The notes beneath the pieces were generated by a model that saw only the letters and a program-made list of their open reading frames with translations, did no database searches and was not told the DNA's origin. From Lentibacillus halodurans (GTDB lineage: Bacteria > Bacillota > Bacilli > Bacillales > Amphibacillaceae), in NCBI RefSeq assembly GCF_900112045.1, contig NZ_FOJW01000012.1, positions 62,001 through 126,000 on the forward strand: a stretch of DNA of 64,000 nt, read 5' to 3'. A program made the position numbers and the translations under genes. Shown here one piece after another: positions 1 through 64,000 of this stretch; the stretch's first letter is position 1, and each line of letters opens with the position of its first letter.

Positions 1-680
1 CTGTCAATGATCTGCTGGGACGCGGATTCCCGATTTCATTTGAACTGGGAATTGCCACGATCATCGTGGCAGTTATTTCCGGAATCGTTCTCGGCATTTT
101 CGCTGCCTTGAAACATAACGGCATCATCGACTATATGGCGATGACGATTGCCGTTTTGGGGATATCGATTCCGAACTTTGTCCTGGCGACATTGCTGATT
201 CAAACATTTGCTGTTTACTTGGGGATTCTGCCTGCAGCCACCTGGTCAAGCCCAATGCATATGATCATGCCGACCATCGCACTTGCAACCGGTCCGATGG
301 CGATTATCGCCCGGCTGACACGATCAACGATGCTTGAGGTGCTCACACAGGACTACATCAAAATGGCCCGCGCAAAAGGACTAAAACCGTGGAAAATTAT
401 TATCAAACATGCACTGAAAAACGCCCTCATGCCGGTGGTGACTATTATGGGGACACTGCTCGCCGGTATATTGACGGGCACTTTCGTCATTGAACAAATA
501 TTTGGCATTCCTGGTATGGGCAAGTATTTTGTTGAAAGTATTAATCAACGGGATTATCCCGTCATTATGGGGACAACGGTGTTTTACAGTGCATTTCTGA
601 TTATCATGCTGTTTTTGGTCGATATTGCATACGGTTTACTCGATCCGAGAATTAAATTGCACAAAAAGGGAGGAGAATAA
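1..680 (+). CDS. dppB: Peptide ABC transporter permease, DppB/OppB type (5' end outside window)
   Basis: Inner-membrane permease subunit of a di/oligopeptide ABC importer. Only the C-terminal 225 or so codons are present; the frame is open to the first base, so the gene starts upstream. Several hydrophobic segments and the EAA-type cytoplasmic loop that contacts the ATPase are visible (YIKMARAKGLKPWKIIIKHA), followed by the family-typical end (LLDPRIKLHKKGGE). It is separated by one base from the next permease gene and heads an operon whose order (permease, permease, ATPase, lipoprotein, LD-carboxypeptidase, NlpC/P60, ATPase) matches the dpp-ykf operon of Bacillus subtilis, so a dipeptide or murein-peptide substrate is likely. 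The family is certain; the substrate is inferred from context. Confidence 0.93.
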   Translation, partial: VNDLLGRGFPISFELGIATIIVAVISGIVLGIFAALKHNGIIDYMAMTIAVLGISIPNFVLATLLIQTFAVYLGILPAATWSSPMHMIMPTIALATGPMAIIARLTRSTMLEVLTQDYIKMARAKGLKPWKIIIKHALKNALMPVVTIMGTLLAGILTGTFVIEQIFGIPGMGKYFVESINQRDYPVIMGTTVFYSAFLIIMLFLVDIAYGLLDPRIKLHKKGGE

Positions 681-681
681 C

Positions 682-1638
682 ATGACATCAAATGACGAAA
701 CAAAGCCCACTCATTCTCCTGCCGATATCCCGGACGATTGGTTCAAGTGGAAGGATAAGGATCTGGATGCGGCTGAAACCGTCTCACGCCCGTCTCTTTC
801 ATACTGGAAAGATGCATGGAAGCGCCTGAGGAAAAATAAACTGGCAATGGCGGGATTGGTTTTTCTAATCATTTTGGGAATTCTTGCTACTATTGGTCCG
901 ATATTGTCACCGTATTCAGTGGTCGATCAGAACCGTCCAAATCAGTTCCTGCCGCCATCAGCTGAACATTGGTTTGGAACAGATTCACTCGGGCGTGATG
1001 TATTCACTCGGACATGGTATGGCGCCAGAATTTCATTGTTTGTGGGATTGATGGCTGCATTAATTGATTTTTTTGTAGGGGTTATTTACGGCGGTATTTC
1101 CGGTTATAAAGGCGGACGCACCGACAGCGTTATGATGCGTATCATTGAAATTTTATACGGATTGCCGTACTTATTGGTTGTTATTTTGCTTCTTGTTGTC
1201 ATGGGACCAAGCCTGACAACGATTATTATTGCCCTATCTGTCACCGGATGGGTCGGCATGGCTCGTATTGTCAGGGGACAGGTGCTGCAGATCAAAAATT
1301 TTGAATTTGTACTCGCATCGAAATCATTTGGAACCAAAACACCAAGAATTATCCGAAAAAATCTGCTTCCGAATACGATGGGGCCGATTATCGTACAAAT
1401 GACCCTGACGGTACCGAATGCGATTTTTGCTGAAGCATTCCTCAGTTTTCTCGGGCTGGGAATCCAATCGCCCTACGCCAGCTGGGGTGTCATGGCAAAT
1501 GATGCATTAGGGGCAATTTTATCCGGTTATTGGTGGACACTATTTTTCCCGGCTTTTTTCATTTCGTTTACGATGTTTGCATTTAATGTTCTTGGTGACG
1601 GGCTTCAGGATGCACTTGATCCGAAGCTGAGGGAGTAG
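682..1638 (+). CDS. dppC: Peptide ABC transporter permease, DppC/OppC type
   Basis: Second membrane subunit of the peptide importer (318 residues). The start is the ATG after AGGAGAATAAC; an upstream in-frame start at 625 would overlap dppB and lacks a better ribosome site. The N-terminal cytoplasmic stretch of about 60 polar residues leads into the OppC N-terminal membrane anchor (about residues 72-92). The GTDSLGRDVFTRTWYGAR signature and the EAA loop (LQIKNFEFVLASKSFGTK) follow, and the C-terminus is GDGLQDALDPKLRE, all typical of DppC/OppC. It overlaps or abuts both neighbours, as expected for co-translation with its heterodimer partner. Confidence 0.93.
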   Translation: MTSNDETKPTHSPADIPDDWFKWKDKDLDAAETVSRPSLSYWKDAWKRLRKNKLAMAGLVFLIILGILATIGPILSPYSVVDQNRPNQFLPPSAEHWFGTDSLGRDVFTRTWYGARISLFVGLMAALIDFFVGVIYGGISGYKGGRTDSVMMRIIEILYGLPYLLVVILLLVVMGPSLTTIIIALSVTGWVGMARIVRGQVLQIKNFEFVLASKSFGTKTPRIIRKNLLPNTMGPIIVQMTLTVPNAIFAEAFLSFLGLGIQSPYASWGVMANDALGAILSGYWWTLFFPAFFISFTMFAFNVLGDGLQDALDPKLRE

Positions 1639-1647
1639 GTGAAACAG

Positions 1648-2655
1648 ATGGAAAAAATACTCGATGTAAAAGATCTGCATGTAACATTTTCAACATATGG
1701 CGGTACGGTTAAAGCAGTAAGAGGCGTTAATTTTTACTTGAAAAAAGGGGAAACGTTGGCCATTGTCGGCGAGTCGGGATGCGGAAAAAGTGTGACATCG
1801 AACGCGATAATGCGCCTGATACCTGATCCTCCGGGGAAAATCTCAAACGGAACCATTACATTTAAAGGAAAAGAACTCACCAGTGTATCTGAGAAAGAGA
1901 TGCGTTCCATTCGTGGTGTTGATATTTCGATGATTTTTCAGGACCCCATGACAGCATTGAATCCAACATTAACGATTGGCACACAGCTGGTTGAAGGGTT
2001 AATGGAGCATCGCAAAACATCAAGTGCGGAAGCGAAAGAGAAAGCGTTGGAAATGATGGATTTGGTTGGGATCCCGAACCCGCAAGAGCGGCTCAAACAA
2101 TATCCGCATCAATTCAGCGGCGGTATGCGTCAGCGCATTGTGATTGCTATTGCGCTGATTTGTGAGCCGGAGCTCCTGATTGCCGATGAACCGACAACTG
2201 CACTTGACGTAACGATTCAGGCACAGATTCTGGAACTGTTTGAACGTATTCAGGATCAAACCGGCGTCTCAATCATCTTAATCACACATGACTTGGGCGT
2301 TGTTGCTAAAATAGCCGATCGCATTGTCGTCATGTATGCCGGAAAAATTATTGAGGAAGGTACACGGCAGGAAATTTTTTATCAGCCGGAGCATCCGTAT
2401 ACAAAAGGATTATTGAAATCAGTGCCAAGGCTGGATATCAAAGGGGAAAAACTGATCCCGATTGACGGGACACCACCGGATTTATTCTCACCTCCACAAG
2501 GATGTCCATTCACAGCAAGGTGTCCCATGGCCATGGAGGTGTGTGATAAAGTTTACCCGGTCCAGTCGGAACGCAGCGTTACACACAAAGTGGATTGCTG
2601 GCTTCAGGATGACCGGGCCAAACAACTATTGGCTCAAGCAGCCGACAAAACATAA
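1648..2655 (+). CDS. dppD: Peptide ABC transporter ATPase, DppD/OppD type
   Basis: Cytoplasmic ATP-hydrolysing subunit (335 residues). Walker A GESGCGKS lies at residues 41-48, the signature FSGGMRQR near 155 and Walker B LLIADEPTTALD near 176-187, followed by the switch histidine in THD. The C-terminal extension GCPFTARCPMAMEVC is the cysteine-rich oligopeptide-transporter tail characteristic of OppD/DppD. I prefer the ATG at 1648, six bases after AGGTG, over the GTG at 1639 that sits directly on the dppC stop. It would pair with the second ATPase at 6654-7673 to form the usual DppD/DppF heterodimer, although that gene is separated from it by three genes. Confidence 0.93.
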   Translation: MEKILDVKDLHVTFSTYGGTVKAVRGVNFYLKKGETLAIVGESGCGKSVTSNAIMRLIPDPPGKISNGTITFKGKELTSVSEKEMRSIRGVDISMIFQDPMTALNPTLTIGTQLVEGLMEHRKTSSAEAKEKALEMMDLVGIPNPQERLKQYPHQFSGGMRQRIVIAIALICEPELLIADEPTTALDVTIQAQILELFERIQDQTGVSIILITHDLGVVAKIADRIVVMYAGKIIEEGTRQEIFYQPEHPYTKGLLKSVPRLDIKGEKLIPIDGTPPDLFSPPQGCPFTARCPMAMEVCDKVYPVQSERSVTHKVDCWLQDDRAKQLLAQAADKT

Positions 2656-2674
2656 CAAGGGGGAGAAAAAAGAC

Positions 2675-4321
2675 ATGAAGAAGAAGGGGTTTTTATTACT
2701 CATGTTTGCCGGTTTCATATTATTGTTGGCGGCGTGTACAACATCAACCGGAAATGAAGGCGACGAAGGGGATGACTCAGATTCAGAGGCGACCGAAGAA
2801 AATGACGGCAGTGAAGAAAAAGTCTTGTACATGAATAACGGGGAAGAGCCGAGGTCCTTGAATCCGCCGGTTGGTTTTGACTCTGTTTCATGGAATGTGT
2901 TGAACAACTTGATGGAGGGATTGACGAGACTTGGCCAGGATGACCAGCCACAACCGGCTATTGCAGAAGACTGGGATATTTCCGATGACGGGAAAACCTA
3001 TACGTTCTATCTTCGTGAAGATGCCAATTGGTCCAATGGCGACCCGGTAACGGCTGAGGACTTTGCTTATGCATGGCGCCAGCTGCTGGACCCGGAAACA
3101 GGATCTTCTGCAGCATTTCTCGGCTACTTTATTGAAGGCGGAGAGGCATACAATTCCGGTGAAGGTTCACCAGAAGATGTGGCAGTCGAAGTAGTTGATG
3201 ACAAAACGTTTGAAGTGACGCTGACTGCTCCTACCGGTTTCTTCCTCCATGTATTGACCAATCCAGCATTTTTTCCGGTTAATAAAGAAGTTGCCGAGGA
3301 AAACCCGGAATGGTATGCAGAAGCAGATTCGTTTGTTGCCAATGGACCATTTAAACTGGAATCGTGGACACATGATCAGGAAATGATTATGGCCAAAAAT
3401 GAGGAGTATTGGGATCGTGATACGGTCAATCTTGATAAGGTGAACTGGGCCATGGTGAATGATGTCAATACCGAGTATCAGATGTTTGAAAGTAATGAAC
3501 TCGATGTGACGGAAATCCCGTCTGATATGGCGGATCAGCTGATTAACGGTGATAATGTTGTCATTGAAGACCAGGCAGGCCTTTATTTTTACCGCTTTAA
3601 TGTCGAAGAGGAGCCCTTCCAAAACGAAAAAATCCGGAAAGCATTCGCCCTGGCTATCAATCAGGAGGACATTGTTGACTATGTCACCAAAAATAAAGAA
3701 GAAGCAGCCAAAGCATTCGTCTCACCAGGTTTTACAACCCCATCCGGAGAAGACTTCCGTGATGTAAACGGCGATTTGGTGAATTTTGATCCGGAGCAGG
3801 CAAAACAATTGCTTGAAGAAGGCATGGAAGCGGAAGGATATGATGAACTGCCGCCGGTAACACTCACATACAATACGGATGAACAACACAAAGCAATTGC
3901 GGAAACTATGCAAAATATGTTTAGTGAAAATCTTGGTATTGATGTCGAACTGGCCAACACGGAATGGAACGTCTTTTTGGAAGACCAGAAAGCATTGAAC
4001 CTGCAGTTTTCTAGAAGCTCATTTATTTTTGATTATGGCGATCCGGTTAACTTCCTGGAAAGCTTTACAACTGATTCTTCGATGAACCGTACGGGTTGGT
4101 CGCATGACGAATATGATGAATTGATTGCACAAGCGAAACAGGAGACGAATGAGGAGGAGCGCTGGCAGCATATGTATGAAGCAGAGAAATTGGTGGCAGA
4201 AGAAATGCCGATCTTCCCTATTCATTATTATAACCAAGTTTACATTTACAAAGATAATGTAAAAGACATTGTACGCCATCCAGTTGGATATCTGGAATTG
4301 AAATGGGCTGATAAGGAATAG
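2675..4321 (+). CDS. dppE: Peptide-binding lipoprotein, DppE/OppA type
   Basis: Extracellular substrate-binding protein (548 residues) of the SBP family 5. The lipoprotein signal has a charged start (MKKKGF), a hydrophobic core and a lipobox ending LLAAC, so the cysteine near residue 23 should be lipidated. An acidic linker (GNEGDEGDDSDSEATEEND) tethers it to the folded domain, which begins with NNGEEPRSLNPP. This start is supported by AAGGGGGAG seven to eight bases upstream; in-frame codons further upstream lie inside dppD and are not used. Genes 1-4 form a complete importer apart from the second ATPase. The high acidic content is typical of exported proteins in salt-tolerant Bacillaceae. 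Confidence 0.93.
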   Translation: MKKKGFLLLMFAGFILLLAACTTSTGNEGDEGDDSDSEATEENDGSEEKVLYMNNGEEPRSLNPPVGFDSVSWNVLNNLMEGLTRLGQDDQPQPAIAEDWDISDDGKTYTFYLREDANWSNGDPVTAEDFAYAWRQLLDPETGSSAAFLGYFIEGGEAYNSGEGSPEDVAVEVVDDKTFEVTLTAPTGFFLHVLTNPAFFPVNKEVAEENPEWYAEADSFVANGPFKLESWTHDQEMIMAKNEEYWDRDTVNLDKVNWAMVNDVNTEYQMFESNELDVTEIPSDMADQLINGDNVVIEDQAGLYFYRFNVEEEPFQNEKIRKAFALAINQEDIVDYVTKNKEEAAKAFVSPGFTTPSGEDFRDVNGDLVNFDPEQAKQLLEEGMEAEGYDELPPVTLTYNTDEQHKAIAETMQNMFSENLGIDVELANTEWNVFLEDQKALNLQFSRSSFIFDYGDPVNFLESFTTDSSMNRTGWSHDEYDELIAQAKQETNEEERWQHMYEAEKLVAEEMPIFPIHYYNQVYIYKDNVKDIVRHPVGYLELKWADKE

Positions 4322-4637
4322 ATGTTCGGGGCAGATTTTTTTCGGATGCCGAAATCTTACCTAAAAAAAGTGTGATAGTGTTTGGCGCGTCCGGCGGAAG
4401 TGCTGCATTGCACGAGGGTAGTGGGGTTTTGCCTGACAAATGGGGGCGGGAACGTTCGATGACATCCGAAATTCGCGTGATCAGCACCTTATCGCACAAG
4501 GTGGTTAACGACCAACATTGTGAAGTGTGGAAGGAATGGCTCATAGCAGCCACTCCTTCTTCCACTTCTATCATCATAAACTTGCCCAGAGTTGAGGTGA
4601 TGACGTGACCAATATACATAAAAAGGACTGGATCCAC
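4322..4637 (+). other. Intergenic stretch without a supported gene
   Basis: About 316 bases between the binding-protein gene and the LD-carboxypeptidase gene. There is an imperfect hairpin around 4530-4565 (GGAAGGAATGG facing CCACTCCTTCTTCC) with no T-run, so it may process or attenuate the transcript rather than end it. A 78-codon open frame at 4372-4608 has no ribosome site and no recognisable sequence. Confidence 0.4.
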
Positions 4638-5555
4638 ATGAAACCGCGACGATTAACAAAAGGCGATACAATTGGAATCATGGCACCGGCAAGCCTGGCT
4701 GATACCAAGCGGTTAAAACAGTCAATCCCATTTTTTGAACAGATGGGACTTTATGTCAAACTCGGGAAAAGCACTCACCTGCAGCACGGCTATTTGGCCG
4801 GTACAGATGCTGAACGGCTTGATGACTTTCATCAGATGATGGCTGACCATTCAATTAAAGCAATTATGTTTGCCCGGGGTGGTTACGGGACACCGAGGAT
4901 CGCCAGTCAAATCGACTATCATTTAGTTGAGCGAAACCCGAAAATTTTATGGGGTTATAGTGATATTACTTATTTACACACAGCCATCCTTCAGCAAACA
5001 GGGCTTACGGTATTTCATGGTCCCATGCCTGCATCTGATATTGCCGACAGTGATTTTGATGAGTTGTCAGCAAGCATGTTCAAACAGCTGTTTAATCCTG
5101 TGAAACTACACTATTCAGAGGCTATTTCCCCGTTAAAGGTGATCGTACCTGGAGAAGCCTCAGGTGAGCTTGTCGGCGGGAATCTGTCGCTCCTGGTCAG
5201 TTCACTTGGTACACCATACGAAATTGATACGTATGGGAAGTTGCTTTTACTGGAGGACATCGGTGAAGAACCATACCGTGTTGATTCCATGCTTAATCAG
5301 CTAAAACTTGCCGGCAAACTGGATGCGGCAGCTGGGGTTGTCCTCGGAGACTTTGCTGAAGCTGACCCGCCGGAAGGAAAACCTTCCCTTTCATTAAATC
5401 ATGTTTTCTATGATTATGTTGCGATACTTTCCTGTCCGGTCATGTCCGGATTTAAAATCGGGCACTGCATTCCGCACTTTTCGCTGCCATTGGGTGAAAA
5501 AGCTATGCTGTCAACGGCAGATAAATCGTTGACAGTTGAAGCAGGCGTACAATAA
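4638..5555 (+). CDS. ykfA: LD-carboxypeptidase (peptidase S66, YkfA/LdcA)
   Basis: Cytoplasmic serine peptidase of family S66 that trims the terminal D-amino acid from murein tetrapeptides (305 residues). Visible family signatures are the N-terminal GDTIGIMAPAS, the ARGGYGTPRI motif, GYSDIT with the expected nucleophile serine, LLLEDIGEEPYRVD with the expected glutamate, and GHCIPHFSLPLG with the expected histidine. The ATG at 4638 gives the usual family N-terminus (MKPRRLTKGDTIG); a GTG at 4605 with GAGGTGATG upstream is an alternative that adds 11 residues. Its place between peptide importer genes and an NlpC/P60 gene supports recycling of imported wall peptides. Confidence 0.9.
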   Translation: MKPRRLTKGDTIGIMAPASLADTKRLKQSIPFFEQMGLYVKLGKSTHLQHGYLAGTDAERLDDFHQMMADHSIKAIMFARGGYGTPRIASQIDYHLVERNPKILWGYSDITYLHTAILQQTGLTVFHGPMPASDIADSDFDELSASMFKQLFNPVKLHYSEAISPLKVIVPGEASGELVGGNLSLLVSSLGTPYEIDTYGKLLLLEDIGEEPYRVDSMLNQLKLAGKLDAAAGVVLGDFAEADPPEGKPSLSLNHVFYDYVAILSCPVMSGFKIGHCIPHFSLPLGEKAMLSTADKSLTVEAGVQ

Positions 5556-5697
5556 ACAATTACATTAAAAGGTGAAATATTAGTTCTAAGCATATAAAGG
5601 ATTTGAAGTTGAACTGTTGTGAGAAATCATTGTTAATAGAGGCCACGTATTCGGAGGGCTTGAAAATGTCGATCACCAAAAAAAAGGGGGGGAGCTC

Positions 5698-6657
5698 ATG
5701 ACTAAACAAACGTTTGATCAATTTTCTGAGGAGCTATGGGTGACGGCAGTCCAGGTTGCGACTATATGGACAACACCATCTTCTCCCAGAGATATGGATA
5801 AACAAGGTATCAGCAATCCGACAGACATGGATAAATGGATTGAAGGTCTGACATATGAATCAACTGTAGCCCTATCCGATGAAAATCGTGTACAGACACA
5901 AACATTATACGGAGAGGCCGTTATGGTAATCGAAACGAGAGATGACTGGGCTCATGTTGTCATCCCGACGCAAAGCTCAGAAAAGGATCAGTGCGGATAT
6001 CCTGGGTGGGTGCCGCTCAAACAGCTGGGAAAATTGAGCAAACATGATTGGCAGCGCGGCTATTCAGCTGCCGTCACTGCGAAACATGCCTGGCTGGAAA
6101 CGGACGATGGCGAGCAATTTATGAAACTCAGTTACATGACCATTTTACCCGTCGAAAGTGAAGCAACAGACCGCGTTAAGGTTATCACACCACACGGCCT
6201 TAACTTTCTGTCAAAAAATGCTGTGACCGTTTTCCGTTCAGATCAAGGACTGGAAAAACGGACGGGAAGCCGTCTGCTGAAATCGGGGGAGCGCTACATG
6301 GGACTGGATTACTTCTGGGGCGGCATGAGTTCGTTCGGCTATGACTGCTCGGGTTTTGCCTATGCCATGCATAAAGCAAACGGATACCAGATTCCTCGTG
6401 ATGCCGGCGATCAGGCTAAGGCAGGCCAAACGATTCCATATGACGAGCTCAAGCCGGGTGATTTAATCTTTTTTGCTTATGAAGAAGGAAAAGGTAGACT
6501 GCATCATGTCGGATTTTATTATGGTGACGGGAAAATGCTTCACTCGCCGCAAACAGGCAGAGGCGTTGAATTGATCGAGCTTGAAGGAACGAAATATGAA
6601 AAAGAGCTTTGTGCGGCCAAACGTTACTGGCAGCAAACAGAGGGGAACTTATCATGA
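5698..6657 (+). CDS. ykfC: NlpC/P60 gamma-D-glutamyl-L-diamino acid endopeptidase (YkfC-like)
   Basis: Papain-like cysteine peptidase that cuts between D-Glu and the diamino acid of murein peptides (319 residues). The N-terminal half looks like two SH3b-type domains (residues about 10-180), as in YkfC. The C-terminal NlpC/P60 domain has the catalytic cysteine in YDCSGFAYAMHKANG (residue 217) and the histidine in LHHVGFYYGDGKMLHSP. No signal peptide is visible, which fits action on peptides already imported. The start follows GGGGGGGAGCTC. Its stop overlaps the ATG of the next ATPase gene. In the B. subtilis operon an epimerase gene (ykfB) lies between ykfA and ykfC; only about 140 non-coding bases are present here. 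Confidence 0.9.
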   Translation: MTKQTFDQFSEELWVTAVQVATIWTTPSSPRDMDKQGISNPTDMDKWIEGLTYESTVALSDENRVQTQTLYGEAVMVIETRDDWAHVVIPTQSSEKDQCGYPGWVPLKQLGKLSKHDWQRGYSAAVTAKHAWLETDDGEQFMKLSYMTILPVESEATDRVKVITPHGLNFLSKNAVTVFRSDQGLEKRTGSRLLKSGERYMGLDYFWGGMSSFGYDCSGFAYAMHKANGYQIPRDAGDQAKAGQTIPYDELKPGDLIFFAYEEGKGRLHHVGFYYGDGKMLHSPQTGRGVELIELEGTKYEKELCAAKRYWQQTEGNLS

Positions 6658-7673
6658 ATGAGAAGATTTTACAAGTCAATAAATTACGCAAACATTTTCA
6701 TATGGGAAAAGAGCAAATACTGCAAGCGGTCAACGACGTAACGTTTCATATCAATAAAGGAGAAACATTCGGACTTGTCGGCGAGTCAGGCTGCGGAAAA
6801 ACAACGGTCGGGCGCACGATTATGGGTTTATATGACAAAACGGCAGGAGATGTTCTCTATGATGGCCAAAATGTGCATGAACTTAACGACAAGGAAACCT
6901 TTCAATTTTACCGTAACATGCAAATGATTTTTCAGGATCCCTATGCATCACTGAATCCCCGGTCAACCGTTAAGGAAGTGATTGCTGAGCCAATGGAAGT
7001 ACACAGCCTTTATCCGAACAAGCAAGCACAGCTGGATCGGGTCATTCAGCTGCTGGAAGAGGTAGGATTGAACCGTGATCATGCCAACCGTTATCCGCAT
7101 GAATTCAGCGGCGGGCAGCGGCAGCGGATCGGTATTGCCCGTGCACTGGCACTGGATCCGGATTTTATCATTGCTGATGAACCCATTTCTGCCTTGGATG
7201 TTTCCGTTCAGGCTCAAGTCGTCAATCTATTAAAAAGACTGCAAAAAGAAAAAGGGCTAACCTTTTTATTTATTGCCCACGACTTATCCATGGTCAAACA
7301 AATTTCCGATCGCATCGGTGTTATGTATTTGGGGCACATGGTCGAGCTGACATCCAGCGATTCCCTTTATGATAATCCGCTACACCCGTATACACAGGCA
7401 CTATTGTCAGCCATCCCGATTCCGGACCCGGATATTGAGGATACACGGGAGCGAATCATTCTAGAAGGTGAACTGCCAAGTCCGATCAATCCGCCGAGCG
7501 GCTGTGTATTCCGGACCCGCTGCCCATTTGCAATGGATGTCTGTGCATCGAAAAAACCGGAATGGCAGGAAGTTGAAAAGAAACATTATGTCGCCTGTCA
7601 CTTATATGATGAAACATTAAACCAAACCAATGAGCCGGACATTCATATCAGGAAAAAGCCTGTGCAGTCATAA
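6654..7673 (+). CDS. ykfD: Peptide ABC transporter ATPase, YkfD/DppF/OppF type
   Basis: Second ATPase of the peptide importer (339 residues). Walker A GESGCGKTT lies near residue 43, the signature FSGGQRQRIGIARAL near 150, Walker B FIIADEPISALD after it, then the switch histidine (AHD) and the C-terminal GCVFRTRCPFAMDVC tail of OppF/DppF proteins. ATG overlaps the stop of the NlpC/P60 gene (ATGA), with AGGGGAACTTATC upstream. It closes the operon, being followed directly by a strong terminator. It probably dimerises with the ATPase at 1648-2655. Confidence 0.92.
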   Translation: MNEKILQVNKLRKHFHMGKEQILQAVNDVTFHINKGETFGLVGESGCGKTTVGRTIMGLYDKTAGDVLYDGQNVHELNDKETFQFYRNMQMIFQDPYASLNPRSTVKEVIAEPMEVHSLYPNKQAQLDRVIQLLEEVGLNRDHANRYPHEFSGGQRQRIGIARALALDPDFIIADEPISALDVSVQAQVVNLLKRLQKEKGLTFLFIAHDLSMVKQISDRIGVMYLGHMVELTSSDSLYDNPLHPYTQALLSAIPIPDPDIEDTRERIILEGELPSPINPPSGCVFRTRCPFAMDVCASKKPEWQEVEKKHYVACHLYDETLNQTNEPDIHIRKKPVQS

Positions 7674-7690
7674 TGCACGGGCTTTATTTC
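7656..7690 (+). terminator. Rho-independent terminator of the dpp/ykf-type operon
   Basis: The arms AAGCCTGTGCA and TGCACGGGCTT pair with one G-T wobble around the stop codon and are followed by TATTTC. The 5' arm overlaps the end of the ATPase gene. Confidence 0.7.
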
Positions 7691-7857
7691 ATTCACTGTG
7701 AAAAGCGATCAAGGAGACCGGCAAGAGTTTTTATAAAAATCTCTGGTTCTATTGTTTTCATGCACTGTATAAATTTAATAGTAGGAATGCTAGAGGCTGT
7801 ACCAAGACACAACCTTTTAAGTCACTACACCAAACCATAAAGATAAGGAGGCAGTTC

Positions 7858-8979
7858 ATGAAAAAAAGTAAAATTATTCCCAGGGTCCGGAAAAAGAATA
7901 AACAGCGCAAAAGTCAATCGTTACAGCTGCTTCAAAAAAACAGGAAGCCAGTTCGCCTCAATAAGCCCCTTGCATCGTGGAAAGGTTCAACTGTTCTGTT
8001 TTTATCGTGTTTAATCACGGTTATTTTGGTCGTTCCTACGTTAATCGTTGTGCCGTTTATGTCGGATGCAAATGAGCAGGAAGAGGCCGTCGAACAAAAC
8101 CCCGGTGATGTCGAAATTGCGATGGGGGATTCCCCGTTCGCTGTTGAAGTCATGCGTGCAAATTCCGAGCAAGTTGAAACGGTACCGCTGGAGACATATG
8201 TTTCCCGGGTCGTCGCTTCTGAAACACCGGCCGAATTTGAATTGGAAGCACTGAAAGCACAGGCACTTGCTGCCCGAACGTTTATTGTCAATCGGCTGCT
8301 TCACCAGGACAATGGAGAACAGCCGGATGTAACAGATACGACAAGTGATCAAGTTTACCATAATGATAAGGAACTGCGGAATTCAATGGGAAGTGACTAT
8401 GATGAGGAAATGAACAAAATTAAAAAAGCGGTCGCTGAAACAAAAGGTGAAATTTTAACCTATGAGAATACACCGATTACTGCTGCATATTTTTCAACCA
8501 GTAACGGCTATACCGAAAACTCTGAGGATTATTGGGATGATGAAGTTCCTTATTTACGAAGTGTGGAAAGCCCCTGGGATACAAATACACCAAAGTATTT
8601 GGACCAGAAAGTATTTACCATAGCCGAAGTGGAAGACCTGCTTGAGACGGATATCCCGAATGTTGAAGACCTTTCCATGGAGATCAGCAGAACAGAAGGC
8701 AATCGTGTGGACCAGGTTACGATAGGTGAAACATCGTATTCTGGCAGAGACATTCGCGAAGACCTCGGCTTGCGGTCAAGTGATTTTTCCGTTGAGAAAA
8801 AGAACGATCATTTGATTTTTACGACAAAAGGTTTTGGACATGGAATTGGCATGAGTCAATTTGGTGCAAACGGGATGGCCGAAGAAGGCAAAACATATGA
8901 GGAGATTGTAAAGCATTACTACCAAGGTGTGGAAATCAGCACTGTTTCGGATACTGCACCTACACTGGTGGCAAAATAA
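7858..8979 (+). CDS. spoIID: Stage II sporulation protein D (SpoIID), engulfment lytic transglycosylase
   Basis: Mother-cell membrane enzyme that cleaves denuded glycan strands during engulfment, with SpoIIM and SpoIIP. It has 373 residues, about 30 more than the B. subtilis protein; the extra length is mainly a basic N-terminal tail. One transmembrane segment lies at about residues 43-67, then the SpoIID domain: YVSRVVASETPAEFELEALK (with the expected catalytic glutamate), QALAARTFIV, AAYFSTSNGYTENSEDYW, and the C-terminal GFGHGIGMSQFGANGMA. The start follows AGGAGGCAGTTC. It is monocistronic here, ended by a terminator, and followed by spoIIQ as in many Bacillaceae. Confidence 0.96.
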   Translation: MKKSKIIPRVRKKNKQRKSQSLQLLQKNRKPVRLNKPLASWKGSTVLFLSCLITVILVVPTLIVVPFMSDANEQEEAVEQNPGDVEIAMGDSPFAVEVMRANSEQVETVPLETYVSRVVASETPAEFELEALKAQALAARTFIVNRLLHQDNGEQPDVTDTTSDQVYHNDKELRNSMGSDYDEEMNKIKKAVAETKGEILTYENTPITAAYFSTSNGYTENSEDYWDDEVPYLRSVESPWDTNTPKYLDQKVFTIAEVEDLLETDIPNVEDLSMEISRTEGNRVDQVTIGETSYSGRDIREDLGLRSSDFSVEKKNDHLIFTTKGFGHGIGMSQFGANGMAEEGKTYEEIVKHYYQGVEISTVSDTAPTLVAK

Positions 8980-9007
8980 ACGTTTCCACGAATATCATCA
9001 ACGGAAG

Positions 9008-9053
9008 GAAATGCCCGGATGGAACGCTCCATCTCAGGGCATTTCTATTTTTT
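9008..9053 (+). terminator. Terminator after spoIID
   Basis: GAAATGCCC pairs perfectly with GGGCATTTC across a 20-base loop and is followed by TATTTTTT. Confidence 0.85.
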
Positions 9054-9449
9054 GATTGGCATTTCAGCTTAAAACCGGATGTAAGTTCAGAAAACGGGGG
9101 CAGTATCTCCGCAAAGGGCGGAAGAGCAAAACACGTAGCCGGCAGTGCTGCAGCAAAAGGCGGGAGATAAGGATACGAACTGGGAGCGACCTGCAAAAAA
9201 GAGGGAGGAGAATACCGAAACCGAAAACTTCTCCAAGTAGGTGATCCCTCTGAAACGCCGGGCAGGAAAATTTGAACCGAAACTTCTAAACTGGCAACAG
9301 ATGATTTCAAGAATTAGAGCGAATCATAACATTAACCCCCTTAATGTACCCTGAATCCTTAAAAAAATCCATAAATCCGGGAATTTTTTTGGATAAAATG
9401 TATAGTTTTCTATTTTTCTGCTCAGAATGGTTGTTGAGGTGATGACAAT
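9054..9449 (+). other. Intergenic region with decayed purine-rich repeat-like sequence
   Basis: About 400 bases between the spoIID terminator and spoIIQ. The first half is a purine-rich, semi-repetitive tract (short blocks such as GGAGC, GCAAAA, CCGAAAC, AACTTCT recur) of the same style as intergenic tracts near 13150-13230 and 34610-34640. No supported gene is present: frames on either strand lack ribosome sites and family features. The last 150 bases, AT-rich, should hold the spoIIQ promoter, probably forespore-type, which I cannot assign. Confidence 0.4.
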
Positions 9450-10382
9450 ATGAAAGAGGAAAACAACGGAACTCCAAAAAATAAGTGGAGTCGCATTTTT
9501 CGCAAGAAGTGGTTTTTCCCGGCAGTGTATTTGACGATTGCTGCGCTTCTTCTGTCATTGGTCATATGGTACCAAAACCTTGGCAACCAGATTGATGAGA
9601 CTCAGGAAGAAGAGAATACAGAGGAGTATGCACCAGTTGAACATGATGAAGATGCACAGCCTGTAGTGGATCAACAGGAAGTCATTCAAATGCCTGTTGA
9701 GAACATGGATCAAGCAGAAATCGTAACTAAATACTATGATTACAACGCAGACCAGGAAGATCAGGAGAATGCAATTGTCGTATTTAACGACCGCTATTAC
9801 CAAAGTACAGGTCTTGATATTGCATCTGCTGATGGTGAAACGTTTGATGTGTTGTCGTCATTAAGTGGAACAGTTACGGAAGTCAAAGAAGATCCGCTGC
9901 TTGGTAATGTTGTAACGTTAACACATGAAAATGATGTGACAACCCATTACGCGAGTCTTGGCGATGTTCAGGTTTCTGCCGATGAAGAGATTGAACAGGG
10001 TGATGTCATTGGAACTGCCGGCGAAAATCTTTTCGGAAAAGACAACGGAACACATCTCCATTTTGAAATTAGAAAAGATGGACAAGATGTAAATCCGGAA
10101 ACCTTTTTCAATCAGCCGTTAAGTGCTCTGGATGAGGCGTTGGCTGAAGATGAAGAAGCCGAAAACGGAAATGCGGAGTCTGAAGGTACCGAAGAAGATG
10201 CAGAATCCGGTGCCACAGAAGAGGAAAGTGCTGAATCCGATGCTACAGAAGAGGAAGGTACAGAGCCTGACGCATCTGAGGATGAGGATTCAGAGTCAGA
10301 CGAAAATGCAGATGATGCAATGGACAATGAGGAAACACCAGGTAATGATGATCAGACTGGTGGAACCGAAGAGGAAGAGTAA
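9450..10382 (+). CDS. spoIIQ: Stage II sporulation protein Q (SpoIIQ), degenerate M23/LytM protein
   Basis: Forespore membrane protein forming the SpoIIIA-SpoIIQ channel across the intermembrane space (310 residues). A short cytoplasmic N-terminus is followed by one membrane segment (residues about 21-41) and a LytM/M23 domain (about 105-215). The usual first zinc ligand is replaced: the sequence reads QSTGLDIA, serine where active peptidases have histidine, while the second motif HLHFEI is kept; the B. subtilis protein is likewise degenerate. The last 85 residues or so are an extreme acidic tail of Glu/Ser/Asp/Thr repeats (ATEEESAESDATEEEG and similar), longer than in B. subtilis. The start follows GAGGTGATGACAAT. 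Confidence 0.95.
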   Translation: MKEENNGTPKNKWSRIFRKKWFFPAVYLTIAALLLSLVIWYQNLGNQIDETQEEENTEEYAPVEHDEDAQPVVDQQEVIQMPVENMDQAEIVTKYYDYNADQEDQENAIVVFNDRYYQSTGLDIASADGETFDVLSSLSGTVTEVKEDPLLGNVVTLTHENDVTTHYASLGDVQVSADEEIEQGDVIGTAGENLFGKDNGTHLHFEIRKDGQDVNPETFFNQPLSALDEALAEDEEAENGNAESEGTEEDAESGATEEESAESDATEEEGTEPDASEDEDSESDENADDAMDNEETPGNDDQTGGTEEEE

Positions 10383-10425
10383 ACTGAAAGCTTCCCCATC
10401 ACAAATGCGTAATCTATTAACGCAA

Positions 10426-10457
10426 AACCCTAGTGATTTTACTAGGGTTATTTTTTT
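10426..10457 (+). terminator. Terminator after spoIIQ
   Basis: Perfect arms AACCCTAGT and ACTAGGGTT with a six-base loop, followed by ATTTTTTT. Confidence 0.9.
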
Positions 10458-10510
10458 GTCTGTTTGGCTGTTATATCTTCTACGATTAAAAATTCACTGC
10501 GAAAATTGTC

Positions 10511-10539
10511 GAAGGATTATCCTTTATTTTGTTGAAATT
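10511..10539 (+). promoter_or_regulatory. Candidate sigma-H-like promoter upstream of the AimR-family gene
   Basis: GAAGGATTA, then 11 bases, then GTTGAAATT. This fits the sigma-H pattern (RNAGGAWWW, 11-12 bases, RNNGAATWW) with one mismatch. An overlapping AT-rich stretch (TATTATATAAT) could serve sigma-A instead. Sigma-H control is known for several phr-type signalling peptide genes in B. subtilis. The assignment here is by eye only. Confidence 0.35.
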
Positions 10540-10652
10540 TGTGATATTATATAATTAAACCAATCAATTTTGCAGAATGTTTTGTTAATTGGTCACAATA
10601 TACCGGTACTATTTACCTAGTTCGAGCATTCTGATTAAGAGGGGTGTATTTC

Positions 10653-11699
10653 ATGCACTATTCCAAAGCGACACAGAAATCCGAGAAGTCGGATTTGCTC
10701 ATCAACTTATCCAATAATGATGAGTTGACATTGGAACAAGTGATGCTGGTATTGGAAAAGGAGCATGATGAGCAAACGGTCGAGCAGCTGATTCGCAAAT
10801 TTTGTCTGGAAACAACATCAGATAATACCCAAAAAAAAGGCATGGAATATTTATATATGAATGGTTACTATGATGATTTGCAGCAATCAATCATCAAAAA
10901 TAAATCGTCAAAAAACCCCTCGAATCAGAAATGGGCAGAGGTCTATCAATTGACGCTGGATCGCAAACAAAGGCGTTATTCAGATCAAGAAATCCTGAGA
11001 CATGTCAACGCTATGAAAACGGATGAACCTGAACTGAAGTGCTTGCTCGAATTTATCAAAGTCACTGTTTATTATGGCCGGGGTGAATACGGCAAATTAG
11101 GTAACATTCTGGAAAAGCAGCAATACTTATTTGAAAAAATAAATGACCACTTTCTTCTGGAATTTTTCCATGACCGTTTATATCACAATTTGTTCGTTTA
11201 TTTTCTTGTCCGCAACGAAGTAATTATGGCGCGCAAATATGCTTTTCGGGTCTTGACACGCACAACCAACTCAAAAACGAAAATCAGCCTCCACATCAAT
11301 CTCGCGCTTTCGTATATGTATGATACATATTATCAGGGCATGTATCATCTTAACGAAGCACTGAAAATCGCCAAAAAAGATGACCTGAATCGTATTGCAA
11401 ATATTATTGTACAAAATAATATTCCGTTTTTATCAGCACACTTTAAAAAAGTGGAAAACATCACATCAACAGATAAAAGTGAACAGGCTCATATCGAAAT
11501 AGCGAAAGGAAATTATTTCAAAGCAAGGGCGATTTTAAAGGAAATAGAGATTGACAGCCCTTTCAAAATGTACTATTTGGGAATGGCCAAACAGGATAAA
11601 AGCTTACTTCTCCAGTCGTACAACAATTTTATTGAAAAGCGAAGCGACTATTTCTTCAGCAGACTGCCACTAAACGCGCTTCAAAAAATGAGCGATTAG
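10653..11699 (+). CDS. AimR (arbitrium receptor) family TPR protein
   Basis: Predicted intracellular peptide-pheromone receptor (348 residues), almost wholly alpha-helical with TPR-like repeats. By eye it follows phage phi3T AimR along its length: FCLETTSDNTQKKGMEYLYM corresponds to the YCLNLDVKTKAARSALEY region, NQKWAEVYQLTLDRK to the KEYGKVYKIHRELSKG region, and the C-terminal KARAILKEIEIDSPFKMYYL and SRLPLNALQKM to the family ending. The N-terminus before this is only about 50 residues and shows no convincing helix-turn-helix, so it may act by protein contact rather than DNA binding. ATG lies eight bases after AGAGGGG; an in-frame TGA at 10632 rules out a longer start. The next gene encodes a repeat peptide, the expected partner. 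No phage genes surround it. The family is likely; the signal and target are unknown. Confidence 0.75.
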   Translation: MHYSKATQKSEKSDLLINLSNNDELTLEQVMLVLEKEHDEQTVEQLIRKFCLETTSDNTQKKGMEYLYMNGYYDDLQQSIIKNKSSKNPSNQKWAEVYQLTLDRKQRRYSDQEILRHVNAMKTDEPELKCLLEFIKVTVYYGRGEYGKLGNILEKQQYLFEKINDHFLLEFFHDRLYHNLFVYFLVRNEVIMARKYAFRVLTRTTNSKTKISLHINLALSYMYDTYYQGMYHLNEALKIAKKDDLNRIANIIVQNNIPFLSAHFKKVENITSTDKSEQAHIEIAKGNYFKARAILKEIEIDSPFKMYYLGMAKQDKSLLLQSYNNFIEKRSDYFFSRLPLNALQKMSD

Positions 11700-11795
11700 C
11701 TCTGTCATGGCGGGTGTATTCCCCGCGTATCAATTCGTTAGTTATGAAAATAGGGTCAGGCTTTAAATTTAAAGAAAATCTAAGGAGGCTAAAAT

Positions 11796-12011
11796 ATGAA
11801 AAAGTTTATCGTTACTTTGGGTGTTATGACAATGGTGTTGGCAGGTACCTTGGCATTTGATGCCGTTGATGTGGCGGACCCAGTAATGGGCGACTTGGAT
11901 TCTGATCCAGTAATGGGCGATCTGGATTTTGATCCAGTGATGGGTGACTTGGATTCTGACCCAGTAATGGGCGATCTGGATTCTGATCCGGTAATGGGCG
12001 ACCTGGATTAA
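11796..12011 (+). CDS. Secreted multi-copy signalling-peptide precursor (AimP/Phr-like)
   Basis: A 71-residue protein with a Sec-type signal (MKKFIVTLGVMTMVLAGTLA) followed by residues 28-71, which are five consecutive copies of DPVMGDLD joined by S or F. The DNA repeat is 27 bases (11877-12008); copies differ mostly at third codon positions, so the peptide unit appears to be maintained. The ribosome site AAGGAGG is excellent. Directly downstream of an AimR-family receptor, it occupies the place of aimP, whose short precursor is exported and cut to a hexapeptide that re-enters the cell. AimP precursors normally carry one signal copy; five copies are unusual. The mature peptide cannot be fixed from sequence. 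It could alternatively be a secreted repeat protein with no signalling role. Confidence 0.75.
   Translation: MKKFIVTLGVMTMVLAGTLAFDAVDVADPVMGDLDSDPVMGDLDFDPVMGDLDSDPVMGDLDSDPVMGDLD
11877..12008 (+). repeat. Tandem 27-bp coding repeat, five copies (last one partial)
   Basis: Each unit encodes DPVMGDLD plus S or F; the final copy stops after DPVMGDLD. Differences between copies are mostly synonymous (GAC/GAT, CCA/CCG, GGC/GGT, TTG/CTG); the single change of the joining residue is S to F in the second unit. Confidence 0.9.
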
Positions 12012-12443
12012 TAACAGGAAAGTTCGTTAAATAGAAAAGCCCATAGTCTGTATATTTGATTTAAATCAATACAAAAAGCCTGAACCCTATTTTCTTTTTT
12101 TATAATGATATTGTTATCATAAAAATTACTTCTTGTCCACCGCCCCGAAAGATGCAATTTTAATCATAATCCTCACTAAACGTTAATAAAATATTACAAA
12201 CCAAGCATTCAGAAAAGTCTGAGGTGAGAGCTTGTGTAGCTTCCTGTGTCCAGTCATCCAAATTTTTCACCTGATACATACAAACCTCATATGTAAAAGA
12301 GTCTTCCCTTATTTGATTCAGTGATATAAATACAGCCAGAGCTGCACAGAAGGATATGTTCAGCAGATAAGTGAACAGCATACATTGTATCACCTTGTCT
12401 CAAACCACACCTCGGAAATATCCAACTTAGGGAGGCGAACGGT
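12012..12443 (+). other. Region between the peptide gene and spoIIID, with a dyad
   Basis: It holds the right arm and T-run of the long inverted repeat, then a perfect 16-base palindrome ATGATATTGTTATCAT at 12105-12120 that could be an operator, then a possible small minus-strand gene (12160-12381). The last 40 bases lead into spoIIID with GGGAGGCGAACG. Confidence 0.5.
12160..12381 (-). CDS. Possible small membrane-anchored protein, unrecognised
   Basis: A 73-residue frame on the minus strand starting MLFTYLLNISFCAALAVFIS, which would be a membrane segment or signal, followed by a soluble acidic part with cysteines. ATG follows AAGGTGATACAATGT, an acceptable ribosome site; a GTG at 12393 is an alternative. 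I recognise no family. It lies between the signalling-peptide gene and spoIIID and points towards the peptide gene, so it could also be a chance frame. Function unknown. Confidence 0.3.
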   Translation of the reverse strand: MLFTYLLNISFCAALAVFISLNQIREDSFTYEVCMYQVKNLDDWTQEATQALTSDFSECLVCNILLTFSEDYD

Positions 12444-12728
12444 GTGCACGATTACATCAAAGAAAGGACAATCAGGATAGGAAATTATGTCGTGGAGACG
12501 AGGAAAACTGTCCGATTGATCGCAAGGGAATTTGGTGTTTCCAAAAGCACAGTCCACAAAGATTTAACAGAACGCTTGCCGGAAATAAATCCGGAACTTT
12601 ATAACCAGGTCAAGGATGTACTTAACTACCACAAATCAATTCGCCATCTTCGCGGGGGTGAAGCAACCCGCAATAAGTACAGAGAAGACAAAAGGACAGA
12701 AGATTCCACCTTCAAACCAGTAGGATAA
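12444..12728 (+). CDS. spoIIID: Stage III sporulation transcriptional regulator SpoIIID
   Basis: Mother-cell DNA-binding protein that switches genes between the sigma-E and sigma-K regulons (94 residues; the B. subtilis protein is 93). The sequence is nearly the family consensus: HDYIKERTIRIGNYVVETRK, then the helix-turn-helix TVRLIAREFGVSKSTVHKDL and the basic C-terminal helix. The start is a GTG after AGGGAGGCGAACG. The gene is followed by a terminator and then mbl, the same order as in B. subtilis. Confidence 0.97.
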   Translation: MHDYIKERTIRIGNYVVETRKTVRLIAREFGVSKSTVHKDLTERLPEINPELYNQVKDVLNYHKSIRHLRGGEATRNKYREDKRTEDSTFKPVG

Positions 12729-12813
12729 TCGGTTTTCCACGACTGACGAGCATCAAAGGAGGTGGTGGCCCTGCAGTAACACAATCTGCTGAAGAGGGAG
12801 GTATATTTGATCC

Positions 12814-12843
12814 AAAGCCCGGCCAGGATGCGGCTGGGTTTTT
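12814..12843 (+). terminator. Terminator after spoIIID
   Basis: AAAGCCCGGCC and GGCTGGGTTT pair imperfectly, with a bulge, and end in a short T-run. Confidence 0.55.
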
Positions 12844-12866
12844 GGTGTGGGAATGACCGATACTAT

Positions 12867-12935
12867 GAACAAATAAGATGAAAATCAACCAAATGCCGGA
12901 TATACGAACCAAATAAAGAGGAAATCAACCAAATT
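12867..12935 (+). repeat. Two direct repeats of about 30 bases
   Basis: Copies at 12867-12896 and 12906-12935 share GAAC-AAATAA-A-G-AAATCAACCAAAT. They are non-coding and look like a decaying tandem array. Confidence 0.6.
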
Positions 12936-13487
12936 CAGCGTGCATCATCCAATTTTAGGACATATCGAGTTGTCCAAGTGTTCAATGGCCTCGTAAGCCA
13001 GCAGCTCGTGTGACTTTTTCTGTACGTTAAAGTTGTTGGGAACAAAAGTTAAACACTTCTTTTCTTCAGTTTTCTTAAATAATTATTCGACACTTTCCGG
13101 TCATTTCCTGCAAAAATATCCATCCTTAAATTACCAAAGGGGCGTATTTTAGCCCGAGAGTGGAAACTTCTGCCGTGGAGCAGAAACTTCAGTCGGAGCA
13201 CAAAAACTCCAGCCAGAAAACCAAACCGTCAGTTCATAATCATCAACTTTATACGAAGATTAACACAGCTGCAGCTGGTCTTTAGAAGTAAGTGCTCTAA
13301 AATCCCCCCCTGGTTTTCTTAAGACAAAAACCATGCTACCTTTGACCTAATCCTAGTGAATTTATCCCAATATTTTTTTCAAAAATGGAAGTTATCTGTT
13401 GTATTTTGTGGTAAAATATAATATTAGTTGCAGTTTGTGTACATACGGATACGAGAAAGTATTTTGATAGCAGGGAGGATCTAATGA

Positions 13488-14489
13488 ATGTTTTCTAGGG
13501 ACATCGGGATTGACCTTGGAACTGCCAATGTGTTGATTCACGTGAAAGGAAAAGGAATTGTCTTGAATGAACCATCCGTTGTGGCGATGGATCGCACTGC
13601 CGGCCGTGTGCTTGAGGTCGGGGAAGCAGCACGCCGCATGGTCGGACGAACACCAGGAAATATCGAAGCGATTCGGCCATTAAAAGACGGTGTGATTGCT
13701 GATTTTGATGTGACAGAAGCCATGCTGAGGCATTTTATTGATAAAATAAATGTGAAAGGGTTCTTTTCTAAACCGAAAATGCTGATTTGCTGCCCGACAA
13801 ACATTACAAAAGTGGAGCAAAAGGCAATCAAAGAAGCTGCTGAAAAATCCGGCGGCAAAAAAGTGTATCTGGAGGAAGAGCCGAAAGTGGCAGCAGTTGG
13901 AGCCGGCATGGAAATTTACCAGCCGAGCGGGAATATGGTCGTGGACATTGGCGGCGGAACAACAGATGTGGCGGTGTTGTCCATGGGCAATATCGTTACG
14001 GCTGAATCCGTTAAAATGGCCGGGGACAAATTTGATGTGGAAATTCTTCAATACATCAAAAAAGAATATAAAATGCTGATTGGCGAGCGAACAGCTGAAG
14101 AAATCAAAATTAATGTTGCCACAGTATTTAAAGATTCGCGCCACGAGCAGATGGATATACGCGGCCGTGATATGGTGACAGGCCTGCCGCGTACGATCAC
14201 GGTATATTCTGATGAAATTGAAGAAGCCCTGCGTGAGCCGGTTGCCCTCATCGTACAAGCGGCCAAACAGGTGCTGGAGCAGACACCGCCGGAATTGTCG
14301 GCTGACATCATTGACCGCGGGGTTATTTTGACTGGAGGCGGCGCATTGATTCATGGAATTGATCAGCTGCTCGCTGAGGAATTAAAAGTACCTGTTCTAT
14401 TGTCTGAAGACCCGATGGATTGTGTTGCCAAAGGGACAGGCATTATGCTGGAGAACATTGATAAAATTGAACGAAAAAAAATCGTTTGA
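13488..14489 (+). CDS. mbl: Rod-shape determining protein Mbl (MreB family actin)
   Basis: Bacterial actin that organises lateral-wall synthesis along the membrane (333 residues). The MreB signatures are IGIDLGTANVLIHVKGKGIV (phosphate 1), VVDIGGGTTDVAVLSMG (phosphate 2) and VILTGGGALIHGIDQLL (adenosine loop). The membrane-binding N-terminus MFSRDIG is typical of Mbl. The start follows CAGGGAGGATCTA; an overlapping ATG at 13484 is out of frame and stops after four codons. The position between spoIIID and flhO identifies it as Mbl rather than MreB or MreBH. Confidence 0.96.
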   Translation: MFSRDIGIDLGTANVLIHVKGKGIVLNEPSVVAMDRTAGRVLEVGEAARRMVGRTPGNIEAIRPLKDGVIADFDVTEAMLRHFIDKINVKGFFSKPKMLICCPTNITKVEQKAIKEAAEKSGGKKVYLEEEPKVAAVGAGMEIYQPSGNMVVDIGGGTTDVAVLSMGNIVTAESVKMAGDKFDVEILQYIKKEYKMLIGERTAEEIKINVATVFKDSRHEQMDIRGRDMVTGLPRTITVYSDEIEEALREPVALIVQAAKQVLEQTPPELSADIIDRGVILTGGGALIHGIDQLLAEELKVPVLLSEDPMDCVAKGTGIMLENIDKIERKKIV

Positions 14490-14597
14490 TTCTTTTTGAA
14501 AACATTGATCTTTTAAACAGACGTTCGGAAACGAATAATGACAGTACTGCTGAAAACTGGCGACCTACCTAACAAACTGATAAAGGGGGCGGACCAA

Positions 14598-15401
14598 TTG
14601 CTGAGAGGATTTTACACAGCTGCCAGCGGAATGGTTTCACAGCAGCGGCAGCAAGAGGCTTTATCCAATAATATAGCAAATGCCCAGACACCGGGGTATA
14701 AGGCAGATCAGACTGCATTGCGCGCCTTTCCCGAGATGCTGATGCATCAAATGAGTAAAAATGATGTGCCAACGTCACGTGGCTTAAATTTCCCGATGCA
14801 AAACCCGATTGGATCGATGAATACCGGGGTGTATGTTCATGAAAATATCCCGGATTATGGGCAGGGTGATGTACGGGAAACAGGCATCTCCACTGACTTG
14901 GCACTGGTTGACGGGGAACTTCCGGATGAAACAGGCGGTCTTTTCTTCACTGTGCAAAATGAAGATGGTGAAGAACGCTATACCAGAAATGGCAACTTTA
15001 CCGTTGATGGGGAAGGGTTTCTTGTAACAACGCAAGGATATTACGTGCTGGATGAAGCCGGAGCGCCGATTCAGACAGATGGCATAGAGTTTACGTTAAC
15101 AGAAGATGGTACCTTACAGCTGCCCGGTGAAAATATTTCGCTTGGTATTGCATATACTGATAATGTCAATGAACTGGCCAAGGAAGGTAACGGGCTGTTC
15201 AACGGAGAAGCCGGCGCTGTACCGGGTGAAGCTGCATATACCGTTCAGCAGGGCGTGCTGGAACGGTCAAATGTAGACGCGGCACAGTCCATGACGCAAA
15301 TGATGGAATCTTATCGTATGTTTGAAACAAACCAGCGTGTGTTGAAAGCTTATGATGAAAGTATGGGCAAAGCAGTCAGTGAAATTGCCCGCTTAGGCTA
15401 G
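14598..15401 (+). CDS. flhO: Flagellar basal-body rod protein FlhO (FlgF/FlgG family)
   Basis: Distal or proximal rod component of the flagellar basal body (267 residues; about 270 in B. subtilis). The N-terminus MLRGFYTAASGMVSQQRQQE and NNIANAQTPGYKAD are the conserved rod/hook domain. The C-terminus (LERSNVDAAQSMTQMMESYR, FETNQRVLKAYDES) forms the matching coiled part. The start is a TTG after AAGGGGGCGGACCAA, giving the family N-terminus; an in-frame ATG at 14538 would add 20 atypical residues. It pairs with flhP and lies outside any main flagellar operon, as in B. subtilis. Confidence 0.94.
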   Translation: MLRGFYTAASGMVSQQRQQEALSNNIANAQTPGYKADQTALRAFPEMLMHQMSKNDVPTSRGLNFPMQNPIGSMNTGVYVHENIPDYGQGDVRETGISTDLALVDGELPDETGGLFFTVQNEDGEERYTRNGNFTVDGEGFLVTTQGYYVLDEAGAPIQTDGIEFTLTEDGTLQLPGENISLGIAYTDNVNELAKEGNGLFNGEAGAVPGEAAYTVQQGVLERSNVDAAQSMTQMMESYRMFETNQRVLKAYDESMGKAVSEIARLG

Positions 15402-15411
15402 GAGGGATTTG

Positions 15412-16242
15412 ATGTCTCGGACGATGATTCAGGCGGCGGTTACGATGAATCAACTCCAGAATAAATTGGATGTTGTTGGAAATAACATGGCGAATAGTCA
15501 AACGACAGGCTACAAAACACGGCAGGCGGATTTTTCCTCTTTATTATTTCAGCAAATTGACAACATGACCGATCCTGCCAACGGGGAAGGACGCCTGACT
15601 CCTGATGGTGTACGGGTTGGTTCGGGTGCAAGACTCGGGTCAGTGAACATTAATCTGTCACCCGGGGCCATTCAGGAAACCGATCGAGCCCTTGATACCG
15701 CCTTATTGGAAAAAAATCATTTGTTTCAAATTCAGGTAACCGAAAATGATATGACAGAAACGCGATACACCCGTGATGGTTCATTTTACTTAAGCCCGAT
15801 TAACGATAATCAGGATGTCATGCTCACGACTAAAGATGGCTACCCGGTATTGGGAGAAAATGGGCCAATCGTAATAGCAGAAGGTTTTGATGAGATCAAT
15901 ATCCAGCCGAATGGACAAATTTCGGTACAACGTGGTAATGTAACGGAGAACGCTGGAAATCTGGCAATCACTGAAGCTGCTCGCCCGAGATTGCTAGAAA
16001 CAGCCGGTGATAATGCATTCCGGTTGCCGGATTTGGATGAATTGGGATATGATTTTGCCGAAATGATGCAGCCGGTTGATCCGGGTACAGAGGTCTTACG
16101 AAGCGGTGCTCTGGAACAATCGAATGTCGATCTTTCCCAGCAAATGACTGACATGATGAATACACAGCGGTCATATCAGTTTAATGCAAGAACGATTTCC
16201 ATGTCAGACCAAATGATGGGACTCGTCAACCAGCTTCGATGA
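15412..16242 (+). CDS. flhP: Flagellar basal-body rod protein FlhP (FlgG family)
   Basis: Partner rod protein of FlhO (276 residues). The conserved N-terminus (MSRTMIQAAVTMNQLQNKLD, NNMANSQTTGYKTRQADF) and C-terminus (LEQSNVDLSQQMTDMMNTQR, YQFNARTISMSDQMMGLVN) are both complete. ATG follows AGGAGGGATTTG; the gene starts 10 bases after flhO, so the two are translated from one mRNA. Rod proteins of this family are exported by the flagellar type III apparatus without a cleaved signal. Confidence 0.94.
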   Translation: MSRTMIQAAVTMNQLQNKLDVVGNNMANSQTTGYKTRQADFSSLLFQQIDNMTDPANGEGRLTPDGVRVGSGARLGSVNINLSPGAIQETDRALDTALLEKNHLFQIQVTENDMTETRYTRDGSFYLSPINDNQDVMLTTKDGYPVLGENGPIVIAEGFDEINIQPNGQISVQRGNVTENAGNLAITEAARPRLLETAGDNAFRLPDLDELGYDFAEMMQPVDPGTEVLRSGALEQSNVDLSQQMTDMMNTQRSYQFNARTISMSDQMMGLVNQLR

Positions 16243-16315
16243 GTCAGATACATCATTTGTGAAGCTCAGCTGCCGAACTTGATAAGCAACAAACGGATGT
16301 AAGGAGAAACAGGCC

Positions 16316-16714
16316 ATGTCAACAGACCAGAAGGAAAAAACAGCAACTGAACAAAACAGCCAGATAACGGCGGATCAAAAAAAAGAACTGCAGCAGCAGG
16401 AACAGGCACCGGACAAGGTGACACGCAAAGAACAGAAAAAAAAGCAGAAGCAGGAGACCGAAAAATCATCAGACAGCGCGACCCGCAAAGATCAGAAGAA
16501 AAAACGAAAACAAGAAAAGCGGAATCATAAAAAACCGCGCCGCCGTATTTTTCCTATTTGGTTGCGGATTATTGTTATACTGGCACTGTCGGCAATTGCA
16601 CTGGGAGCAGGTTTAATGATTGGCTATGGTGTTATTGGAAACGGAAACCCAACTGATGCGCTGGAATGGGAAACATGGCAGCATATTATCGATATCGTAG
16701 TGAAAGAAGAATAA
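16316..16714 (+). CDS. EpuA-like single-pass membrane protein (annotated elsewhere as RNA polymerase subunit beta-like)
   Basis: A 132-residue protein with a long highly charged N-terminal half (repeats of TRKEQKKKQKQE type, residues about 1-80). A basic PRRRIFPIWLR segment precedes one membrane helix (about 87-108), and the protein ends in GNGNPTDALEWETWQHIIDI. The helix and ending match the small EpuA family (Pfam DUF name used for proteins often mislabelled 'DNA-directed RNA polymerase subunit beta'). Its role is not known to me. The gene lies between flhP and fabZ as in other Bacillaceae; ribosome site AAGGAGAAACAGGCC. Confidence 0.75.
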   Translation: MSTDQKEKTATEQNSQITADQKKELQQQEQAPDKVTRKEQKKKQKQETEKSSDSATRKDQKKKRKQEKRNHKKPRRRIFPIWLRIIVILALSAIALGAGLMIGYGVIGNGNPTDALEWETWQHIIDIVVKEE

Positions 16715-16717
16715 CTG

Positions 16718-16745
16718 CATGTCCGCTAATACCGGGCATGTTTTG
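16718..16745 (+). terminator. Terminator after the epuA-like gene
   Basis: GCATGTCCG pairs with CCGGGCATG (wobble included), followed by TTTTG. Confidence 0.65.
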
Positions 16746-16892
16746 TAATATCAAAGGGGTATACATTGTTGGGCTTATTAAAAAAATAAAATTTAGGATG
16801 ACAGCAAAATCTGTGGTTGTATAGATCAAGCCTTTGGGGAGACGAAGACGAACGGCAAGTTTTTCTAATAAGATAAGCTAGTCCCCTTATAT

Positions 16893-17072
16893 ATGTTTGT
16901 TACAAAACAAGCCAAGTCCGGCTCCAGTGCTAAAGTTGCTGCGGGACTCCTTCAAACAACAGTCAGTGCTTCGCTTACGCTTATCGTGTTTCTTTTATCT
17001 GCTGCGGTTCAGTCCAATCCGTACGTCGCTAAACTGGCCGCTTGCACCTTTGTTCTTGGTCTGTCAAAATAA
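16893..17072 (+). CDS. Possible 59-residue hydrophobic protein, unrecognised
   Basis: ATG frame reading MFVTKQAKSGSSAKVAAGLL at the start and ending in VAKLAACTFVLGLSK, with a hydrophobic middle (ASLTLIVFLLSAAV). No convincing ribosome site precedes the ATG, so it may be a remnant of a larger gene or chance. No family recognised. Confidence 0.25.
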   Translation: MFVTKQAKSGSSAKVAAGLLQTTVSASLTLIVFLLSAAVQSNPYVAKLAACTFVLGLSK

Positions 17073-17084
17073 CGGCTGAACATC

Positions 17085-17093
17085 TGTTATAAT
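17085..17093 (+). promoter_or_regulatory. Extended -10 promoter element for fabZ
   Basis: TGTTATAAT (TG-N-TATAAT) ends 33 bases before the fabZ ATG. The -35 region is weak, as is usual for extended -10 promoters. Confidence 0.5.
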
Positions 17094-17126
17094 GGATACA
17101 GCATACACCATAAAAGGAGCGTTTAA

Positions 17127-17546
17127 ATGGATATCGAACAAATTAAACAAACAATCCCGCATCGCTACCCATTCCTGCTGGTGGACAAGGTTACTGAAAT
17201 AGCAGAAGGCAAGCGTGTTGTCGGATTAAAAAATGTAGCAGCAAATGAGCCATTTTTCCAAGGCCATTTTCCCGAATATCCGGTCATGCCCGGGGTATTG
17301 ATTGTTGAGGCACTGGCCCAGACCGGCGCCATTGGTATACTTGGCATTGACGAAAACGAGGGCAAAATCGGTTTTTTGGCGGGAATTGATAAATGCCGCT
17401 TCAAACGGCAGGTGAAACCGGGTGATCAGCTACAGTTGGAAGTTGACATCATTCGGATAAAAGGACCGGTTGGTAAAGGAAAAGGCGTCGCAACCGTTGA
17501 CGGCGAAATAGCCTGTGAAGCAGAAATTACATTTGCTGTGAAATAG
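17127..17546 (+). CDS. fabZ: 3-hydroxyacyl-ACP dehydratase FabZ
   Basis: Cytoplasmic hot-dog-fold enzyme that dehydrates 3-hydroxyacyl-ACP in type II fatty acid elongation (139 residues). The family start [13 protein letters not shown] and the active-site segment [20 protein letters not shown] are present, the latter with the catalytic histidine and glutamate. The start follows AAAAGGAGCGTTTAA. The position downstream of flhP and the epuA-like gene is conserved in Bacillaceae. Confidence 0.96.
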
Positions 17547-17562
17547 GAAAGATACATCCGAT

Positions 17563-17590
17563 TCTCCACCCTAGTTGTGGGGATTTTTTT
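17563..17590 (+). terminator. Terminator after fabZ
   Basis: TCTCCAC pairs with GTGGGGA (one wobble), followed by TTTTTTT. Confidence 0.75.
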
Positions 17591-17794
17591 ATGTTTTGTT
17601 TTAAAAGCGTTTCAGACTGTATCGGCGCGCTCGTCCGTTTCTTACATTTATCAGCGAGATTTGAATTGTTATCAGAACATTACGCACTTGTATCACCCTT
17701 TCACGTCACATCAAACAATTTGTAAAAATAAGTATCACTTTTAATAAAATGGTTAAGCTATAGGCGAAAGTGAACTTAAAGGAGGGACAACATT

Positions 17795-18079
17795 ATGCAA
17801 CGTAAATGGCTTATAAAAATTGGTGCACCTATTTTGGCATTGTCACTGGTTGCCGCTTGCGGAAATGATGAACAAGAGGATCCGGCGGGAGAAGATGAAG
17901 CACCATTGAACCAGGAAGAAGACAGTCCTGATATGAATGGTGAGAACCAGGACGATCCGCAGCTTGATAACGGCGACAATGGCACGAATGAAGATGGAAC
18001 CGATACAAATCAGGACGACACAGATGGCATGAATGAAAATGATGAAGCCCCGCTTAATGAGGAAGATGAGAACAACTAA
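17795..18079 (+). CDS. Small acidic lipoprotein, unrecognised
   Basis: A 94-residue protein with a lipoprotein signal (MQRKWLIKIGAPILALSL, lipobox VAAC, cysteine near residue 22). The rest is disordered and extremely Asp/Glu/Asn/Gly-rich, with APLN-EE motifs near both ends of the mature part. It would be anchored on the outer face of the membrane. Strong ribosome site AAAGGAGGGACAACATT, monocistronic with its own terminator. Low complexity prevents family assignment. Confidence 0.7.
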   Translation: MQRKWLIKIGAPILALSLVAACGNDEQEDPAGEDEAPLNQEEDSPDMNGENQDDPQLDNGDNGTNEDGTDTNQDDTDGMNENDEAPLNEEDENN

Positions 18080-18084
18080 TCTTT

Positions 18085-18114
18085 AAAAATCCCCTTGTAT
18101 ATCAGGGGATTTTT
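18085..18114 (+). terminator. Terminator after the small lipoprotein gene
   Basis: AAAAATCCCCT pairs perfectly with AGGGGATTTTT, with T-runs on both strands. Confidence 0.85.
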
Positions 18115-18191
18115 CCGGTTCGTTCATGTACCCAAATCATTCAGGTCTCCAATGTTTTAATGAAGTTTGTGTTGCAACAATTCCATACTGA

Positions 18192-18220
18192 AAAAATCCT
18201 CTGCTGAAGCAGAGGATTTT
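18192..18220 (-). terminator. Terminator of the yjfB-like gene (bidirectional shape)
   Basis: AAATCCTCTGC pairs with GCAGAGGATTT across TGAA. It lies directly after the stop of the minus-strand gene, and the A-run on the plus strand is a T-run for that transcript. Confidence 0.8.
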
Positions 18221-18223
18221 CCG

Positions 18224-18415
18224 TTATGCTTTCATATCAATCGCATTTCCGAGTGACGGGTGTGGCGCTGAAGCCCCCTGTGACTGATTCAGCATTTCAA
18301 TCAATTGCTGTCCTTGCTGCTCCGCCACTTGTTTCGCATTGTTCATAACAGCCAGACCGGCATCTGAACGGACCTGCTGATTTGACATGGCAACAGACAT
18401 TGCTGCTACATCCAC
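18224..18415 (-). CDS. YjfB family protein (putative motility protein)
   Basis: A 63-residue protein, MDVAAMSVAMSNQQVRSDAG, with a Gln/Ala/Asn-rich helical centre and ending HPSLGNAIDMKA. The start and the overall layout match the small YjfB family, named for possible motility involvement in Bacillus; its biochemical role is unknown. GTG start after AGGAGGGTTTTATC on the minus strand. Confidence 0.75.
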   Translation of the reverse strand: MDVAAMSVAMSNQQVRSDAGLAVMNNAKQVAEQQGQQLIEMLNQSQGASAPHPSLGNAIDMKA

Positions 18416-18614
18416 GATAAAACCCTCCTAATAACAACCGTCAAAATGTATGACCACACCTCTTTTATCGACAAAAAGAGCAAAAGTTGAACCCGTTTCA
18501 TGAATTTTCATTACATAACGTAAAGGCAATCTCCTCCATCTTATTTTAATAGTTTGAAAAAACTCCCGTCATAAATAGATAAACCATTCGTAACATAGTA
18601 CAATAGGCTTAGAA

Positions 18615-18631
18615 AACAGATGAAATCTGTT
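18615..18631. promoter_or_regulatory. Perfect dyad upstream of the comK-like gene
   Basis: AACAGAT-GAA-ATCTGTT, 7-base arms with a 3-base spacer, 43 bases before the comK-like ATG. It could be an operator or a short mRNA hairpin. Confidence 0.4.
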
Positions 18632-18673
18632 AGAACGATCAATATTTTACATAGATGGAAGGGGGGAGAATAA

Positions 18674-19171
18674 ATGGAGGGATCATTTTCATCACCAGTT
18701 TACATTATCGGCCAGCAAACCAAGGCAGTAATGACAAAGGATTCCGCTTATTACCGCTCGCGCATTTTAGAGGTTCACCGTGAACGGCACTCTGTTCATC
18801 GCCCCGAGCAAATTATCGATCACACATGTGTCCTATACGGTTCGACGCTGGAAGGCCGGCGTGAGTCAGTGAAAGATCTGCTGAAACTGAACAGTAAAGT
18901 ACCGGTTCCGGTTATTCCGGAAAAAGGCGTTTACATGCTGCCGACGTCCTCTTCCAAAAACAAAGACAATGTATGGCTCTCCTTCTACCATATCGATTAT
19001 TTTGAACAGCAGGATGACAGGACATATGTCAAATTTCATGACGGAACAGGCCTATTTGTCAATACTTCCGAAACATCTTTCGACATGCAATATAAACGAA
19101 CAAGCCAGATCATCGCCAAACTGAACCGTTCACTTTTCTTTGGCAACCGCCCATTCATATGGAGCCGTTAG
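18674..19171 (+). CDS. comK: ComK-like competence transcription factor
   Basis: Homolog of the master regulator of competence, which binds A/T boxes (AAAA-N5-TTTT) upstream of DNA-uptake genes. At 165 residues it is shorter than B. subtilis ComK (192), mainly at the C-terminus. Recognisable parts are PEQIIDHTCVLYGSTLEGRR (compare the family's Q-IVD-SC-FFGSS-AGR), PVPVIPEKGVYMLPTSSS, VWLSFYHI and the later FHDGTGLFVNTSETSF. ATG follows GAAGGGGGGGAGAATAA. Some Bacillaceae carry two ComK paralogs, so whether this one is the competence regulator is not settled by sequence. Confidence 0.75.
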   Translation: MEGSFSSPVYIIGQQTKAVMTKDSAYYRSRILEVHRERHSVHRPEQIIDHTCVLYGSTLEGRRESVKDLLKLNSKVPVPVIPEKGVYMLPTSSSKNKDNVWLSFYHIDYFEQQDDRTYVKFHDGTGLFVNTSETSFDMQYKRTSQIIAKLNRSLFFGNRPFIWSR

Positions 19172-19274
19172 CAGATAGACACTCGGTGCGATCAGGACTA
19201 GGATGTGCTGCGGGGGCAATGGCAACGGTGATTTATTCTTGATTTCAATGCATTCCACGTGTAAAATGGAAAAA

Positions 19275-19293
19275 TGACTGACTGGTTAGTTCA
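19275..19293. promoter_or_regulatory. Candidate TetR operator upstream of the efflux regulator
   Basis: TGACTGACTGGTTAGTTCA, an imperfect palindrome of the TGACT-N-AGTCA type found upstream of TetR regulators that begin efflux operons; 70 bases before the tetR-like start. Confidence 0.5.
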
Positions 19294-19362
19294 GTTGTCA
19301 AAAGCAAAATGAATGGTTCCATCTATCAGGTTGGTACTTCATAACATGAAACTAGGTGTTAT

Positions 19363-20229
19363 ATGATGAATAAGAAAAAAATAAAGCTTATCGAAGCCGG
19401 GATGAAGTTATTTGCCGAAAAAGGCTATCACATGACATCCATTGAGGAAATTGCATCTGAAGCAGGCGTTTCCAAAGGTGCTTTCTACTTGCATTTCGAA
19501 TCGAAAAAAGACTTTATCATGACGTCGCTTAATTATTATCATCAGGAGATTGCCGCCCGGATCGAGAATGTGCAAAAACAGAATCTCGCCCCACGCGACA
19601 GCCTGGCCAAGCAAATTGGCGTGGTTATAAGGTACATTTACAAGTATAAGGATTTTCTCACGATGCAGCTTCGTCAAAATATTTCAATCGGGCAAAGTAC
19701 CGATACGTTCATCCAGCAAATGAAGCTGCAAAATTTTCACTGGCTGCGGCAAAACATTGAAAATATTTATGGCGAACAGATGGCGTGTTATTATCCGGAT
19801 ATCATTATCCAGCTGGAAGGATTAATGAACGGTTACGTCAAATGGATTATCATTGATGGCATTGAAATTGACCGAAACCATTTAGGTGCCTATCTCGTAA
19901 GAAGGATGGATGATTTGGTAAGCGGTATGCTGAAGCACGAGGAAGCACCACTGGTTACAAAAAATCATATTCCTGACTTGTATCAGGGGGAGGTGCAAGT
20001 ATCGGAATTATTATTTTCCATGAAAGCAAAAATCAACTCATTGAAATTGCCCGAAGAAAAAGCAGGCCAGCTGCACGATATCATAATGATGATTTTAAAT
20101 GAAACTGGCAAAGAACACCCGCAAAAGCCAATCATTCAGGGGCTGCTGGTCCATTTTCAGCGTATGCCGGAATTTGAAGAAGAATGTAAAGAGATGGGAC
20201 GTCTTTTACATATCGATTTATTGGATTAA
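19363..20229 (+). CDS. TetR/AcrR family transcriptional regulator of an RND efflux operon
   Basis: A 288-residue regulator, longer than typical TetR proteins (about 200). The N-terminal helix-turn-helix domain is clear: KLIEAGMKLFAEKGYHMTSI then EEIASEAGVSKGAFYLHFES. The ligand-binding part is extended at the C-terminus by about 80 residues. It lies 27 bases upstream of the membrane-fusion gene and is transcribed with it. A candidate operator lies in front. Two adjacent ATGs (19363 and 19366) are possible starts after AGGTG. Confidence 0.88.
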   Translation: MMNKKKIKLIEAGMKLFAEKGYHMTSIEEIASEAGVSKGAFYLHFESKKDFIMTSLNYYHQEIAARIENVQKQNLAPRDSLAKQIGVVIRYIYKYKDFLTMQLRQNISIGQSTDTFIQQMKLQNFHWLRQNIENIYGEQMACYYPDIIIQLEGLMNGYVKWIIIDGIEIDRNHLGAYLVRRMDDLVSGMLKHEEAPLVTKNHIPDLYQGEVQVSELLFSMKAKINSLKLPEEKAGQLHDIIMMILNETGKEHPQKPIIQGLLVHFQRMPEFEEECKEMGRLLHIDLLD

Positions 20230-20255
20230 TTAAACAAAGAAGAGGAGTTACAGTC

Positions 20256-21128
20256 ATGCGAAAATTGTTTTTAAGCATCGCAGCCCTCATGCTGATAGGA
20301 ATTCTGGCTGCATGTAATCAAGATGAAGAATCTAACGATGAACAGGAAGAGCAAGTCGTATCGGTTGAAATAGAGGAAGTCACAGCAGGTGATCTGGTTA
20401 TTGAAAAATCGCTATATGGACGTACTGAACCTGACAGTACAACACCGGTTATGGTACAGAATCCCGGGGAGGTAACGGAGTTGGAAGTGGAAAACGGTGA
20501 TACAGTAGAAGAGGATGACCACCTGGCTACCATTCAAACAGCTGCCGGAAACCAGAATATCTATGCCTCAACAGCAGGTGATATTACGAAGCTAACGGCT
20601 GACGAGGACGCGATGGTCTCCAATGAAGAGCCGCTCATGGTCATTGCCGATTTCAATCCAATGACCCTTACGTTTTCCGTGGTGACTGAAACACTAGATC
20701 TTTTGGAAACAGGGGACACATACCCTGTTACGATGAACGGACAGGAATATGAAGCAGAAATTACAGCTATCAGTACAATGCCTGATGATACCGGGCTTTA
20801 TCCGGTTGAGGCGACTGTGGATAATGAAGATGACAACATTTTATCCGGGGCAATTGCTGTTATGGATATCCCGGAAAATCGGATAGAAGATACAGTACTT
20901 CTCCCGACGGAAGCTGTTGTCACAGAAAACGATGAGACGTTTGTATATGTAGTGGAAGATAATCAGGCTGTTAGAAAGGATATAACGATACAGGAAACAC
21001 AGTCGGAGGAAACAGCTGTCGAAGGTGACGTCCAGGAAGGGGATCAGGTCGTTGTCAATGGACTTTTGACCCTGTCAGAAGGCATGAACGTCAACGTGGT
21101 ACAGGGGCAGGAGGAGGATAATTCTTGA
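20256..21128 (+). CDS. RND efflux membrane-fusion lipoprotein
   Basis: Periplasmic-adaptor-type subunit (290 residues) adapted to a Gram-positive cell: a lipoprotein signal ending ILAAC anchors it on the outer membrane face. The lipoyl/barrel-sandwich segment is visible around NPGEVTELEVENGDTVEEDD and IYASTAGDITKLTADEDAMV, followed by a beta-barrel and a C-terminal part ending VNGLLTLSEGMNVNVV. Its stop overlaps the start of the RND pump gene. Adaptors of this type accompany SwrC/YerP-like pumps in Bacillaceae. Substrate unknown. Confidence 0.88.
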   Translation: MRKLFLSIAALMLIGILAACNQDEESNDEQEEQVVSVEIEEVTAGDLVIEKSLYGRTEPDSTTPVMVQNPGEVTELEVENGDTVEEDDHLATIQTAAGNQNIYASTAGDITKLTADEDAMVSNEEPLMVIADFNPMTLTFSVVTETLDLLETGDTYPVTMNGQEYEAEITAISTMPDDTGLYPVEATVDNEDDNILSGAIAVMDIPENRIEDTVLLPTEAVVTENDETFVYVVEDNQAVRKDITIQETQSEETAVEGDVQEGDQVVVNGLLTLSEGMNVNVVQGQEEDNS

Positions 21129-24100
21129 AACTCGTCAAAACATCTGTCAAACGACCTGTTGGTGTGATCATGATCGTCCTGGCCATTATTGCGCTTGGGA
21201 CCGTATCATTACGCAACCTCAATATTGATCTATTTCCGGAAATTGACCTGCCGATTGCGGTTGTAGCAACTTCCTATGAAGATGCAGCTCCAGAGGATGT
21301 TGAGAATCTGATTAGCCGGCCGATTGAGTCATCAGTCAGCTCAGTAGAAGGAATTGAAACAGTTCAGTCACAGTCACAATCCGGCTCCTCCCTTGTGATG
21401 ATGATGTTCAACAATGGGACGGACCTTGATCAGGCATTGCTTGATGTACGGGAAAACATCGATCAGGTTAAGGGGGTACTGCCTGATGGCGCCGGTGATC
21501 CGAGCGTGTTAAGGTTTAATCCGGATCAAATGCCGCTTATGTGGGTCGGTCTGACTGGAGATGATGCGGCTAAACTGACACAAGTTGCTGAAGACCAAAT
21601 TGTACCATTTTTTGAACGGCAGAATGGTGTTGCATCAGTTACCGTTGAAGGGGCAAAAGAACGGGAAGTCCAAATTGTCCTCGACCAGTCTGAACTGCAG
21701 CAATATGGTGTCACAGCCCAAAGCATCACTCAGGCGCTGAATAGTGCAAACCAGTCAGCATCAGTCGGTGTCGTGGAAAAAGGTAATCAGGATTTGCAGC
21801 TAAGGGTAACCGGTGACTTCGAATCTATTGATGATATAAAAGAAACACTTGTACAGACCCAAACAGGTGAAACGGTACATGTTGATGATCTGGCAGAAGT
21901 GAAAGATACACATGCAGAATCATCGGGCGAAACAATGGTGAACGGCGAATCGGCCGTCGTACTGTCCATTATGAAAAAAACAGATGCCAATACAGTGGAA
22001 GTGGCAGGTAATATCAATGACAGCATGGATGAAATAGAAGGGGAACTGCCGTCAGGATTAAGCACAAATGTGATTATTGATACATCTGAATATATAAACA
22101 TGTCGATCAGTTCGGTTGTGCAAAATATCCTGCTCGGTGGTGCTATCTCATTCCTGGTCTTACTGTTATTCCTGAAAAGCCTCCGGGCAACGATTGTTAT
22201 TGGTCTGTCGATTCCGATCGCCATCATCTCAACGTTTACACTGATGTATTTTACCGGCGAAACGCTGAACGTGCTGACGCTGGGGGGACTGGCGCTTGGA
22301 CTCGGGATGATGGTTGACAGTTCGATTGTGATTCTGGAACATATATACACATACCGACAGCGCGGGTATTCGCTGACGCAATCATCCATTAAAGGGGCAT
22401 CAGAATTGGCTCCAGCCGTGATTGCCTCGACGACAACTACATTAGTCGTCTTTTTGCCAATGGTGTTTGTTGAAGGCATTGCGTCTGATATGTTCACACC
22501 GCTTGCCTTGACCGTATCATTTGCCTTGATTGCATCCTTGATTGCAGCGGTCACACTCGTTCCAATGCTTTCGTCCAAACTGCTGTCCAAAGCGACGAAG
22601 GAAAGCGGAAGGCGCTATTGGTTCAACCGTTTTCTGGATCGTGTGAACAATGGATATCGTGCAGTGCTTAAATGGGTTCTTGGACACCGGAAAACAACTG
22701 TCTTTGGATCGATTGCAATCATTGTGGGAAGCCTGGCGCTCATTCCAATGATTGGTGCCTCATTTATGCCATCATCCGACCAGGGTCAGCTTCAGGTAAA
22801 TATCGAAACACAGCCGGGAAGCTCACTGGAGCATACACAAAGTGTGGCTGAAGACGTGAATGAAAAATTGACAGCTTATGATGATGTGATGGAAACCAAC
22901 TATCTAAATGTCGGGGGTGGTGGAGGAGCCGGAATGGGATCCTCCAGCAACCAGGCCACCTATATGATGCAACTGGTTCCGGCATCCGAGCGTTCCCAGA
23001 CGACAGATGATATTGTTCAGTCCATGAGTGAAGACCTGGATTCCGTTCCGGGAGCAGACATATCTGTGATGGCAACGGACAGTGCTGCTGGTTTGGGAGA
23101 TCCGATTCAAATTAGTCTGAACGGACCTGAACATGACGTGCTTCGTGATCTGGCGGACGAGGTGGTCGATGTTATTTCTGGAATTGAAGGTGTGCATAAT
23201 GCGTCTTCATCAGCTGAAGACGGTGATCCGCAAATGCATATCCAAGTCGATTCCGAAAAAGCGGCGATGTACGGATTGACTGAGCAGCAAATCACAAGCC
23301 AGATTCAGCTGCAGTTCACCGGTCAGACGGCTGCACAATATCGTGAAGACGGCAATGAAATGGACATTACCTTGATGTATCCGGAAGAAGAACGCAGCAC
23401 CATCAATGATTTGGAAGATATGAAAATCAAGTCTGAGAGCGGCGCATCTGTTTCATTAGCATCTCTGGTAACATTAGAAGAAGTACAGGGTCCGGTCACA
23501 TTGCAACGTGATAATCAGCAACCACAGCTGAATGTGACATCAGAAATTATCGGCCGTGATTTAGGAAGCATTACGGGCGACATTAGGCAGGAATTGGATA
23601 ATATGAGTTTTCCTGAAGGCTACAGTTATGACATGGGGGGTCAAGCGGAGGATATGGCCAGCTCGTTTACGGATCTGTCCATTGCACTTGTGTTCTCTAT
23701 CTTCCTGGTCTATGCAGTCATGGCTGTTCAATTTGAAAACTTCCTGTTCCCGTTTATCATCATGTTCTCACTGCCGGCTACGGTTGTAGGCGTCTTGCTT
23801 GGATTGTTTGTTACAGGCTTGCCGCTCAGCATTCCGGCCTTTATCGGGATCATTATGCTCGCCGGGATCGTGGTCAACAATTCAATCGTGCTCGTTGACT
23901 ACATCAATATTCTGCGGCGTGATGAATATGGAAAGAGCCGCTATGAGGCAATTCTCGAGGCAGGAACAAACCGCCTGCGTCCAATCCTGATGACGACATT
24001 AACGACCATCTTGGCAATGGTACCACTTGGACTCGCACTGGGTGAGGGTGCTGAAATGCAGCAGCCGTTAGCTGTAACGATCATTTTCGGCCTGGCAGTT

Positions 24101-24190
24101 TCCAGTATTTTCACTTTACTGCTGATTCCAGTCATCTATACGTTATTTGACGATCTGACTGCTAAAATTTTGCGACGGAAAAAAACTTAA
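21125..24190 (+). CDS. RND family efflux pump (HAE1/AcrB-like, SwrC/YerP type)
   Basis: Proton-driven export pump of 1021 residues with 12 predicted membrane segments and two large extracytoplasmic loops (about residues 35-330 and 540-850). Visible family motifs are FPEIDLPIAVVATSYEDAAP near the N-terminus, LGLGMMVDSSIVILEHIYTY in the TM4 region with its conserved aspartate, and GIIMLAGIVVNNSIVLVDYI in TM10. A Gly-rich loop (LNVGGGGGAGMGSSS) is notable. TTG start after CAGGAGGAGGATAATTC, overlapping the adaptor gene by four bases. B. subtilis SwrC exports surfactin-type lipopeptides; the substrate here is unknown. Confidence 0.93.
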   Translation: MKLVKTSVKRPVGVIMIVLAIIALGTVSLRNLNIDLFPEIDLPIAVVATSYEDAAPEDVENLISRPIESSVSSVEGIETVQSQSQSGSSLVMMMFNNGTDLDQALLDVRENIDQVKGVLPDGAGDPSVLRFNPDQMPLMWVGLTGDDAAKLTQVAEDQIVPFFERQNGVASVTVEGAKEREVQIVLDQSELQQYGVTAQSITQALNSANQSASVGVVEKGNQDLQLRVTGDFESIDDIKETLVQTQTGETVHVDDLAEVKDTHAESSGETMVNGESAVVLSIMKKTDANTVEVAGNINDSMDEIEGELPSGLSTNVIIDTSEYINMSISSVVQNILLGGAISFLVLLLFLKSLRATIVIGLSIPIAIISTFTLMYFTGETLNVLTLGGLALGLGMMVDSSIVILEHIYTYRQRGYSLTQSSIKGASELAPAVIASTTTTLVVFLPMVFVEGIASDMFTPLALTVSFALIASLIAAVTLVPMLSSKLLSKATKESGRRYWFNRFLDRVNNGYRAVLKWVLGHRKTTVFGSIAIIVGSLALIPMIGASFMPSSDQGQLQVNIETQPGSSLEHTQSVAEDVNEKLTAYDDVMETNYLNVGGGGGAGMGSSSNQATYMMQLVPASERSQTTDDIVQSMSEDLDSVPGADISVMATDSAAGLGDPIQISLNGPEHDVLRDLADEVVDVISGIEGVHNASSSAEDGDPQMHIQVDSEKAAMYGLTEQQITSQIQLQFTGQTAAQYREDGNEMDITLMYPEEERSTINDLEDMKIKSESGASVSLASLVTLEEVQGPVTLQRDNQQPQLNVTSEIIGRDLGSITGDIRQELDNMSFPEGYSYDMGGQAEDMASSFTDLSIALVFSIFLVYAVMAVQFENFLFPFIIMFSLPATVVGVLLGLFVTGLPLSIPAFIGIIMLAGIVVNNSIVLVDYINILRRDEYGKSRYEAILEAGTNRLRPILMTTLTTILAMVPLGLALGEGAEMQQPLAVTIIFGLAVSSIFTLLLIPVIYTLFDDLTAKILRRKKT

Positions 24191-24201
24191 TCATGATTCA
24201 T

Positions 24202-24233
24202 AAAAGCTCTCTGCTGTAAGGCAGGGAGCTTTT
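24202..24233 (+). terminator. Terminator of the RND efflux operon
   Basis: AAAAGCTCTCTGC pairs with GCAGGGAGCTTTT across TGTAAG (one wobble). Confidence 0.85.
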
Positions 24234-24498
24234 GTTGAAGAGATGGTGTTATGGCAATTTAAAGTGCACGTCAATATAGTGTAGCGTCCATGGCATCTAT
24301 GTGTGGGTGCAAGGGAGCGTCATACTGTGCAAACGCGCGGCACCTGCGCCAAATTCAGCAGTTGCAATTGAATTCAGACAGCGGCGTAAATTTTGCAAAA
24401 TTTACATAACATAATTTAAAGCAAATCTAATCCTGAGCTCGTTTCCCCGCAGAAAATATGCTATGATAAGTAGAGCAATTTCGAATGGAGGCAAAAAG

Positions 24499-24789
24499 AT
24501 GTCGTTGTCTAGAATTATGAAGTGGATAACTGGTGGATGTGAGGCATTTCTTGGAATTCCTTTTATCGGAGGTGCTTTCATATTCAGTACAACTTGGGGT
24601 GCCCTGTTTATCATGTTCATCCTGCATATGGTCACATTATTTATCGCACGGAATGAGAAAGGCAGTATTGCAGGAAATGTACTTGGAATGGTTACCTCGT
24701 TCATAGGTGTTATTCCGATCATTGGCATGATCATGCACATCATCACTGCTATTGTATTATTGATCGATGCTGCAATAAACAAACACTGA
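24499..24789 (+). CDS. Small multi-pass membrane protein, unrecognised
   Basis: 96 residues with three hydrophobic segments (around FLGIPFIGGAFIFSTTWGAL, FIMFILHMVTLFIA and GMVTSFIGVIPIIGMIMHII). ATG follows GAATGGAGGCAAAAAG, a good ribosome site, which favours a real gene. I do not recognise the family; similar short proteins of unknown function occur in Bacillaceae. It converges with the thrE-type genes and ends two bases before the stop of the minus-strand gene. Confidence 0.6.
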   Translation: MSLSRIMKWITGGCEAFLGIPFIGGAFIFSTTWGALFIMFILHMVTLFIARNEKGSIAGNVLGMVTSFIGVIPIIGMIMHIITAIVLLIDAAINKH

Positions 24790-24791
24790 TC

Positions 24792-25235
24792 CTATACCTC
24801 AGTCTTTTTCGAACGTATTTTTGTCATGAGCTGGTTCGCCACTTCCGAAAACATTAAACCAATCGCAATGGCACCGGCGAGAAGCATCACTTTTGCCGAT
24901 AGCTGAACAGCTGTATAATAATCGTTCTCGACAAAATGCCGCATCGCATCATAGGCGACACCACCCGGGACGAGCGGAATAATACCGGATACGCTAATGA
25001 TGATAACCGGCATTTTGAACATTTTGGCGCAAAACTGACTGAGCATCCCCGCGAGTATCGCCCCAAATACCGTTGCAGGCACAACATCCATGCCACCCGA
25101 TGAAAGTATATAGTATAAAATCCATCCTGACATGCCAACGAGCCCGCATAGGACGAGCGCTCTTCTTGGCGCATTAAACAGCACACCAAACCCCGCAGCT
25201 GCCATAAAACTCGTTATCAATTGAGCGATGATCAT
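24792..25235 (-). CDS. ThrE-type threonine/serine exporter, C-terminal-half subunit (YjjB/DUF3815)
   Basis: Membrane protein of 147 residues corresponding to the second half of the fused ThrE exporter (four to five membrane helices). Visible are FMAAAGFGVLFNAPRRALVL, the conserved VPATVFGAILAGMLSQ and the SGIIPLVPGGVAYDAMR stretch typical of this family. ATG follows AAGGGAGATATTTTG on the minus strand; longer in-frame starts upstream lack a ribosome site. It lies about 100 bases after the N-half gene, and together they make a split exporter of small amino acids. Confidence 0.85.
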   Translation of the reverse strand: MIIAQLITSFMAAAGFGVLFNAPRRALVLCGLVGMSGWILYYILSSGGMDVVPATVFGAILAGMLSQFCAKMFKMPVIIISVSGIIPLVPGGVAYDAMRHFVENDYYTAVQLSAKVMLLAGAIAIGLMFSEVANQLMTKIRSKKTEV

Positions 25236-25333
25236 CAAAATATCTCCCTTTCGTTTGCTGCACAATCTTCGTCCCATAACAGGGCATTTACTCGAAAAAC
25301 ATGCTGGCTCATGGGACAGCAAACAGCCGCTGC

Positions 25334-26074
25334 CTAAAACGCGAAAACCACTGCAATGCCTGCACCAATCGCAAAAGCAGTCAGCACGGATTCGACTCCT
25401 TTGGATACGCCTGCAACCAGGTGCCCGGCCATCAAATCGCGAACTGCATTTGTGATATGCAGACCTGGAACAAGCGGCATTACAGCTCCAATAATAATTT
25501 TATCCAAATGCATGCCAAAGTCAGTTGCTATAAAAAGCATCGACAGAAGCCCAATAAATAATGATGCGACAAAATGCGCGATAAAATTTATTTCAATCAA
25601 TCTTGCGGCACCGAGCATGACAGCATATCCAATTCCGCCAGCTAAAAATGCCGGTATGAAATCAGGCCAGTCCCCGCCAAACATAAACGAAAAACTCCCG
25701 CTGACAAAAGCTGCAGCCATAATTTGCACCCAATAAGGGAATGTCAATTGCTTTTTATCAACGTTATTTAATCGTGCCAGCGCCTGATTGATCGTAACGT
25801 TACCTGCCGTAATATCACGCGAAATGCTGTTAACTTCTGCGATTTTATGCAAGTCCGTTGATCGGTTTTCAATACGCGTGAAGTTTGTCACATCTGCAAA
25901 GTCAGCAGAAAAATTAATTCCGGTCGGCGTCGCATAGCTTTGTGCATTATCCAATCCGAATGCAGCAGCTATTCGGTTCATCGTATTTTCCACGCGATAA
26001 GTTTCTGCTCCGCTTTCCAGCATAATTTTCCCTGCCAGCATGCATACTTTAGCAATTAAGACATGATCCAGCAC
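25334..26074 (-). CDS. ThrE-type threonine/serine exporter, N-terminal-half subunit (DUF1212)
   Basis: Subunit of 246 residues. The cytosolic N-terminal region has the family hallmark ESGAETYRVENTMNRIAAAF and TPTGINFSAD. Membrane helices in the C-terminal half include the MPLVPGLHITNAVRDLMAGH motif. I chose the GTG at 26074, six bases after AAGGTGG, over the TTG at 26098. It forms the transporter with the following gene. By homology to Corynebacterium ThrE it would export threonine, serine or related amino acids using the proton gradient. Confidence 0.87.
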   Translation of the reverse strand: MLDHVLIAKVCMLAGKIMLESGAETYRVENTMNRIAAAFGLDNAQSYATPTGINFSADFADVTNFTRIENRSTDLHKIAEVNSISRDITAGNVTINQALARLNNVDKKQLTFPYWVQIMAAAFVSGSFSFMFGGDWPDFIPAFLAGGIGYAVMLGAARLIEINFIAHFVASLFIGLLSMLFIATDFGMHLDKIIIGAVMPLVPGLHITNAVRDLMAGHLVAGVSKGVESVLTAFAIGAGIAVVFAF

Positions 26075-26254
26075 GCCCGCACCACCTTTCTGTTTCAATT
26101 ATAAAGCCTCGAATTTGTTTTTGAAAGCTGTATTATTACTACGTGATACCTGTATTTAGTTCTTGTTGATGAATATGCCATCTCGCTATCCATCTTATAA
26201 CTACAGTCGTATCCAATTCGTCAAAAAGGGTGTACTAAAAAAAGTATTTGCCCC

Positions 26255-26283
26255 TTTACAAATATCCATAAACCAATTATGAT
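26255..26283 (+). promoter_or_regulatory. Sigma-A-type promoter of the ABC-2 exporter operon
   Basis: TTTACA, 17 bases, TATGAT, placed immediately upstream of a perfect operator-like palindrome. Confidence 0.6.
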
Positions 26284-26287
26284 TAAA

Positions 26288-26303
26288 GTGAGTAATCACT
26301 CAC
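26288..26303. promoter_or_regulatory. Operator palindrome GTGAGT-AATC-ACTCAC
   Basis: Perfect 6-base arms overlapping the start of transcription expected from the promoter at 26255-26283. TGAGT/ACTCA dyads are common TetR-family sites; the tetR-like gene at 28230 closes this gene group. Confidence 0.6.
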
Positions 26304-26332
26304 ATATATGATAAGATAAGGAGGGTGCTAGC

Positions 26333-27073
26333 ATGTCCAGCTTCATTACAATGGAAAGCATTCAGCACAGCTATAATAAAGAGGTTGTATTAAAGAACGT
26401 GAACCTTGCCATTCCGGAAGGTCAGCTCTTTGGTTTACTTGGTCCATCAGGTTCAGGCAAAACCACACTTGTCAAAATGATGATTGGACTTTTAACCCCG
26501 AGCAATGGCATTATCCACATCGAGAATGAACAAATGCCATCATTTCATCAAATGCAAAAGATCGGCTATATGGCGCAATCGGATGCGTTATACAATGAGC
26601 TGACAGCAAGAGAGAATTTGCTCTTTTTCGCAAGCCTGTACAAAATTCCAAAAAAACTGCGAAAACAACGTATCACTGAAGCAGCCAGCCTCGTCAATCT
26701 CACAGAACATCTTGATAAAACATTAGAAAAATTTTCAGGCGGTATGAAACGACGCATGTCATTGGCAATTGCCCTTTTGCATCACCCAAAAGTACTGATT
26801 CTGGATGAGCCAACAGTTGGGATTGATCCAGTTCTGCGAGCATCCATCTGGGAAGAATTGCGGAACAAACAAAAGCAGGGCACAACAATCATCGTCACAA
26901 CGCATGTCATGGATGAGGCAGAAAAGTGTGACAATCTCGCTCTGTTAAGAGATGGCTACGTTATCGCGCAGGGCAGTCCGGACGATTTAAAAGCAAAGAG
27001 TGAAACCCAGTCATTGGAACATGCATTTTTACACTTTGGAGGTGGCAGTCATGCGAATTCAAGCAATCATTAA
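26333..27073 (+). CDS. ABC transporter ATPase (drug/ABC-2 exporter type)
   Basis: Nucleotide-binding subunit of 246 residues: Walker A GPSGSGKTT near residue 38, signature FSGGMKRRMSLAIAL, Walker B VLILDEPTVGIDP, switch TTHVMDEAE. It belongs to the CcmA/DrrA-like exporters that pair with an ABC-2 permease. The start follows AAGGAGGGTGCTAGC. The next gene starts 23 bases before its stop. A TetR gene two positions downstream and a palindrome at the promoter suggest ligand-controlled export of a toxic compound. Confidence 0.92.
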   Translation: MSSFITMESIQHSYNKEVVLKNVNLAIPEGQLFGLLGPSGSGKTTLVKMMIGLLTPSNGIIHIENEQMPSFHQMQKIGYMAQSDALYNELTARENLLFFASLYKIPKKLRKQRITEAASLVNLTEHLDKTLEKFSGGMKRRMSLAIALLHHPKVLILDEPTVGIDPVLRASIWEELRNKQKQGTTIIVTTHVMDEAEKCDNLALLRDGYVIAQGSPDDLKAKSETQSLEHAFLHFGGGSHANSSNH

Positions 27074-28067
27074 ACGGATCATCCGGCAATTTTTACGGGA
27101 CAAACGCAGCATCGCACTCATGATGATCGCACCGCTTCTGGTCATGACCTTGTTATGGCTTGTCCTTGATATAGAGGACTACACTCCTGCAATAGCTGTC
27201 ACAGATATACCGGAACCAATGCAGGGAGCGCTTGAGGAGCAGGGTGCAACAATTCTGGAGGTTGATGCGCATCGTGCCGGCACCCTGCTTGAGAACGATG
27301 ATGCAGATGCCTATCTGTCGTTTGAAAATAATCAGCCAGAACTGACGATGGAAGGCAGCAAACCGACTGCAACATCCGCTGTCCAAAACGCTGTCAGCAG
27401 TGCGGTCAAGCAATTAAATCCAAACGCACCCGATCTGGATGTGTCGTTCCTGCATGGTTCATCCGATTTAAACTTATTTGATAATACGGGATCGGTCTTA
27501 ATCGGGTTTTTCGTATTCTTTTTCGTGTTTATCATCGGTGGTGTATCATTTCTCCGAGAGCGGACACAGGGGACACTTGAACGATTGCTGGCAACCCCGT
27601 TAAGGCGGTGGGAGATTGTGATCGGCTACCTGCTCGGATTTGGCATATTTATCATCATTCAGTCAATCATCATAGCTGCTTTTTCCATATATGTACTTGA
27701 TATTTACATGGCAGGATCATTCGTGTCAGTACTGTTGATGGCATTCCTGCTGGCAATGACGGCACTGAGTCTTGGAACACTGTTATCTGCCTATGCCAAA
27801 AATGAATTCCAAATGATTCAGTTTATCCCAATTATTATCGTGCCACAAGTATTTTTTTCGGGTGTTTTTCCAATAGAATCAGTCGAATGGATCAGTGCTA
27901 TCGGGCAAATCATGCCATTAACGTATGGTGCGGAAGCGTTAAAGGAAATCATGATACGCGGCGGGGGATTGGCTGAGGTTAGCGGCGATATCGGTGTATT
28001 GATTGGTTTTTCCGCAGCATTTATAATATTAAACATCATCGCACTCAAACGTCACCGGACATTATAA
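27051..28067 (+). CDS. ABC-2 type transporter permease
   Basis: Membrane partner of the preceding ATPase (338 residues). One N-terminal membrane helix (about residues 19-38), a large extracytoplasmic domain, then five helices at the C-terminus with the ABC-2 motif SFLRERTQGTLERLLATPLR and PQVFFSGVFPIESVEWISAI. ATG follows TTTGGAGGTGGCAGTC, inside the ATPase gene. Its TAA stop is the first part of the structured repeat that follows (28063-28216). Confidence 0.92.
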   Translation: MRIQAIIKRIIRQFLRDKRSIALMMIAPLLVMTLLWLVLDIEDYTPAIAVTDIPEPMQGALEEQGATILEVDAHRAGTLLENDDADAYLSFENNQPELTMEGSKPTATSAVQNAVSSAVKQLNPNAPDLDVSFLHGSSDLNLFDNTGSVLIGFFVFFFVFIIGGVSFLRERTQGTLERLLATPLRRWEIVIGYLLGFGIFIIIQSIIIAAFSIYVLDIYMAGSFVSVLLMAFLLAMTALSLGTLLSAYAKNEFQMIQFIPIIIVPQVFFSGVFPIESVEWISAIGQIMPLTYGAEALKEIMIRGGGLAEVSGDIGVLIGFSAAFIILNIIALKRHRTL

Positions 28068-28216
28068 AGTGAAACTTCATTCAGTGGTGCGTATTTCGCC
28101 ACTGAATGTTAGTTGAACAGAATCGGACCTTTACGGGCAGTTGTCCGCAGCTTTTGTTTCTTGGTTTTTCTGAAATTATGAACCGTGGACTTACTGCCCG
28201 TTAAGGTGGATAAAAC
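28063..28216 (+). ncRNA. Structured repeat element, copy 1 (candidate RNA)
   Basis: Begins TATAAAGTGAAACTTCATT and ends GGATAAAA. Helix 1: CATTCAGTGG (28078-28087) with CCACTGAATG (28099-28108), ten perfect pairs. Single-stranded core GTTAGTTGAACAGAATCGGA. Helix 2: CCTTTACGGGCAGT (28128-28141) with ACTGCCCGTTAAGG (28193-28206), one mismatch, enclosing a further GTCC/GGAC stem. It lies between an ABC permease and a tetR-like gene. I cannot name the family. It could be a cis-acting leader, a small RNA or a mobile palindromic element. Confidence 0.7.
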
Positions 28217-28229
28217 CAGGAGGAAACTT

Positions 28230-28871
28230 ATGTCAGATATGATGGACACATTGCGTAACGAAGAAAATATGACACCAAAGCAAATTGAAATCCTGAAATC
28301 AGCCATTGAACTGATTTCGGAAAAAGGCTATTACAATACATCAACGAGTGAGATTGCTAAACGTGCAGGTGTTGCTGAGGGGACGATTTTCCGCCACTAC
28401 AGTACAAAAAAAGACTTGCTTGTGGCGATTGTCACACCTGTGATCACTAACATCTCAGCTCCATTATTCGCAACAAAATTTGTTGATCAGGTTTTCCATG
28501 AAGATTATAACAGCTTCGCGGACCTGCTTCATGCATTTATCAATAACCGTTTTGAGTTTGCACAGGCTAATGTACCATTAATCAAAATCCTTCTGCAGGA
28601 ACTGGCATTTCATCCGGAAATTCAGATGGCCTATAAACGTGTTTTCACTGAAAAAGTCTATCCGGCCTTTAATCAGGCACTTGATTTTTACAAGCAGAAA
28701 GGGGATCTGCAGAACTTGCCGAATGATACGATCATTCGTATAGTGGTACCGACTATATTAGGATTTATGATGACACGTTTCATCCTGCAGCCGGATAAAG
28801 AGTGGGATGACGAAGCTGAGATTAGGCAAATGATTGGGGTTATAATGGGGGGGATAGGTGCCGGATCATAG
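28230..28871 (+). CDS. TetR/AcrR family transcriptional regulator
   Basis: 213-residue regulator with a complete N-terminal helix-turn-helix: QIEILKSAIELISEKGYYNT, then SEIAKRAGVAEGTIFRHYST. ATG follows CCAGGAGGAAACTT. It lies downstream of an ABC-2 exporter pair and probably represses it through the palindrome at 26288-26303. The structured repeat copy 1 forms its 5' leader, ending 13 bases before the start. Confidence 0.88.
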   Translation: MSDMMDTLRNEENMTPKQIEILKSAIELISEKGYYNTSTSEIAKRAGVAEGTIFRHYSTKKDLLVAIVTPVITNISAPLFATKFVDQVFHEDYNSFADLLHAFINNRFEFAQANVPLIKILLQELAFHPEIQMAYKRVFTEKVYPAFNQALDFYKQKGDLQNLPNDTIIRIVVPTILGFMMTRFILQPDKEWDDEAEIRQMIGVIMGGIGAGS

Positions 28872-28944
28872 GTGCCTGCACCACCCGATTATCTTTTAGA
28901 GTTGTAAATGATTACGGAAGACAGCCAAAAACAGGAATCCAATT

Positions 28945-28978
28945 AAAAAGCGCATCACACGAAAGGTGCTGCGCTTTT
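28945..28978. terminator. Bidirectional terminator between convergent genes
   Basis: AAAAAGCGCA and TGCGCTTTT arms with inner CAC/GTG pairing, between the tetR-like gene (plus) and the c-subunit-like gene (minus). Confidence 0.8.
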
Positions 28979-28981
28979 CCC

Positions 28982-29383
28982 TTATGGTACCATTGAAAAC
29001 AGACCAATAAGTGAAACTAAGGGTATGACTATGACTAACGGAATGGCAATCATTGCAAATTTGTTTATCGCCTTCTTTGATTCTGACTCAACGTCTATTC
29101 TTTTCTGCAGGTCCATGAAAAAAACCGAAACAGCCATCAACAGTAAAATAATAATACTTGGTGCATATAGTTCCTCAATGCTATTCACCTTGGTTGCATC
29201 CATCAGGCCATAAACGATAAGGATTAGCGGAATCATTTCACTGATGGCCAGTCCGATGAAAAAATTTGTTTGTACCTTGTTAAGTTGTTCCGGATTTTCA
29301 CGTATTTTTTCGAGGTTCATCTTAAAAATGACCACAATTGGGATGACTGCAAGCAATGCCGCAGCCACAAAAATGTATGCCAT
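28982..29383 (-). CDS. Small membrane protein resembling an ATP-synthase c-subunit hairpin
   Basis: 133 residues with about four membrane segments. The first half reads like an F-type c subunit: a hydrophobic helix (MAYIFVAAALLAVIPIVVIF), a polar loop with NPEQLNK, then a helix NFFIGLAISEMIPLILIVYG containing a glutamate followed by proline, the place of the proton-binding carboxylate. The second half has two more helices and a charged linker (LQKRIDVESESKKAI). ATG follows GGGGAGACATTTT. It stands alone, far from atp genes. Function unknown; the resemblance is by eye. Confidence 0.6.
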   Translation of the reverse strand: MAYIFVAAALLAVIPIVVIFKMNLEKIRENPEQLNKVQTNFFIGLAISEMIPLILIVYGLMDATKVNSIEELYAPSIIILLLMAVSVFFMDLQKRIDVESESKKAINKFAMIAIPLVIVIPLVSLIGLFSMVP

Positions 29384-29457
29384 AAAATGTCTCCCCACCC
29401 CCCCTTTGCTAATCAATCGCTTATAGTTTACTATAATGCCGTGAATGGCTCAAATGT

Positions 29458-30153
29458 CTACATCATCTCCGCCCAATCTGGTGGGCTAATTTCACACAAT
29501 ATCTTCCGTTCCTCTTCACGTTTGTCCAGGTACGAGCTCATTGATTGCAAATCATCAATATAGGCTGGATGGGTCATCACCTCGACTGACGCAGCATTCA
29601 AACCTTTTAATTTATCAAAAATATTGGCATTTACACCTTTACCATAAAACCCCGACCAGAGGGATTCAGTCAGCAGAATGTCAGGGAATTCTTTCAGTGA
29701 CTCCATATAACGGACTGGAACGTTGTAGTCTCGAGCCAACTTAACCACGATTTCCTTCAGCGGTTCCCAACCATGAATATGATGATGACTGTCAAGATGA
29801 TGCAATGTCAGTCCTGTCTCCAGAAATGCTTCAATTTGTGCCCGCCACTCTTTTTCCACTTCCTCCACATGCGGTGGCTCCATTTCCCTAAATGTATTTT
29901 TATAGCGAAAATAGCCGTCCTGATCGACAAGGCCGGGTACATGGCTACAAATAGGTCTTCCTGAAGTTAGAACGAGATGAACGCCTAATCGCAGGGGAGG
30001 GTTTTTCAGTGCCTGATTTACGGCATAGTTCACCGCATGGCCATTCATTATCATGGTAGCTGCCCCGACAACACCGTTTCTATGTACTTCTATAATGCCG
30101 TCTGTAACCCCTTTGGTCAGACCAAAATCATCTGCGTTAAACAATACCTTCAT
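29458..30153 (-). CDS. chbG: ChbG/HpnK family carbohydrate deacetylase (YdjC-like)
   Basis: Metal-dependent deacetylase of 231 residues that in E. coli removes an acetyl group from phosphorylated chitobiose so that the GH4 hydrolase can act. Visible are the N-terminal NADDFGLTKGVTDGI with metal-ligand aspartate, RLGVHLVLTSGRPI, the HHLDSHHHIHGWEP motif and the late VEVMTHPAYIDD. It is followed upstream on the same strand by the GntR-type regulator gene (22 bases apart), divergent from the GH4-PTS operon. Gene content equals the E. coli chb set, supporting a chitobiose role. Confidence 0.88.
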   Translation of the reverse strand: MKVLFNADDFGLTKGVTDGIIEVHRNGVVGAATMIMNGHAVNYAVNQALKNPPLRLGVHLVLTSGRPICSHVPGLVDQDGYFRYKNTFREMEPPHVEEVEKEWRAQIEAFLETGLTLHHLDSHHHIHGWEPLKEIVVKLARDYNVPVRYMESLKEFPDILLTESLWSGFYGKGVNANIFDKLKGLNAASVEVMTHPAYIDDLQSMSSYLDKREEERKILCEISPPDWAEMM

Positions 30154-30175
30154 GCTAATCCCCCGCTATCAAAAA

Positions 30176-30907
30176 TTAATGGTCGTCCAAAGAATAATTC
30201 CGCTCAATCATAAAATTTGTTTTATCACCCCGAAAATAGGAGCGTGAAAATTCAACTTTATTTCCATTTTCGTCTTCCGCAACCGTTTCAATATAAAAAC
30301 ACGGCAGACCTGGTTCACACTGTAAGAGGGTTGATACGTTTTCATCTGCCAATGTTATTTCCACATGCTCCGTTGTTTTAGCGATGTGTACGCCGAATTC
30401 TTCCTTTAACGCCGCGTATAACGATGTTTCAGCGTGCAGTTGGGTGATTCCGGGTGCAACACCCCAGGGAATATATGAAATTTCATATTGTGTCGGTTCA
30501 TCGTTTGCATGACGTGTTCGTTCCACGCGTTGAATCGGATCATTTTCCGCGACGTTAAGAGATTGCTCAAGCCTCTCTGATGCGGGTACAACCTGAATAC
30601 TGATTAACGCAATTTTAGCTTTTTTACCCTGGACAGCGACCTGATCACTGTAGCGTTTCATAGTGTGCGACAGTGTCTGACTTACTTTTTTGTCTGCAAT
30701 ATATGTACCCTTTCCCTGTTTCCGAACTAAATACCCTTCAAGTGTAAGCTGGTTTAATGCTGATCTGACCGTTGTTCTGCTGACATTAAAATCCTTGCAG
30801 AGTTCAAGCTCAGTAGGGATTCTTTCACCTTTTTTATAGCTGCCCGATTTAATTCGATTAAGTAATTCATCTTTGATATACGCATGCAATGATTGGTTTT
30901 TTTCCAT
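30176..30907 (-). CDS. GntR/HutC family regulator with UTRA domain
   Basis: 243 residues. N-terminal winged helix (GSYKKGERIPTELELCKDFN then VSRTTVRSALNQLTLEGYLV and KQGKGTYIA), followed by the UTRA sugar-phosphate-binding domain (about residues 95-235). It likely represses the divergent GH4-PTS operon and its own operon through sites in the 230-base gap, where TGTATAGACA and TGTATGATACA dyads resemble known NagR/TreR-type sites. The inducer is probably the phosphorylated disaccharide. Confidence 0.9.
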   Translation of the reverse strand: MEKNQSLHAYIKDELLNRIKSGSYKKGERIPTELELCKDFNVSRTTVRSALNQLTLEGYLVRKQGKGTYIADKKVSQTLSHTMKRYSDQVAVQGKKAKIALISIQVVPASERLEQSLNVAENDPIQRVERTRHANDEPTQYEISYIPWGVAPGITQLHAETSLYAALKEEFGVHIAKTTEHVEITLADENVSTLLQCEPGLPCFYIETVAEDENGNKVEFSRSYFRGDKTNFMIERNYSLDDH

Positions 30908-30999
30908 AATGTACTCCCTTTAATGGTCTTTATATATAAAGTTTACAAAAGAATACAACTGAATACAATGTTTTCTATATTGTAGTAACAAATATAAAT

Positions 31000-31031
31000 A
31001 TGTATAGACATTTATATAATTGTATGATACA
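31000..31031. promoter_or_regulatory. Candidate GntR-type operators in the chb-like divergent region
   Basis: ATGTATAGACAT (31000-31011) and TGTATGATACA (31021-31031) are imperfect and perfect palindromes separated by about 20 bases centre to centre. GTATAGACA is the core of NagR/YvoA operators in Bacillus. Confidence 0.5.
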
Positions 31032-31103
31032 TTTTTAGTGATCATTAAACAACCAACTAGGAAAAATCGCTTAACAGGGTCAAACATCTTTTTTGGCCGG
31101 ATA

Positions 31104-31117
31104 TAAAAGCGATTACA
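31104..31117 (+). promoter_or_regulatory. Candidate cre site (carbon catabolite repression)
   Basis: TAAAAGCGATTACA differs from the CcpA consensus TGWAANCGNTNWCA at one position and lies just upstream of the GH4 gene start. Confidence 0.55.
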
Positions 31118-31140
31118 AAAACAAAAGGAGTCTGACGGAT

Positions 31141-32451
31141 ATGGCATTGAAATTGGTAGTGATTGGCGGGGGATCCAGCTACACACCAGAGATTATTGAA
31201 GGTATGATCAAACGCTATGACAGCTTCCCGGTAAGTGAAATTGTACTAGTTGATATTGAGGCAGGCAAAGGAAAGCTTGAAGTTATCGGGAATCTTGCGT
31301 TACGGATGGTTGAAAAATCCGGAAAACCTATTAAACTATCATGGACACTCGACCGGGAAAAAGCACTCGAAAATGCGGACTTTGTGTCGACACAAATACG
31401 TGTTGGTGGGTTGGATGCACGTGCTAAAGATGAGCGTATTCCATTAAGCCATGGATTTATCGGGCAGGAAACAAATGGTGCAGGCGGAATCATGAAAGCT
31501 TTCCGTACCATTCCGGTTTTAATGGAGCTGGCTGAGGACGTTCATCGTATTTGTCCAAATGCCTGGATCATTAACTTCACGAATCCCGCGGGCATTGTTA
31601 CAGAAGCATTATTAAAACACTCATTTCACCAAAAAGTGATCGGGGTTTGCAATATTCCGTTTAATATGCGGCATTCAACTGCGGAAATATTAAACGTCTC
31701 ACCTGAAGACGTAAGAATCGAATTTGTCGGCATGAATCATTTTGTATTCGGAAAAAAAGTGTATGTTCAAGGTATCGACCGCACAAACGAAGTTTTGGAA
31801 AAATTGCAGGGAGATAAACTTAATTATTCTCCGGCAAATATTGTAAACCTTGGTTGGTCTAAAACGTTTATTGAATCTACCGGGCTATTACCAAATCCAT
31901 ACCATCAATATTATTTTCAAACGAGGGATGTCCTGAAAAAGGATATACAATCGTTCCATGAACACGGAACGCGGGCCGAAAAAGTGATGGAACTGGAAAA
32001 ATCTCTGTTTGAAATTTACAGTAACCAGCAACTGCAAGATAAGCCAAAAGAACTGGAAGAGCGGGGGGGTGCATTTTACAGTGATGTAGCGTGCAGTTTG
32101 ATGGATTCGATTTATAACAACAGGGAAGATGTGCAGACGGTAAACACCACCAATAATGGGGCAATTCCTGATTTGCCGGACGACGCAGTTATTGAAGTCA
32201 ATAGTGTGATTACCAGCCATGGACCTGAGCCGATCACAGAGGGAGCACTTCCGGCAAGTGTCAAAGGCATTGTGTATCAAATGAAGGCGTTTGAGGAACT
32301 TGTCATTCTAGCCGCCATAACCGGTGATTATAACGATGCATATAAAGCATTTGTGATGAATCCGTTAATGGGAGATGAAAAGCAAAGTAAAATTGTGCTT
32401 GACGAACTTTTAACAGCACATCAATCGTATTTGCCACAGTTTCATTTTTAG
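31141..32451 (+). CDS. 6-phospho-beta-glucosidase / diacetylchitobiose-6-phosphate hydrolase (GH4)
   Basis: NAD- and Mn-dependent glycosidase of family GH4 (436 residues) that hydrolyses the phosphorylated disaccharide delivered by the PTS. Signatures: N-terminal VIGGGSSYTPEIIEGMI (NAD binding), IGQETNGAGGIMKAFR, VCNIPFNMRH with the metal-binding cysteine and FVGMNHFVFG. ATG follows AAAAGGAGTCTGACGGAT. First gene of an operon with EIIC, EIIA and EIIB. The neighbouring ChbG gene favours chitobiose; cellobiose (LicH/CelF) is the alternative. Confidence 0.9.
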   Translation: MALKLVVIGGGSSYTPEIIEGMIKRYDSFPVSEIVLVDIEAGKGKLEVIGNLALRMVEKSGKPIKLSWTLDREKALENADFVSTQIRVGGLDARAKDERIPLSHGFIGQETNGAGGIMKAFRTIPVLMELAEDVHRICPNAWIINFTNPAGIVTEALLKHSFHQKVIGVCNIPFNMRHSTAEILNVSPEDVRIEFVGMNHFVFGKKVYVQGIDRTNEVLEKLQGDKLNYSPANIVNLGWSKTFIESTGLLPNPYHQYYFQTRDVLKKDIQSFHEHGTRAEKVMELEKSLFEIYSNQQLQDKPKELEERGGAFYSDVACSLMDSIYNNREDVQTVNTTNNGAIPDLPDDAVIEVNSVITSHGPEPITEGALPASVKGIVYQMKAFEELVILAAITGDYNDAYKAFVMNPLMGDEKQSKIVLDELLTAHQSYLPQFHF

Positions 32452-32524
32452 GGGATATCGGATCGTCAAGTATGAAATTCAGTCGGTGGAATGATGATGA
32501 CCATTTAAACAAGGGGGAATTGGA

Positions 32525-33811
32525 ATGAATAGCAAGTTTATGCAAAAGTTTATTGAAATTGCCGGTCGTATCGGGTCACAGCGTCATCTTATAGCGGTTC
32601 GTGACGGATTTATAGCCATTATGCCGTTAATTATCATTGGATCATTGGCTATCCTAATTAACAATTTTCCACCACTTGGTGGTTTTGAGTTTGTTGGATG
32701 GATGAACGGTATATTTGGTGACGGAAATTGGCAGTCAGTCGGGGGAAGTATCTGGAATGGAACGTTTGCCGTATTGGGACTATTAGTATCTTTCTCAATT
32801 GCGTATAATTTAGCTAAATTATACGAAGCGGATGGTTTGTCTGCAGGTCTTATTTCCGCAGCATCATACATTATGCTCGTACCATGGACAGACGACGGAG
32901 GATTAAGTACGACATGGCTTGGGGCACAAGGGCTGTTTGTCGGAATTATCGTCGCTTTAATCGTAACTGAACTGTTCCGCTTGCTTGTCCAGTCGAAATG
33001 GACCATTAAAATGCCTGAAGGAGTTCCTGAAGGGGTCGTCAAGTCATTTCAGGCATTGATCCCAGCGTCGATTATTTTACTGGTTGTTGGATTGTTTCAG
33101 GCACTTATGACGGTTTTTGTGGAAACAAGTATCTTTGAAGTGATCTTTAACGCGATCCAGGAACCGCTCCAGGGATTGGGTAATACACTTCCGGCAGCTG
33201 TTATCATATCTTTCCTGAATCATTTGCTATGGTTTTTCGGGCTGCATGGAACGAACATTATCGGTTCGGTTATCGAGCCACTTTATTTACCGCTGATTGA
33301 AGAAAATCTTGAACTATTTCGGAATGGGATGTCAGCATTTGATGTACCAAATCTGGTAACAAAGCCATTTTTGGACTCATTTGTATTCATGGGCGGATCG
33401 GGAACGACGATTGCATTACTGATTGCAGTCTTTATCGTGTTACGCCGAGAACGTAAGCATCCTTACAATGAAGTGGCAAAGGTTGCTGCACCAGCCGGGC
33501 TGTTCAATATTAACGAACCAATTATCTTTGGACTGCCGATTGTATTGAACCCGGTCATGTTGATTCCATTCATTCTTGTACCAGTTACGCTGACGATTAT
33601 ATCCTATGCAGCACTCGCAACAGGCATTGTTCCGAAAACAGTAGCGATCGTACCATGGACTACACCGCCCATTTTAAGCGGATATTTGGTAACAGGCGGA
33701 AACTGGCAGGGAGTTGCCTTGCAAGTTGTCAACTTAACAGTAGCGACCCTCATGTATATTCCGTTTATTCAAGCAGGAGCAAGGGCACTTAAGCAGAAAA
33801 TGGAGGGATGA
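32525..33811 (+). CDS. PTS system EIIC component, lactose/cellobiose/chitobiose family
   Basis: Membrane channel component of 428 residues with about ten helices. It transports and presents the disaccharide for phosphorylation. The family start (KFMQKFIEIAGRIGSQRHLI, AVRDGFIAIMPLIIIGSLAI) and the conserved FLNHLLWFFGLHGTNIIGSV and AGLFNINEPIIFGLPIVLNP motifs are present. ATG follows AAGGGGGAATTGGA. It is followed after three bases by EIIA, which overlaps EIIB. Confidence 0.93.
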   Translation: MNSKFMQKFIEIAGRIGSQRHLIAVRDGFIAIMPLIIIGSLAILINNFPPLGGFEFVGWMNGIFGDGNWQSVGGSIWNGTFAVLGLLVSFSIAYNLAKLYEADGLSAGLISAASYIMLVPWTDDGGLSTTWLGAQGLFVGIIVALIVTELFRLLVQSKWTIKMPEGVPEGVVKSFQALIPASIILLVVGLFQALMTVFVETSIFEVIFNAIQEPLQGLGNTLPAAVIISFLNHLLWFFGLHGTNIIGSVIEPLYLPLIEENLELFRNGMSAFDVPNLVTKPFLDSFVFMGGSGTTIALLIAVFIVLRRERKHPYNEVAKVAAPAGLFNINEPIIFGLPIVLNPVMLIPFILVPVTLTIISYAALATGIVPKTVAIVPWTTPPILSGYLVTGGNWQGVALQVVNLTVATLMYIPFIQAGARALKQKMEG

Positions 33812-33814
33812 ATC

Positions 33815-34156
33815 ATGAACGAAATAACAGAAAATATGCAAATGTTATCATTTAATATTATTCTGCATGCCGGAAATGCCAGATCCAATGCTATGGAAGC
33901 GATCAAATTGGCAAAAGAATTTAAATTTGATGAAGCACGCAATAAAATAAGTGAGGCAGATAATGAATTTACCGAAGCACATCATATTCAGACTGAACTG
34001 TTGCAGGATGAAGCAGAAGGGAAGCAGCATGAGGTCAATGTGATTCTGGTGCACGCACAGGATCACTTGATGACAGCGATGACCGTAAAAGACTTGGCGA
34101 ACGAAATGATTGAGATATATGAACGAATCGAACGATTGGAGGATCACTCAAAATGA
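33815..34156 (+). CDS. PTS system EIIA component, lactose/cellobiose family
   Basis: Cytoplasmic 113-residue, all-helical phosphocarrier that forms a trimer. The phosphorylated histidine is expected in VILVHAQDHLMTAMTVKDLA. The N-terminal ILHAGNARSNAMEAIKLA and the EFTEAHHIQTELLQDEA segment are typical. The ribosome site GGAGGGATGAATC overlaps the end of EIIC. It passes phosphate from HPr to the EIIB encoded by the next gene. Confidence 0.92.
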   Translation: MNEITENMQMLSFNIILHAGNARSNAMEAIKLAKEFKFDEARNKISEADNEFTEAHHIQTELLQDEAEGKQHEVNVILVHAQDHLMTAMTVKDLANEMIEIYERIERLEDHSK

Positions 34157-34458
34157 AAATTGCACTTGTATGCTCGGCAGGCATGTCTACATCCATGCTG
34201 GTGAATAAAATGCGTAAATCCGCGGAGGAAAGAGAGATTAAAGTAGAAATTGACGCCTTTGCGGAAGCGGATCTAAAAAATAACCTGGATCAGCTGGATG
34301 TTGTCTTAATCGGACCGCAAGTACGCTATCTCGAAAAGCAAATAAGACAACACGCTGAACCAAAAGGAATAAAAGTTGGTATCATTGATCAGATGGCATA
34401 TGGAATGATTAAAGGAGAAAAGGTATTAGATCAGGCAATTGAACTAAAAAATGCATAA
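34153..34458 (+). CDS. PTS system EIIB component, lactose/cellobiose family
   Basis: 101-residue phosphocarrier; the active cysteine lies in the N-terminal loop LVCSAGMSTSMLVNKM. A small Rossmann-like fold continues with DVVLIGPQVRYLEKQI and the end GEKVLDQAIELKNA. ATG overlaps the EIIA stop (ATGA). Together with EIIC and EIIA it forms a complete sugar-specific PTS with separately encoded components. Confidence 0.92.
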   Translation: MKIALVCSAGMSTSMLVNKMRKSAEEREIKVEIDAFAEADLKNNLDQLDVVLIGPQVRYLEKQIRQHAEPKGIKVGIIDQMAYGMIKGEKVLDQAIELKNA

Positions 34459-34467
34459 GTCTTTAAG

Positions 34468-34505
34468 ATACCTGTCACAAAGTCATTTCATGTGACAGGT
34501 ATTTG
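34468..34505 (+). terminator. Terminator of the GH4-PTS operon
   Basis: ATACCTGTCAC pairs perfectly with GTGACAGGTAT across 13 bases, followed by TTGT. Confidence 0.75.
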
Positions 34506-34663
34506 TATTGAAAAGCGCTACTCGTTCGTCTCATTTGCCTAATTGACGCCATTAAAATTTGCCCCGCATCCCCCAATTCGCTATAATTTAACCTAAACAA
34601 CAACGTTCGACATCGGCCGAAGAGCAGAAACTCTAGCCATAGATACATCCAAGGAGACAGATG

Positions 34664-35734
34664 ATGTTTAACTTTACCGATTTGGCGATTGCCTTTTTGA
34701 TCGCTCTTATTTCTACATTTATGCTAACATATCCGGTCAAACAACTGGCCATTAAACTAAAGACAGTTGATTTACCGAACTATCGAAAAATGCATAAGAA
34801 AGTAACACCAAGGCTGGGTGGTCTGGCCATTTTCATGGGTGTTTTGCTGGGCGGACTTTTTTTACAGCCGCGCCATGAGCATCTGCCGGAGATTGTTCTC
34901 GGAGCGATTGTCATCCTCATCACCGGTGCGCTGGATGATCGCTTTTCAATCCGGCCAGTTATTAAGTTGACCGGGCAGCTTATTGCTGCTTCATTTCTCA
35001 TCTCATCCGGGCTGATTATCGAACGTATCACACTTCCGGTTATCGGCATGGTCGATCTCGGTTTCACAAGTGTGCTTATTACAGTTCTATGGATTGTGGG
35101 TATTACCAACGCGATTAACCTGATCGATGGACTGGACGGGCTCGCCACAGGCGTTACGACGATTGCGCTCGCAAGCATGTTTATCATGGCGATCATTGAT
35201 GGTCAAGTATTGGCCGCATACTTGTGCATCGTCCTGATTGGTGCGAATCTCGGATTTCTGTACCACAATTTTTACCCGGCCAAAATTTATATGGGGGATA
35301 CCGGATCCAATTTTCTAGGTTATATGATTGCAGTGGTATCCATCGTTGGTCTTTTCAAAAATATTGCCCTGTTCAGTTTTATCATTCCGGTCATTGTGCT
35401 TGCTGTTCCGATTTTCGACACGGTGTTTGCGATTGTCCGCCGCGCTTATAATAAAGAGCCGATCATGATGCCGGATAATAAGCACATTCATTATCAGCTG
35501 GTCACAGCCGGATTCAGTCATCGGAAAACAGTGCTGATCATTTATGCGTTCAGCGCCTTATTTGGGATTATGGCTATTCTGTTTTCCTATGCCAGCCTGA
35601 CAACAGCACTCATCATCACGTTTCTAGTGCTCGTACTGCTGCATATTTTTGCCGAACTTGGCGGACTTGTAATGGGTGGGAAAAAGCCAGTACTGGATTC
35701 GGTGGGACGAATGTTTCGGAAGCGCGAGGGGTAG
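34664..35734 (+). CDS. tagO: UDP-GlcNAc:undecaprenyl-phosphate GlcNAc-1-phosphate transferase (TagO/WecA type)
   Basis: Polytopic membrane enzyme (356 residues, about 11 helices) that starts wall teichoic acid and other undecaprenyl-linked polymers by making undecaprenyl-PP-GlcNAc. Motifs: KMHKKVTPRLGGLAIFMG, ALDDRFSIRP with the Mg-binding aspartates, NAINLIDGLDGLATG and GDTGSNFLGY, and a histidine motif HIHYQLVTAGFSHR. Two adjacent ATGs (34661, 34664) follow AAGGAGACAG; the second has the better spacing. The surface-polymer genes from 38624 could use its product. Confidence 0.92.
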   Translation: MFNFTDLAIAFLIALISTFMLTYPVKQLAIKLKTVDLPNYRKMHKKVTPRLGGLAIFMGVLLGGLFLQPRHEHLPEIVLGAIVILITGALDDRFSIRPVIKLTGQLIAASFLISSGLIIERITLPVIGMVDLGFTSVLITVLWIVGITNAINLIDGLDGLATGVTTIALASMFIMAIIDGQVLAAYLCIVLIGANLGFLYHNFYPAKIYMGDTGSNFLGYMIAVVSIVGLFKNIALFSFIIPVIVLAVPIFDTVFAIVRRAYNKEPIMMPDNKHIHYQLVTAGFSHRKTVLIIYAFSALFGIMAILFSYASLTTALIITFLVLVLLHIFAELGGLVMGGKKPVLDSVGRMFRKREG

Positions 35735-36099
35735 AATTGATGATCATTATATAGCTGACAAATTTATGTATCCTGTATATAACAAAAAGTAAAGGGAGAA
35801 AAGTGGCGTTTAACACGGCAGCTCAACTTGACCAGCACAGCACTATATACGTAAGAATGAAATCAATCAACCGCCGATTCATTTGCTGTATAGCTGTTCA
35901 CACAGCGAATAAAAATTGAAATCACTTGAAATCTGTCCAAAACAAGCGAAAATCCAATCTGACAATCACACCAATACTCAAATACGCCGAATTAATGCAT
36001 AATATCATACATTTTTCCAGGCATATGAATTTTGCGAATATAGGTCTTGTTTGGTATAAATGAGGGGTATCCAAAAAGAGATTAAAAAGGAGACGAAGC
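35735..36099 (+). other. Intergenic region upstream of the APC permease gene
   Basis: 365 bases with no supported gene. A promoter-like pair (36032-36060) lies at its right end; nothing else is visible apart from general AT-richness. Confidence 0.5.
36032..36060 (+). promoter_or_regulatory. Sigma-A-type promoter of the APC permease gene
   Basis: TTGCGA, 17 bases, TATAAA, about 40 bases before the start codon. Confidence 0.55.
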
Positions 36100-37560
36100 A
36101 TGGAAGAACGAACGACGTTGCAGAGATCACTAAAGCCACATTGGGTCTGGGCAATCGCCCTGGGGTCATCTATTGGCTGGGGGGCATTTGTACAGCCGAC
36201 CACCTGGATGTCCACGGCAGGGCCATTAGGTGTTATCCTCGGGTTTTTCATTGGCGCGCTGCTGATGATGCTGATTGCTGTGAGCTATGGATTTCTGATC
36301 AAAAGTTTTCCGGTATCAGGCGGAGAGTTCGCTTATTCGTATATTAGTCTGGGACGTACACACGCGTTCATCAGTGGATGGTTTTTGACACTTGGCTATT
36401 TATGTATTGTTGCGTTGAACGCATCCGCATTTTCATTAATGGTTAAATTTGTTTTCCCGGCATTGCTTGAAAACATGCATATGTACACAATTGCAGGCTG
36501 GGATGTTTATTTTATGGAAGTCATCATTGCATCTGTTTTATTGGGTATTTTTGGTTATTTCAATGTGAAAGGATCCAGTTTATCAGGGCGCATGCAATTT
36601 GTGTTCTGTTCGATCATGGTCATCGGTGTCATTGCCATTACGTTCATGGTCGGCGGACAGCCTGGAGCGGGTCTTGACAATGTTGCACCATTATTCCCGG
36701 CTGACACGACAGCATTTGCGGCTATCATTTCCATTGTTGCGATTGCGCCGTGGGCATATGTCGGTTTTGATAATGTTCCACAGGCAGCAGAGGAATTTCA
36801 TTTTTCATCCAAAAAAGCCTTTACATTAATTATCTTGGCCATTTTCTTTGCTGCGCTGCTTTACAGCATGATGATTCTTGCAACGGCAATGGTTGAGCCA
36901 TGGCAAGGACTTGTCGCTCAGGAAGGAACTTGGGGAACAGGGGCAGCGATTCAAGGAATGCTCGGTAATATGGGACTGGTTATTCTGGTTACCGCACTGA
37001 CAATGGGGATTTTCACAGGGTTAAATGGATTTACCATTTCATCAAGCCGTCTATTGTTCGCCATGTCACGTGCGAAAATTATTCCAAAGGCATTCTCCAA
37101 ACTGCATCCGAAATATGAAACACCGTATGTCGGCATTATTTTTACCGTGGCCGTTGCAGCGCTGGCACCATGGTTCGGCCGCCAGGCATTGACATGGGTC
37201 GTTGATATGTCATCCGTAGGTGTAACGATTGCTTATTTTTATACATGTTTTACTGCATTCACGTTATTTAAATGGTCAAAAGGCAAAGACTTCAATCCGA
37301 AAAAACATGTCGTCGCACCGGTGAAAAAGACGCTCGCAGCTTTTGGTATGCTGGCAAGCGTTACATTTCTTGGACTTCTGCTGATCCCGGGATCACCGGC
37401 AGCACTGGGGATGGAATCATTTATTGCACTCGTTATTTGGATTGCCCTTGGCGCTGTTTTCTACTTGGCGAACCGGACAGAGCTGAAAAAAATACCGAAA
37501 GAAGAACTTAATTATCTGATCTTGGGCAATAAGAAAATTGAAGCGAAGAATCGCGGTTAA
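36100..37560 (+). CDS. APC family amino acid permease
   Basis: Secondary transporter of 486 residues with about 12 membrane helices. The APC hallmark is the first helix, VWAIALGSSIGWGAFVQPTT, containing the unwound GSSIGWG substrate loop, then PVSGGEFAYSYISLGRTHAF and the PWAYVGFDNVPQAAEEF segment. ATG follows AAAAAGGAGACGAAGC. It is monocistronic, ended by a nested-hairpin terminator. Substrate is not determinable; amino acid or polyamine are likely. Confidence 0.88.
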   Translation: MEERTTLQRSLKPHWVWAIALGSSIGWGAFVQPTTWMSTAGPLGVILGFFIGALLMMLIAVSYGFLIKSFPVSGGEFAYSYISLGRTHAFISGWFLTLGYLCIVALNASAFSLMVKFVFPALLENMHMYTIAGWDVYFMEVIIASVLLGIFGYFNVKGSSLSGRMQFVFCSIMVIGVIAITFMVGGQPGAGLDNVAPLFPADTTAFAAIISIVAIAPWAYVGFDNVPQAAEEFHFSSKKAFTLIILAIFFAALLYSMMILATAMVEPWQGLVAQEGTWGTGAAIQGMLGNMGLVILVTALTMGIFTGLNGFTISSSRLLFAMSRAKIIPKAFSKLHPKYETPYVGIIFTVAVAALAPWFGRQALTWVVDMSSVGVTIAYFYTCFTAFTLFKWSKGKDFNPKKHVVAPVKKTLAAFGMLASVTFLGLLLIPGSPAALGMESFIALVIWIALGAVFYLANRTELKKIPKEELNYLILGNKKIEAKNRG

Positions 37561-37583
37561 TCCCGTCAATATATGTAATAAAA

Positions 37584-37663
37584 AGCCCCGGAGCTGTACT
37601 TGACGCCAAAAGTTAGCGTGAAAATCGCACTTTTGGAGTTATCATACTGCTCCGTGGTTTTTT
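37584..37663 (+). terminator. Nested-hairpin terminator after the APC permease gene
   Basis: The outer arms CCCCGGAGC and GCTCCGTGG enclose an inner hairpin CCAAAAGT...ACTTTTGG; TTTTTT follows at 37657-37662. Confidence 0.75.
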
Positions 37664-37674
37664 ACGTTCAAAAC

Positions 37675-38358
37675 TTATTCGACGTTCAATGTTACAGCGC
37701 GTCCGCCCATTGACGCCCAATTCCGTTCAAATAAATCACATTCATAATATTCCGCTCTGCCTGTATGCGGATCATGCGCAATCATATAATCCCCATCAAT
37801 ACCTGTCAGAACAACAGCATGTTCATTCTCGTACCAGTCGATTACGTTTCCCTCTTCATCTGTCCACGATTTGCCATAAAATGTCTGACGTTGCTCGAGT
37901 GTTGTCCATGCCATCACCGGTTTTCCCGCACGAATGATTTTAAGCAGATCATCAAACGGCCTTCCGATCAAGTTAATCCCTTTTCCGGGCATAAATGCCT
38001 CAATTGTCTTTAGTATCGGCCCTTCAAACACGCCAAAACTTCCATCATCCGAGTCGGTATACGGGTCCCCGACAAATGCCTTATTTGGGTTAGCACCTTT
38101 CCACTCGCTGCCGAATTTGTGCACTTTATCGCCTTTCGGCAGTGCATTCGCCACATCATATTTGCTTACCTGCATGCCGCCCCAGTTCAGCAGCATTGCC
38201 AGTGACGTGGCTTCACAGCCTGTAGGCAAGTCCGGATATTGTTTACAGGAAGGAACACCTTTGATTTTTACTTTCATGCTTGGTGCAAAGACTCTTTTGC
38301 TACCCGCAATAAAAAAAGACATGAACAAAATAAAACCGATCAACAGCTTTTTTGCCAA
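37675..38358 (-). CDS. Exported C39-like peptidase family protein
   Basis: 227 residues with a signal or anchor (AKKLLIGFILFMSFFIAGSK) and a papain-like C39_2 domain. The catalytic cysteine is expected in LPTGCEATSLAMLLNWGGMQ, the histidine in NEHAVVLTGIDGDYMIAHDP. A TTG start at 38358 follows AAGGGGGATAAGTG; a longer frame to 38397 lacks a ribosome site. Proteins of this family are found in many Bacillaceae as secreted or wall-associated cysteine peptidases of unknown substrate. It is not next to a bacteriocin transporter, so leader processing is unlikely. Confidence 0.8.
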   Translation of the reverse strand: MAKKLLIGFILFMSFFIAGSKRVFAPSMKVKIKGVPSCKQYPDLPTGCEATSLAMLLNWGGMQVSKYDVANALPKGDKVHKFGSEWKGANPNKAFVGDPYTDSDDGSFGVFEGPILKTIEAFMPGKGINLIGRPFDDLLKIIRAGKPVMAWTTLEQRQTFYGKSWTDEEGNVIDWYENEHAVVLTGIDGDYMIAHDPHTGRAEYYECDLFERNWASMGGRAVTLNVE

Positions 38359-38469
38359 ACACTTATCCCCCTTGAAAATACAGTATTTATAGGCCAATAT
38401 AACATAAATGGAATTGAAATGTATTTAGACTGAATCTGACAAAAACCCGATCAATAACTCTTCACTCAC

Positions 38470-38498
38470 GACCTGGACAATCATCAGGTCTTTTTCTT
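38470..38498 (+). terminator. Terminator-like hairpin upstream of galU
   Basis: GACCTG pairs with CAGGTC across nine bases, followed by TTTTTCTTT. No plus-strand gene ends nearby, so it may stop read-through or attenuate galU transcription. Confidence 0.55.
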
Positions 38499-38623
38499 TG
38501 CGGTCACAGGCAAGCTATATAGAATACTGTCGATTGATTACGATTTAGCCCAGTGATAAACTTATAATGAATAGAACATAAAAACGAGCAATTTTGACAA
38601 GCGTATTCCAAAGGAGAAAAAAT

Positions 38624-39520
38624 ATGAGAGTCAGAAAAGCGATCATACCTGCAGCCGGGCTTGGTACAAGATTTCTGCCGGCTACAAAGGCACAGCCTAA
38701 AGAGATGTTGCCAATTGTCGATAAACCAACCATTCAATATATTGTTGAAGAAGCAGTTGCTTCGGGAATTGAAGATATCATTATTATCTCCGGAAGAGGC
38801 AAGCGAACACTTGAGGATCATTTTGATATTTCTTATGAACTGGAAGAAAAGCTAGCTCAAAACGGTAAGTCGGAAATGCTGGAGATGGTACAATCCATTT
38901 CGAATCTGGCAAACATCCACTACATCAGGCAAAAAGAACCTAAAGGGCTAGGTCATGCGATTTCATGTGCTAGTAGTTTTGTGGGAACTGAGCCGTTTGC
39001 AGTCCTTTTGGGTGACGATATCGTAGAAGCGGATGAACCATGTTTAAAACAACTGATCGATCTATATGAACAGCATCAGCTGTCTGTTGTCGGTGTCCAT
39101 AGTGTACCGGAAGAAGATGTTTCCAAATATGGCATTGTAAAACCGGGCTTCCAGAATTATGGTCCAAACGCAGGAACAATTCAATCACTCGTAGAAAAAC
39201 CGCCTAAGGAGAAGGCACCTTCCAACTTGGCAGTCATGGGACGGTATGTCCTCAATCCATCGATTTTTGACATATTGGCAAATCAGGAACCTGGAAAAGA
39301 CAACGAAATTCAGCTGACCGATGCAATCGAAAAACTGAATGAGCAGGAACAGGTTTTGACATACAATTTCACAGGTGAAAGATATGATGTTGGTAATAAA
39401 TTAGGATTTGTTCAAGCGACGATTGATTTCGCATTGAGGCGAAAAGATTTGCACACAGATATTAAAGCTTATATGGAAAAAACACTCGAAAACCTAAAAA
39501 ACCAGGAGGACACAAAATGA
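38624..39520 (+). CDS. galU: UTP-glucose-1-phosphate uridylyltransferase (GalU/GtaB)
   Basis: Makes UDP-glucose from UTP and glucose-1-phosphate (298 residues). The nucleotide-binding motif [19 protein letters not shown], the [12 protein letters not shown] segment, [13 protein letters not shown] and [15 protein letters not shown] are all complete. ATG follows AAAGGAGAAAAAAT. It overlaps the next gene (UDP-glucose dehydrogenase) by four bases, so the pair delivers UDP-glucuronate, the expected precursor for the polymer made by the downstream locus. Confidence 0.95.
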
Positions 39521-40824
39521 ATATCGCAGTTATCGGAACAGGTTATGTGGGCCTGGTAACCGGTGTTTGTCTGGCCGAAATCGGTAATCAAGTCACCTGT
39601 ATCGATATTGATCATGAAAAAATTGCAATATTGAAAGAAGGAAAAAGCCCCATTTATGAAAAAGGTTTAACCGATCTAATGCAAAAAAATATCGAAAAGG
39701 AAAACCTTCACTTCACAACGGATTATAATGAAGGCCTTGCAGATAATCAGCTGATTTATATTGCCGTCGGTACCCCGCAAGGAGAGGATGGCTCTGCAGA
39801 TTTAACCTTTATCGATAAAGCAAGTGAATCGATTGCGGCTGCGCTAAAGCAGGATGCGATTATTGTTACGAAAAGTACGGTACCGGTTGGAACGAATGAA
39901 TATATCAAAGAAAAGATACAATCCGCATTATCAGAAAATATAACAATTCAAATTGCTTCCAATCCCGAGTTTCTACGTCAAGGATCAGCGGTGTATGATA
40001 CATTTAACGGTGACAGGATCATTATTGGTTCTGATGACCAATCAGCACTTGATGTTTTGGAAGAAGTAAATGCTGATTTTCATCTACCTATCGTCAAGAC
40101 AGATTTGCGCAGTGCCGAAATGATCAAATATGCATCAAATGCATTTTTGGCCACGAAGCTTAGTTTTATTAACGAGATGGCCAACCTGTGTGAAAGGCTG
40201 GGCGCCAATATTGATAACGTGTCGAATGGAATGGGGATGGATAAGCGTATCGGAAGTTCTTTTCTGAATGCCGGTATAGGTTACGGCGGATCCTGTTTTC
40301 CAAAGGATACGAGAGCCGTCATATCAGTTGGCAAAGATGTGGGTTATGATATGCCGCTATTAGAAAATGTTATAGGCGTAAATGAACGGCAAAAAGTCAT
40401 ACTCGTGGATAAAGTCATGGAACGTTTTCAAGAGATCAAGGGAAAAAAAGTGGCCGTATTGGGGCTGGCGTTCAAACCAAATACCGATGACATGCGAGAG
40501 GCCCCATCTATTTTTGTGACAGAAAGTCTCCTTGACAAAGGTGCTGCTGTTCATGCATATGACCCGGTTGCAACAGAAAATGCCAAACAAATATTGTCAG
40601 ACAAAATCACTTATGCTGCCAATGTTAAGGAAGCCCTGGATGGAGCAGACATAGCATTAATACTGACAGAATGGAACGAGATAAGGGAGATTCCGTTAAG
40701 TGACTATAAAAAATATATGAATCATCCAGTCATCTTTGATGGCAGAAATTGCTTCGATTTAGATGAGCGGATCGGAAATGACGTTGAATATCACTCCATT
40801 GGACGACCTGTCATAAATCGTTAA
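39517..40824 (+). CDS. UDP-glucose 6-dehydrogenase (TuaD/Ugd)
   Basis: NAD-dependent enzyme converting UDP-glucose to UDP-glucuronate (435 residues). The N-terminal Rossmann motif [31 protein letters not shown], the catalytic cysteine in [15 protein letters not shown] and the C-terminal [16 protein letters not shown] are present. It starts with ATGA overlapping galU. TuaD is the teichuronic acid enzyme of B. subtilis; the present gene probably serves the glycosyltransferase cluster that begins 400 bases downstream. Confidence 0.95.
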
Positions 40825-40826
40825 AT

Positions 40827-40860
40827 AAAAAGGAAGTTGGCCAACCGCCGACTCCTTTTT
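40827..40860 (+). terminator. Terminator after UDP-glucose dehydrogenase
   Basis: AAAAAGGAAGTTGG pairs with CCGACTCCTTTTT, with one bulge; the T-run is part of the arm. Confidence 0.75.
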
Positions 40861-40931
40861 GATTTGGGCAATAAGTGATTTGTCACCATAAATCCGTTAC
40901 TATTTTGACAATTTATTAATTTGCTGTGCTA

Positions 40932-40940
40932 TGGTATAAT
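40932..40940 (+). promoter_or_regulatory. Extended -10 promoter for the surface-polymer operon
   Basis: TGGTATAAT (TG-N-TATAAT) lies 22 bases before the start of structured repeat copy 2, so the element would be the 5' leader of this transcript. A TTGACA further upstream is 24 bases away, too far for a standard -35. Confidence 0.45.
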
Positions 40941-40962
40941 GCGTTGAGATTAATAGAAACAA

Positions 40963-41180
40963 TATAAAGTGAAACTTCATTCAGTGGAGCGGGTTTATCC
41001 ACTGCAATGACAAGGACCAAAGGCTAAATTCGCAACGTCCTGTTGCAACGCCTTTGTGGCCTGCATCGTACATGCCCGAACAGAATCGGACCTTAACAGA
41101 CAGTTGTGCCCCCTATCGCACTTTAAAGTGTCTTCTATCATTCTGTTGTGGGGGGAGCTTACTTTCTGTTAAGGCGGGAT
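40963..41180 (+). ncRNA. Structured repeat element, copy 2 (candidate RNA, with an inserted helix)
   Basis: Same start (TATAAAGTGAAACTTCATT) and core (GAACAGAATCGGACC) as copies 1 and 3. Helix 1: CATTCAGTGGA with TCCACTGCAATG, one bulge. Helix 2: CCTTAACAGA (41091-41100) with TCTGTTAAGG (41165-41174), ten perfect pairs, enclosing CCCCC/GGGGG. Between the helices copy 2 has about 65 extra bases folding as CAAAGGC/GCCTTTG around GCAAC/GTTGC. It forms the leader between the promoter at 40932 and the first glycosyltransferase. Confidence 0.7.
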
Positions 41181-41213
41181 AAGATTGATCTTGTCAGGGG
41201 AAGGCTGAATGCT

Positions 41214-42344
41214 GTGAATAAGAAGAAAGTGCTTTTTTTCATTTATCAAATGGGTGGCGGTGGAGCGGCCAGGACGTTTTTAAATATTATCAATAACCTG
41301 GACAGATCAAAATTTGATCCCATCCTTGTAACGTTAAATTACAATGGAAGCTATGAAGACGAATTAAAGTCGGATATAATGTTTATCAAATTGGAAACGA
41401 AAAGGTTACGCTCTGCCATTCTTCCGTTAGCTAAAGTGATCAGAAATGAACGGGCAGATATCGTATTCAGCACAATCCCTAATTATAATACGATTGCTAT
41501 TCTGGCAAATTTATTGTCTTTTACATCAGCGAAAAATATTGTCCGGGAAGCAGCTTATTTAGGTGGAAGTTTTTCAGCAAATATAAAATTAAGAGGCTAT
41601 GGTTTATTATATCGGTTATCCAGTAAAGTAATCGCTTTGTCCAAAGGTGTTAAGAAAAATATAGCCAAGCGGTATAAAGTAAATCCCGAAAAAATTGAAG
41701 TCATCTATAACCCGGTTGATGTAGACGGCATACAGCGGCATATCGATAACGGTGAGATAGCTGAAGAACACAAATATATTTTTGACGGTGATGCACAAGT
41801 TATCATGACTGCCGGCAGACTCGTTCCGGATAAAGACCATGAAACATTGCTCCAAGCATTTGCAAAAGTGAACAACAAGGTGAACGCCAGGTTAGTCATT
41901 CTTGGTGAGGGAGAACTGGAAGTCTTTTTAAAGGCAAAGGCGGAGGAGCTCGGCATTTCCGATAAAGTACATTTTCTCGGGTTTCAGCACAATCCCTACA
42001 TTTATTTCAAACATGCGGATCTGTTTGTACTGTCATCAATCCATGAGGGTTTTGGCCATGTATTGGCTGAAGCATTGGCAGCCGAAATCCCGGTCGTTTC
42101 TACCGATTGCAGACCAGGTGCTGCAGAGGTGTTAAATGACGGGGAATTTGGTGTGATGTGTGAAGTCGGGAACGCTGAAAATATAGCGAAGAAACTATTT
42201 GCAACACTGCAAATCGACAATGAACAATTGATGCTAATGATCGACAGAGGCAAAGAGCGTGCATATGAATTTGATGCGAAAACAATTGCCAAGCAATATG
42301 GTGAAGTATTTATCCGGACAATTGATCGGGGCGACAGGAGTTGA
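41214..42344 (+). CDS. Glycosyltransferase family 4
   Basis: Cytoplasmic, membrane-associated sugar transferase of 376 residues with a GT-B fold. The N-terminal FFIYQMGGGGAARTFLNIIN loop and the donor-binding C-terminal part (MTAGRLVPDKDHETLLQAFA, SIHEGFGHVLAEALAAEIPV with the EX7E motif) are clear. GTG at 41214, nine bases after GGGGAAGG, is preferred; an upstream frame to 41148 would translate part of the structured repeat. First gene of a long surface-polymer operon. Confidence 0.88.
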   Translation: MNKKKVLFFIYQMGGGGAARTFLNIINNLDRSKFDPILVTLNYNGSYEDELKSDIMFIKLETKRLRSAILPLAKVIRNERADIVFSTIPNYNTIAILANLLSFTSAKNIVREAAYLGGSFSANIKLRGYGLLYRLSSKVIALSKGVKKNIAKRYKVNPEKIEVIYNPVDVDGIQRHIDNGEIAEEHKYIFDGDAQVIMTAGRLVPDKDHETLLQAFAKVNNKVNARLVILGEGELEVFLKAKAEELGISDKVHFLGFQHNPYIYFKHADLFVLSSIHEGFGHVLAEALAAEIPVVSTDCRPGAAEVLNDGEFGVMCEVGNAENIAKKLFATLQIDNEQLMLMIDRGKERAYEFDAKTIAKQYGEVFIRTIDRGDRS

Positions 42345-42350
42345 CGTAAT

Positions 42351-43475
42351 GTGAGTACCCAAAAGCGTGTCGTGCATTTAACGACCGTTCACCATCCGTA
42401 TGATCCGAGAATTTATCACAAAGAATGCCAGTCATTGAAAGACGCAGGGTATGATGTAACATTGATTGCCCAGGAAGCAAAAGATGGTGTGCATCCGATC
42501 AGACATATTCCTGTCAAGACATATAATAGCAGACTGACACGTATGATTTTTGGAACAATGGATGCGTATAAAAAGTCTAAGGAATTGGATGCAGATGTAT
42601 ACCACTTTCATGACCCTGAGTTGCTTCCTGTGGGGTGGCTCTTGAAAAAGAAGCATAATGTCGTTATTTATGATATACATGAAGATTATATCACCAGTAT
42701 TTTGCAAAAAGATTATTTAACAAAGCCCATAAAAAAATTAGCAGCTGCTGCGTATAAGTATATGGAGAAATTTTTTTCTCGGAGGATGGCGCTTTGTCTA
42801 GCTGAGAAGTATTATAAAGATATTTATCCAAGGGGATACTGTATACTGAATTATCCAACAGTTAATCAAACGTTTGTTGAACATGAACGACAGCATGAAC
42901 CATTGGAAGACGAGTTATTGTATACTGGAAATGTGTCATATGTACGTGGGGCACAAATTCATGCAAAAATTCCGCTGATTCACGATAAGGTTTCAGTCCA
43001 TTTTGTAGGAAAATGCCCTGGTCACTTGGCCGAGGAAATAAATGATATTGCCGGAGAACAAAAGGATCGGCTTAAACTGGAAGGCATCGATCGATTTATC
43101 GAGAAAGAGGATATCGAAGCGAAGTATCTCAGCCGTAATTGGCTGGCCGGCATTGCTTTATTTCCGCCTACACAGCATTATAAGAAAAAAGAGCTTACAA
43201 AGTTTTTTGAGTATATGAATGCGGGTATCCCTATTTTATGCTCGAATTTCACTGTCTGGAAAAATTTTGTGGAGACATATGAATGCGGCGTGGCTGTCGA
43301 TCCCTATGATGAATCGCAAATCAAAGAAGCCATTGATTACTTGCGGGATAACCCTGATAAGGCAAAACAAATGGGGGAAAACGGAAAAAAAGCCGTCATG
43401 GATCAATTAAATTGGGATGTAGAAGAACAAAAGCTGATCTTATGGTATGACCGGTTGATTGCTAACACTAAATAG
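42351..43475 (+). CDS. Glycosyltransferase (GT4-like)
   Basis: 374 residues. Start KRVVHLTTVHHPYDPRIYHK is typical of a GT-B family found in teichuronic acid and capsule clusters, with DADVYHFHDPELLPVGWLLK and the later KFFEYMNAGIPILCSNFTVW donor region. GTG start six bases after the previous stop, ribosome site AGGAG. The acceptor and sugar are not predictable. Confidence 0.85.
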   Translation: MSTQKRVVHLTTVHHPYDPRIYHKECQSLKDAGYDVTLIAQEAKDGVHPIRHIPVKTYNSRLTRMIFGTMDAYKKSKELDADVYHFHDPELLPVGWLLKKKHNVVIYDIHEDYITSILQKDYLTKPIKKLAAAAYKYMEKFFSRRMALCLAEKYYKDIYPRGYCILNYPTVNQTFVEHERQHEPLEDELLYTGNVSYVRGAQIHAKIPLIHDKVSVHFVGKCPGHLAEEINDIAGEQKDRLKLEGIDRFIEKEDIEAKYLSRNWLAGIALFPPTQHYKKKELTKFFEYMNAGIPILCSNFTVWKNFVETYECGVAVDPYDESQIKEAIDYLRDNPDKAKQMGENGKKAVMDQLNWDVEEQKLILWYDRLIANTK

Positions 43476-43483
43476 GTGATGAT

Positions 43484-44287
43484 ATGGAAGATAAAGACTT
43501 TAAACAAGAACAGAATCCGCTCATTTCAGTTATTACACCAGCATACAATGCGGAGGAATTTATTAAAGGGACCATTGAATCCGTGCTCGCTCAAACCTAT
43601 TCCAATTGGGAAATGATAATTGTGGATGATTACTCCTCGGATCGAACGGTTGAGTTTGTCAAAACGTACGAAGAACAGGATACACGGATTAAATTGGTCG
43701 AGCTAGAGGAAAATAGTGGATCAGCTATTGCCCGCAATACCGCAATGGAAAATGCGAGTGGGCGCTATATTGCGTTTTTGGACAGTGATGACCTATGGTT
43801 TTCGGAAAAACTGGAAAAACAGCTCCATTTTATGCAAAAAAAAGATATTGCATTTTCGTTCACGAAATATGTGCGGATGGAAGAGGACGGCACATTAAGA
43901 GATACCGTGTCGAAAGCACCTGAGTCGGTTGGGTATGATGATTTAATGAAACATTGCGTCATCGGCTGTCTGACGGTCATGATTGACAGAGACAAAGTCG
44001 GCCATCAAAAAATGGTCAATATCCGGACCAGACAGGATTATGCTTATTGGCTGGCGATTACCAAAAAAGGGTTTCGTGCCTACGGGCTGCCGGAAGTGCT
44101 TTCCAAATACAGGACAGTCGAAAATTCGATCTCAAGCAACAAAATTAAAGCTGCCAAAAGGCAATGGTATGTTTACCGACAAATCGAGCATCAGAACTTG
44201 CTGAAAAGTTTATGGTATTTTTTGCATTATGCAGCTAAAGGCGTTCAAAATCTGATAAAATTCAAATTGTCGACTCGAAGCAGTTAA
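43484..44287 (+). CDS. Glycosyltransferase family 2
   Basis: 267 residues with a GT-A fold. Motifs: PLISVITPAYNAEEFIKGTI, IIVDDYSSDRTVEFV and the metal-binding FLDSDDLWF. ATG follows TAGGTGATGAT, nine bases after the preceding stop. The C-terminal basic part may bind the membrane. It is the third consecutive glycosyltransferase and lies directly before the export permease. Confidence 0.9.
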   Translation: MEDKDFKQEQNPLISVITPAYNAEEFIKGTIESVLAQTYSNWEMIIVDDYSSDRTVEFVKTYEEQDTRIKLVELEENSGSAIARNTAMENASGRYIAFLDSDDLWFSEKLEKQLHFMQKKDIAFSFTKYVRMEEDGTLRDTVSKAPESVGYDDLMKHCVIGCLTVMIDRDKVGHQKMVNIRTRQDYAYWLAITKKGFRAYGLPEVLSKYRTVENSISSNKIKAAKRQWYVYRQIEHQNLLKSLWYFLHYAAKGVQNLIKFKLSTRSS

Positions 44288-44304
44288 TTGTACGAAATCA
44301 GGCG

Positions 44305-45096
44305 GTGTCATTTGAAGTTATGAAAACATATATACAGGAAATACTAAGACGAAAAGATTTATTATTTTATTTAGTGAAATCAGGACTTAAAGCAGAGCAT
44401 CGCAATAGCTATCTGGGCTATTTCTGGTGGCTGCTTGATCCGTTATTGAATGTACTCGTGTATTATTTTTTAGTCGTCATTATATTGGGAAGAGGCGATG
44501 AAAATTACCCGGTCTTCCTTGTCATCGGGCTCGTCGTCTGGAGGTGGATCAGCTCAGCTGTCAATTCATCAGCAAAATCGATTTTGCGCTACAGTTCGAT
44601 TATTAATCAGGTTTATTTGCCAAAATCGATTTTTCCATTGTCATTTACGATTTCACAGATGTTTAACTTTTTATTCGGCTTAATTGTCATAGCCATGTTC
44701 CTAGTATTCTTCGGTGTCACGCCGGAGTGGCATATTGTCTATTTGCCGCTGCTTGTGATGATCACGATGATTTTCCTGTTGGCAGTTGGCTTTGTACTGG
44801 CTTATGTCACCGTATTTGTCCGGGACATTGACAATATCCTGACCTATGTGACACGGATATTTTTCTATGCGTCACCGATTATATGGCAAGGTGGGCGATT
44901 GCCGGATAAATACAGCTTTTTTGTCGATATTAATCCGATTGCCATTATTGTCAGTGCCTACCGCGACATTCTGATGCGTCAGACATCTCCCGACTTTACA
45001 GGGCTTCTGGTTATCACAGTTATATCGATTGCAGTAGGTGTGCTGGCACTATATCATTACAGCCGGAACGAGCATAAAATTATTAAAGCTTTATAA
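44305..45096 (+). CDS. Polysaccharide/teichoic acid ABC exporter permease (TagG/Wzm type)
   Basis: 263-residue ABC-2 membrane protein with six helices that moves an undecaprenyl-linked polymer across the membrane. Family features: KSGLKAEHRNSYLGYFWWLL near the N-terminus (amphipathic gate helix), PLLNVLVYYFLVVIILGRGD, and YASPIIWQGGRLPDKYSFFV near the C-terminus. GTG at 44305 or ATG at 44320 may start it. Its TAA stop lies within the first bases of structured repeat copy 3. Its ATPase partner follows that element. Confidence 0.9.
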   Translation: MSFEVMKTYIQEILRRKDLLFYLVKSGLKAEHRNSYLGYFWWLLDPLLNVLVYYFLVVIILGRGDENYPVFLVIGLVVWRWISSAVNSSAKSILRYSSIINQVYLPKSIFPLSFTISQMFNFLFGLIVIAMFLVFFGVTPEWHIVYLPLLVMITMIFLLAVGFVLAYVTVFVRDIDNILTYVTRIFFYASPIIWQGGRLPDKYSFFVDINPIAIIVSAYRDILMRQTSPDFTGLLVITVISIAVGVLALYHYSRNEHKIIKAL

Positions 45097-45214
45097 AGTG
45101 AAACTTCATTTAGTGGAGTGCATTTTACACTGGATGTTAGTTAAACAGAATCGGACCTTAATGGAACGTTATCCCACGTTTTTTGGGGAGATTACGCTCC
45201 ATTAAGGCGGATAA
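45092..45214 (+). ncRNA. Structured repeat element, copy 3 (candidate RNA)
   Basis: Starts TATAAAGTGAAACTTCATT and ends GGATAAAA. Helix 1: CATTTAGTG (45107-45115) with CACTGGATG (45128-45136), using two G-U pairs. Core GTTAGTTAAACAGAATCGGA. Helix 2: CCTTAATGGA (45156-45165) with TCCATTAAGG (45198-45207), ten perfect pairs, with TCCC/GGGA inside. It separates the permease and ATPase genes of one exporter, where a cis-acting attenuator or processing site would set their ratio. Confidence 0.7.
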
Positions 45215-45228
45215 AAGAAGGTTTTAGC

Positions 45229-46776
45229 ATGGCAAATAACAACAATGCGACAACAGAAGAAAAAGTGATTAAAGCGAAAAATATAGGTGTGTTCTTTCAA
45301 ACCGGCAAGCAACAGGATGACTATAAATCAAAGGTGTTCCGTTTCTTCAAGAACCGTGGCAAAGTGAAAAAACCGCAGCCGGTGTGGCCGCTGAAGGATA
45401 TAAACTTTGAAGGGCTGCAAGGGGAAATTCTTGGGATTATCGGTTCTAATGGTGCGGGAAAAACGACGCTAAGTAAAATCATTACGGGTATTCTCCGTCA
45501 AGATCAAGGTGATATGCGCGTCGATGGCAAAGTGACGGCACTGTTCTCATTTGGTATGGGATTCAATAAAGAGCTGACAGGCCGTGAAAATGTTTATTTG
45601 AACGGTATGATGCTCGGGATTGATAAAGATTTAATCAATCAGTATATTGATGATATTCATGCCTTTTCCGATCTTGGCCAATTTATGGATCAGCCGATGA
45701 AATACTACTCCAGCGGCATGAAAGCGAGACTGGGCTTTAGTGTGGCAGCACACCTGGAGCCGGAAATTTTGATTCTGGATGAAGCATTGAATACCGGTGA
45801 TGCCAAGTTTAGCCAAAAAGCTGCAAAAAAGATGAAGGAGCTAGTCAAGCGTGCCAAAATGGTGATTATTGTTACACACAGTCTTCCATATGCGCAGCGG
45901 AATTGCGATAGACTCATCTGGGTAGATGGTGGTGTCATCCGCGACGACGGTGGCCCAAAAGAAGTCATCGAAAACTATAAAGCCTCGCTGCCGGCCCGTC
46001 CACCGCGAAAAAAGCGTCTGCTTCAGCTTGATAAAACAGAATCAAATATACAGGAAGAAACGGTTGTTAAGGCGAATAATGTCGGTGTTTCCTTTCAATT
46101 GAAAAATAAAAAGAATTTCTGGGCGCTCCGGCATATGGATTTTGAAATCAGAGCTGGAGAAGTTGTCGGGATTATCGGCCATAATGGTGCTGGTAAAAGT
46201 ACTTTATGCAAAGTTTTGACTAAAATATACCAGCCTGATGAGGGGAAAATCGGACTGAACGGTGAAACATCGGCTCTTTTAGGCTATGGAACCGGCTTTA
46301 ATCCGCAGCTCACTGGTACAGATAACATTTACTTGAATGCAATGCTGCTCGGTATCCCGAAACAACGTGTCGATGAAAAATACGATGAGATTGTGGAGTT
46401 TTCTGGGATTGAAGATGCTATTGATAAACCGGTGAAAGAGTATTCGAGTGGTATGAAATCGCGTCTGGGTTTCAGCATAGCTGCGACACTTAAGCCGGAT
46501 ATCTTTATTATTGATGAGGCGTTATCGACCGGTGACCTCGCCTTTCAGGAAAAAGCCAGCGAACGGATTCAGGACATGATTGAGAGTGCTAAAGCGGTCA
46601 TCATCGTGTCACACAATATGAATTTCGTTGAAAAAGTTTGCACACGCGCCATCTGGATGGAACAAGGCCAAATTCGCTTTGATGGGGAAGCGGAAGAAGC
46701 TGTTGCTAAATACCGCGAATCGCTGGGATTGAATAACGAGGAAAAATCTGTAAAAAAAGCACATCAGCAAAAGTGA
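45229..46776 (+). CDS. Polysaccharide/teichoic acid ABC exporter ATPase with two fused nucleotide-binding domains (TagH/Wzt type)
   Basis: 515 residues comprising two complete TagH-like ATPase domains. Domain 1 (about 1-255): IIGSNGAGKTTLSKIITG, YYSSGMKARLGFSVA, LILDEALNTGD, VTHS. Domain 2 (about 275-505): IIGHNGAGKSTLCKVLTK, EYSSGMKSRLGFSIA, FIIDEALSTGD, VSHN. TagH/Wzt proteins normally carry one such domain and dimerise, so a single chain here may supply both sites for the TagG-like permease. Both halves keep Walker A, signature, Walker B and switch histidine. ATG follows GAAGGTTTTAGC. Confidence 0.9.
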   Translation: MANNNNATTEEKVIKAKNIGVFFQTGKQQDDYKSKVFRFFKNRGKVKKPQPVWPLKDINFEGLQGEILGIIGSNGAGKTTLSKIITGILRQDQGDMRVDGKVTALFSFGMGFNKELTGRENVYLNGMMLGIDKDLINQYIDDIHAFSDLGQFMDQPMKYYSSGMKARLGFSVAAHLEPEILILDEALNTGDAKFSQKAAKKMKELVKRAKMVIIVTHSLPYAQRNCDRLIWVDGGVIRDDGGPKEVIENYKASLPARPPRKKRLLQLDKTESNIQEETVVKANNVGVSFQLKNKKNFWALRHMDFEIRAGEVVGIIGHNGAGKSTLCKVLTKIYQPDEGKIGLNGETSALLGYGTGFNPQLTGTDNIYLNAMLLGIPKQRVDEKYDEIVEFSGIEDAIDKPVKEYSSGMKSRLGFSIAATLKPDIFIIDEALSTGDLAFQEKASERIQDMIESAKAVIIVSHNMNFVEKVCTRAIWMEQGQIRFDGEAEEAVAKYRESLGLNNEEKSVKKAHQQK

Positions 46777-46794
46777 ACTGACAGTCAATTAACG

Positions 46795-48717
46795 GTGGTG
46801 AATGCTTTGATCAAATTCATGGAAAAAGGAGTCAGCAAAATCATTGATTGGATATTATATACGGTGCTTAATGAGAAGCAAAAAAAAGCCATATCCAATT
46901 TGCTGACGGACAAGCAGAAAAATATACTGAGAAAACTGACACAACATGGAAAACAGCATGCACAAAAACAAAGGCTGAAACAATTAAAACACCACCTATA
47001 TACACTGGGCTTTACGTATAAAGCATTATCTGAACTGGAAGAGCTTTATTCAACGACGAATGACTCCCATATGAAACGGCTAGCTGCCTGGGAACTAACG
47101 CAATGGTATGCCAATCAATATAAGAAGGCAGGTGCACGTCAGGCGCTGGACTATTTACCGGCTGTCATAGATGGTGAGACAGATCAGGATCAATTAAGGC
47201 GGGCAGCCATTATCAAGGCAGAATGCCACGATATACTCGATCAGCCGAATGAAGGCAAACAAATCATTGACGAAGCGCTTCGATCGCAACAGCATCCTGA
47301 TTTATATCTGGCGTATGCCAACCTGGAGGAAACAATCGAAGCACGAACAAAGTGGATCAATAAAGCAATGGAAGTGTACAATCTGCAGCCCGTTTTCTTT
47401 CAAACGGATCATGATTCGGTCGTCTATGATGATTTGAAAACCAAACCAATGGACAGAAAAATCGAAAATGGCCCAAAAGTGTCTGTCATTTTACCTGCGT
47501 ACAATGCAGAAGATGGCATCGCTACAGCAATTGAGTCGATCCTAACCCAGACGTGGCAAAATATTGAGCTATTGGTTGTTGATGACTGCAGCACTGATCA
47601 AACAAAAGATATCGTCCGAGCATATATGAAACAAGACACTAGGATCACCTTGTTGTCTACACCGGGCAACAGCGGTCCATACGTTGCACGTAATATCGCT
47701 TTAGAAGCGGCATCCGGTGAATATGTTACCATCAACGATTCAGATGACTGGTCACACACGGAAAAAATCGAAATTCAGGCAAACCATCTGCAAATTAACA
47801 AAAAAGTCATTGCCAATACATCAGAACATGCACGGCTGACCGAAGAATTGAAACTATATCGCCGGGGGATGCCTGGCAGGTATATTTTTTCCAATATGTC
47901 CTCGATCATGTTCAGACGAAAACCTGTCCTCAAAAAAGTCGGGTATTGGGATAGTGTCCGATTTGCTGCAGATGGCGAGTTTAAACGTCGGCTTATTAAG
48001 GTGTTCGGTAAAGCAAGGTATGTGGATCTGACATCCGGACCGCTATCCTTGCCAAGACAATCTGTCGTATCTCTTACGGGCAGTTCGGCGTTTGGCTATA
48101 ATGGCTATTTCAAAGGTGTACGAAAGGAATATGTTGATAGTCTTGAGCATCACCATAATCGTGCTGATACATTGTATTATCCGTATCCGCAAAAAGAACG
48201 GCCATTTCCGGTGCCAGAACCGATGTGGCCTAATCGCGAAGAAAAACCATCGGGAAGAAGGTTTTTTGACGTGATAATGGCGGCTGACTTTCGGATGGCA
48301 GATGAACATGAAAAGATACTCCAGACTATCAACAGTTTGCCTGCTGCCAATAAGCGAATTGGTTTCATTCAAATGTACCATTATAATCTGGCTTTCGATC
48401 AAGAGATTAATTCATTGATTCGGGAGCTCCTTGATGGGGATCGGCTGCAAATGCTTGTTTATGGTGAAAAAGTTAGTACGAATAGACTGATTGTCATGGA
48501 CCCAGCCGTACTTGAAGACTGGCAGCAATATATCCCTGATATAGCGGCGGATAATATTCATGTCATGGCAGATGTGATGCCTGATGAGCTGGACATTGAA
48601 TGTTGCCGCGAGCATCTGCAATCCTATTTTGGAAAAACGGCCATATGGCATGAGGAAGCAATTCCTATCAGTATTATGATGAAAGACGGGAAGGTATTTG
48701 ACGATGCCAGTCAATAA
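46795..48717 (+). CDS. Large glycosyltransferase: helical-repeat domain plus GT2 domain (paralog 1)
   Basis: 640 residues. Residues about 1-65 are basic and helical, 65-200 form a TPR-like helical region (LYTLGFTYKALSELEELYST, ARQALDYLPAVIDGE, AIIKAECHDILDQPNEGKQI, HPDLYLAYANLEE). Residues 225-400 are a GT2 catalytic domain (KVSVILPAYNAEDGIATAIE, LLVVDDCSTDQTKDI, VTINDSDDWSHTEK), followed by a 190-residue extension. The exact start is uncertain (GTG 46795, GTG 46798 or TTG 46807). It overlaps the next, paralogous gene by 14 bases. Probably adds sugars to the polymer backbone; the helical domain may hold partners or acceptor. Confidence 0.82.
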   Translation: MVNALIKFMEKGVSKIIDWILYTVLNEKQKKAISNLLTDKQKNILRKLTQHGKQHAQKQRLKQLKHHLYTLGFTYKALSELEELYSTTNDSHMKRLAAWELTQWYANQYKKAGARQALDYLPAVIDGETDQDQLRRAAIIKAECHDILDQPNEGKQIIDEALRSQQHPDLYLAYANLEETIEARTKWINKAMEVYNLQPVFFQTDHDSVVYDDLKTKPMDRKIENGPKVSVILPAYNAEDGIATAIESILTQTWQNIELLVVDDCSTDQTKDIVRAYMKQDTRITLLSTPGNSGPYVARNIALEAASGEYVTINDSDDWSHTEKIEIQANHLQINKKVIANTSEHARLTEELKLYRRGMPGRYIFSNMSSIMFRRKPVLKKVGYWDSVRFAADGEFKRRLIKVFGKARYVDLTSGPLSLPRQSVVSLTGSSAFGYNGYFKGVRKEYVDSLEHHHNRADTLYYPYPQKERPFPVPEPMWPNREEKPSGRRFFDVIMAADFRMADEHEKILQTINSLPAANKRIGFIQMYHYNLAFDQEINSLIRELLDGDRLQMLVYGEKVSTNRLIVMDPAVLEDWQQYIPDIAADNIHVMADVMPDELDIECCREHLQSYFGKTAIWHEEAIPISIMMKDGKVFDDASQ

Positions 48718-50965
48718 GGGAAAGCTTGATGCAAAGCGAAGCGCCGAACTGGAGGAAGAATTGGCCAGGTTAGATCAGGAGCTTGCTGAAAAACAGGCAC
48801 GATATGAAAAGACGGAAGAACAATTGATTCAACGACAAGCTCAATTCAATGCTATCCAGCGGAAAGTCAAAGCATTCAATCGATTGAAGCAAAATTTTAT
48901 CAGGTTTTTGAGGTCTACTACTGCTTATTTGCTTGGGAGACGCAATCTAAAACAGCTGTACAGCAGATCTTACAAACGAAAAAAAGCTGAAAATCGATTA
49001 AAGAAATATAGGTATTACTTATATGAATTAGGATTTACAGAAAAGGCTTTGGCCGATTTGGAAAAATTATATGAAAAGCCGGAAGATCGTTATCAAAAAC
49101 GTGCTGTCGCGTGGGAGCTGGCTTTATGGCATGCCGGAAAATATTCTAAGCTAGGTGTGCGACAAGCGCTGGACTATCTGCCGGTTGTCGTGGATGGAGA
49201 GAACGATAAAGACCGATTACGAAAAGCAGCGATTATCAAAGCTGAATGCCATGACATACTGGACGAGCCGGAAGAAGGCAAAAAGGAGATTGATCAAGCG
49301 CTTCGTATGCAGGAGCATCCGGATTTATATTTGGCCTATGCCAACCTGGAAGGAGCAGTCGAAGTACGTACGCAATGGATAAATAAGGTCATGGAAGCTT
49401 ATAAACTCAACCGGATTTATTTTAGAGCTGATAAAAACAGGTGTGGCGCAAAATCGATCGATTGGAGCACCAATTCGAGCGAGCACGAAGCCCAAACGTG
49501 CGAGAGGAGCATCCATTCGACCAAAGCCATCACGTATGATGACTTGACAACACAGCCGATCGGCAAAACAATCGAAAGCGGCCCGAAAGTAACGGTTATT
49601 TTACCTGCTTACAACGCAGAAAATGGTATCTCAACCGCCATCGAGTCGATTCTGTCCCAAACATGGCAGAATATTGAGCTCCTTGTTGTTGATGACTGCA
49701 GTACCGATAATACAAAAGATGTCGTTCGAGATTATATGAAACACGATTCTCGAATAAGGCTGATGTCAACACCGACTAATAGCGGTCCGTACATTGCCCG
49801 AAATATCGCGTTGCAGGTAGCAACCGGTGATTTTGTAACAGTCAATGACGCAGATGACTGGTCACATGCAGAAAAGATTGAAATACAAGCCAGACACCTG
49901 ATGAACAATAAAAAAATCATGGCTAACACCTCGGAACACGCACGACTGACGGAGCAACTGAAATTTTACCGTCGCGGAACACCGGGAACATATATCTTTT
50001 CCAATATGTCGTCATTGATGTTCAGACGTGAACCGGTCATGAAAAAAATGGGCTATTGGGACAGTGTAAGGTTTGCAGCTGATGGTGAATTTAAGCGCAG
50101 ACTGCTAAAAGTGTTCGGCAAAGCCAGTATAGTGGATTTAAAGACAGGTCCATTATCTTTACCAAGACAATCGGTCGCATCGCTGACCGGCAGTTCAGCA
50201 TTTGGTTATAGCGGGTTTTTCAAAGGTGTGCGAAAGGAATATGTTGAAAGCTTTGAATTCTATCATAACCGGACGGATTCATTATGCTATCCTACAATTC
50301 AACAGGATCGGCTTTTCCCGATTCCAGAGCCGATGTGGCCAAAACGGGAAACCAAAACCTCCGGGCATCGTCATGTTGATATTGTTGTAGCAGCAGATTT
50401 CCGATTATCAGCTGATCTGCTCCAGGAAACGATGGATGAAATACGTGCATATGGATTGATGGGAATGCGGACAGGGCTAGTACAAATGGGAGAGTACCAA
50501 TTCAGTACACCAAGAACCATAAACCCTGCCATACGTGAACTGATAGACGGTTGTAATGTACAAATGCTGGTGTATGGCGAATCCATTACGTGTGACATTC
50601 TGATAATTAAAAGTCCGTCCATCTTACAGGAAAGGCAGCAGTATATACCTGATATTAAACCGAATACCGTGCTGACAGTCATGGAGCAGCCACCTTCACA
50701 AATGGCTGGTTATGATATTCGAACCTGCTCCAAAAGAATTGTGACGTATTTTGATAAAAAGGGAAAATGGTACCCCAAAAATCAGACAATCCGTGATATA
50801 TTAAAAAGCAGCCATGGACGGGAATTGAGATTTATTCATATGGCAAATGAAAACTGGCAGGATGTATTCACCAGGGATCGCACCTCATACGGCAACTTTC
50901 TCGAGAACTGGCTGGTCGATGAGAACCCGTATGTAAAAGGGGATGGTGACGATAAACAGGCATGA
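48704..50965 (+). CDS. Large glycosyltransferase: coiled coil, helical-repeat domain plus GT2 domain (paralog 2)
   Basis: 753 residues, a tandem paralog of the preceding protein. It begins with a coiled coil (ELEEELARLDQELAEKQARY, about residues 10-50) missing in paralog 1. The same helical region (LYELGFTEKALADLEKLYEK, VRQALDYLPVVVDGEN, HPDLYLAYANLEG) and GT2 domain (KVTVILPAYNAENGISTAIE, LLVVDDCSTDNTKDV, VTVNDADDWSHAEK) follow. A 30-residue insertion rich in Ser/Thr/Cys precedes the GT2 domain, and the C-terminus is longer by about 65 residues. ATG follows GGGAAGGTATTTGACG. It overlaps the next gene by 23 bases. Confidence 0.82.
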   Translation: MPVNKGKLDAKRSAELEEELARLDQELAEKQARYEKTEEQLIQRQAQFNAIQRKVKAFNRLKQNFIRFLRSTTAYLLGRRNLKQLYSRSYKRKKAENRLKKYRYYLYELGFTEKALADLEKLYEKPEDRYQKRAVAWELALWHAGKYSKLGVRQALDYLPVVVDGENDKDRLRKAAIIKAECHDILDEPEEGKKEIDQALRMQEHPDLYLAYANLEGAVEVRTQWINKVMEAYKLNRIYFRADKNRCGAKSIDWSTNSSEHEAQTCERSIHSTKAITYDDLTTQPIGKTIESGPKVTVILPAYNAENGISTAIESILSQTWQNIELLVVDDCSTDNTKDVVRDYMKHDSRIRLMSTPTNSGPYIARNIALQVATGDFVTVNDADDWSHAEKIEIQARHLMNNKKIMANTSEHARLTEQLKFYRRGTPGTYIFSNMSSLMFRREPVMKKMGYWDSVRFAADGEFKRRLLKVFGKASIVDLKTGPLSLPRQSVASLTGSSAFGYSGFFKGVRKEYVESFEFYHNRTDSLCYPTIQQDRLFPIPEPMWPKRETKTSGHRHVDIVVAADFRLSADLLQETMDEIRAYGLMGMRTGLVQMGEYQFSTPRTINPAIRELIDGCNVQMLVYGESITCDILIIKSPSILQERQQYIPDIKPNTVLTVMEQPPSQMAGYDIRTCSKRIVTYFDKKGKWYPKNQTIRDILKSSHGRELRFIHMANENWQDVFTRDRTSYGNFLENWLVDENPYVKGDGDDKQA

Positions 50966-52379
50966 TCATAACCATTTAAAAGATGTACCGGAAACCAATG
51001 CCATGAACCAATCTGAAAAGGAAAAAGAAATGGAATTGGTTAAACGGCTTATGGAAAAAGAAGCCCAAGCTGAAAAGATGGATGAAGTGATCAAAACGAA
51101 TGAAAAACATCTCAGGCATATCGAAAAAAGCAAAAAATGGCAATATGCCAAACCTTTACAAAAAGTGACTGGCTTATTCTCCAATTCCAAAAAACGGCAA
51201 AACGAATATATTATGCAATTGCAAGAAAAGCTAAAAGAAACACAGCAGGCATTGAACGATTCAAAGGAAGAGAACAGGCGTCTTATAATGGACAGCCGTA
51301 AACCGGACAGCAATCAAATCGAGCAGGGTGTCAATACGGCCAAAAATAACGGAAACTTATTGGCATATTTAAGTAACCTTATTCGGCAAAAAAAAGAACA
51401 TGAAGCCAGCTATAATTATGCCTTGCGCTATGCAGCCCGCGTTTTCATGAACGAAAAAAAGGATTTCCGAAACCTGGTGTACGCCAGTGTCATGACCGGC
51501 TTGAAACTGGAAGATATTCCGGAATTCATGATAAGAGCCGGTTTGACGAATGATATTTCATTAAGACCGGCCGTCTCGTTCCGGACAAGCTTAAATATGC
51601 GCATGCGGCAAATGCAGCTTTCAGGCTCACTGCCTGAATGGCTATTGGATCATAAGATGGCAGCCTATATGTTTGCAGACGACATTGGGATCAGAAGACC
51701 GTGGACATCTGATAGAACATACCGTATGACCGATCTTCCGGAAAAAGAAGGCATGGTCATTAAACCCGCTGATGGAGCGGGATCACGAGGTGTCTATCTT
51801 GTAAAGCATTTTAATGATATAGTAGATATGAAAAGGTCGAAAAAACTCGACAGCTGGGAAGAATTACAATCAAGTATGAAACAGGATCTTGATTCCGGCT
51901 GGGTCGATCAGGACGAATGGACAATCGAAGAGCTTATATTGGAACACGACAGTCAACCTGCGAGTGATATTAAATTTTATTGTTTTTACGGTAAAGTAGG
52001 AATTATCCTTGAGATTGTCCGCTTTCCGGAGTTGAAATACTGCTGGTGGACGGCAACCGGTGAACGCGTGCGAACAGGCAAATATGATCAGCATTTATTT
52101 AAGGGAAAAGGCGTTTCCCTTGATGAGATTGAAGCTGCTTCGGACATCAGCATGAAAATACCGGCACCGTTTATCAGGATTGACTTTCTAAGATCCGGAA
52201 ATGAGCTGGTTTTTGGTGAATTCACGCCAAAGCCGGGCAATTATGATGAATTTGATCAAACAACAGATCAATGGCTTGGTGACTATTTTGTTGAAGCACA
52301 AGGACGGCTGATGAGTGATCTTCTAGAAGGAACGCAATTTATATCCTTTACACAATTAACAGATAAGGTGAACAAATAA
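50943..52379 (+). CDS. TupA-like ATP-grasp ligase with N-terminal coiled coil
   Basis: 478 residues. The first 120 are a coiled coil containing SKKWQYAKPLQK, a motif related to the C-terminal motif of the five proteins downstream; 120-220 are helical. The ATP-grasp part (about 235-450) has EGMVIKPADGAGSRGVYLVK, DIKFYCFYGKVGIILEIVRF, CWWTATGERVRTGKYDQHLF, FIRIDFLRSGNELVFGEFTP and KPGNYDEF, matching the TupA-like ATP-grasp family. TupA is needed for teichuronopeptide, a glutamate/glucuronate wall polymer of alkaliphilic Bacillus. With UDP-glucose dehydrogenase in the same locus, a peptide- or amino-acid-bearing uronic polymer is a reasonable inference. ATG at 50943 has an awkward ribosome site; GTG at 50946 is possible. 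Confidence 0.8.
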   Translation: MVTINRHDHNHLKDVPETNAMNQSEKEKEMELVKRLMEKEAQAEKMDEVIKTNEKHLRHIEKSKKWQYAKPLQKVTGLFSNSKKRQNEYIMQLQEKLKETQQALNDSKEENRRLIMDSRKPDSNQIEQGVNTAKNNGNLLAYLSNLIRQKKEHEASYNYALRYAARVFMNEKKDFRNLVYASVMTGLKLEDIPEFMIRAGLTNDISLRPAVSFRTSLNMRMRQMQLSGSLPEWLLDHKMAAYMFADDIGIRRPWTSDRTYRMTDLPEKEGMVIKPADGAGSRGVYLVKHFNDIVDMKRSKKLDSWEELQSSMKQDLDSGWVDQDEWTIEELILEHDSQPASDIKFYCFYGKVGIILEIVRFPELKYCWWTATGERVRTGKYDQHLFKGKGVSLDEIEAASDISMKIPAPFIRIDFLRSGNELVFGEFTPKPGNYDEFDQTTDQWLGDYFVEAQGRLMSDLLEGTQFISFTQLTDKVNK

Positions 52380-52419
52380 TACGAATGTTCAACAGGTAGG
52401 GTTTTAGGAGGAAGTCTAA

Positions 52420-54045
52420 ATGGTAGAGAACAATACAGAATGGCTGCCACACCTGTCCAGTGAAATTGTTTCACACGTCCATGGCAGTTTGCTGGACGCG
52501 TATGCCGTCTCGCTTGAAGGATGGCAGAGAGGTTTAACACTTAGATGGCATATTAAGGATTCGGAAAAATTTAGTGTAATGGAAACGTGGTTTGTAGACA
52601 ATCCTGGTCAGCTTTTTTCATTAAGCTCTGCTGATAGAACACACTACTTTTTTCGTACCCGTGGAGATAAAGTTAGTAATCAGGCTGTTTATATAGGTAA
52701 AGACAAGAGCAAAACGAAACATATTCTTAATAAGAGAGGAATCCCTGTACCTGAAGGGAAATATTTTTCAGAAATCCAACCCAATAGTGATATTCATAAA
52801 TACGCTTTTTCCATCGGTTTTCCGGTTGTAGTAAAATCCGTGGACGGTAGTTTTGGTAGAGGAATTATTACCAATATTCAAGATGAAAATGAATTAGACT
52901 ATGCCCTTATTTATGTGCGTGATGAACTTAAATATAAAAATGTGATTTTAGAACAGTATATACCTGGTAATGAATATCGAATTTATATTGTGGGAAATAA
53001 AGTAGTTGGTGCTATAAACAGAATACCGGCAAATATAATTGGTGATGGTATGAGTTCCATAGAAATTTTAATTAAAAATAAAAATAAAGAAAGGATGAAA
53101 AATCCACGTCTGAAAAGTTGTCCAATAAATATTAATAAGGAATTGGAAACACACATTGATAAATTAAACTATGATTTGAAAAGTGTACCTAAAAAAGGAG
53201 AAAAGGTTTTTCTTAACGAAAAGAGTAATATTTCACTCGGAGGCGATCCCGTAGATACACTCGAAGATTTGCCAGTAGAAATAAAAGATACTGCAGTTAG
53301 CGCAATACACGCAATTCCTGGTTTGGTTCATGGAGCTGTAGATTTAATTATATCGAATCACCCTGCTCATAATGGAGCTGGTGTAGTACTCGAAGTGAAT
53401 CCTACAGCACAGATTGGATCTCTTTTATATCCAATAAAAGGTAAAGGAAGAGATATCCCATCGGAAATAATTGATTATTATTTTCCAGAAACTAAGGGAA
53501 AGGGAAAAGCATCTAATGTATATTTTAATTTAAGTGAAGTACTTTCACCTTTGGCTAATAGAACAGCGGCGATAACGGAAGTGAATTCCGTGGAGCCGAA
53601 AGAATTATATGTAAAAAAAATAACTGTATTTGAAGGGATAAATAATTTTGAATCTCAATATTTTGTCAAAAAGGAAGGTTTAAAAAATAATTTACTTGGA
53701 TTCACAAAAAAACTTGAATCAGGAGCAACAGAAGTAGTAATCGCAAGTCATGATAAACATTCATTGGATAACTTTAAAAAAAATATGATTGAGGCTAATT
53801 TATTTCATTTAGCAAAAATAAAGGAAGAATTTGTAAATGATGCTGTGCAATTAGGATTTTGTCTTGACGGTGACAAAACCCAATTGATTAACGAATTAAA
53901 TAAAGTAAAAGAAGGGTTGATCAAAACAAAAAAAGAAAAACAGATTAGTCAAAAACAATATCAAAAAATGGTGAGCAGCCGTGTATGGAGGATGACCAAA
54001 CCTCTTCGTAATTTGACAAGTCTTATAAGAAAATTTGTTCCATAA
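52420..54045 (+). CDS. ATP-grasp / acylphosphatase-like fusion protein, paralog A of five
   Basis: 541 residues. N-terminal domain with the paralog signature WLPHL and SLEGWQRGLTLRW. ATP-grasp domain (about 100-365) of cyanophycin-synthetase type: KTKHILNKRGIPVPEGKYFS, FPVVVKSVDGSFGRGIITNI, INRIPANIIGDGMSSIEILI, GGDPVDTLEDL and the metal-binding LEVNPTAQIGSLLYP. The acylphosphatase-like domain (about 400-490) is hardly recognisable; the positions of the catalytic Arg and Asn hold Gln and Lys. A coiled coil then leads to SRVWRMTKPLRN. Start after TTTTAGGAGGAAGTCTAA. It probably ligates an amino acid or small acid to a carboxylate or amine acceptor. Substrate unknown. Confidence 0.8.
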   Translation: MVENNTEWLPHLSSEIVSHVHGSLLDAYAVSLEGWQRGLTLRWHIKDSEKFSVMETWFVDNPGQLFSLSSADRTHYFFRTRGDKVSNQAVYIGKDKSKTKHILNKRGIPVPEGKYFSEIQPNSDIHKYAFSIGFPVVVKSVDGSFGRGIITNIQDENELDYALIYVRDELKYKNVILEQYIPGNEYRIYIVGNKVVGAINRIPANIIGDGMSSIEILIKNKNKERMKNPRLKSCPININKELETHIDKLNYDLKSVPKKGEKVFLNEKSNISLGGDPVDTLEDLPVEIKDTAVSAIHAIPGLVHGAVDLIISNHPAHNGAGVVLEVNPTAQIGSLLYPIKGKGRDIPSEIIDYYFPETKGKGKASNVYFNLSEVLSPLANRTAAITEVNSVEPKELYVKKITVFEGINNFESQYFVKKEGLKNNLLGFTKKLESGATEVVIASHDKHSLDNFKKNMIEANLFHLAKIKEEFVNDAVQLGFCLDGDKTQLINELNKVKEGLIKTKKEKQISQKQYQKMVSSRVWRMTKPLRNLTSLIRKFVP

Positions 54046-54129
54046 TATTTCAAAGCTTTTTTAAATATTTAAACCGAGTCTTCGTGAAGTTAAAGATCTT
54101 AATTGTAATGAAAGAAATGGAGGATTAGA

Positions 54130-55719
54130 ATGGAAAATTCATTATCCCATCTCCAAAAAATAGTTCCGGAAAGTGCGTATGGTGCAAATGCCACGATGTT
54201 CAGTATGGCTCTAGAAGGATGGAGAAGAGGTTTAAAGTTAAAATTTTTTACGAAGTATGTAAAAAAACAAGTTAAAATTCGGTATGCTTTAAGTAGTAAA
54301 GAAAGAGAAATTATCTTTCAATTATCCTTAGCTGAGACAGTACCAAAAGAGGCGAGAAAGACTACACGGAGTAAAAAAAATACAAAAAAAGCACTATTAG
54401 ATTCTAATGTTCCCACGCCTAAGGGAGAAAGTTTTGATAAGAATAATACTGATGAGGAAATTATCAGTTATGCGAAAACTTTGGGATATCCTTTAGTAAT
54501 CAAACCAACTAATGCAAGTTTAGGAATAGGTGTAGTCACTGGGATACATGATGAGGAAACGTTGGTGGATAGTGTGAAAGATTTAAGAAATAATAAAGGT
54601 TATAAAGAAATGATTGTTGAACAACAAGTTACAGGCGATGATACTCGTTTATTTGTTGTCGGTGATCAAGTTTGTTCTGCTTTTAAAAGAATACCAGCCA
54701 ATGTTGTTGGCGATGGTGAAAATACAATAGAAGAGTTAATTAAAACAAAAAATAAGGAAAGACGTCTGAACCCTCATCTAAGCAAGTCACAAATCAAAAT
54801 TGATAAAAAATTGAAAGGATATCTTGATAAGCGAGGGTTTTCTCTTAAAACAATACCTGAAAAAGGCGAACGAATTTTTTTAAACGAAAGCACAATTGCT
54901 TCAGCGGGTGCAGAAACAGTAGAAGTTACAAATGACCTTACCCCGGAAAGTAAAAAGATTGCAGTCGCAGCTGCAAAATCTTTAACAGGATTAGTCGTTT
55001 GTGGTGTTGACATCATGATTGATAAGAAAAAAGGAACTAATTATGTTTTGGAATTGAATTCAAGACCTAATTTAGGTGGGAGTTTATTTCCAGCCGAAGG
55101 TGAAGCCAAAAATATTTCAAAATATATTATTGATTATTATTTTCCTGAAAGCATACCTGATAAGGACATAAGTGATCATAACAATCTTTACTTCGATTAT
55201 GAAAGCATTGAAAAAATCTTAAAAAGGGGTGTAGTTAAAGAAGCGATAGTACCCTCTATACCAGAGGATGGTCTAGTTTTTAAACAATTTAAGGTTTTCG
55301 GTAAAGTACAGGGTGTTGGCTTTAGGAATTGGGTCTATAAACAAGCAATTGGAAGAAAGTTAAATGGATACGTTCAAAATTTAAAAGACAAGAGTGTTTT
55401 AATAGTAGTCGCAGGGTCACAAAAAAATGTAGATCAATTTTCAGAGGTCGTGCTGAAACATAACACAAAAAAGATAAAAGTGGAGAAGGTAACAGAAGAA
55501 GAATGGCTAGAACCTGTGAAAATGGGATTTGAGATTATTGGAAAATCTGGCCATACAAAAAGCCTAAAAAACAAATTAAATAAGGAACGTATGAAAAATA
55601 AAGAGTTAACCAATGAATTAGAGCGAACAACTAAGCAGTTGAAAAAAATAAAGCAAAGCAGAAGTTGGAAATATACTTTCCCGATGAGAAAAATAGTTCG
55701 TTTAATTAATCATAAATAG
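54130..55719 (+). CDS. ATP-grasp / acylphosphatase fusion protein, paralog B of five (acylphosphatase site intact)
   Basis: 529 residues. N-terminal MALEGWRRGLKLKF signature; the WLPHL motif is shortened to SHLQKIVPESAYG. ATP-grasp domain: YPLVIKPTNASLGIGVVTGI, FKRIPANVVGDGENTIEELI, LELNSRPNLGGSLFP. The acylphosphatase domain is the best of the five: FGKVQGVGFRNWVYKQA with Arg399 and GYVQNLKDKS with Asn417. This is the 18-residue spacing of the catalytic Arg/Asn pair in acylphosphatases. The C-terminus is a coiled coil with SRSWKYTFPMRK. Start after AATGGAGGATTAGA. The acylphosphatase domain could hydrolyse acyl-phosphate intermediates formed by the ligase domain. Confidence 0.82.
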   Translation: MENSLSHLQKIVPESAYGANATMFSMALEGWRRGLKLKFFTKYVKKQVKIRYALSSKEREIIFQLSLAETVPKEARKTTRSKKNTKKALLDSNVPTPKGESFDKNNTDEEIISYAKTLGYPLVIKPTNASLGIGVVTGIHDEETLVDSVKDLRNNKGYKEMIVEQQVTGDDTRLFVVGDQVCSAFKRIPANVVGDGENTIEELIKTKNKERRLNPHLSKSQIKIDKKLKGYLDKRGFSLKTIPEKGERIFLNESTIASAGAETVEVTNDLTPESKKIAVAAAKSLTGLVVCGVDIMIDKKKGTNYVLELNSRPNLGGSLFPAEGEAKNISKYIIDYYFPESIPDKDISDHNNLYFDYESIEKILKRGVVKEAIVPSIPEDGLVFKQFKVFGKVQGVGFRNWVYKQAIGRKLNGYVQNLKDKSVLIVVAGSQKNVDQFSEVVLKHNTKKIKVEKVTEEEWLEPVKMGFEIIGKSGHTKSLKNKLNKERMKNKELTNELERTTKQLKKIKQSRSWKYTFPMRKIVRLINHK

Positions 55720-55762
55720 GTACAAGTTTGTTCAATATAATTTATAGAGAGAAGAATTTTGA

Positions 55763-57373
55763 ATGAAAAATAAGCATGAAAAATGGTTACCTCATCTAAT
55801 TGATTCTATTCCTAATGAAGCAAAGAGGAACAGAATCAGTATGTATACCATAGCTTTAGAAGGATGGCGCAGAGGCCTCAAATTAAACTTTTGTTCCTAT
55901 ATTAATAACAATAAACTTGACATTAAATACTCCTTGAGTGGATCTGATGAGGTTCATCATTTTGAAGGGTCAGGAGGAGACCTGAATACAGATGAAGCTG
56001 TAAAAACCTGTGATGACAAAACTTTAACTAAAATACAGCTAAAAAACGCTAAGGTTCCTACACCGAATGGAAAAAGCTTTGATAGAAACACAAACTCTTC
56101 CGAGATAATTAACTATGCCCAATCACTTCAATTTCCGTTAGTTGTAAAACCAACATATGGTAGTGGTGGAAAAGGTGTTGTTTCAAATATAAAAGACAAT
56201 AAAATGCTAAAAGAAGCTTTAATCTACGTACGCGATAAGCTGGGTTCCAAAACCTTAATTGTTGAAGAATTTATACCAGGAGAAGAAGTTCGTGTGTTTA
56301 TTATAGGAGAAAAAGTTTTGGGAGCAGTAAAAAGAATACCGGCTAATGTTATAGGTGACGGTCTAAACACAATTTCCAAATTAATTGAATTAAAAAATGA
56401 ATTCAGGAAGAGTATTCCGCACCTATGTTTTCGACCTATCAATATTGATTCAACTGTTAAAAAGACTATTCAGGCTGCAGGTTACACTCTAGATAGTGTA
56501 CCAAAAAAAGGTGAACGAATTTATCTTAAAAATACAAGTAATATATCAACGGGCGGAGATCCCATAGACGTTACTGCAAAAATTACGGTTGAACAAAAAA
56601 AAACTGTAATAAATGCTGTTAATTCCATTCCTGGACTAGTCCATTGTGGTGTTGATATGGTAATAAATAAAGAAGATACAAAACCTATTATACTCGAACT
56701 TAACACAAGGCCAGGGTTAGGATCCCATTTATTTCCTGTAGAAGGAAAGGCTCGAGATATTCCTAAAGCGATTATTGATCTTTACTTCCCGAATACAAAA
56801 AAAGTATCAACAGAAAATTCTAATGTCTATTTTGATTTTAAAAAAATAAAGGATGCTCTAATTGACGGATCAACAAGCAAAATAGAAGTCTTCCCAGCTA
56901 TAAACACAAAACTGATTGCGAAGAAATATCTAATAAATACTGATATAGAAGCTATAGAGTACTATCAATGGTTAAAAAAAAGAGTATTAAATCAAAATTT
57001 GAATGGCTTTATTAAACAAATTGATGAAGAGAATATTGAAATTGTAATTGCGGGAAAAACTGAAAAAGAAATTAAATCATTTTTTGATTTAATAAATTCA
57101 AAGCGCTTTAACTCACGAATTTTTAATATAACTGAGGACCATTGGAAAAGTCCGGTAAAATTAGGATTTGAGCTAAAAAATGATAATGATTTAAAAAGTC
57201 AAACAGAGTTGGAGAATGAAATAGAAGATACTAAAAGGGAAATAAGGCATATTGAAAAGGAAACAAAACATTTAAATCATAGTATAAATATGATTCAAAA
57301 GAGCAGTGTGTGGAAATTGACATTCCCTCTTCGTAATATAGTTGGAAAAATCAGAAAAAACAAAGCACAATAA
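55763..57373 (+). CDS. ATP-grasp / acylphosphatase-like fusion protein, paralog C of five
   Basis: 536 residues. N-terminus EKWLPHLIDSIP and TIALEGWRRGLKLNF; ATP-grasp FPLVVKPTYGSGGKGVVSNI, VKRIPANVIGDGLNTISKLI, STGGDPIDVTAK and LELNTRPGLGSHLFP. The acylphosphatase-like domain keeps the fold pattern (WLKKRVLNQNLNGFIKQ) but has Tyr and Gln at the catalytic Arg and Asn positions. The coiled coil (about 475-515) ends with SSVWKLTFPLRN. The ribosome site is weaker (AGAGAGAAGAATTTTGA). Same operon and direction as its paralogs. Confidence 0.8.
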   Translation: MKNKHEKWLPHLIDSIPNEAKRNRISMYTIALEGWRRGLKLNFCSYINNNKLDIKYSLSGSDEVHHFEGSGGDLNTDEAVKTCDDKTLTKIQLKNAKVPTPNGKSFDRNTNSSEIINYAQSLQFPLVVKPTYGSGGKGVVSNIKDNKMLKEALIYVRDKLGSKTLIVEEFIPGEEVRVFIIGEKVLGAVKRIPANVIGDGLNTISKLIELKNEFRKSIPHLCFRPINIDSTVKKTIQAAGYTLDSVPKKGERIYLKNTSNISTGGDPIDVTAKITVEQKKTVINAVNSIPGLVHCGVDMVINKEDTKPIILELNTRPGLGSHLFPVEGKARDIPKAIIDLYFPNTKKVSTENSNVYFDFKKIKDALIDGSTSKIEVFPAINTKLIAKKYLINTDIEAIEYYQWLKKRVLNQNLNGFIKQIDEENIEIVIAGKTEKEIKSFFDLINSKRFNSRIFNITEDHWKSPVKLGFELKNDNDLKSQTELENEIEDTKREIRHIEKETKHLNHSINMIQKSSVWKLTFPLRNIVGKIRKNKAQ

Positions 57374-57417
57374 TTTGTAAAACATGTTTACGTTCTAGTT
57401 TTAGGAGGAAATAAGTA

Positions 57418-59016
57418 ATGGAAATAAATGATGTTAATTGGTTGCCACATTTGAAAAATGCAGTGCCAATTACTGGGTTTGGGAAAAAACTGAGTATGTA
57501 TACAATAGCCCTGGAAGGTTGGAGACGAGGGTTAAAATTAAAATTCTATACTATTGATAATCCAGAGAACAAATTGAAAATTAGATATTCCTTAAGTACG
57601 GAAGATAGAGAACATAAATTTGAATCTTCTAAAGGGGATAAAACTACAGAATTAGCTTACGAAATTTGTGATAATAAATTTCTCACCAAAGAATATCTGT
57701 CAAAGGCTGGTGTTCCAACACCTGAAGGGAAAAGGTTTTCAGAAGAAACACAAGATGAAGAAATAATAAACTATGCAAATACTTTAGGGTTTCCACTAGT
57801 TTTAAAACCAACAAATGCTAATGGGGGAAAGGGCGTTTTCTCCGATATTCATAGTATAGAGTCCTTCAAAGATGCATTAAATTATGTTCGCTATGAATTA
57901 AATTACATGGAGGTAATTGTAGAAACCTACGTAGCTGGAAATGAATATCGTGTTGTTGTAGTTGATAATAAGGTTGTTGGTGCTCTTAATAGGGTGCCTG
58001 CAAATGTGACTGGTAATGGAACTGACACGATAAGACAATTAATAAGAAAAAAGAATAGTGTAAGAAAGGGAAATCCACACTTAAAAAGCAGAAATATAAA
58101 AATTGATAAACCAGTGACTGAACTTTTAAAAGCAAATGGGTATTCTTTGGATAGTATACCGAAAGAAGGTGAAGAAATCCCGCTAAGATTGACCAGTAAC
58201 CTTTCAACAGGTGGGGATTCTGTTGATCTGACAGATGTTCTTTCGCCAGAGTTAAAAAAAATAGCAATTGATGGTACAAAAGCTATTCCGGGATTGACAG
58301 TCAGTGGTATGGATATGATAGTCAATGATAAGAATAATTCAGGCGTTATTATCGAGGCTAACACCAGACCAGGATTAGGGGGACATTTATTCCCTGTACA
58401 GGGTAAACCCCGAGATATCCCTAAAGATATTATAGATTTTTATTTTCCTGAGACAAAGAATATTAAGCGATCCAGTCTCTACTTCGACTTTAATAGTATA
58501 TTGGAGCCGCTGCAAAATAGAACTGCTGACACAGTAGAAGTTTCCCCGGTATCTCAGGGTGAAATATTTGCAAAAAAATATATTGTATCTGGAAAAGTAC
58601 AAAATGTGGGTTATAAAGTGTGGATAAAAAGACAAGCTTTATTAAGAAGAATGCACGGATTTGCCGAAGATATAGAAGATGGAAGTATTTCGATTGTTGT
58701 AGCTGGAACAGATGAAAATGCAATTAACGAATTTAAAAATGTTTGTTTAGAAGGGAATCCTAAATCAGAAGTATCAAATGTTACTGAAGAGCCCTGGGAT
58801 GCTCCGCTTAAAATTGGGTTTGAAATTAACAAAAAACGAAGTACAGAAGAAATAGAACAATTAGAACTTGATAATATTCAAATGGAAAAAGAGTTGCACT
58901 TCTATAAAAAGCGATATGGTCAGATAAAAACCAGCAGATTCTGGAGGTCTACTGCCCCTTTTCGATATGTAATTGATAAAGTGAAAAACTTTATTAGATC
59001 CCTGAAGATAACTTAA
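57418..59016 (+). CDS. ATP-grasp / acylphosphatase-like fusion protein, paralog D of five
   Basis: 532 residues. N-terminus VNWLPHLKNAVP and TIALEGWRRGLKLKF; ATP-grasp FPLVLKPTNANGGKGVFSDI, LNRVPANVTGNGTDTIRQLI, STGGDSVDLTDVL and IEANTRPGLGGHLFP. The acylphosphatase-like domain is well kept in overall sequence (GKVQNVGYKVWIKRQA, HGFAEDIEDGSISIVVAG) but the catalytic Arg is Lys and the Asn is Asp. The C-terminus carries SRFWRSTAPFRY. Start after TTTTAGGAGGAAATAAGTA. A long gap of about 100 bases follows before paralog E. Confidence 0.8.
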   Translation: MEINDVNWLPHLKNAVPITGFGKKLSMYTIALEGWRRGLKLKFYTIDNPENKLKIRYSLSTEDREHKFESSKGDKTTELAYEICDNKFLTKEYLSKAGVPTPEGKRFSEETQDEEIINYANTLGFPLVLKPTNANGGKGVFSDIHSIESFKDALNYVRYELNYMEVIVETYVAGNEYRVVVVDNKVVGALNRVPANVTGNGTDTIRQLIRKKNSVRKGNPHLKSRNIKIDKPVTELLKANGYSLDSIPKEGEEIPLRLTSNLSTGGDSVDLTDVLSPELKKIAIDGTKAIPGLTVSGMDMIVNDKNNSGVIIEANTRPGLGGHLFPVQGKPRDIPKDIIDFYFPETKNIKRSSLYFDFNSILEPLQNRTADTVEVSPVSQGEIFAKKYIVSGKVQNVGYKVWIKRQALLRRMHGFAEDIEDGSISIVVAGTDENAINEFKNVCLEGNPKSEVSNVTEEPWDAPLKIGFEINKKRSTEEIEQLELDNIQMEKELHFYKKRYGQIKTSRFWRSTAPFRYVIDKVKNFIRSLKIT

Positions 59017-59119
59017 ATCTCACTATTGTCTTAGTTTATTTTTTTACGTATTATGTCATGCTGATGTTTATCGTAAAGTAAATCTTATTTCTTAGTATTT
59101 GACAGATTGGAGAAATTCA

Positions 59120-60838
59120 ATGAATAAACATAAACTTAATTGGCTGCCTCACTTGGAAGGTGCGATACCTTCGACTGCTTATGGAAATAAACTGAGTATG
59201 TATTTAATAGCTTTAGAAGCCTGGAGACGAGGGGTCACTGTAAACTTTTTTAGTATTGATAACCCTGAAAATCAAAATTTAATTAGATACTCCCTGGAAT
59301 ACAACGGACGAGAATACAAATTTGAGAGCTCTAGAGGGGAAAAACTAAGTGAAGAAGCATATAAAAGCTGTGAAAATAAAGATGTGACAAAAAAACTAAT
59401 GTCAAAATCAGGAGTGACTGTCCCTAAGGGAAAAAGATTCAAAGAAAACATCAGCAATGGTGAGATTGTAAATTATACTAAAACACTAGGCTTTCCAGTT
59501 GTCCTTAAGCCGACTGATGCCAATGCCGGGAAAGGTGTTTTTTCTAATATTCAGTCCGAGCATGACTTAAAAGAATCATTGTTATATTTGCGTGATAAAC
59601 TCGGTTATAAAGACATAATAGTCGAAAAATATGTGAAAGGTATAGAATACCGTTTTTTACTTGTTCAGGGAGAAGTGATAGGTGCTGTGAATCGAGTACC
59701 AGCAAATATTGTAGGAAATGGTAAAAATACAATAGAGGAATTAATAAGTCTAAAAAACAAAGGTAAGAAAGACAATCCGAATCTTTCCAGAAAAGTTATC
59801 AAAATTGATAGGGAGGTGTTAAATTCTATTGACCGCTTAGGCTATGAGTTAGACAGTGTACCAGGTGAAGGAGAACAAATTTTCTTGAGAAGTAAAAGCA
59901 ATGTGTCAGCTGGCGGGGATCCAATTGATGTTACCGATGAATTATCTAAAGAATTAATAGTTACAGCCAGTACAGCTGCAAACTCAATACGGGGATTAGA
60001 TATATGTGGTTTGGACATGATCGTTGATGAACAAAAGAGTACTGGGACCGTAATTGAAATTAACACAAAACCTATGTTGGGGCTTCATATATTTCCTGTT
60101 AAAGGACAAGCTCGAGATGTTGTGAAGCCAATAATTGACTATTATTTTCCTGAAACAATGAATGCCAAACAAACCGATCTTTATTTTGATTTAGACAATA
60201 TAATAGCCCCTCTTAACAATCTATCTACCAAGGAAGTTAAAGTATTACCTCCACCGTCCCTGGAAAAGCTTCATGCCAAAAGTTATATAGTGACTGGAAA
60301 TATTGCTGGAACAGGGTATTTTGCTTGGATTAGAAAACAGGCTAGAAAATTAAATTTAAATGGCTTTATTAAAAAATTTGAGCATAAAAAGGTGATTGTG
60401 GTAGTTGCGGGGACAGATAAAGAAAAGCTTGAAGAGTTTAAGTCTTTATGTTATCAAGGCTCTGAAGAGGCAGATGTGAAAAATATTGTAGAAAATGAGT
60501 GGAATAAACCGGTTAAAATAGGTTTTGAAATACAAAATGAAACAAAAAAAGAGCTAAGGAAAAAAATAAGCTACCACCGAAAAGAAAATAGCCGCCTAAA
60601 AAAAGAAACTAAAATATTTAAGGAAAAAACAGTGGAACTCCAACAAGATAATGATAGAAAAAAAGAAAAGCTAAACAAATTAATGAAAGAAAATAGCAAT
60701 CTTGAAAATGAAAAAAATATAGCTTTAAAAGAGGTCCAATACTACAAAAAGAAATATGATATGATAAAAAATAGTAGATCTTGGCGTTATACTAGGTTGG
60801 CAAGAAAAGTTGTAGCAATTATAAAAAAAGGGAGGTAA
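59120..60838 (+). CDS. ATP-grasp / acylphosphatase-like fusion protein, paralog E of five, with long coiled coil
   Basis: 572 residues. N-terminus LNWLPHLEGAIPSTAYG and LIALEAWRRGVTVNF; ATP-grasp FPVVLKPTDANAGKGVFSNI, VNRVPANIVGNGKNTIEELI, SAGGDPIDVTDEL, IEINTKPMLGLHIFP. The acylphosphatase-like domain (GNIAGTGYFAWIRKQA, LNGFIKKFEHKK) has Phe and Lys at the catalytic positions. The coiled coil (about 475-550) is the longest of the set and ends with SRSWRYTRLARK. ATG at 59120 follows TTGGAGAAATTCA; the TTG at 59099 has no better site. It is the last gene of the cluster; IS remnants follow within 30 bases. Confidence 0.8.
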   Translation: MNKHKLNWLPHLEGAIPSTAYGNKLSMYLIALEAWRRGVTVNFFSIDNPENQNLIRYSLEYNGREYKFESSRGEKLSEEAYKSCENKDVTKKLMSKSGVTVPKGKRFKENISNGEIVNYTKTLGFPVVLKPTDANAGKGVFSNIQSEHDLKESLLYLRDKLGYKDIIVEKYVKGIEYRFLLVQGEVIGAVNRVPANIVGNGKNTIEELISLKNKGKKDNPNLSRKVIKIDREVLNSIDRLGYELDSVPGEGEQIFLRSKSNVSAGGDPIDVTDELSKELIVTASTAANSIRGLDICGLDMIVDEQKSTGTVIEINTKPMLGLHIFPVKGQARDVVKPIIDYYFPETMNAKQTDLYFDLDNIIAPLNNLSTKEVKVLPPPSLEKLHAKSYIVTGNIAGTGYFAWIRKQARKLNLNGFIKKFEHKKVIVVVAGTDKEKLEEFKSLCYQGSEEADVKNIVENEWNKPVKIGFEIQNETKKELRKKISYHRKENSRLKKETKIFKEKTVELQQDNDRKKEKLNKLMKENSNLENEKNIALKEVQYYKKKYDMIKNSRSWRYTRLARKVVAIIKKGR

Positions 60839-60862
60839 ACATTCTGGTAGGTTTTGTCAAAT

Positions 60863-61680
60863 AAAGTGTGTAAGTTAACATTTACACAAGGTATTTTAAT
60901 ACCCTATCCCTAAGATTTTCATGGACTAGGAGTTGGTTTATAACCATTGCCCAGTTTTGGATATGGCCACCGTCCCATTTTGTACTGCTCTTTGATCCGC
61001 AAATATAATACTTCCAAAAGGGCATTTTCGTTTGGAAATGCTCTTGTTTTAGTTACTTTTCTGAAGCTGGTATGGATACTTTCTACCGCATTGGTTCTGT
61101 ACATAACTTTACGAATGGCATTGCTGTAGTAGTAGAGTGCTCGCGTGATGAAAGTTTCTTGTCCAAACATCAATCGCTCCAAGATAGGCAGACCAAACGC
61201 ACTATGACAAGCCTTAAAGCTAGGTACCGCATATACTTTCCTTAACGCTTTGTGAATGCCTTATAATCCTTACTTGGTACAAATTTAACAGTGTTACGAA
61301 TTAAGTGAACCATACATGCTACTTTCCGTCTCATCCAGCCCATAATCCCAGAATGTCCTTTGAGCCTTCCAACATGTAGCCAAGAATGGTATAGACGGCA
61401 TATTTTTTCGTTTAATACGGATTTCGGATCAGTGTGTACATGCAGTTTACAAACACAAGTGATAACAGTAACTCAGCCCTTGTCTGCCATTCTTCCAACC
61501 CAGGGAGTACACTGTCCCTAATGTCAGAGATCATCTCATGGGAAACCGAAAACCCATTAATGTCCTCAATGATCGAAGAACTATCACATCTAAAAATGCG
61601 CATAATTACAAACGGTTCCAAACCACTTTGAGTTTATATTTACTCTTAAAACACGGCTCCTGATGAATATTATTGAATCA
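60863..61680 (-). pseudogene. IS256-family transposase remnant
   Basis: The C-terminal 87 codons (60919-61182) read in one frame, with RTNAVESIHTSFRKVTKTRA and FPNENALLEVLYLRIKEQYK, the IS256 transposase ending. Further upstream on the minus strand, pieces such as GHSGIMGWMRRKVACMVHLI, FVPSKDYKAFTKALRKVYA and EEWQTRAELLLSLVFVNCMY (61412-61621) continue the same protein but are broken by frameshifts, and the aspartate expected in the VDC motif reads N. The terminus-like AAAGTGTGTAAGTTAAC near 60863 is an IS256-type end. Non-functional copy marking the right border of the ATP-grasp cluster. Confidence 0.8.
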
Positions 61681-62157
61681 TTCTTTTCTTTGTCAAGATG
61701 AGAAAAAGCTTTTTGCGTCATCAGGGTTGATTCCAAGGAAGAGCTAAAAGAACAAATCGAATTTTACTTATGGGAAGTCAACGAAAATCGGGTTAGATTC
61801 ATCACGAGATTAAATGAATGTTACTTATGAAACGTTCTACTAGTTATTGTCTTAAGTTTGGTTCGTTGATTCAAGGGATATAGCACTTATGAAAAATTAT
61901 CTATTTCAAGAACAGCCATTATACTTAATGACTGTAAAAATTAGATACCAGTGAAATACTCTTCCAAATAGGTCTAAGTGAACTTTTCAGCAGCACAGTT
62001 GCATGGCTGTTTATGGCATTATAAAAATGTAGGTTATAGCAGTCAGTTTATGTAGGTGCTCTCGAACATGAGGGCATAAAAAACCACTTGCCAACCTCTC
62101 CCAATAACTTTTAACTCCTCGTTGGACCAACAACGTTCAGCAGGAGGTAATTAGGAG
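61681..62157 (+). other. IS debris without an intact gene
   Basis: About 480 bases of degraded sequence between the IS256 and IS21 remnants. It includes one recognisable transposase tail (61726-61830); the rest shows no gene or repeat that I can support. Confidence 0.5.
61726..61830 (+). pseudogene. Possible IS630-type transposase C-terminal fragment
   Basis: VDSKEELKEQIEFYLWEVNE followed by NRVRFITRLNE and a stop. This resembles the SKEEL-I--YIEE-NE-PV-F ending of IS630-family transposases. Only 34 codons, no start. Confidence 0.4.
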
Positions 62158-62164
62158 ATGTGAA

Positions 62165-63580
62165 GTGGAACAAATTGATTATATCAGACTTGAAACCAAC
62201 CAAAAAGGGTGTACATACTCAGATGTAGCTAACCGAATGAGAATAGATGCAAGAACCGTCAAGAAATACGCAATACGCGGAACAAGAGGAATTCAAGCAG
62301 CGAGAGACGGTGGAACGACCTTCTCCTGTAATGGCCCCTGTGAAGCCAATTATTGATAAATGGATTAAAGAAGATCTAAAAAAGAAAAGGAAGAATCACA
62401 GAACAGCAATTAGTGAAAAATCATAGTTTTAAAGGGTCAGACCGAAGCGTGCGCAATTATGTATCTAAGAGAAAAAAAGAGTTGATAGAGTATGCAGAAG
62501 GATCTTCACTGCCATTAGAATCCGTTCCTGGAACGGCTCAGGTCGACTTCGGGACCGCCCCTTTCCAGTACCATGGGGAAGTCATTGATCTACCATACCT
62601 AGTAATGTCATTTCCTTTTAGCAATTCTTTTTATTTTCAAGTCTTTCCTTCGGAAAATACGGAATGTCTTTTAGAAGGATTACAACGCATGTTTCATTAC
62701 ATGGGAGGTGTCCCTCACAGAATACGATTCGATAACCTTTCTCCAGCAGTAAAGAAAATTAGAGCCAAAGGAGAGCGTGAGCTCACTGATACGTTTGAAA
62801 GGTTTGTCTTACACTACGGCTTTCAATATAAATTCTGCAATCCTGGGAAAGGTAATGAAAAAGGACATGTTGAAACAATGGTCAAATATGTCCGAAACAA
62901 CTTCCTTCTTCCGGAATGTTTTATTACGGACTTAGATAATTTTAATCAATCTCAATGGAAACTAGCAGAAGAAGATCGCGAGCGTCTTCATTATGATAGA
63001 AAGGTTCTTCAATCAGAGTTGTTTTCAGAAGATGCGCAGGAGTGTCTTATACTGCCTGAAAAGAAGTTTGAATGCGCCCGAAGGGAAGAAGTGAAAGCAG
63101 ACAAGTCCGGGTTAGTAACGGTTGATAAAAAACTATACTCAACGTCCCCTCGATTCGTGAAGCAAAAAGTGCGGGTTCAGATTAGTTACAACGAGATCGT
63201 GATTCTTAATGATCAGAATGAGGTCATCGTGAGGCACTCGTTTGTATGGAGCAAAAAGGAAGTCGATGATTTGGCAGCCATATCTACATTTGCTTTCCAG
63301 ACGTCCAAGAGCGATAAAGTACAGTAATTTATATAATCAATTTCCGCCTATATGGACGGACTATTTTAAAAACTGCACGGAAGAAGAACAAAAGGCAGCC
63401 TTTCGGCTTTTAGGAAGGCTATTGAAAAACAATGACTTTGAGTTATTAAACCAAGCCTTGAATCTTGCATCAGCTCACGGGCACCCAAGCGCTGATCACA
63501 TCAAGCATTGTTTTTATACGTATGGAAGAATTGATTCGAATCTTAAAGTCGGAAGACATTACAAAACAGGCCTAAACTAA
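62165..63580 (+). pseudogene. IS21-family transposase IstA, broken by frameshifts
   Basis: Three pieces in different frames. 62165-62356 is the N-terminal helix-turn-helix (TYSDVANRMRIDARTVKKYA). 62413-63327 is the integrase core (VPGTAQVDFGTAPFQYHGEV, RIRFDNLSPAVKKIR, GNEKGHVETMVKYVR: the D, D and E of the catalytic triad). 63242-63580 covers the C-terminus in another frame (FRLLGRLLKNNDFELLNQAL). At least two frameshifts separate them, so no full-length transposase is made. Confidence 0.85.
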
Positions 63581-63870
63581 AATGAAGCGTATTAGAAGTG
63601 CTAATCTAGTTATTATTGATGATCTCATGTTCATTGCGATGGAACAGCGTGAGGCAAATCTTTTTTTTATTTAATTAATGATCCATGACAGCGCCTCGGT
63701 CATTTTAACCTCTAATAAGGGGCCATCCGAGTGGGGGGCAACTATTAGGAGATCCAGGCATAACAGCAACTATTTTGGATCGTATTATCCATCGTGTGGA
63801 AGTGATTCAATTTCGTAAGGAAGATAGCCATAGAATGAAGTATCGGTCCTCTATTTTTCAGACAGAAAGT
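63581..63870 (+). pseudogene. IS21-family helper ATPase IstB, truncated and frameshifted
   Basis: MKRIRSANLVIIDDLMFIAM and EQREANLFF correspond to the Walker B region of IstB. After frameshifts, SNKGPSEWG, GDPGITATILDRIIHRVEVI and EDSHRMKYRSSIF give the C-terminal part. The Walker A half is missing, so the gene has an internal or 5' deletion. Confidence 0.75.
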
Positions 63871-63993
63871 GTTCATTTTTACTTGACGCTTACAAGAGTT
63901 TATTAAAAATCGCGAAACTTGTTGAAAATAGATAGAACTTATTTAATAATATAGTAGTGTATCATAAATTATAAAAGGAGGAGGTGAACTAAA

Positions 63994-64000
63994 GTGAAAT
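63994..64000 (+). CDS. Start of a gene cut by the window end
   Basis: A very strong ribosome site (GGAGGAGGTGA) is followed eight bases later by GTGAAAT at the window end. The IS21 remnant ends about 100 bases before it. Nothing can be said of the product. Confidence 0.4.

What the first reader, a model, noticed from the sequence alone, without database searches (positions are those of the whole stretch)
10653..12011. Chromosomal arbitrium-like pair (AimR-family receptor plus five-copy peptide precursor) embedded among sporulation genes
Seen: an all-helical protein that follows phi3T AimR over most of its length, then an excellent ribosome site and a 71-residue protein made of a signal peptide and five copies of DPVMGDLD(S/F). 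Known: AimR/AimP (phages) and related plasmid or chromosomal receptors (RRNPP group) sense short peptides cut from an exported precursor. Inference: this is a cell-encoded communication system; no phage genes are near, and it sits between spoIIQ and spoIIID, so it may tune sporulation. A pheromone precursor with five tandem copies is unusual for AimP and would raise signal yield per precursor.
Basis: partly seen in the sequence, partly recalled or inferred. Interest (0 to 1): 0.88.

Follow-up and report, generated by a model that had tools for sequence, protein, structure and literature searches.

The report
Sporulation-locus quorum-sensing receptor with peptide precursor
Salt-loving spore-forming bacteria carry, between two sporulation genes, a receptor related to the one phages use for peptide messages plus a small exported peptide gene (here with five copies of the message), and its control region suggests that the cells use it for talk about spore formation.

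Summary
10653-11699 encodes an AimR-family protein (Pfam AimR 327.8 bits, cut-off 26.7) and 11796-12011 a 71-aa exported-looking precursor with five identical DPVMGDLD units. It is not a phage arbitrium system. The receptor lacks the N-terminal DNA-binding HTH of phage AimR. AimR-family genes occur in 127 of 159 genomes of the family; the Rap domain RapH_N in 13 of 159. A Spo0A box (TGTCGAA) lies upstream in 65 of 72 slot copies (1.15 expected), and a closely similar motif precedes spoIIE, a known Spo0A target. Most slot receptors (68 of 95) are followed by a precursor ending in DP-x-x-G-[DE]-x-[DGF]; 13 have 2-14 copies, needing at least 7 changes on the tree. Best reading: a vertically inherited, probably Spo0A-controlled host quorum-sensing system whose HTH-less receptor acts by protein contact, somewhat like Rap. 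Target and peptide binding are untested.

The parts
10426..10449 (+). intrinsic terminator-like hairpin that separates spoIIQ from the receptor gene
   Evidence: 2 found on the stretch, 1.8 expected, so weak by itself; k-mers ACCCTAG/CTAGGGT recur upstream of the receptor in 11 and 15 of 72 slot copies
10500..10513 (+). 0A-box-like site: TGTCGAA at 10507-10513 with a second CGAA half-site exactly 10 bp upstream (10500-10503)
   Evidence: TGTCGAA in 65 of 72 slot copies
10542..10550 (+). extended -10 element TGATATTAT, 35 bp downstream of the start of TGTCGAA
   Evidence: an extended -10 at +35/+36 in 29 of 65 copies that have the box
10653..11699 (+). AimR-family TPR receptor without N-terminal HTH (348 aa)
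11782..11788 (+). Shine-Dalgarno AAGGAGG of the peptide gene
11796..12011 (+). pheromone precursor: signal-peptide-like N-terminus plus five DPVMGDLD units
11877..11900 (+). unit 1 DPVMGDLD
11904..11927 (+). unit 2 DPVMGDLD
11931..11954 (+). unit 3 DPVMGDLD
11958..11981 (+). unit 4 DPVMGDLD
11985..12008 (+). unit 5 DPVMGDLD, directly before the stop
9450..10382 (+). spoIIQ, upstream edge of the conserved slot
   Evidence: NF053738 333.2 bits, cut-off 250
12444..12728 (+). spoIIID, downstream edge of the conserved slot
   Evidence: TIGR02844 142 bits, cut-off 111.5

Best explanation
A host quorum-sensing pair inherited with the chromosome. Step 1 (inferred from the conserved 0A box): phosphorylated Spo0A switches on the receptor and probably the precursor behind it when cells enter stationary phase. 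Step 2 (inferred from the sequence): the precursor leaves by the Sec route and proteases release the octapeptide DPVMGDLD, five per precursor here. Step 3 (inferred from family knowledge): the peptide re-enters through an oligopeptide permease and binds the TPR groove of the receptor. Step 4 (inferred from the missing HTH): the receptor does not bind DNA as phage AimR does, but holds or releases a protein partner in the sporulation circuit, as Rap proteins do, so that commitment to sporulation is gated by cell density. Shown by computation: the gene pair, the predicted fold, the missing HTH, the slot, the box, the peptide consensus. Not shown: expression, peptide release, binding, the partner and the sign of the effect.
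For: AimR profiles and fold: (16 PDB hits at E<=0.001, all AimR chains; best TM 0.82-0.83; Rap chains follow at TM about 0.5). HTH absent: a median of 21 residues before the core in 95 slot receptors against 44 in SPbeta AimR; the HTH of SPbeta AimR is residues 1-59 (PMC6458997 passages). Slot. Tree: 94 of 95 slot receptors in one group of 100 rows (SH-aLRT 97); a branch of 1.03 (SH-aLRT 100) sets all 95 slot receptors and 31 other copies apart from SPbeta AimR and the other phage-type rows (quick method). 0A box: 65 of 72 copies (1.75 expected); controls in the same loci spoIIQ 12 of 70, mbl 8 of 68, spoIID 0 of 68, spoIIID 0 of 69, flgX 0 of 63 (each 0.85-1.3 expected). Upstream of spoIIE, 27 of 30 relatives have GTCGAA, 20 of these 27 with the same CGATT behind it; TGTCGAA as 0A core and spoIIE as a Spo0A target with near-consensus boxes: PMC3485338 passages. 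Peptide consensus over 55 distinct units (one of them, DPHLGSNQ, a chance hit): D, P and G at positions 1, 2, 5 were required by the search pattern; D/E at 6 in 39, I/L/V/M at 7 in 46, D/G/F at 8 in 46.
Against: 27 of 95 slot receptors have no recognisable precursor, about half of them in Oceanobacillus-type genomes, although most of these keep the box. 14 of 95 lack an exact box. spoIIQ and mbl upstream regions also have more TGTCGAA than expected (12 of 70 and 8 of 68). spoIIGA, also a Spo0A target, has TGTCGAA in 0 of 19, and spoIIE has the full TGTCGAA in 0 of 30. Only 3 of 159 genomes lack Spo0A; these 3 lack the receptor, but so do 29 that have Spo0A. By alignment (18% identity, uncertain) the residues N202, N206 and R228 that hold AimP in SPbeta AimR are not kept, while E300, D360, F276 and F362 are. 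No partner has been identified, and in one genus (g16) Rap and the receptor occur together in 10 genomes.
Confidence: 0.62

Rival explanations
1. A true arbitrium system or the remnant of a lost prophage, kept as a phage-derived lysogeny switch.
For: AimR profile hits far over cut-offs; HTH-length AimR genes exist elsewhere in the order, and in phages and plasmids.
Against: No HTH; same slot between sporulation genes in many genera; matches in viral contigs 5 at 26% identity, in phage records 5 at about 22%, in plasmids 3; no RGA peptide.
Confidence: 0.05
2. A chromosomal receptor that eavesdrops on phage arbitrium peptides, as PMC9765709 proposes for chromosomal AimR without precursor.
For: 27 of 95 slot receptors lack a precursor, and none was seen behind the second-place receptors looked at; almost 90% of chromosomal non-prophage AimR lacked one in PMC9765709 (passages).
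Against: 68 of 95 slot receptors have their own precursor with a shared motif unlike RGA-type AimP; the anchors for the RGA end are not conserved.
Confidence: 0.12
3. The receptor still regulates transcription, through a DNA-binding partner or through the TPR domain, for example of its own operon or of spoIIID.
For: Many RRNPPA receptors regulate neighbouring genes (PMC10075063 passages); the slot lies beside spoIIID.
Against: No HTH or other extra domain in the model; residues 1-10 average pLDDT 43 and 11-20 average 59.
Confidence: 0.15
4. The small repeat protein is not a signal but a structural or ion-binding secreted protein that merely sits beside the receptor.
For: Acid-rich repeats; amplified up to 14 copies in some species.
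Against: Single unit in 55 of 68 precursors, behind a peptide receptor; the codon differences between the units here are all synonymous.
Confidence: 0.06

Closest known systems
Phage arbitrium AimR-AimP (SPbeta, phi3T)
   Same: Receptor family and TPR fold; small precursor directly downstream (SPbeta yopK-yopL).
   Different: No HTH, chromosomal sporulation slot, DPxxGDx[DGF] unit instead of an RGA-type hexapeptide, 0A box; no phage genes among the neighbours identified.
Rap-Phr
   Same: Works like it in outline: HTH-less TPR receptor plus exported-looking pheromone, tied to Spo0A and sporulation; next-best fold matches are Rap structures.
   Different: No match to the Rap N-terminal domain RapH_N (Pfam scan to E 1); precursor only weakly like a Phr family (14.6 bits, cut-off 35).
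Chromosomal AimR receptors and 'subfamily 21' of Alkalihalobacilli (PMC9765709: passages and section 7; PMC12700828: passages)
   Same: AimR relatives outside prophages, DPG-containing peptides, multi-copy precursors.
   Different: The passages seen do not describe the spoIIQ-spoIIID slot, loss of the HTH or a Spo0A box; whether the same genes are in their supplementary tables could not be checked.
AloR-AloP of Paenibacillaceae
   Same: Nine-TPR clan with AimR and DPG-type peptides (PMC12700828 passages).
   Different: Not compared by sequence here.

Membership tests
AimR receptor family (homology) | match to AimR profiles above curated cut-off | tested here: met
   PF22871 327.8 bits, cut-off 26.7; NF038310 195.5 bits, cut-off 70
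AimR receptor family (homology) | TPR-like superhelical fold of AimR | tested here: met
   Foldseek of the predicted model, TM 0.82-0.83 to AimR structures
[quoted passage not shown]
   24 residues before the core against 44 in SPbeta AimR, no HTH in the model
Arbitrium system | exported AimP-like precursor directly downstream | tested here: met
   signal-peptide-like start by sequence, export itself not tested
Arbitrium system | mature peptide of the RGA/GA type | tested here: not met
   consensus DPxxG[DE]x[DGF] against the six families named in PMC6458997
Arbitrium system | located on a phage or mobile element | tested here: not met
   conserved sporulation slot
Arbitrium system | controls lysis-lysogeny through aimX | not testable with these tools
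   no experiment possible
Rap-Phr | N-terminal three-helix bundle (RapH_N) | tested here: not met
   no RapH_N hit to E 1
Rap-Phr | acts on response regulators such as Spo0F or ComA | not testable with these tools
   target unknown
Spo0A regulon | 0A box upstream of the promoter | tested here: met
   65 of 72 copies; binding itself not tested

The most novel reading that the evidence does not exclude
The AimR family is also a host sporulation sensor: a whole bacterial family that almost lacks Rap-Phr uses an HTH-less AimR relative, switched on by Spo0A, as its own Rap-like protein-protein regulator of sporulation. Loss of the HTH would then be a second, independent invention of a protein-contact regulator in RRNPPA receptors, and phage arbitrium and host sporulation signalling would be branches of one receptor family.
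Probability: 0.35. Interest if true: 0.88.

Novelty: new variant of a known kind. Interest (0 to 1): 0.74.

Why it matters
AimR is best known as a phage receptor. Here relatives without the DNA-binding domain form a common chromosomal gene of a spore-former family, often paired with a conserved pheromone and mostly behind a Spo0A box. That would explain how bacteria in which Rap proteins are rare might sense density before sporulation, gives a ready test of where phage arbitrium came from, and supplies natural series of precursors with 1 to 14 signal copies for the open question why pheromone copies multiply.

Tried and rejected
Prophage origin: rejected by synteny, tree and the scarcity of viral matches. 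A LexA-type reading of the CGAAC motif was considered by eye only and dropped, because no inverted partner follows. Copies without precursor: short ORFs with a Shine-Dalgarno within 450 bp were listed for 26 loci; nothing convincing. Co-absence with Spo0A: only weakly informative. spoIIGA as positive control failed; spoIIE and, more weakly, spoIIAA passed. Structure search by VIA-align: library not available. A tethered receptor-peptide fold was prepared but not run. The promoter-terminator scan has no power here: promoters 10 found, 7.4 expected; terminators 2 found, 1.8 expected. One search added nothing. Genes near the second-place receptors were named by Pfam for single representatives only.

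Limits of counts: the 100 stretches were chosen by me from the longer lists (several per genus in some genera), so slot, box and peptide rates are for these and for the 80 loci, not for all 127 genomes. Many named and unnamed loci are the same genomes; searches dropped repeated receptor sequences before counting (94 and 95 left). 'Slot' means that spoIIQ or spoIIID was found in the fetched stretch. Start codons in counts are those of the longest ORF, so the N-terminal lengths are upper bounds, and a few slot ORFs (up to 77 residues) leave room for more. The HTH was not checked one by one in the 31 non-slot rows of the large branch. One search excluded L106 and two other chance DP..G hits by pattern; one search counted L106 in and left L082 out.

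Full report
What is there. The window holds an ORF at 10653-11699 (348 aa) and, 96 bp further, an ORF at 11796-12011 (71 aa) with a textbook Shine-Dalgarno. The first scores 327.8 bits against Pfam AimR (cut-off 26.7) and 195.5 against NCBIfam lysogeny_AimR (cut-off 70), and finds AimR chains among solved structures at a best E of 2.1e-10. The second begins MKKFIVTLGVMTMVLAG and carries five DPVMGDLD units at 27-bp spacing. Six of the eight codons of the unit vary between copies and every difference is synonymous; the only amino-acid change is in the linker residue (S or F). That pattern suggests selection on the peptide.

Not a phage receptor in build. An AlphaFold2 model from 79 aligned receptors has mean pLDDT 93.7 and is all helix, with residues 1-10 under 50 and no HTH. 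Its only PDB matches at E<=0.001 are 16 AimR chains, best TM 0.82-0.83; Rap chains come next at about 0.5. SPbeta AimR has its HTH in residues 1-59 (PMC6458997, passages). In my alignment SPbeta AimR has 44 residues before the conserved core and the window 24; 95 slot receptors have a median of 21 even when the longest ORF is taken, with a range of 10 to 77, so a few have room for more. By the same alignment, residues that hold the peptide in SPbeta AimR are partly kept (E300, D360, F276, F362) and partly not (N202, N206, R228); at 18% identity this is only a hint.

A fixed place in the chromosome. AimR-family genes occur in 127 of 159 genomes of the window's family, 125 over the cut-off. I fetched 100 stretches of my choice. 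With the window they hold 108 receptor copies, 72 of them in stretches with spoIIQ or spoIIID, nearly always in the order spoIID-spoIIQ-receptor-spoIIID-mbl. A scan of named genomes returned 80 loci (the best 80 of 122 confirmed), 73 in the same slot, in Lentibacillus, Virgibacillus, Oceanobacillus, Ornithinibacillus, Sediminibacillus, Aquibacillus, Paraliobacillus, Amphibacillus, Gracilibacillus and others; many of these are the same genomes as the unnamed ones, so the two counts are not independent. On a tree of 142 receptors, 94 of 95 slot receptors fall in one group of 100 rows (SH-aLRT 97), and all 95 with 31 other copies are set apart from SPbeta AimR and the other phage-type rows by a long branch (1.03, SH-aLRT 100) (quick method; the 31 were not all checked for an HTH). 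The nearest relative of the window is a Lentibacillus (75% identity), so the window is probably from a Lentibacillus (inference). Matches in viral contigs, phage records and plasmids are few and distant.

The control region. In 65 of 72 slot copies the stretch upstream of the receptor holds TGTCGAA, often as TTTGTCGAACGATT; 1.15 were expected from shuffles. Upstream of other genes of the same loci it is rarer, though spoIIQ and mbl exceed chance: spoIIQ 12 of 70, mbl 8 of 68, spoIID 0 of 68, spoIIID 0 of 69, flgX 0 of 63, each 0.85-1.3 expected. Of the 36 copies outside the slot, 5 have it. In 15 of 65 a second CGAA lies exactly 10 bp upstream, the most frequent of the offsets tested (next 8), as in the window (10500 and 10510), and an extended -10 follows at +35/+36 in 29 of 65. 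TGTCGAA is the core of the 0A box (PMC3485338, passages). As a positive control, 27 of 30 relatives have GTCGAA upstream of spoIIE, 20 of these with the same CGATT behind it, though none has the full TGTCGAA; spoIIAA has TGNCGAA in 15 of 29 against 2.9 expected; spoIIGA has TGTCGAA in 0 of 19. The pattern WTTGTCGAANNA is rare in the window's genome: 22 sites against 62 for its reversed control.

The peptide. A precursor with the motif follows 68 of 95 slot receptors. Over 55 distinct units the consensus is D-P-[DEG]-[LYH]-G-[DE]-[ILVM]-[DGF]; the first, second and fifth letters were part of the search pattern. An ORF with the motif near its stop occurs in 47 of 72 slot copies, against 0.55 in shuffles and 1 antisense. 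Comparison of arrays marks the eight-residue unit: it is nearly constant within a precursor while the linkers differ in length and letters between species. Thirteen precursors have 2 to 14 copies, and the tree needs at least 7 changes between one and several copies; the four nearest relatives of the window (L031, L032, L034, L037) have one. So the five copies look like a local amplification of a widespread signal.

Rap is nearly absent. RapH_N occurs in 13 of 159 genomes, 12 over the cut-off, 10 of them in one genus (g16) whose receptor is divergent and, in the one locus looked at (L122), has no precursor. That fits, but does not show, that this receptor does in the family what Rap does in Bacillus. 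Spo0A is present in 156 of 159; 29 genomes with Spo0A lack the receptor, so its absence is not explained by loss of Spo0A.

What is known. PMC9765709 (passages and section 7) reports AimR in non-prophage chromosomal regions, mostly without precursor, AimR in Virgibacillus, and precursors with up to six copies. PMC12700828 (passages) mentions chromosomal systems of Alkalihalobacilli inside the AimR clade of its sequence tree, and DPG peptides. PMC10075063 (passages) lists 21 new subfamilies. PMC11343458 (passages) treats tandem pheromone precursors of Rap systems. No held paper has both AimR and spoIIID, and the listings for arbitrium with halophile genera, AimR with Spo0A, AimR with Virgibacillus and helix-turn-helix, and AimR with Amphibacillaceae showed no title or abstract that describes this locus. 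Supplementary tables were not available. So the kind (RRNPPA peptide signalling) is known, and the variant (HTH-less AimR lineage, Spo0A box, sporulation slot) appears undescribed in what I could search.

Verdict. The gene pair is real and conserved far beyond chance; the arbitrium label should be replaced by 'AimR-related host quorum sensing'. Control by Spo0A is inferred from sequence, and the mechanism steps from peptide release onward are inference.

Noticed in passing
L070, L079, L087, L090, L094, L098, L105, L107, L110, L111: A second conserved chromosomal place for short AimR relatives, in most of these ten loci spermidine synthase - agmatinase - receptor - DUF1934 - argS, with no precursor seen; 7 of the 10 genomes have a slot receptor among my loci, G088 and G150 list one AimR match only, the second copy of G086 was not looked at. 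Candidate orphan listener to the slot pheromone.
   Followed up: partly
L126:5803-14307: Seven AimR-family genes in tandem, of the length that includes an HTH, in one genome of another family.
   Followed up: no
L051 (same place as L151): Precursor with two alternating unit types, DPWLGELD and DPEAGAMG, 14 DP..G units in all: possibly two signals from one precursor.
   Followed up: no
L116, L196, L208, L210 (three of them named Gracilibacillus): Short ORFs behind the receptor end in DPD[YF]GD[IV]G but seem to lack a signal peptide, which raises the question how the peptide is exported.
   Followed up: no
window 12221-12229: GAGGTGAGA, a strong Shine-Dalgarno before a small ORF upstream of spoIIID, in 47 of 72 slot copies (0.1 expected); resembles usd of Bacillus subtilis, a gene upstream of spoIIID needed for its translation (PMC4474612 passages).
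   Followed up: partly
L080:5899-9882 (L163, Oceanobacillus senegalensis): The slot receptor is duplicated in tandem with identical protein copies, with spoIIQ-like sequence in between.
   Followed up: no
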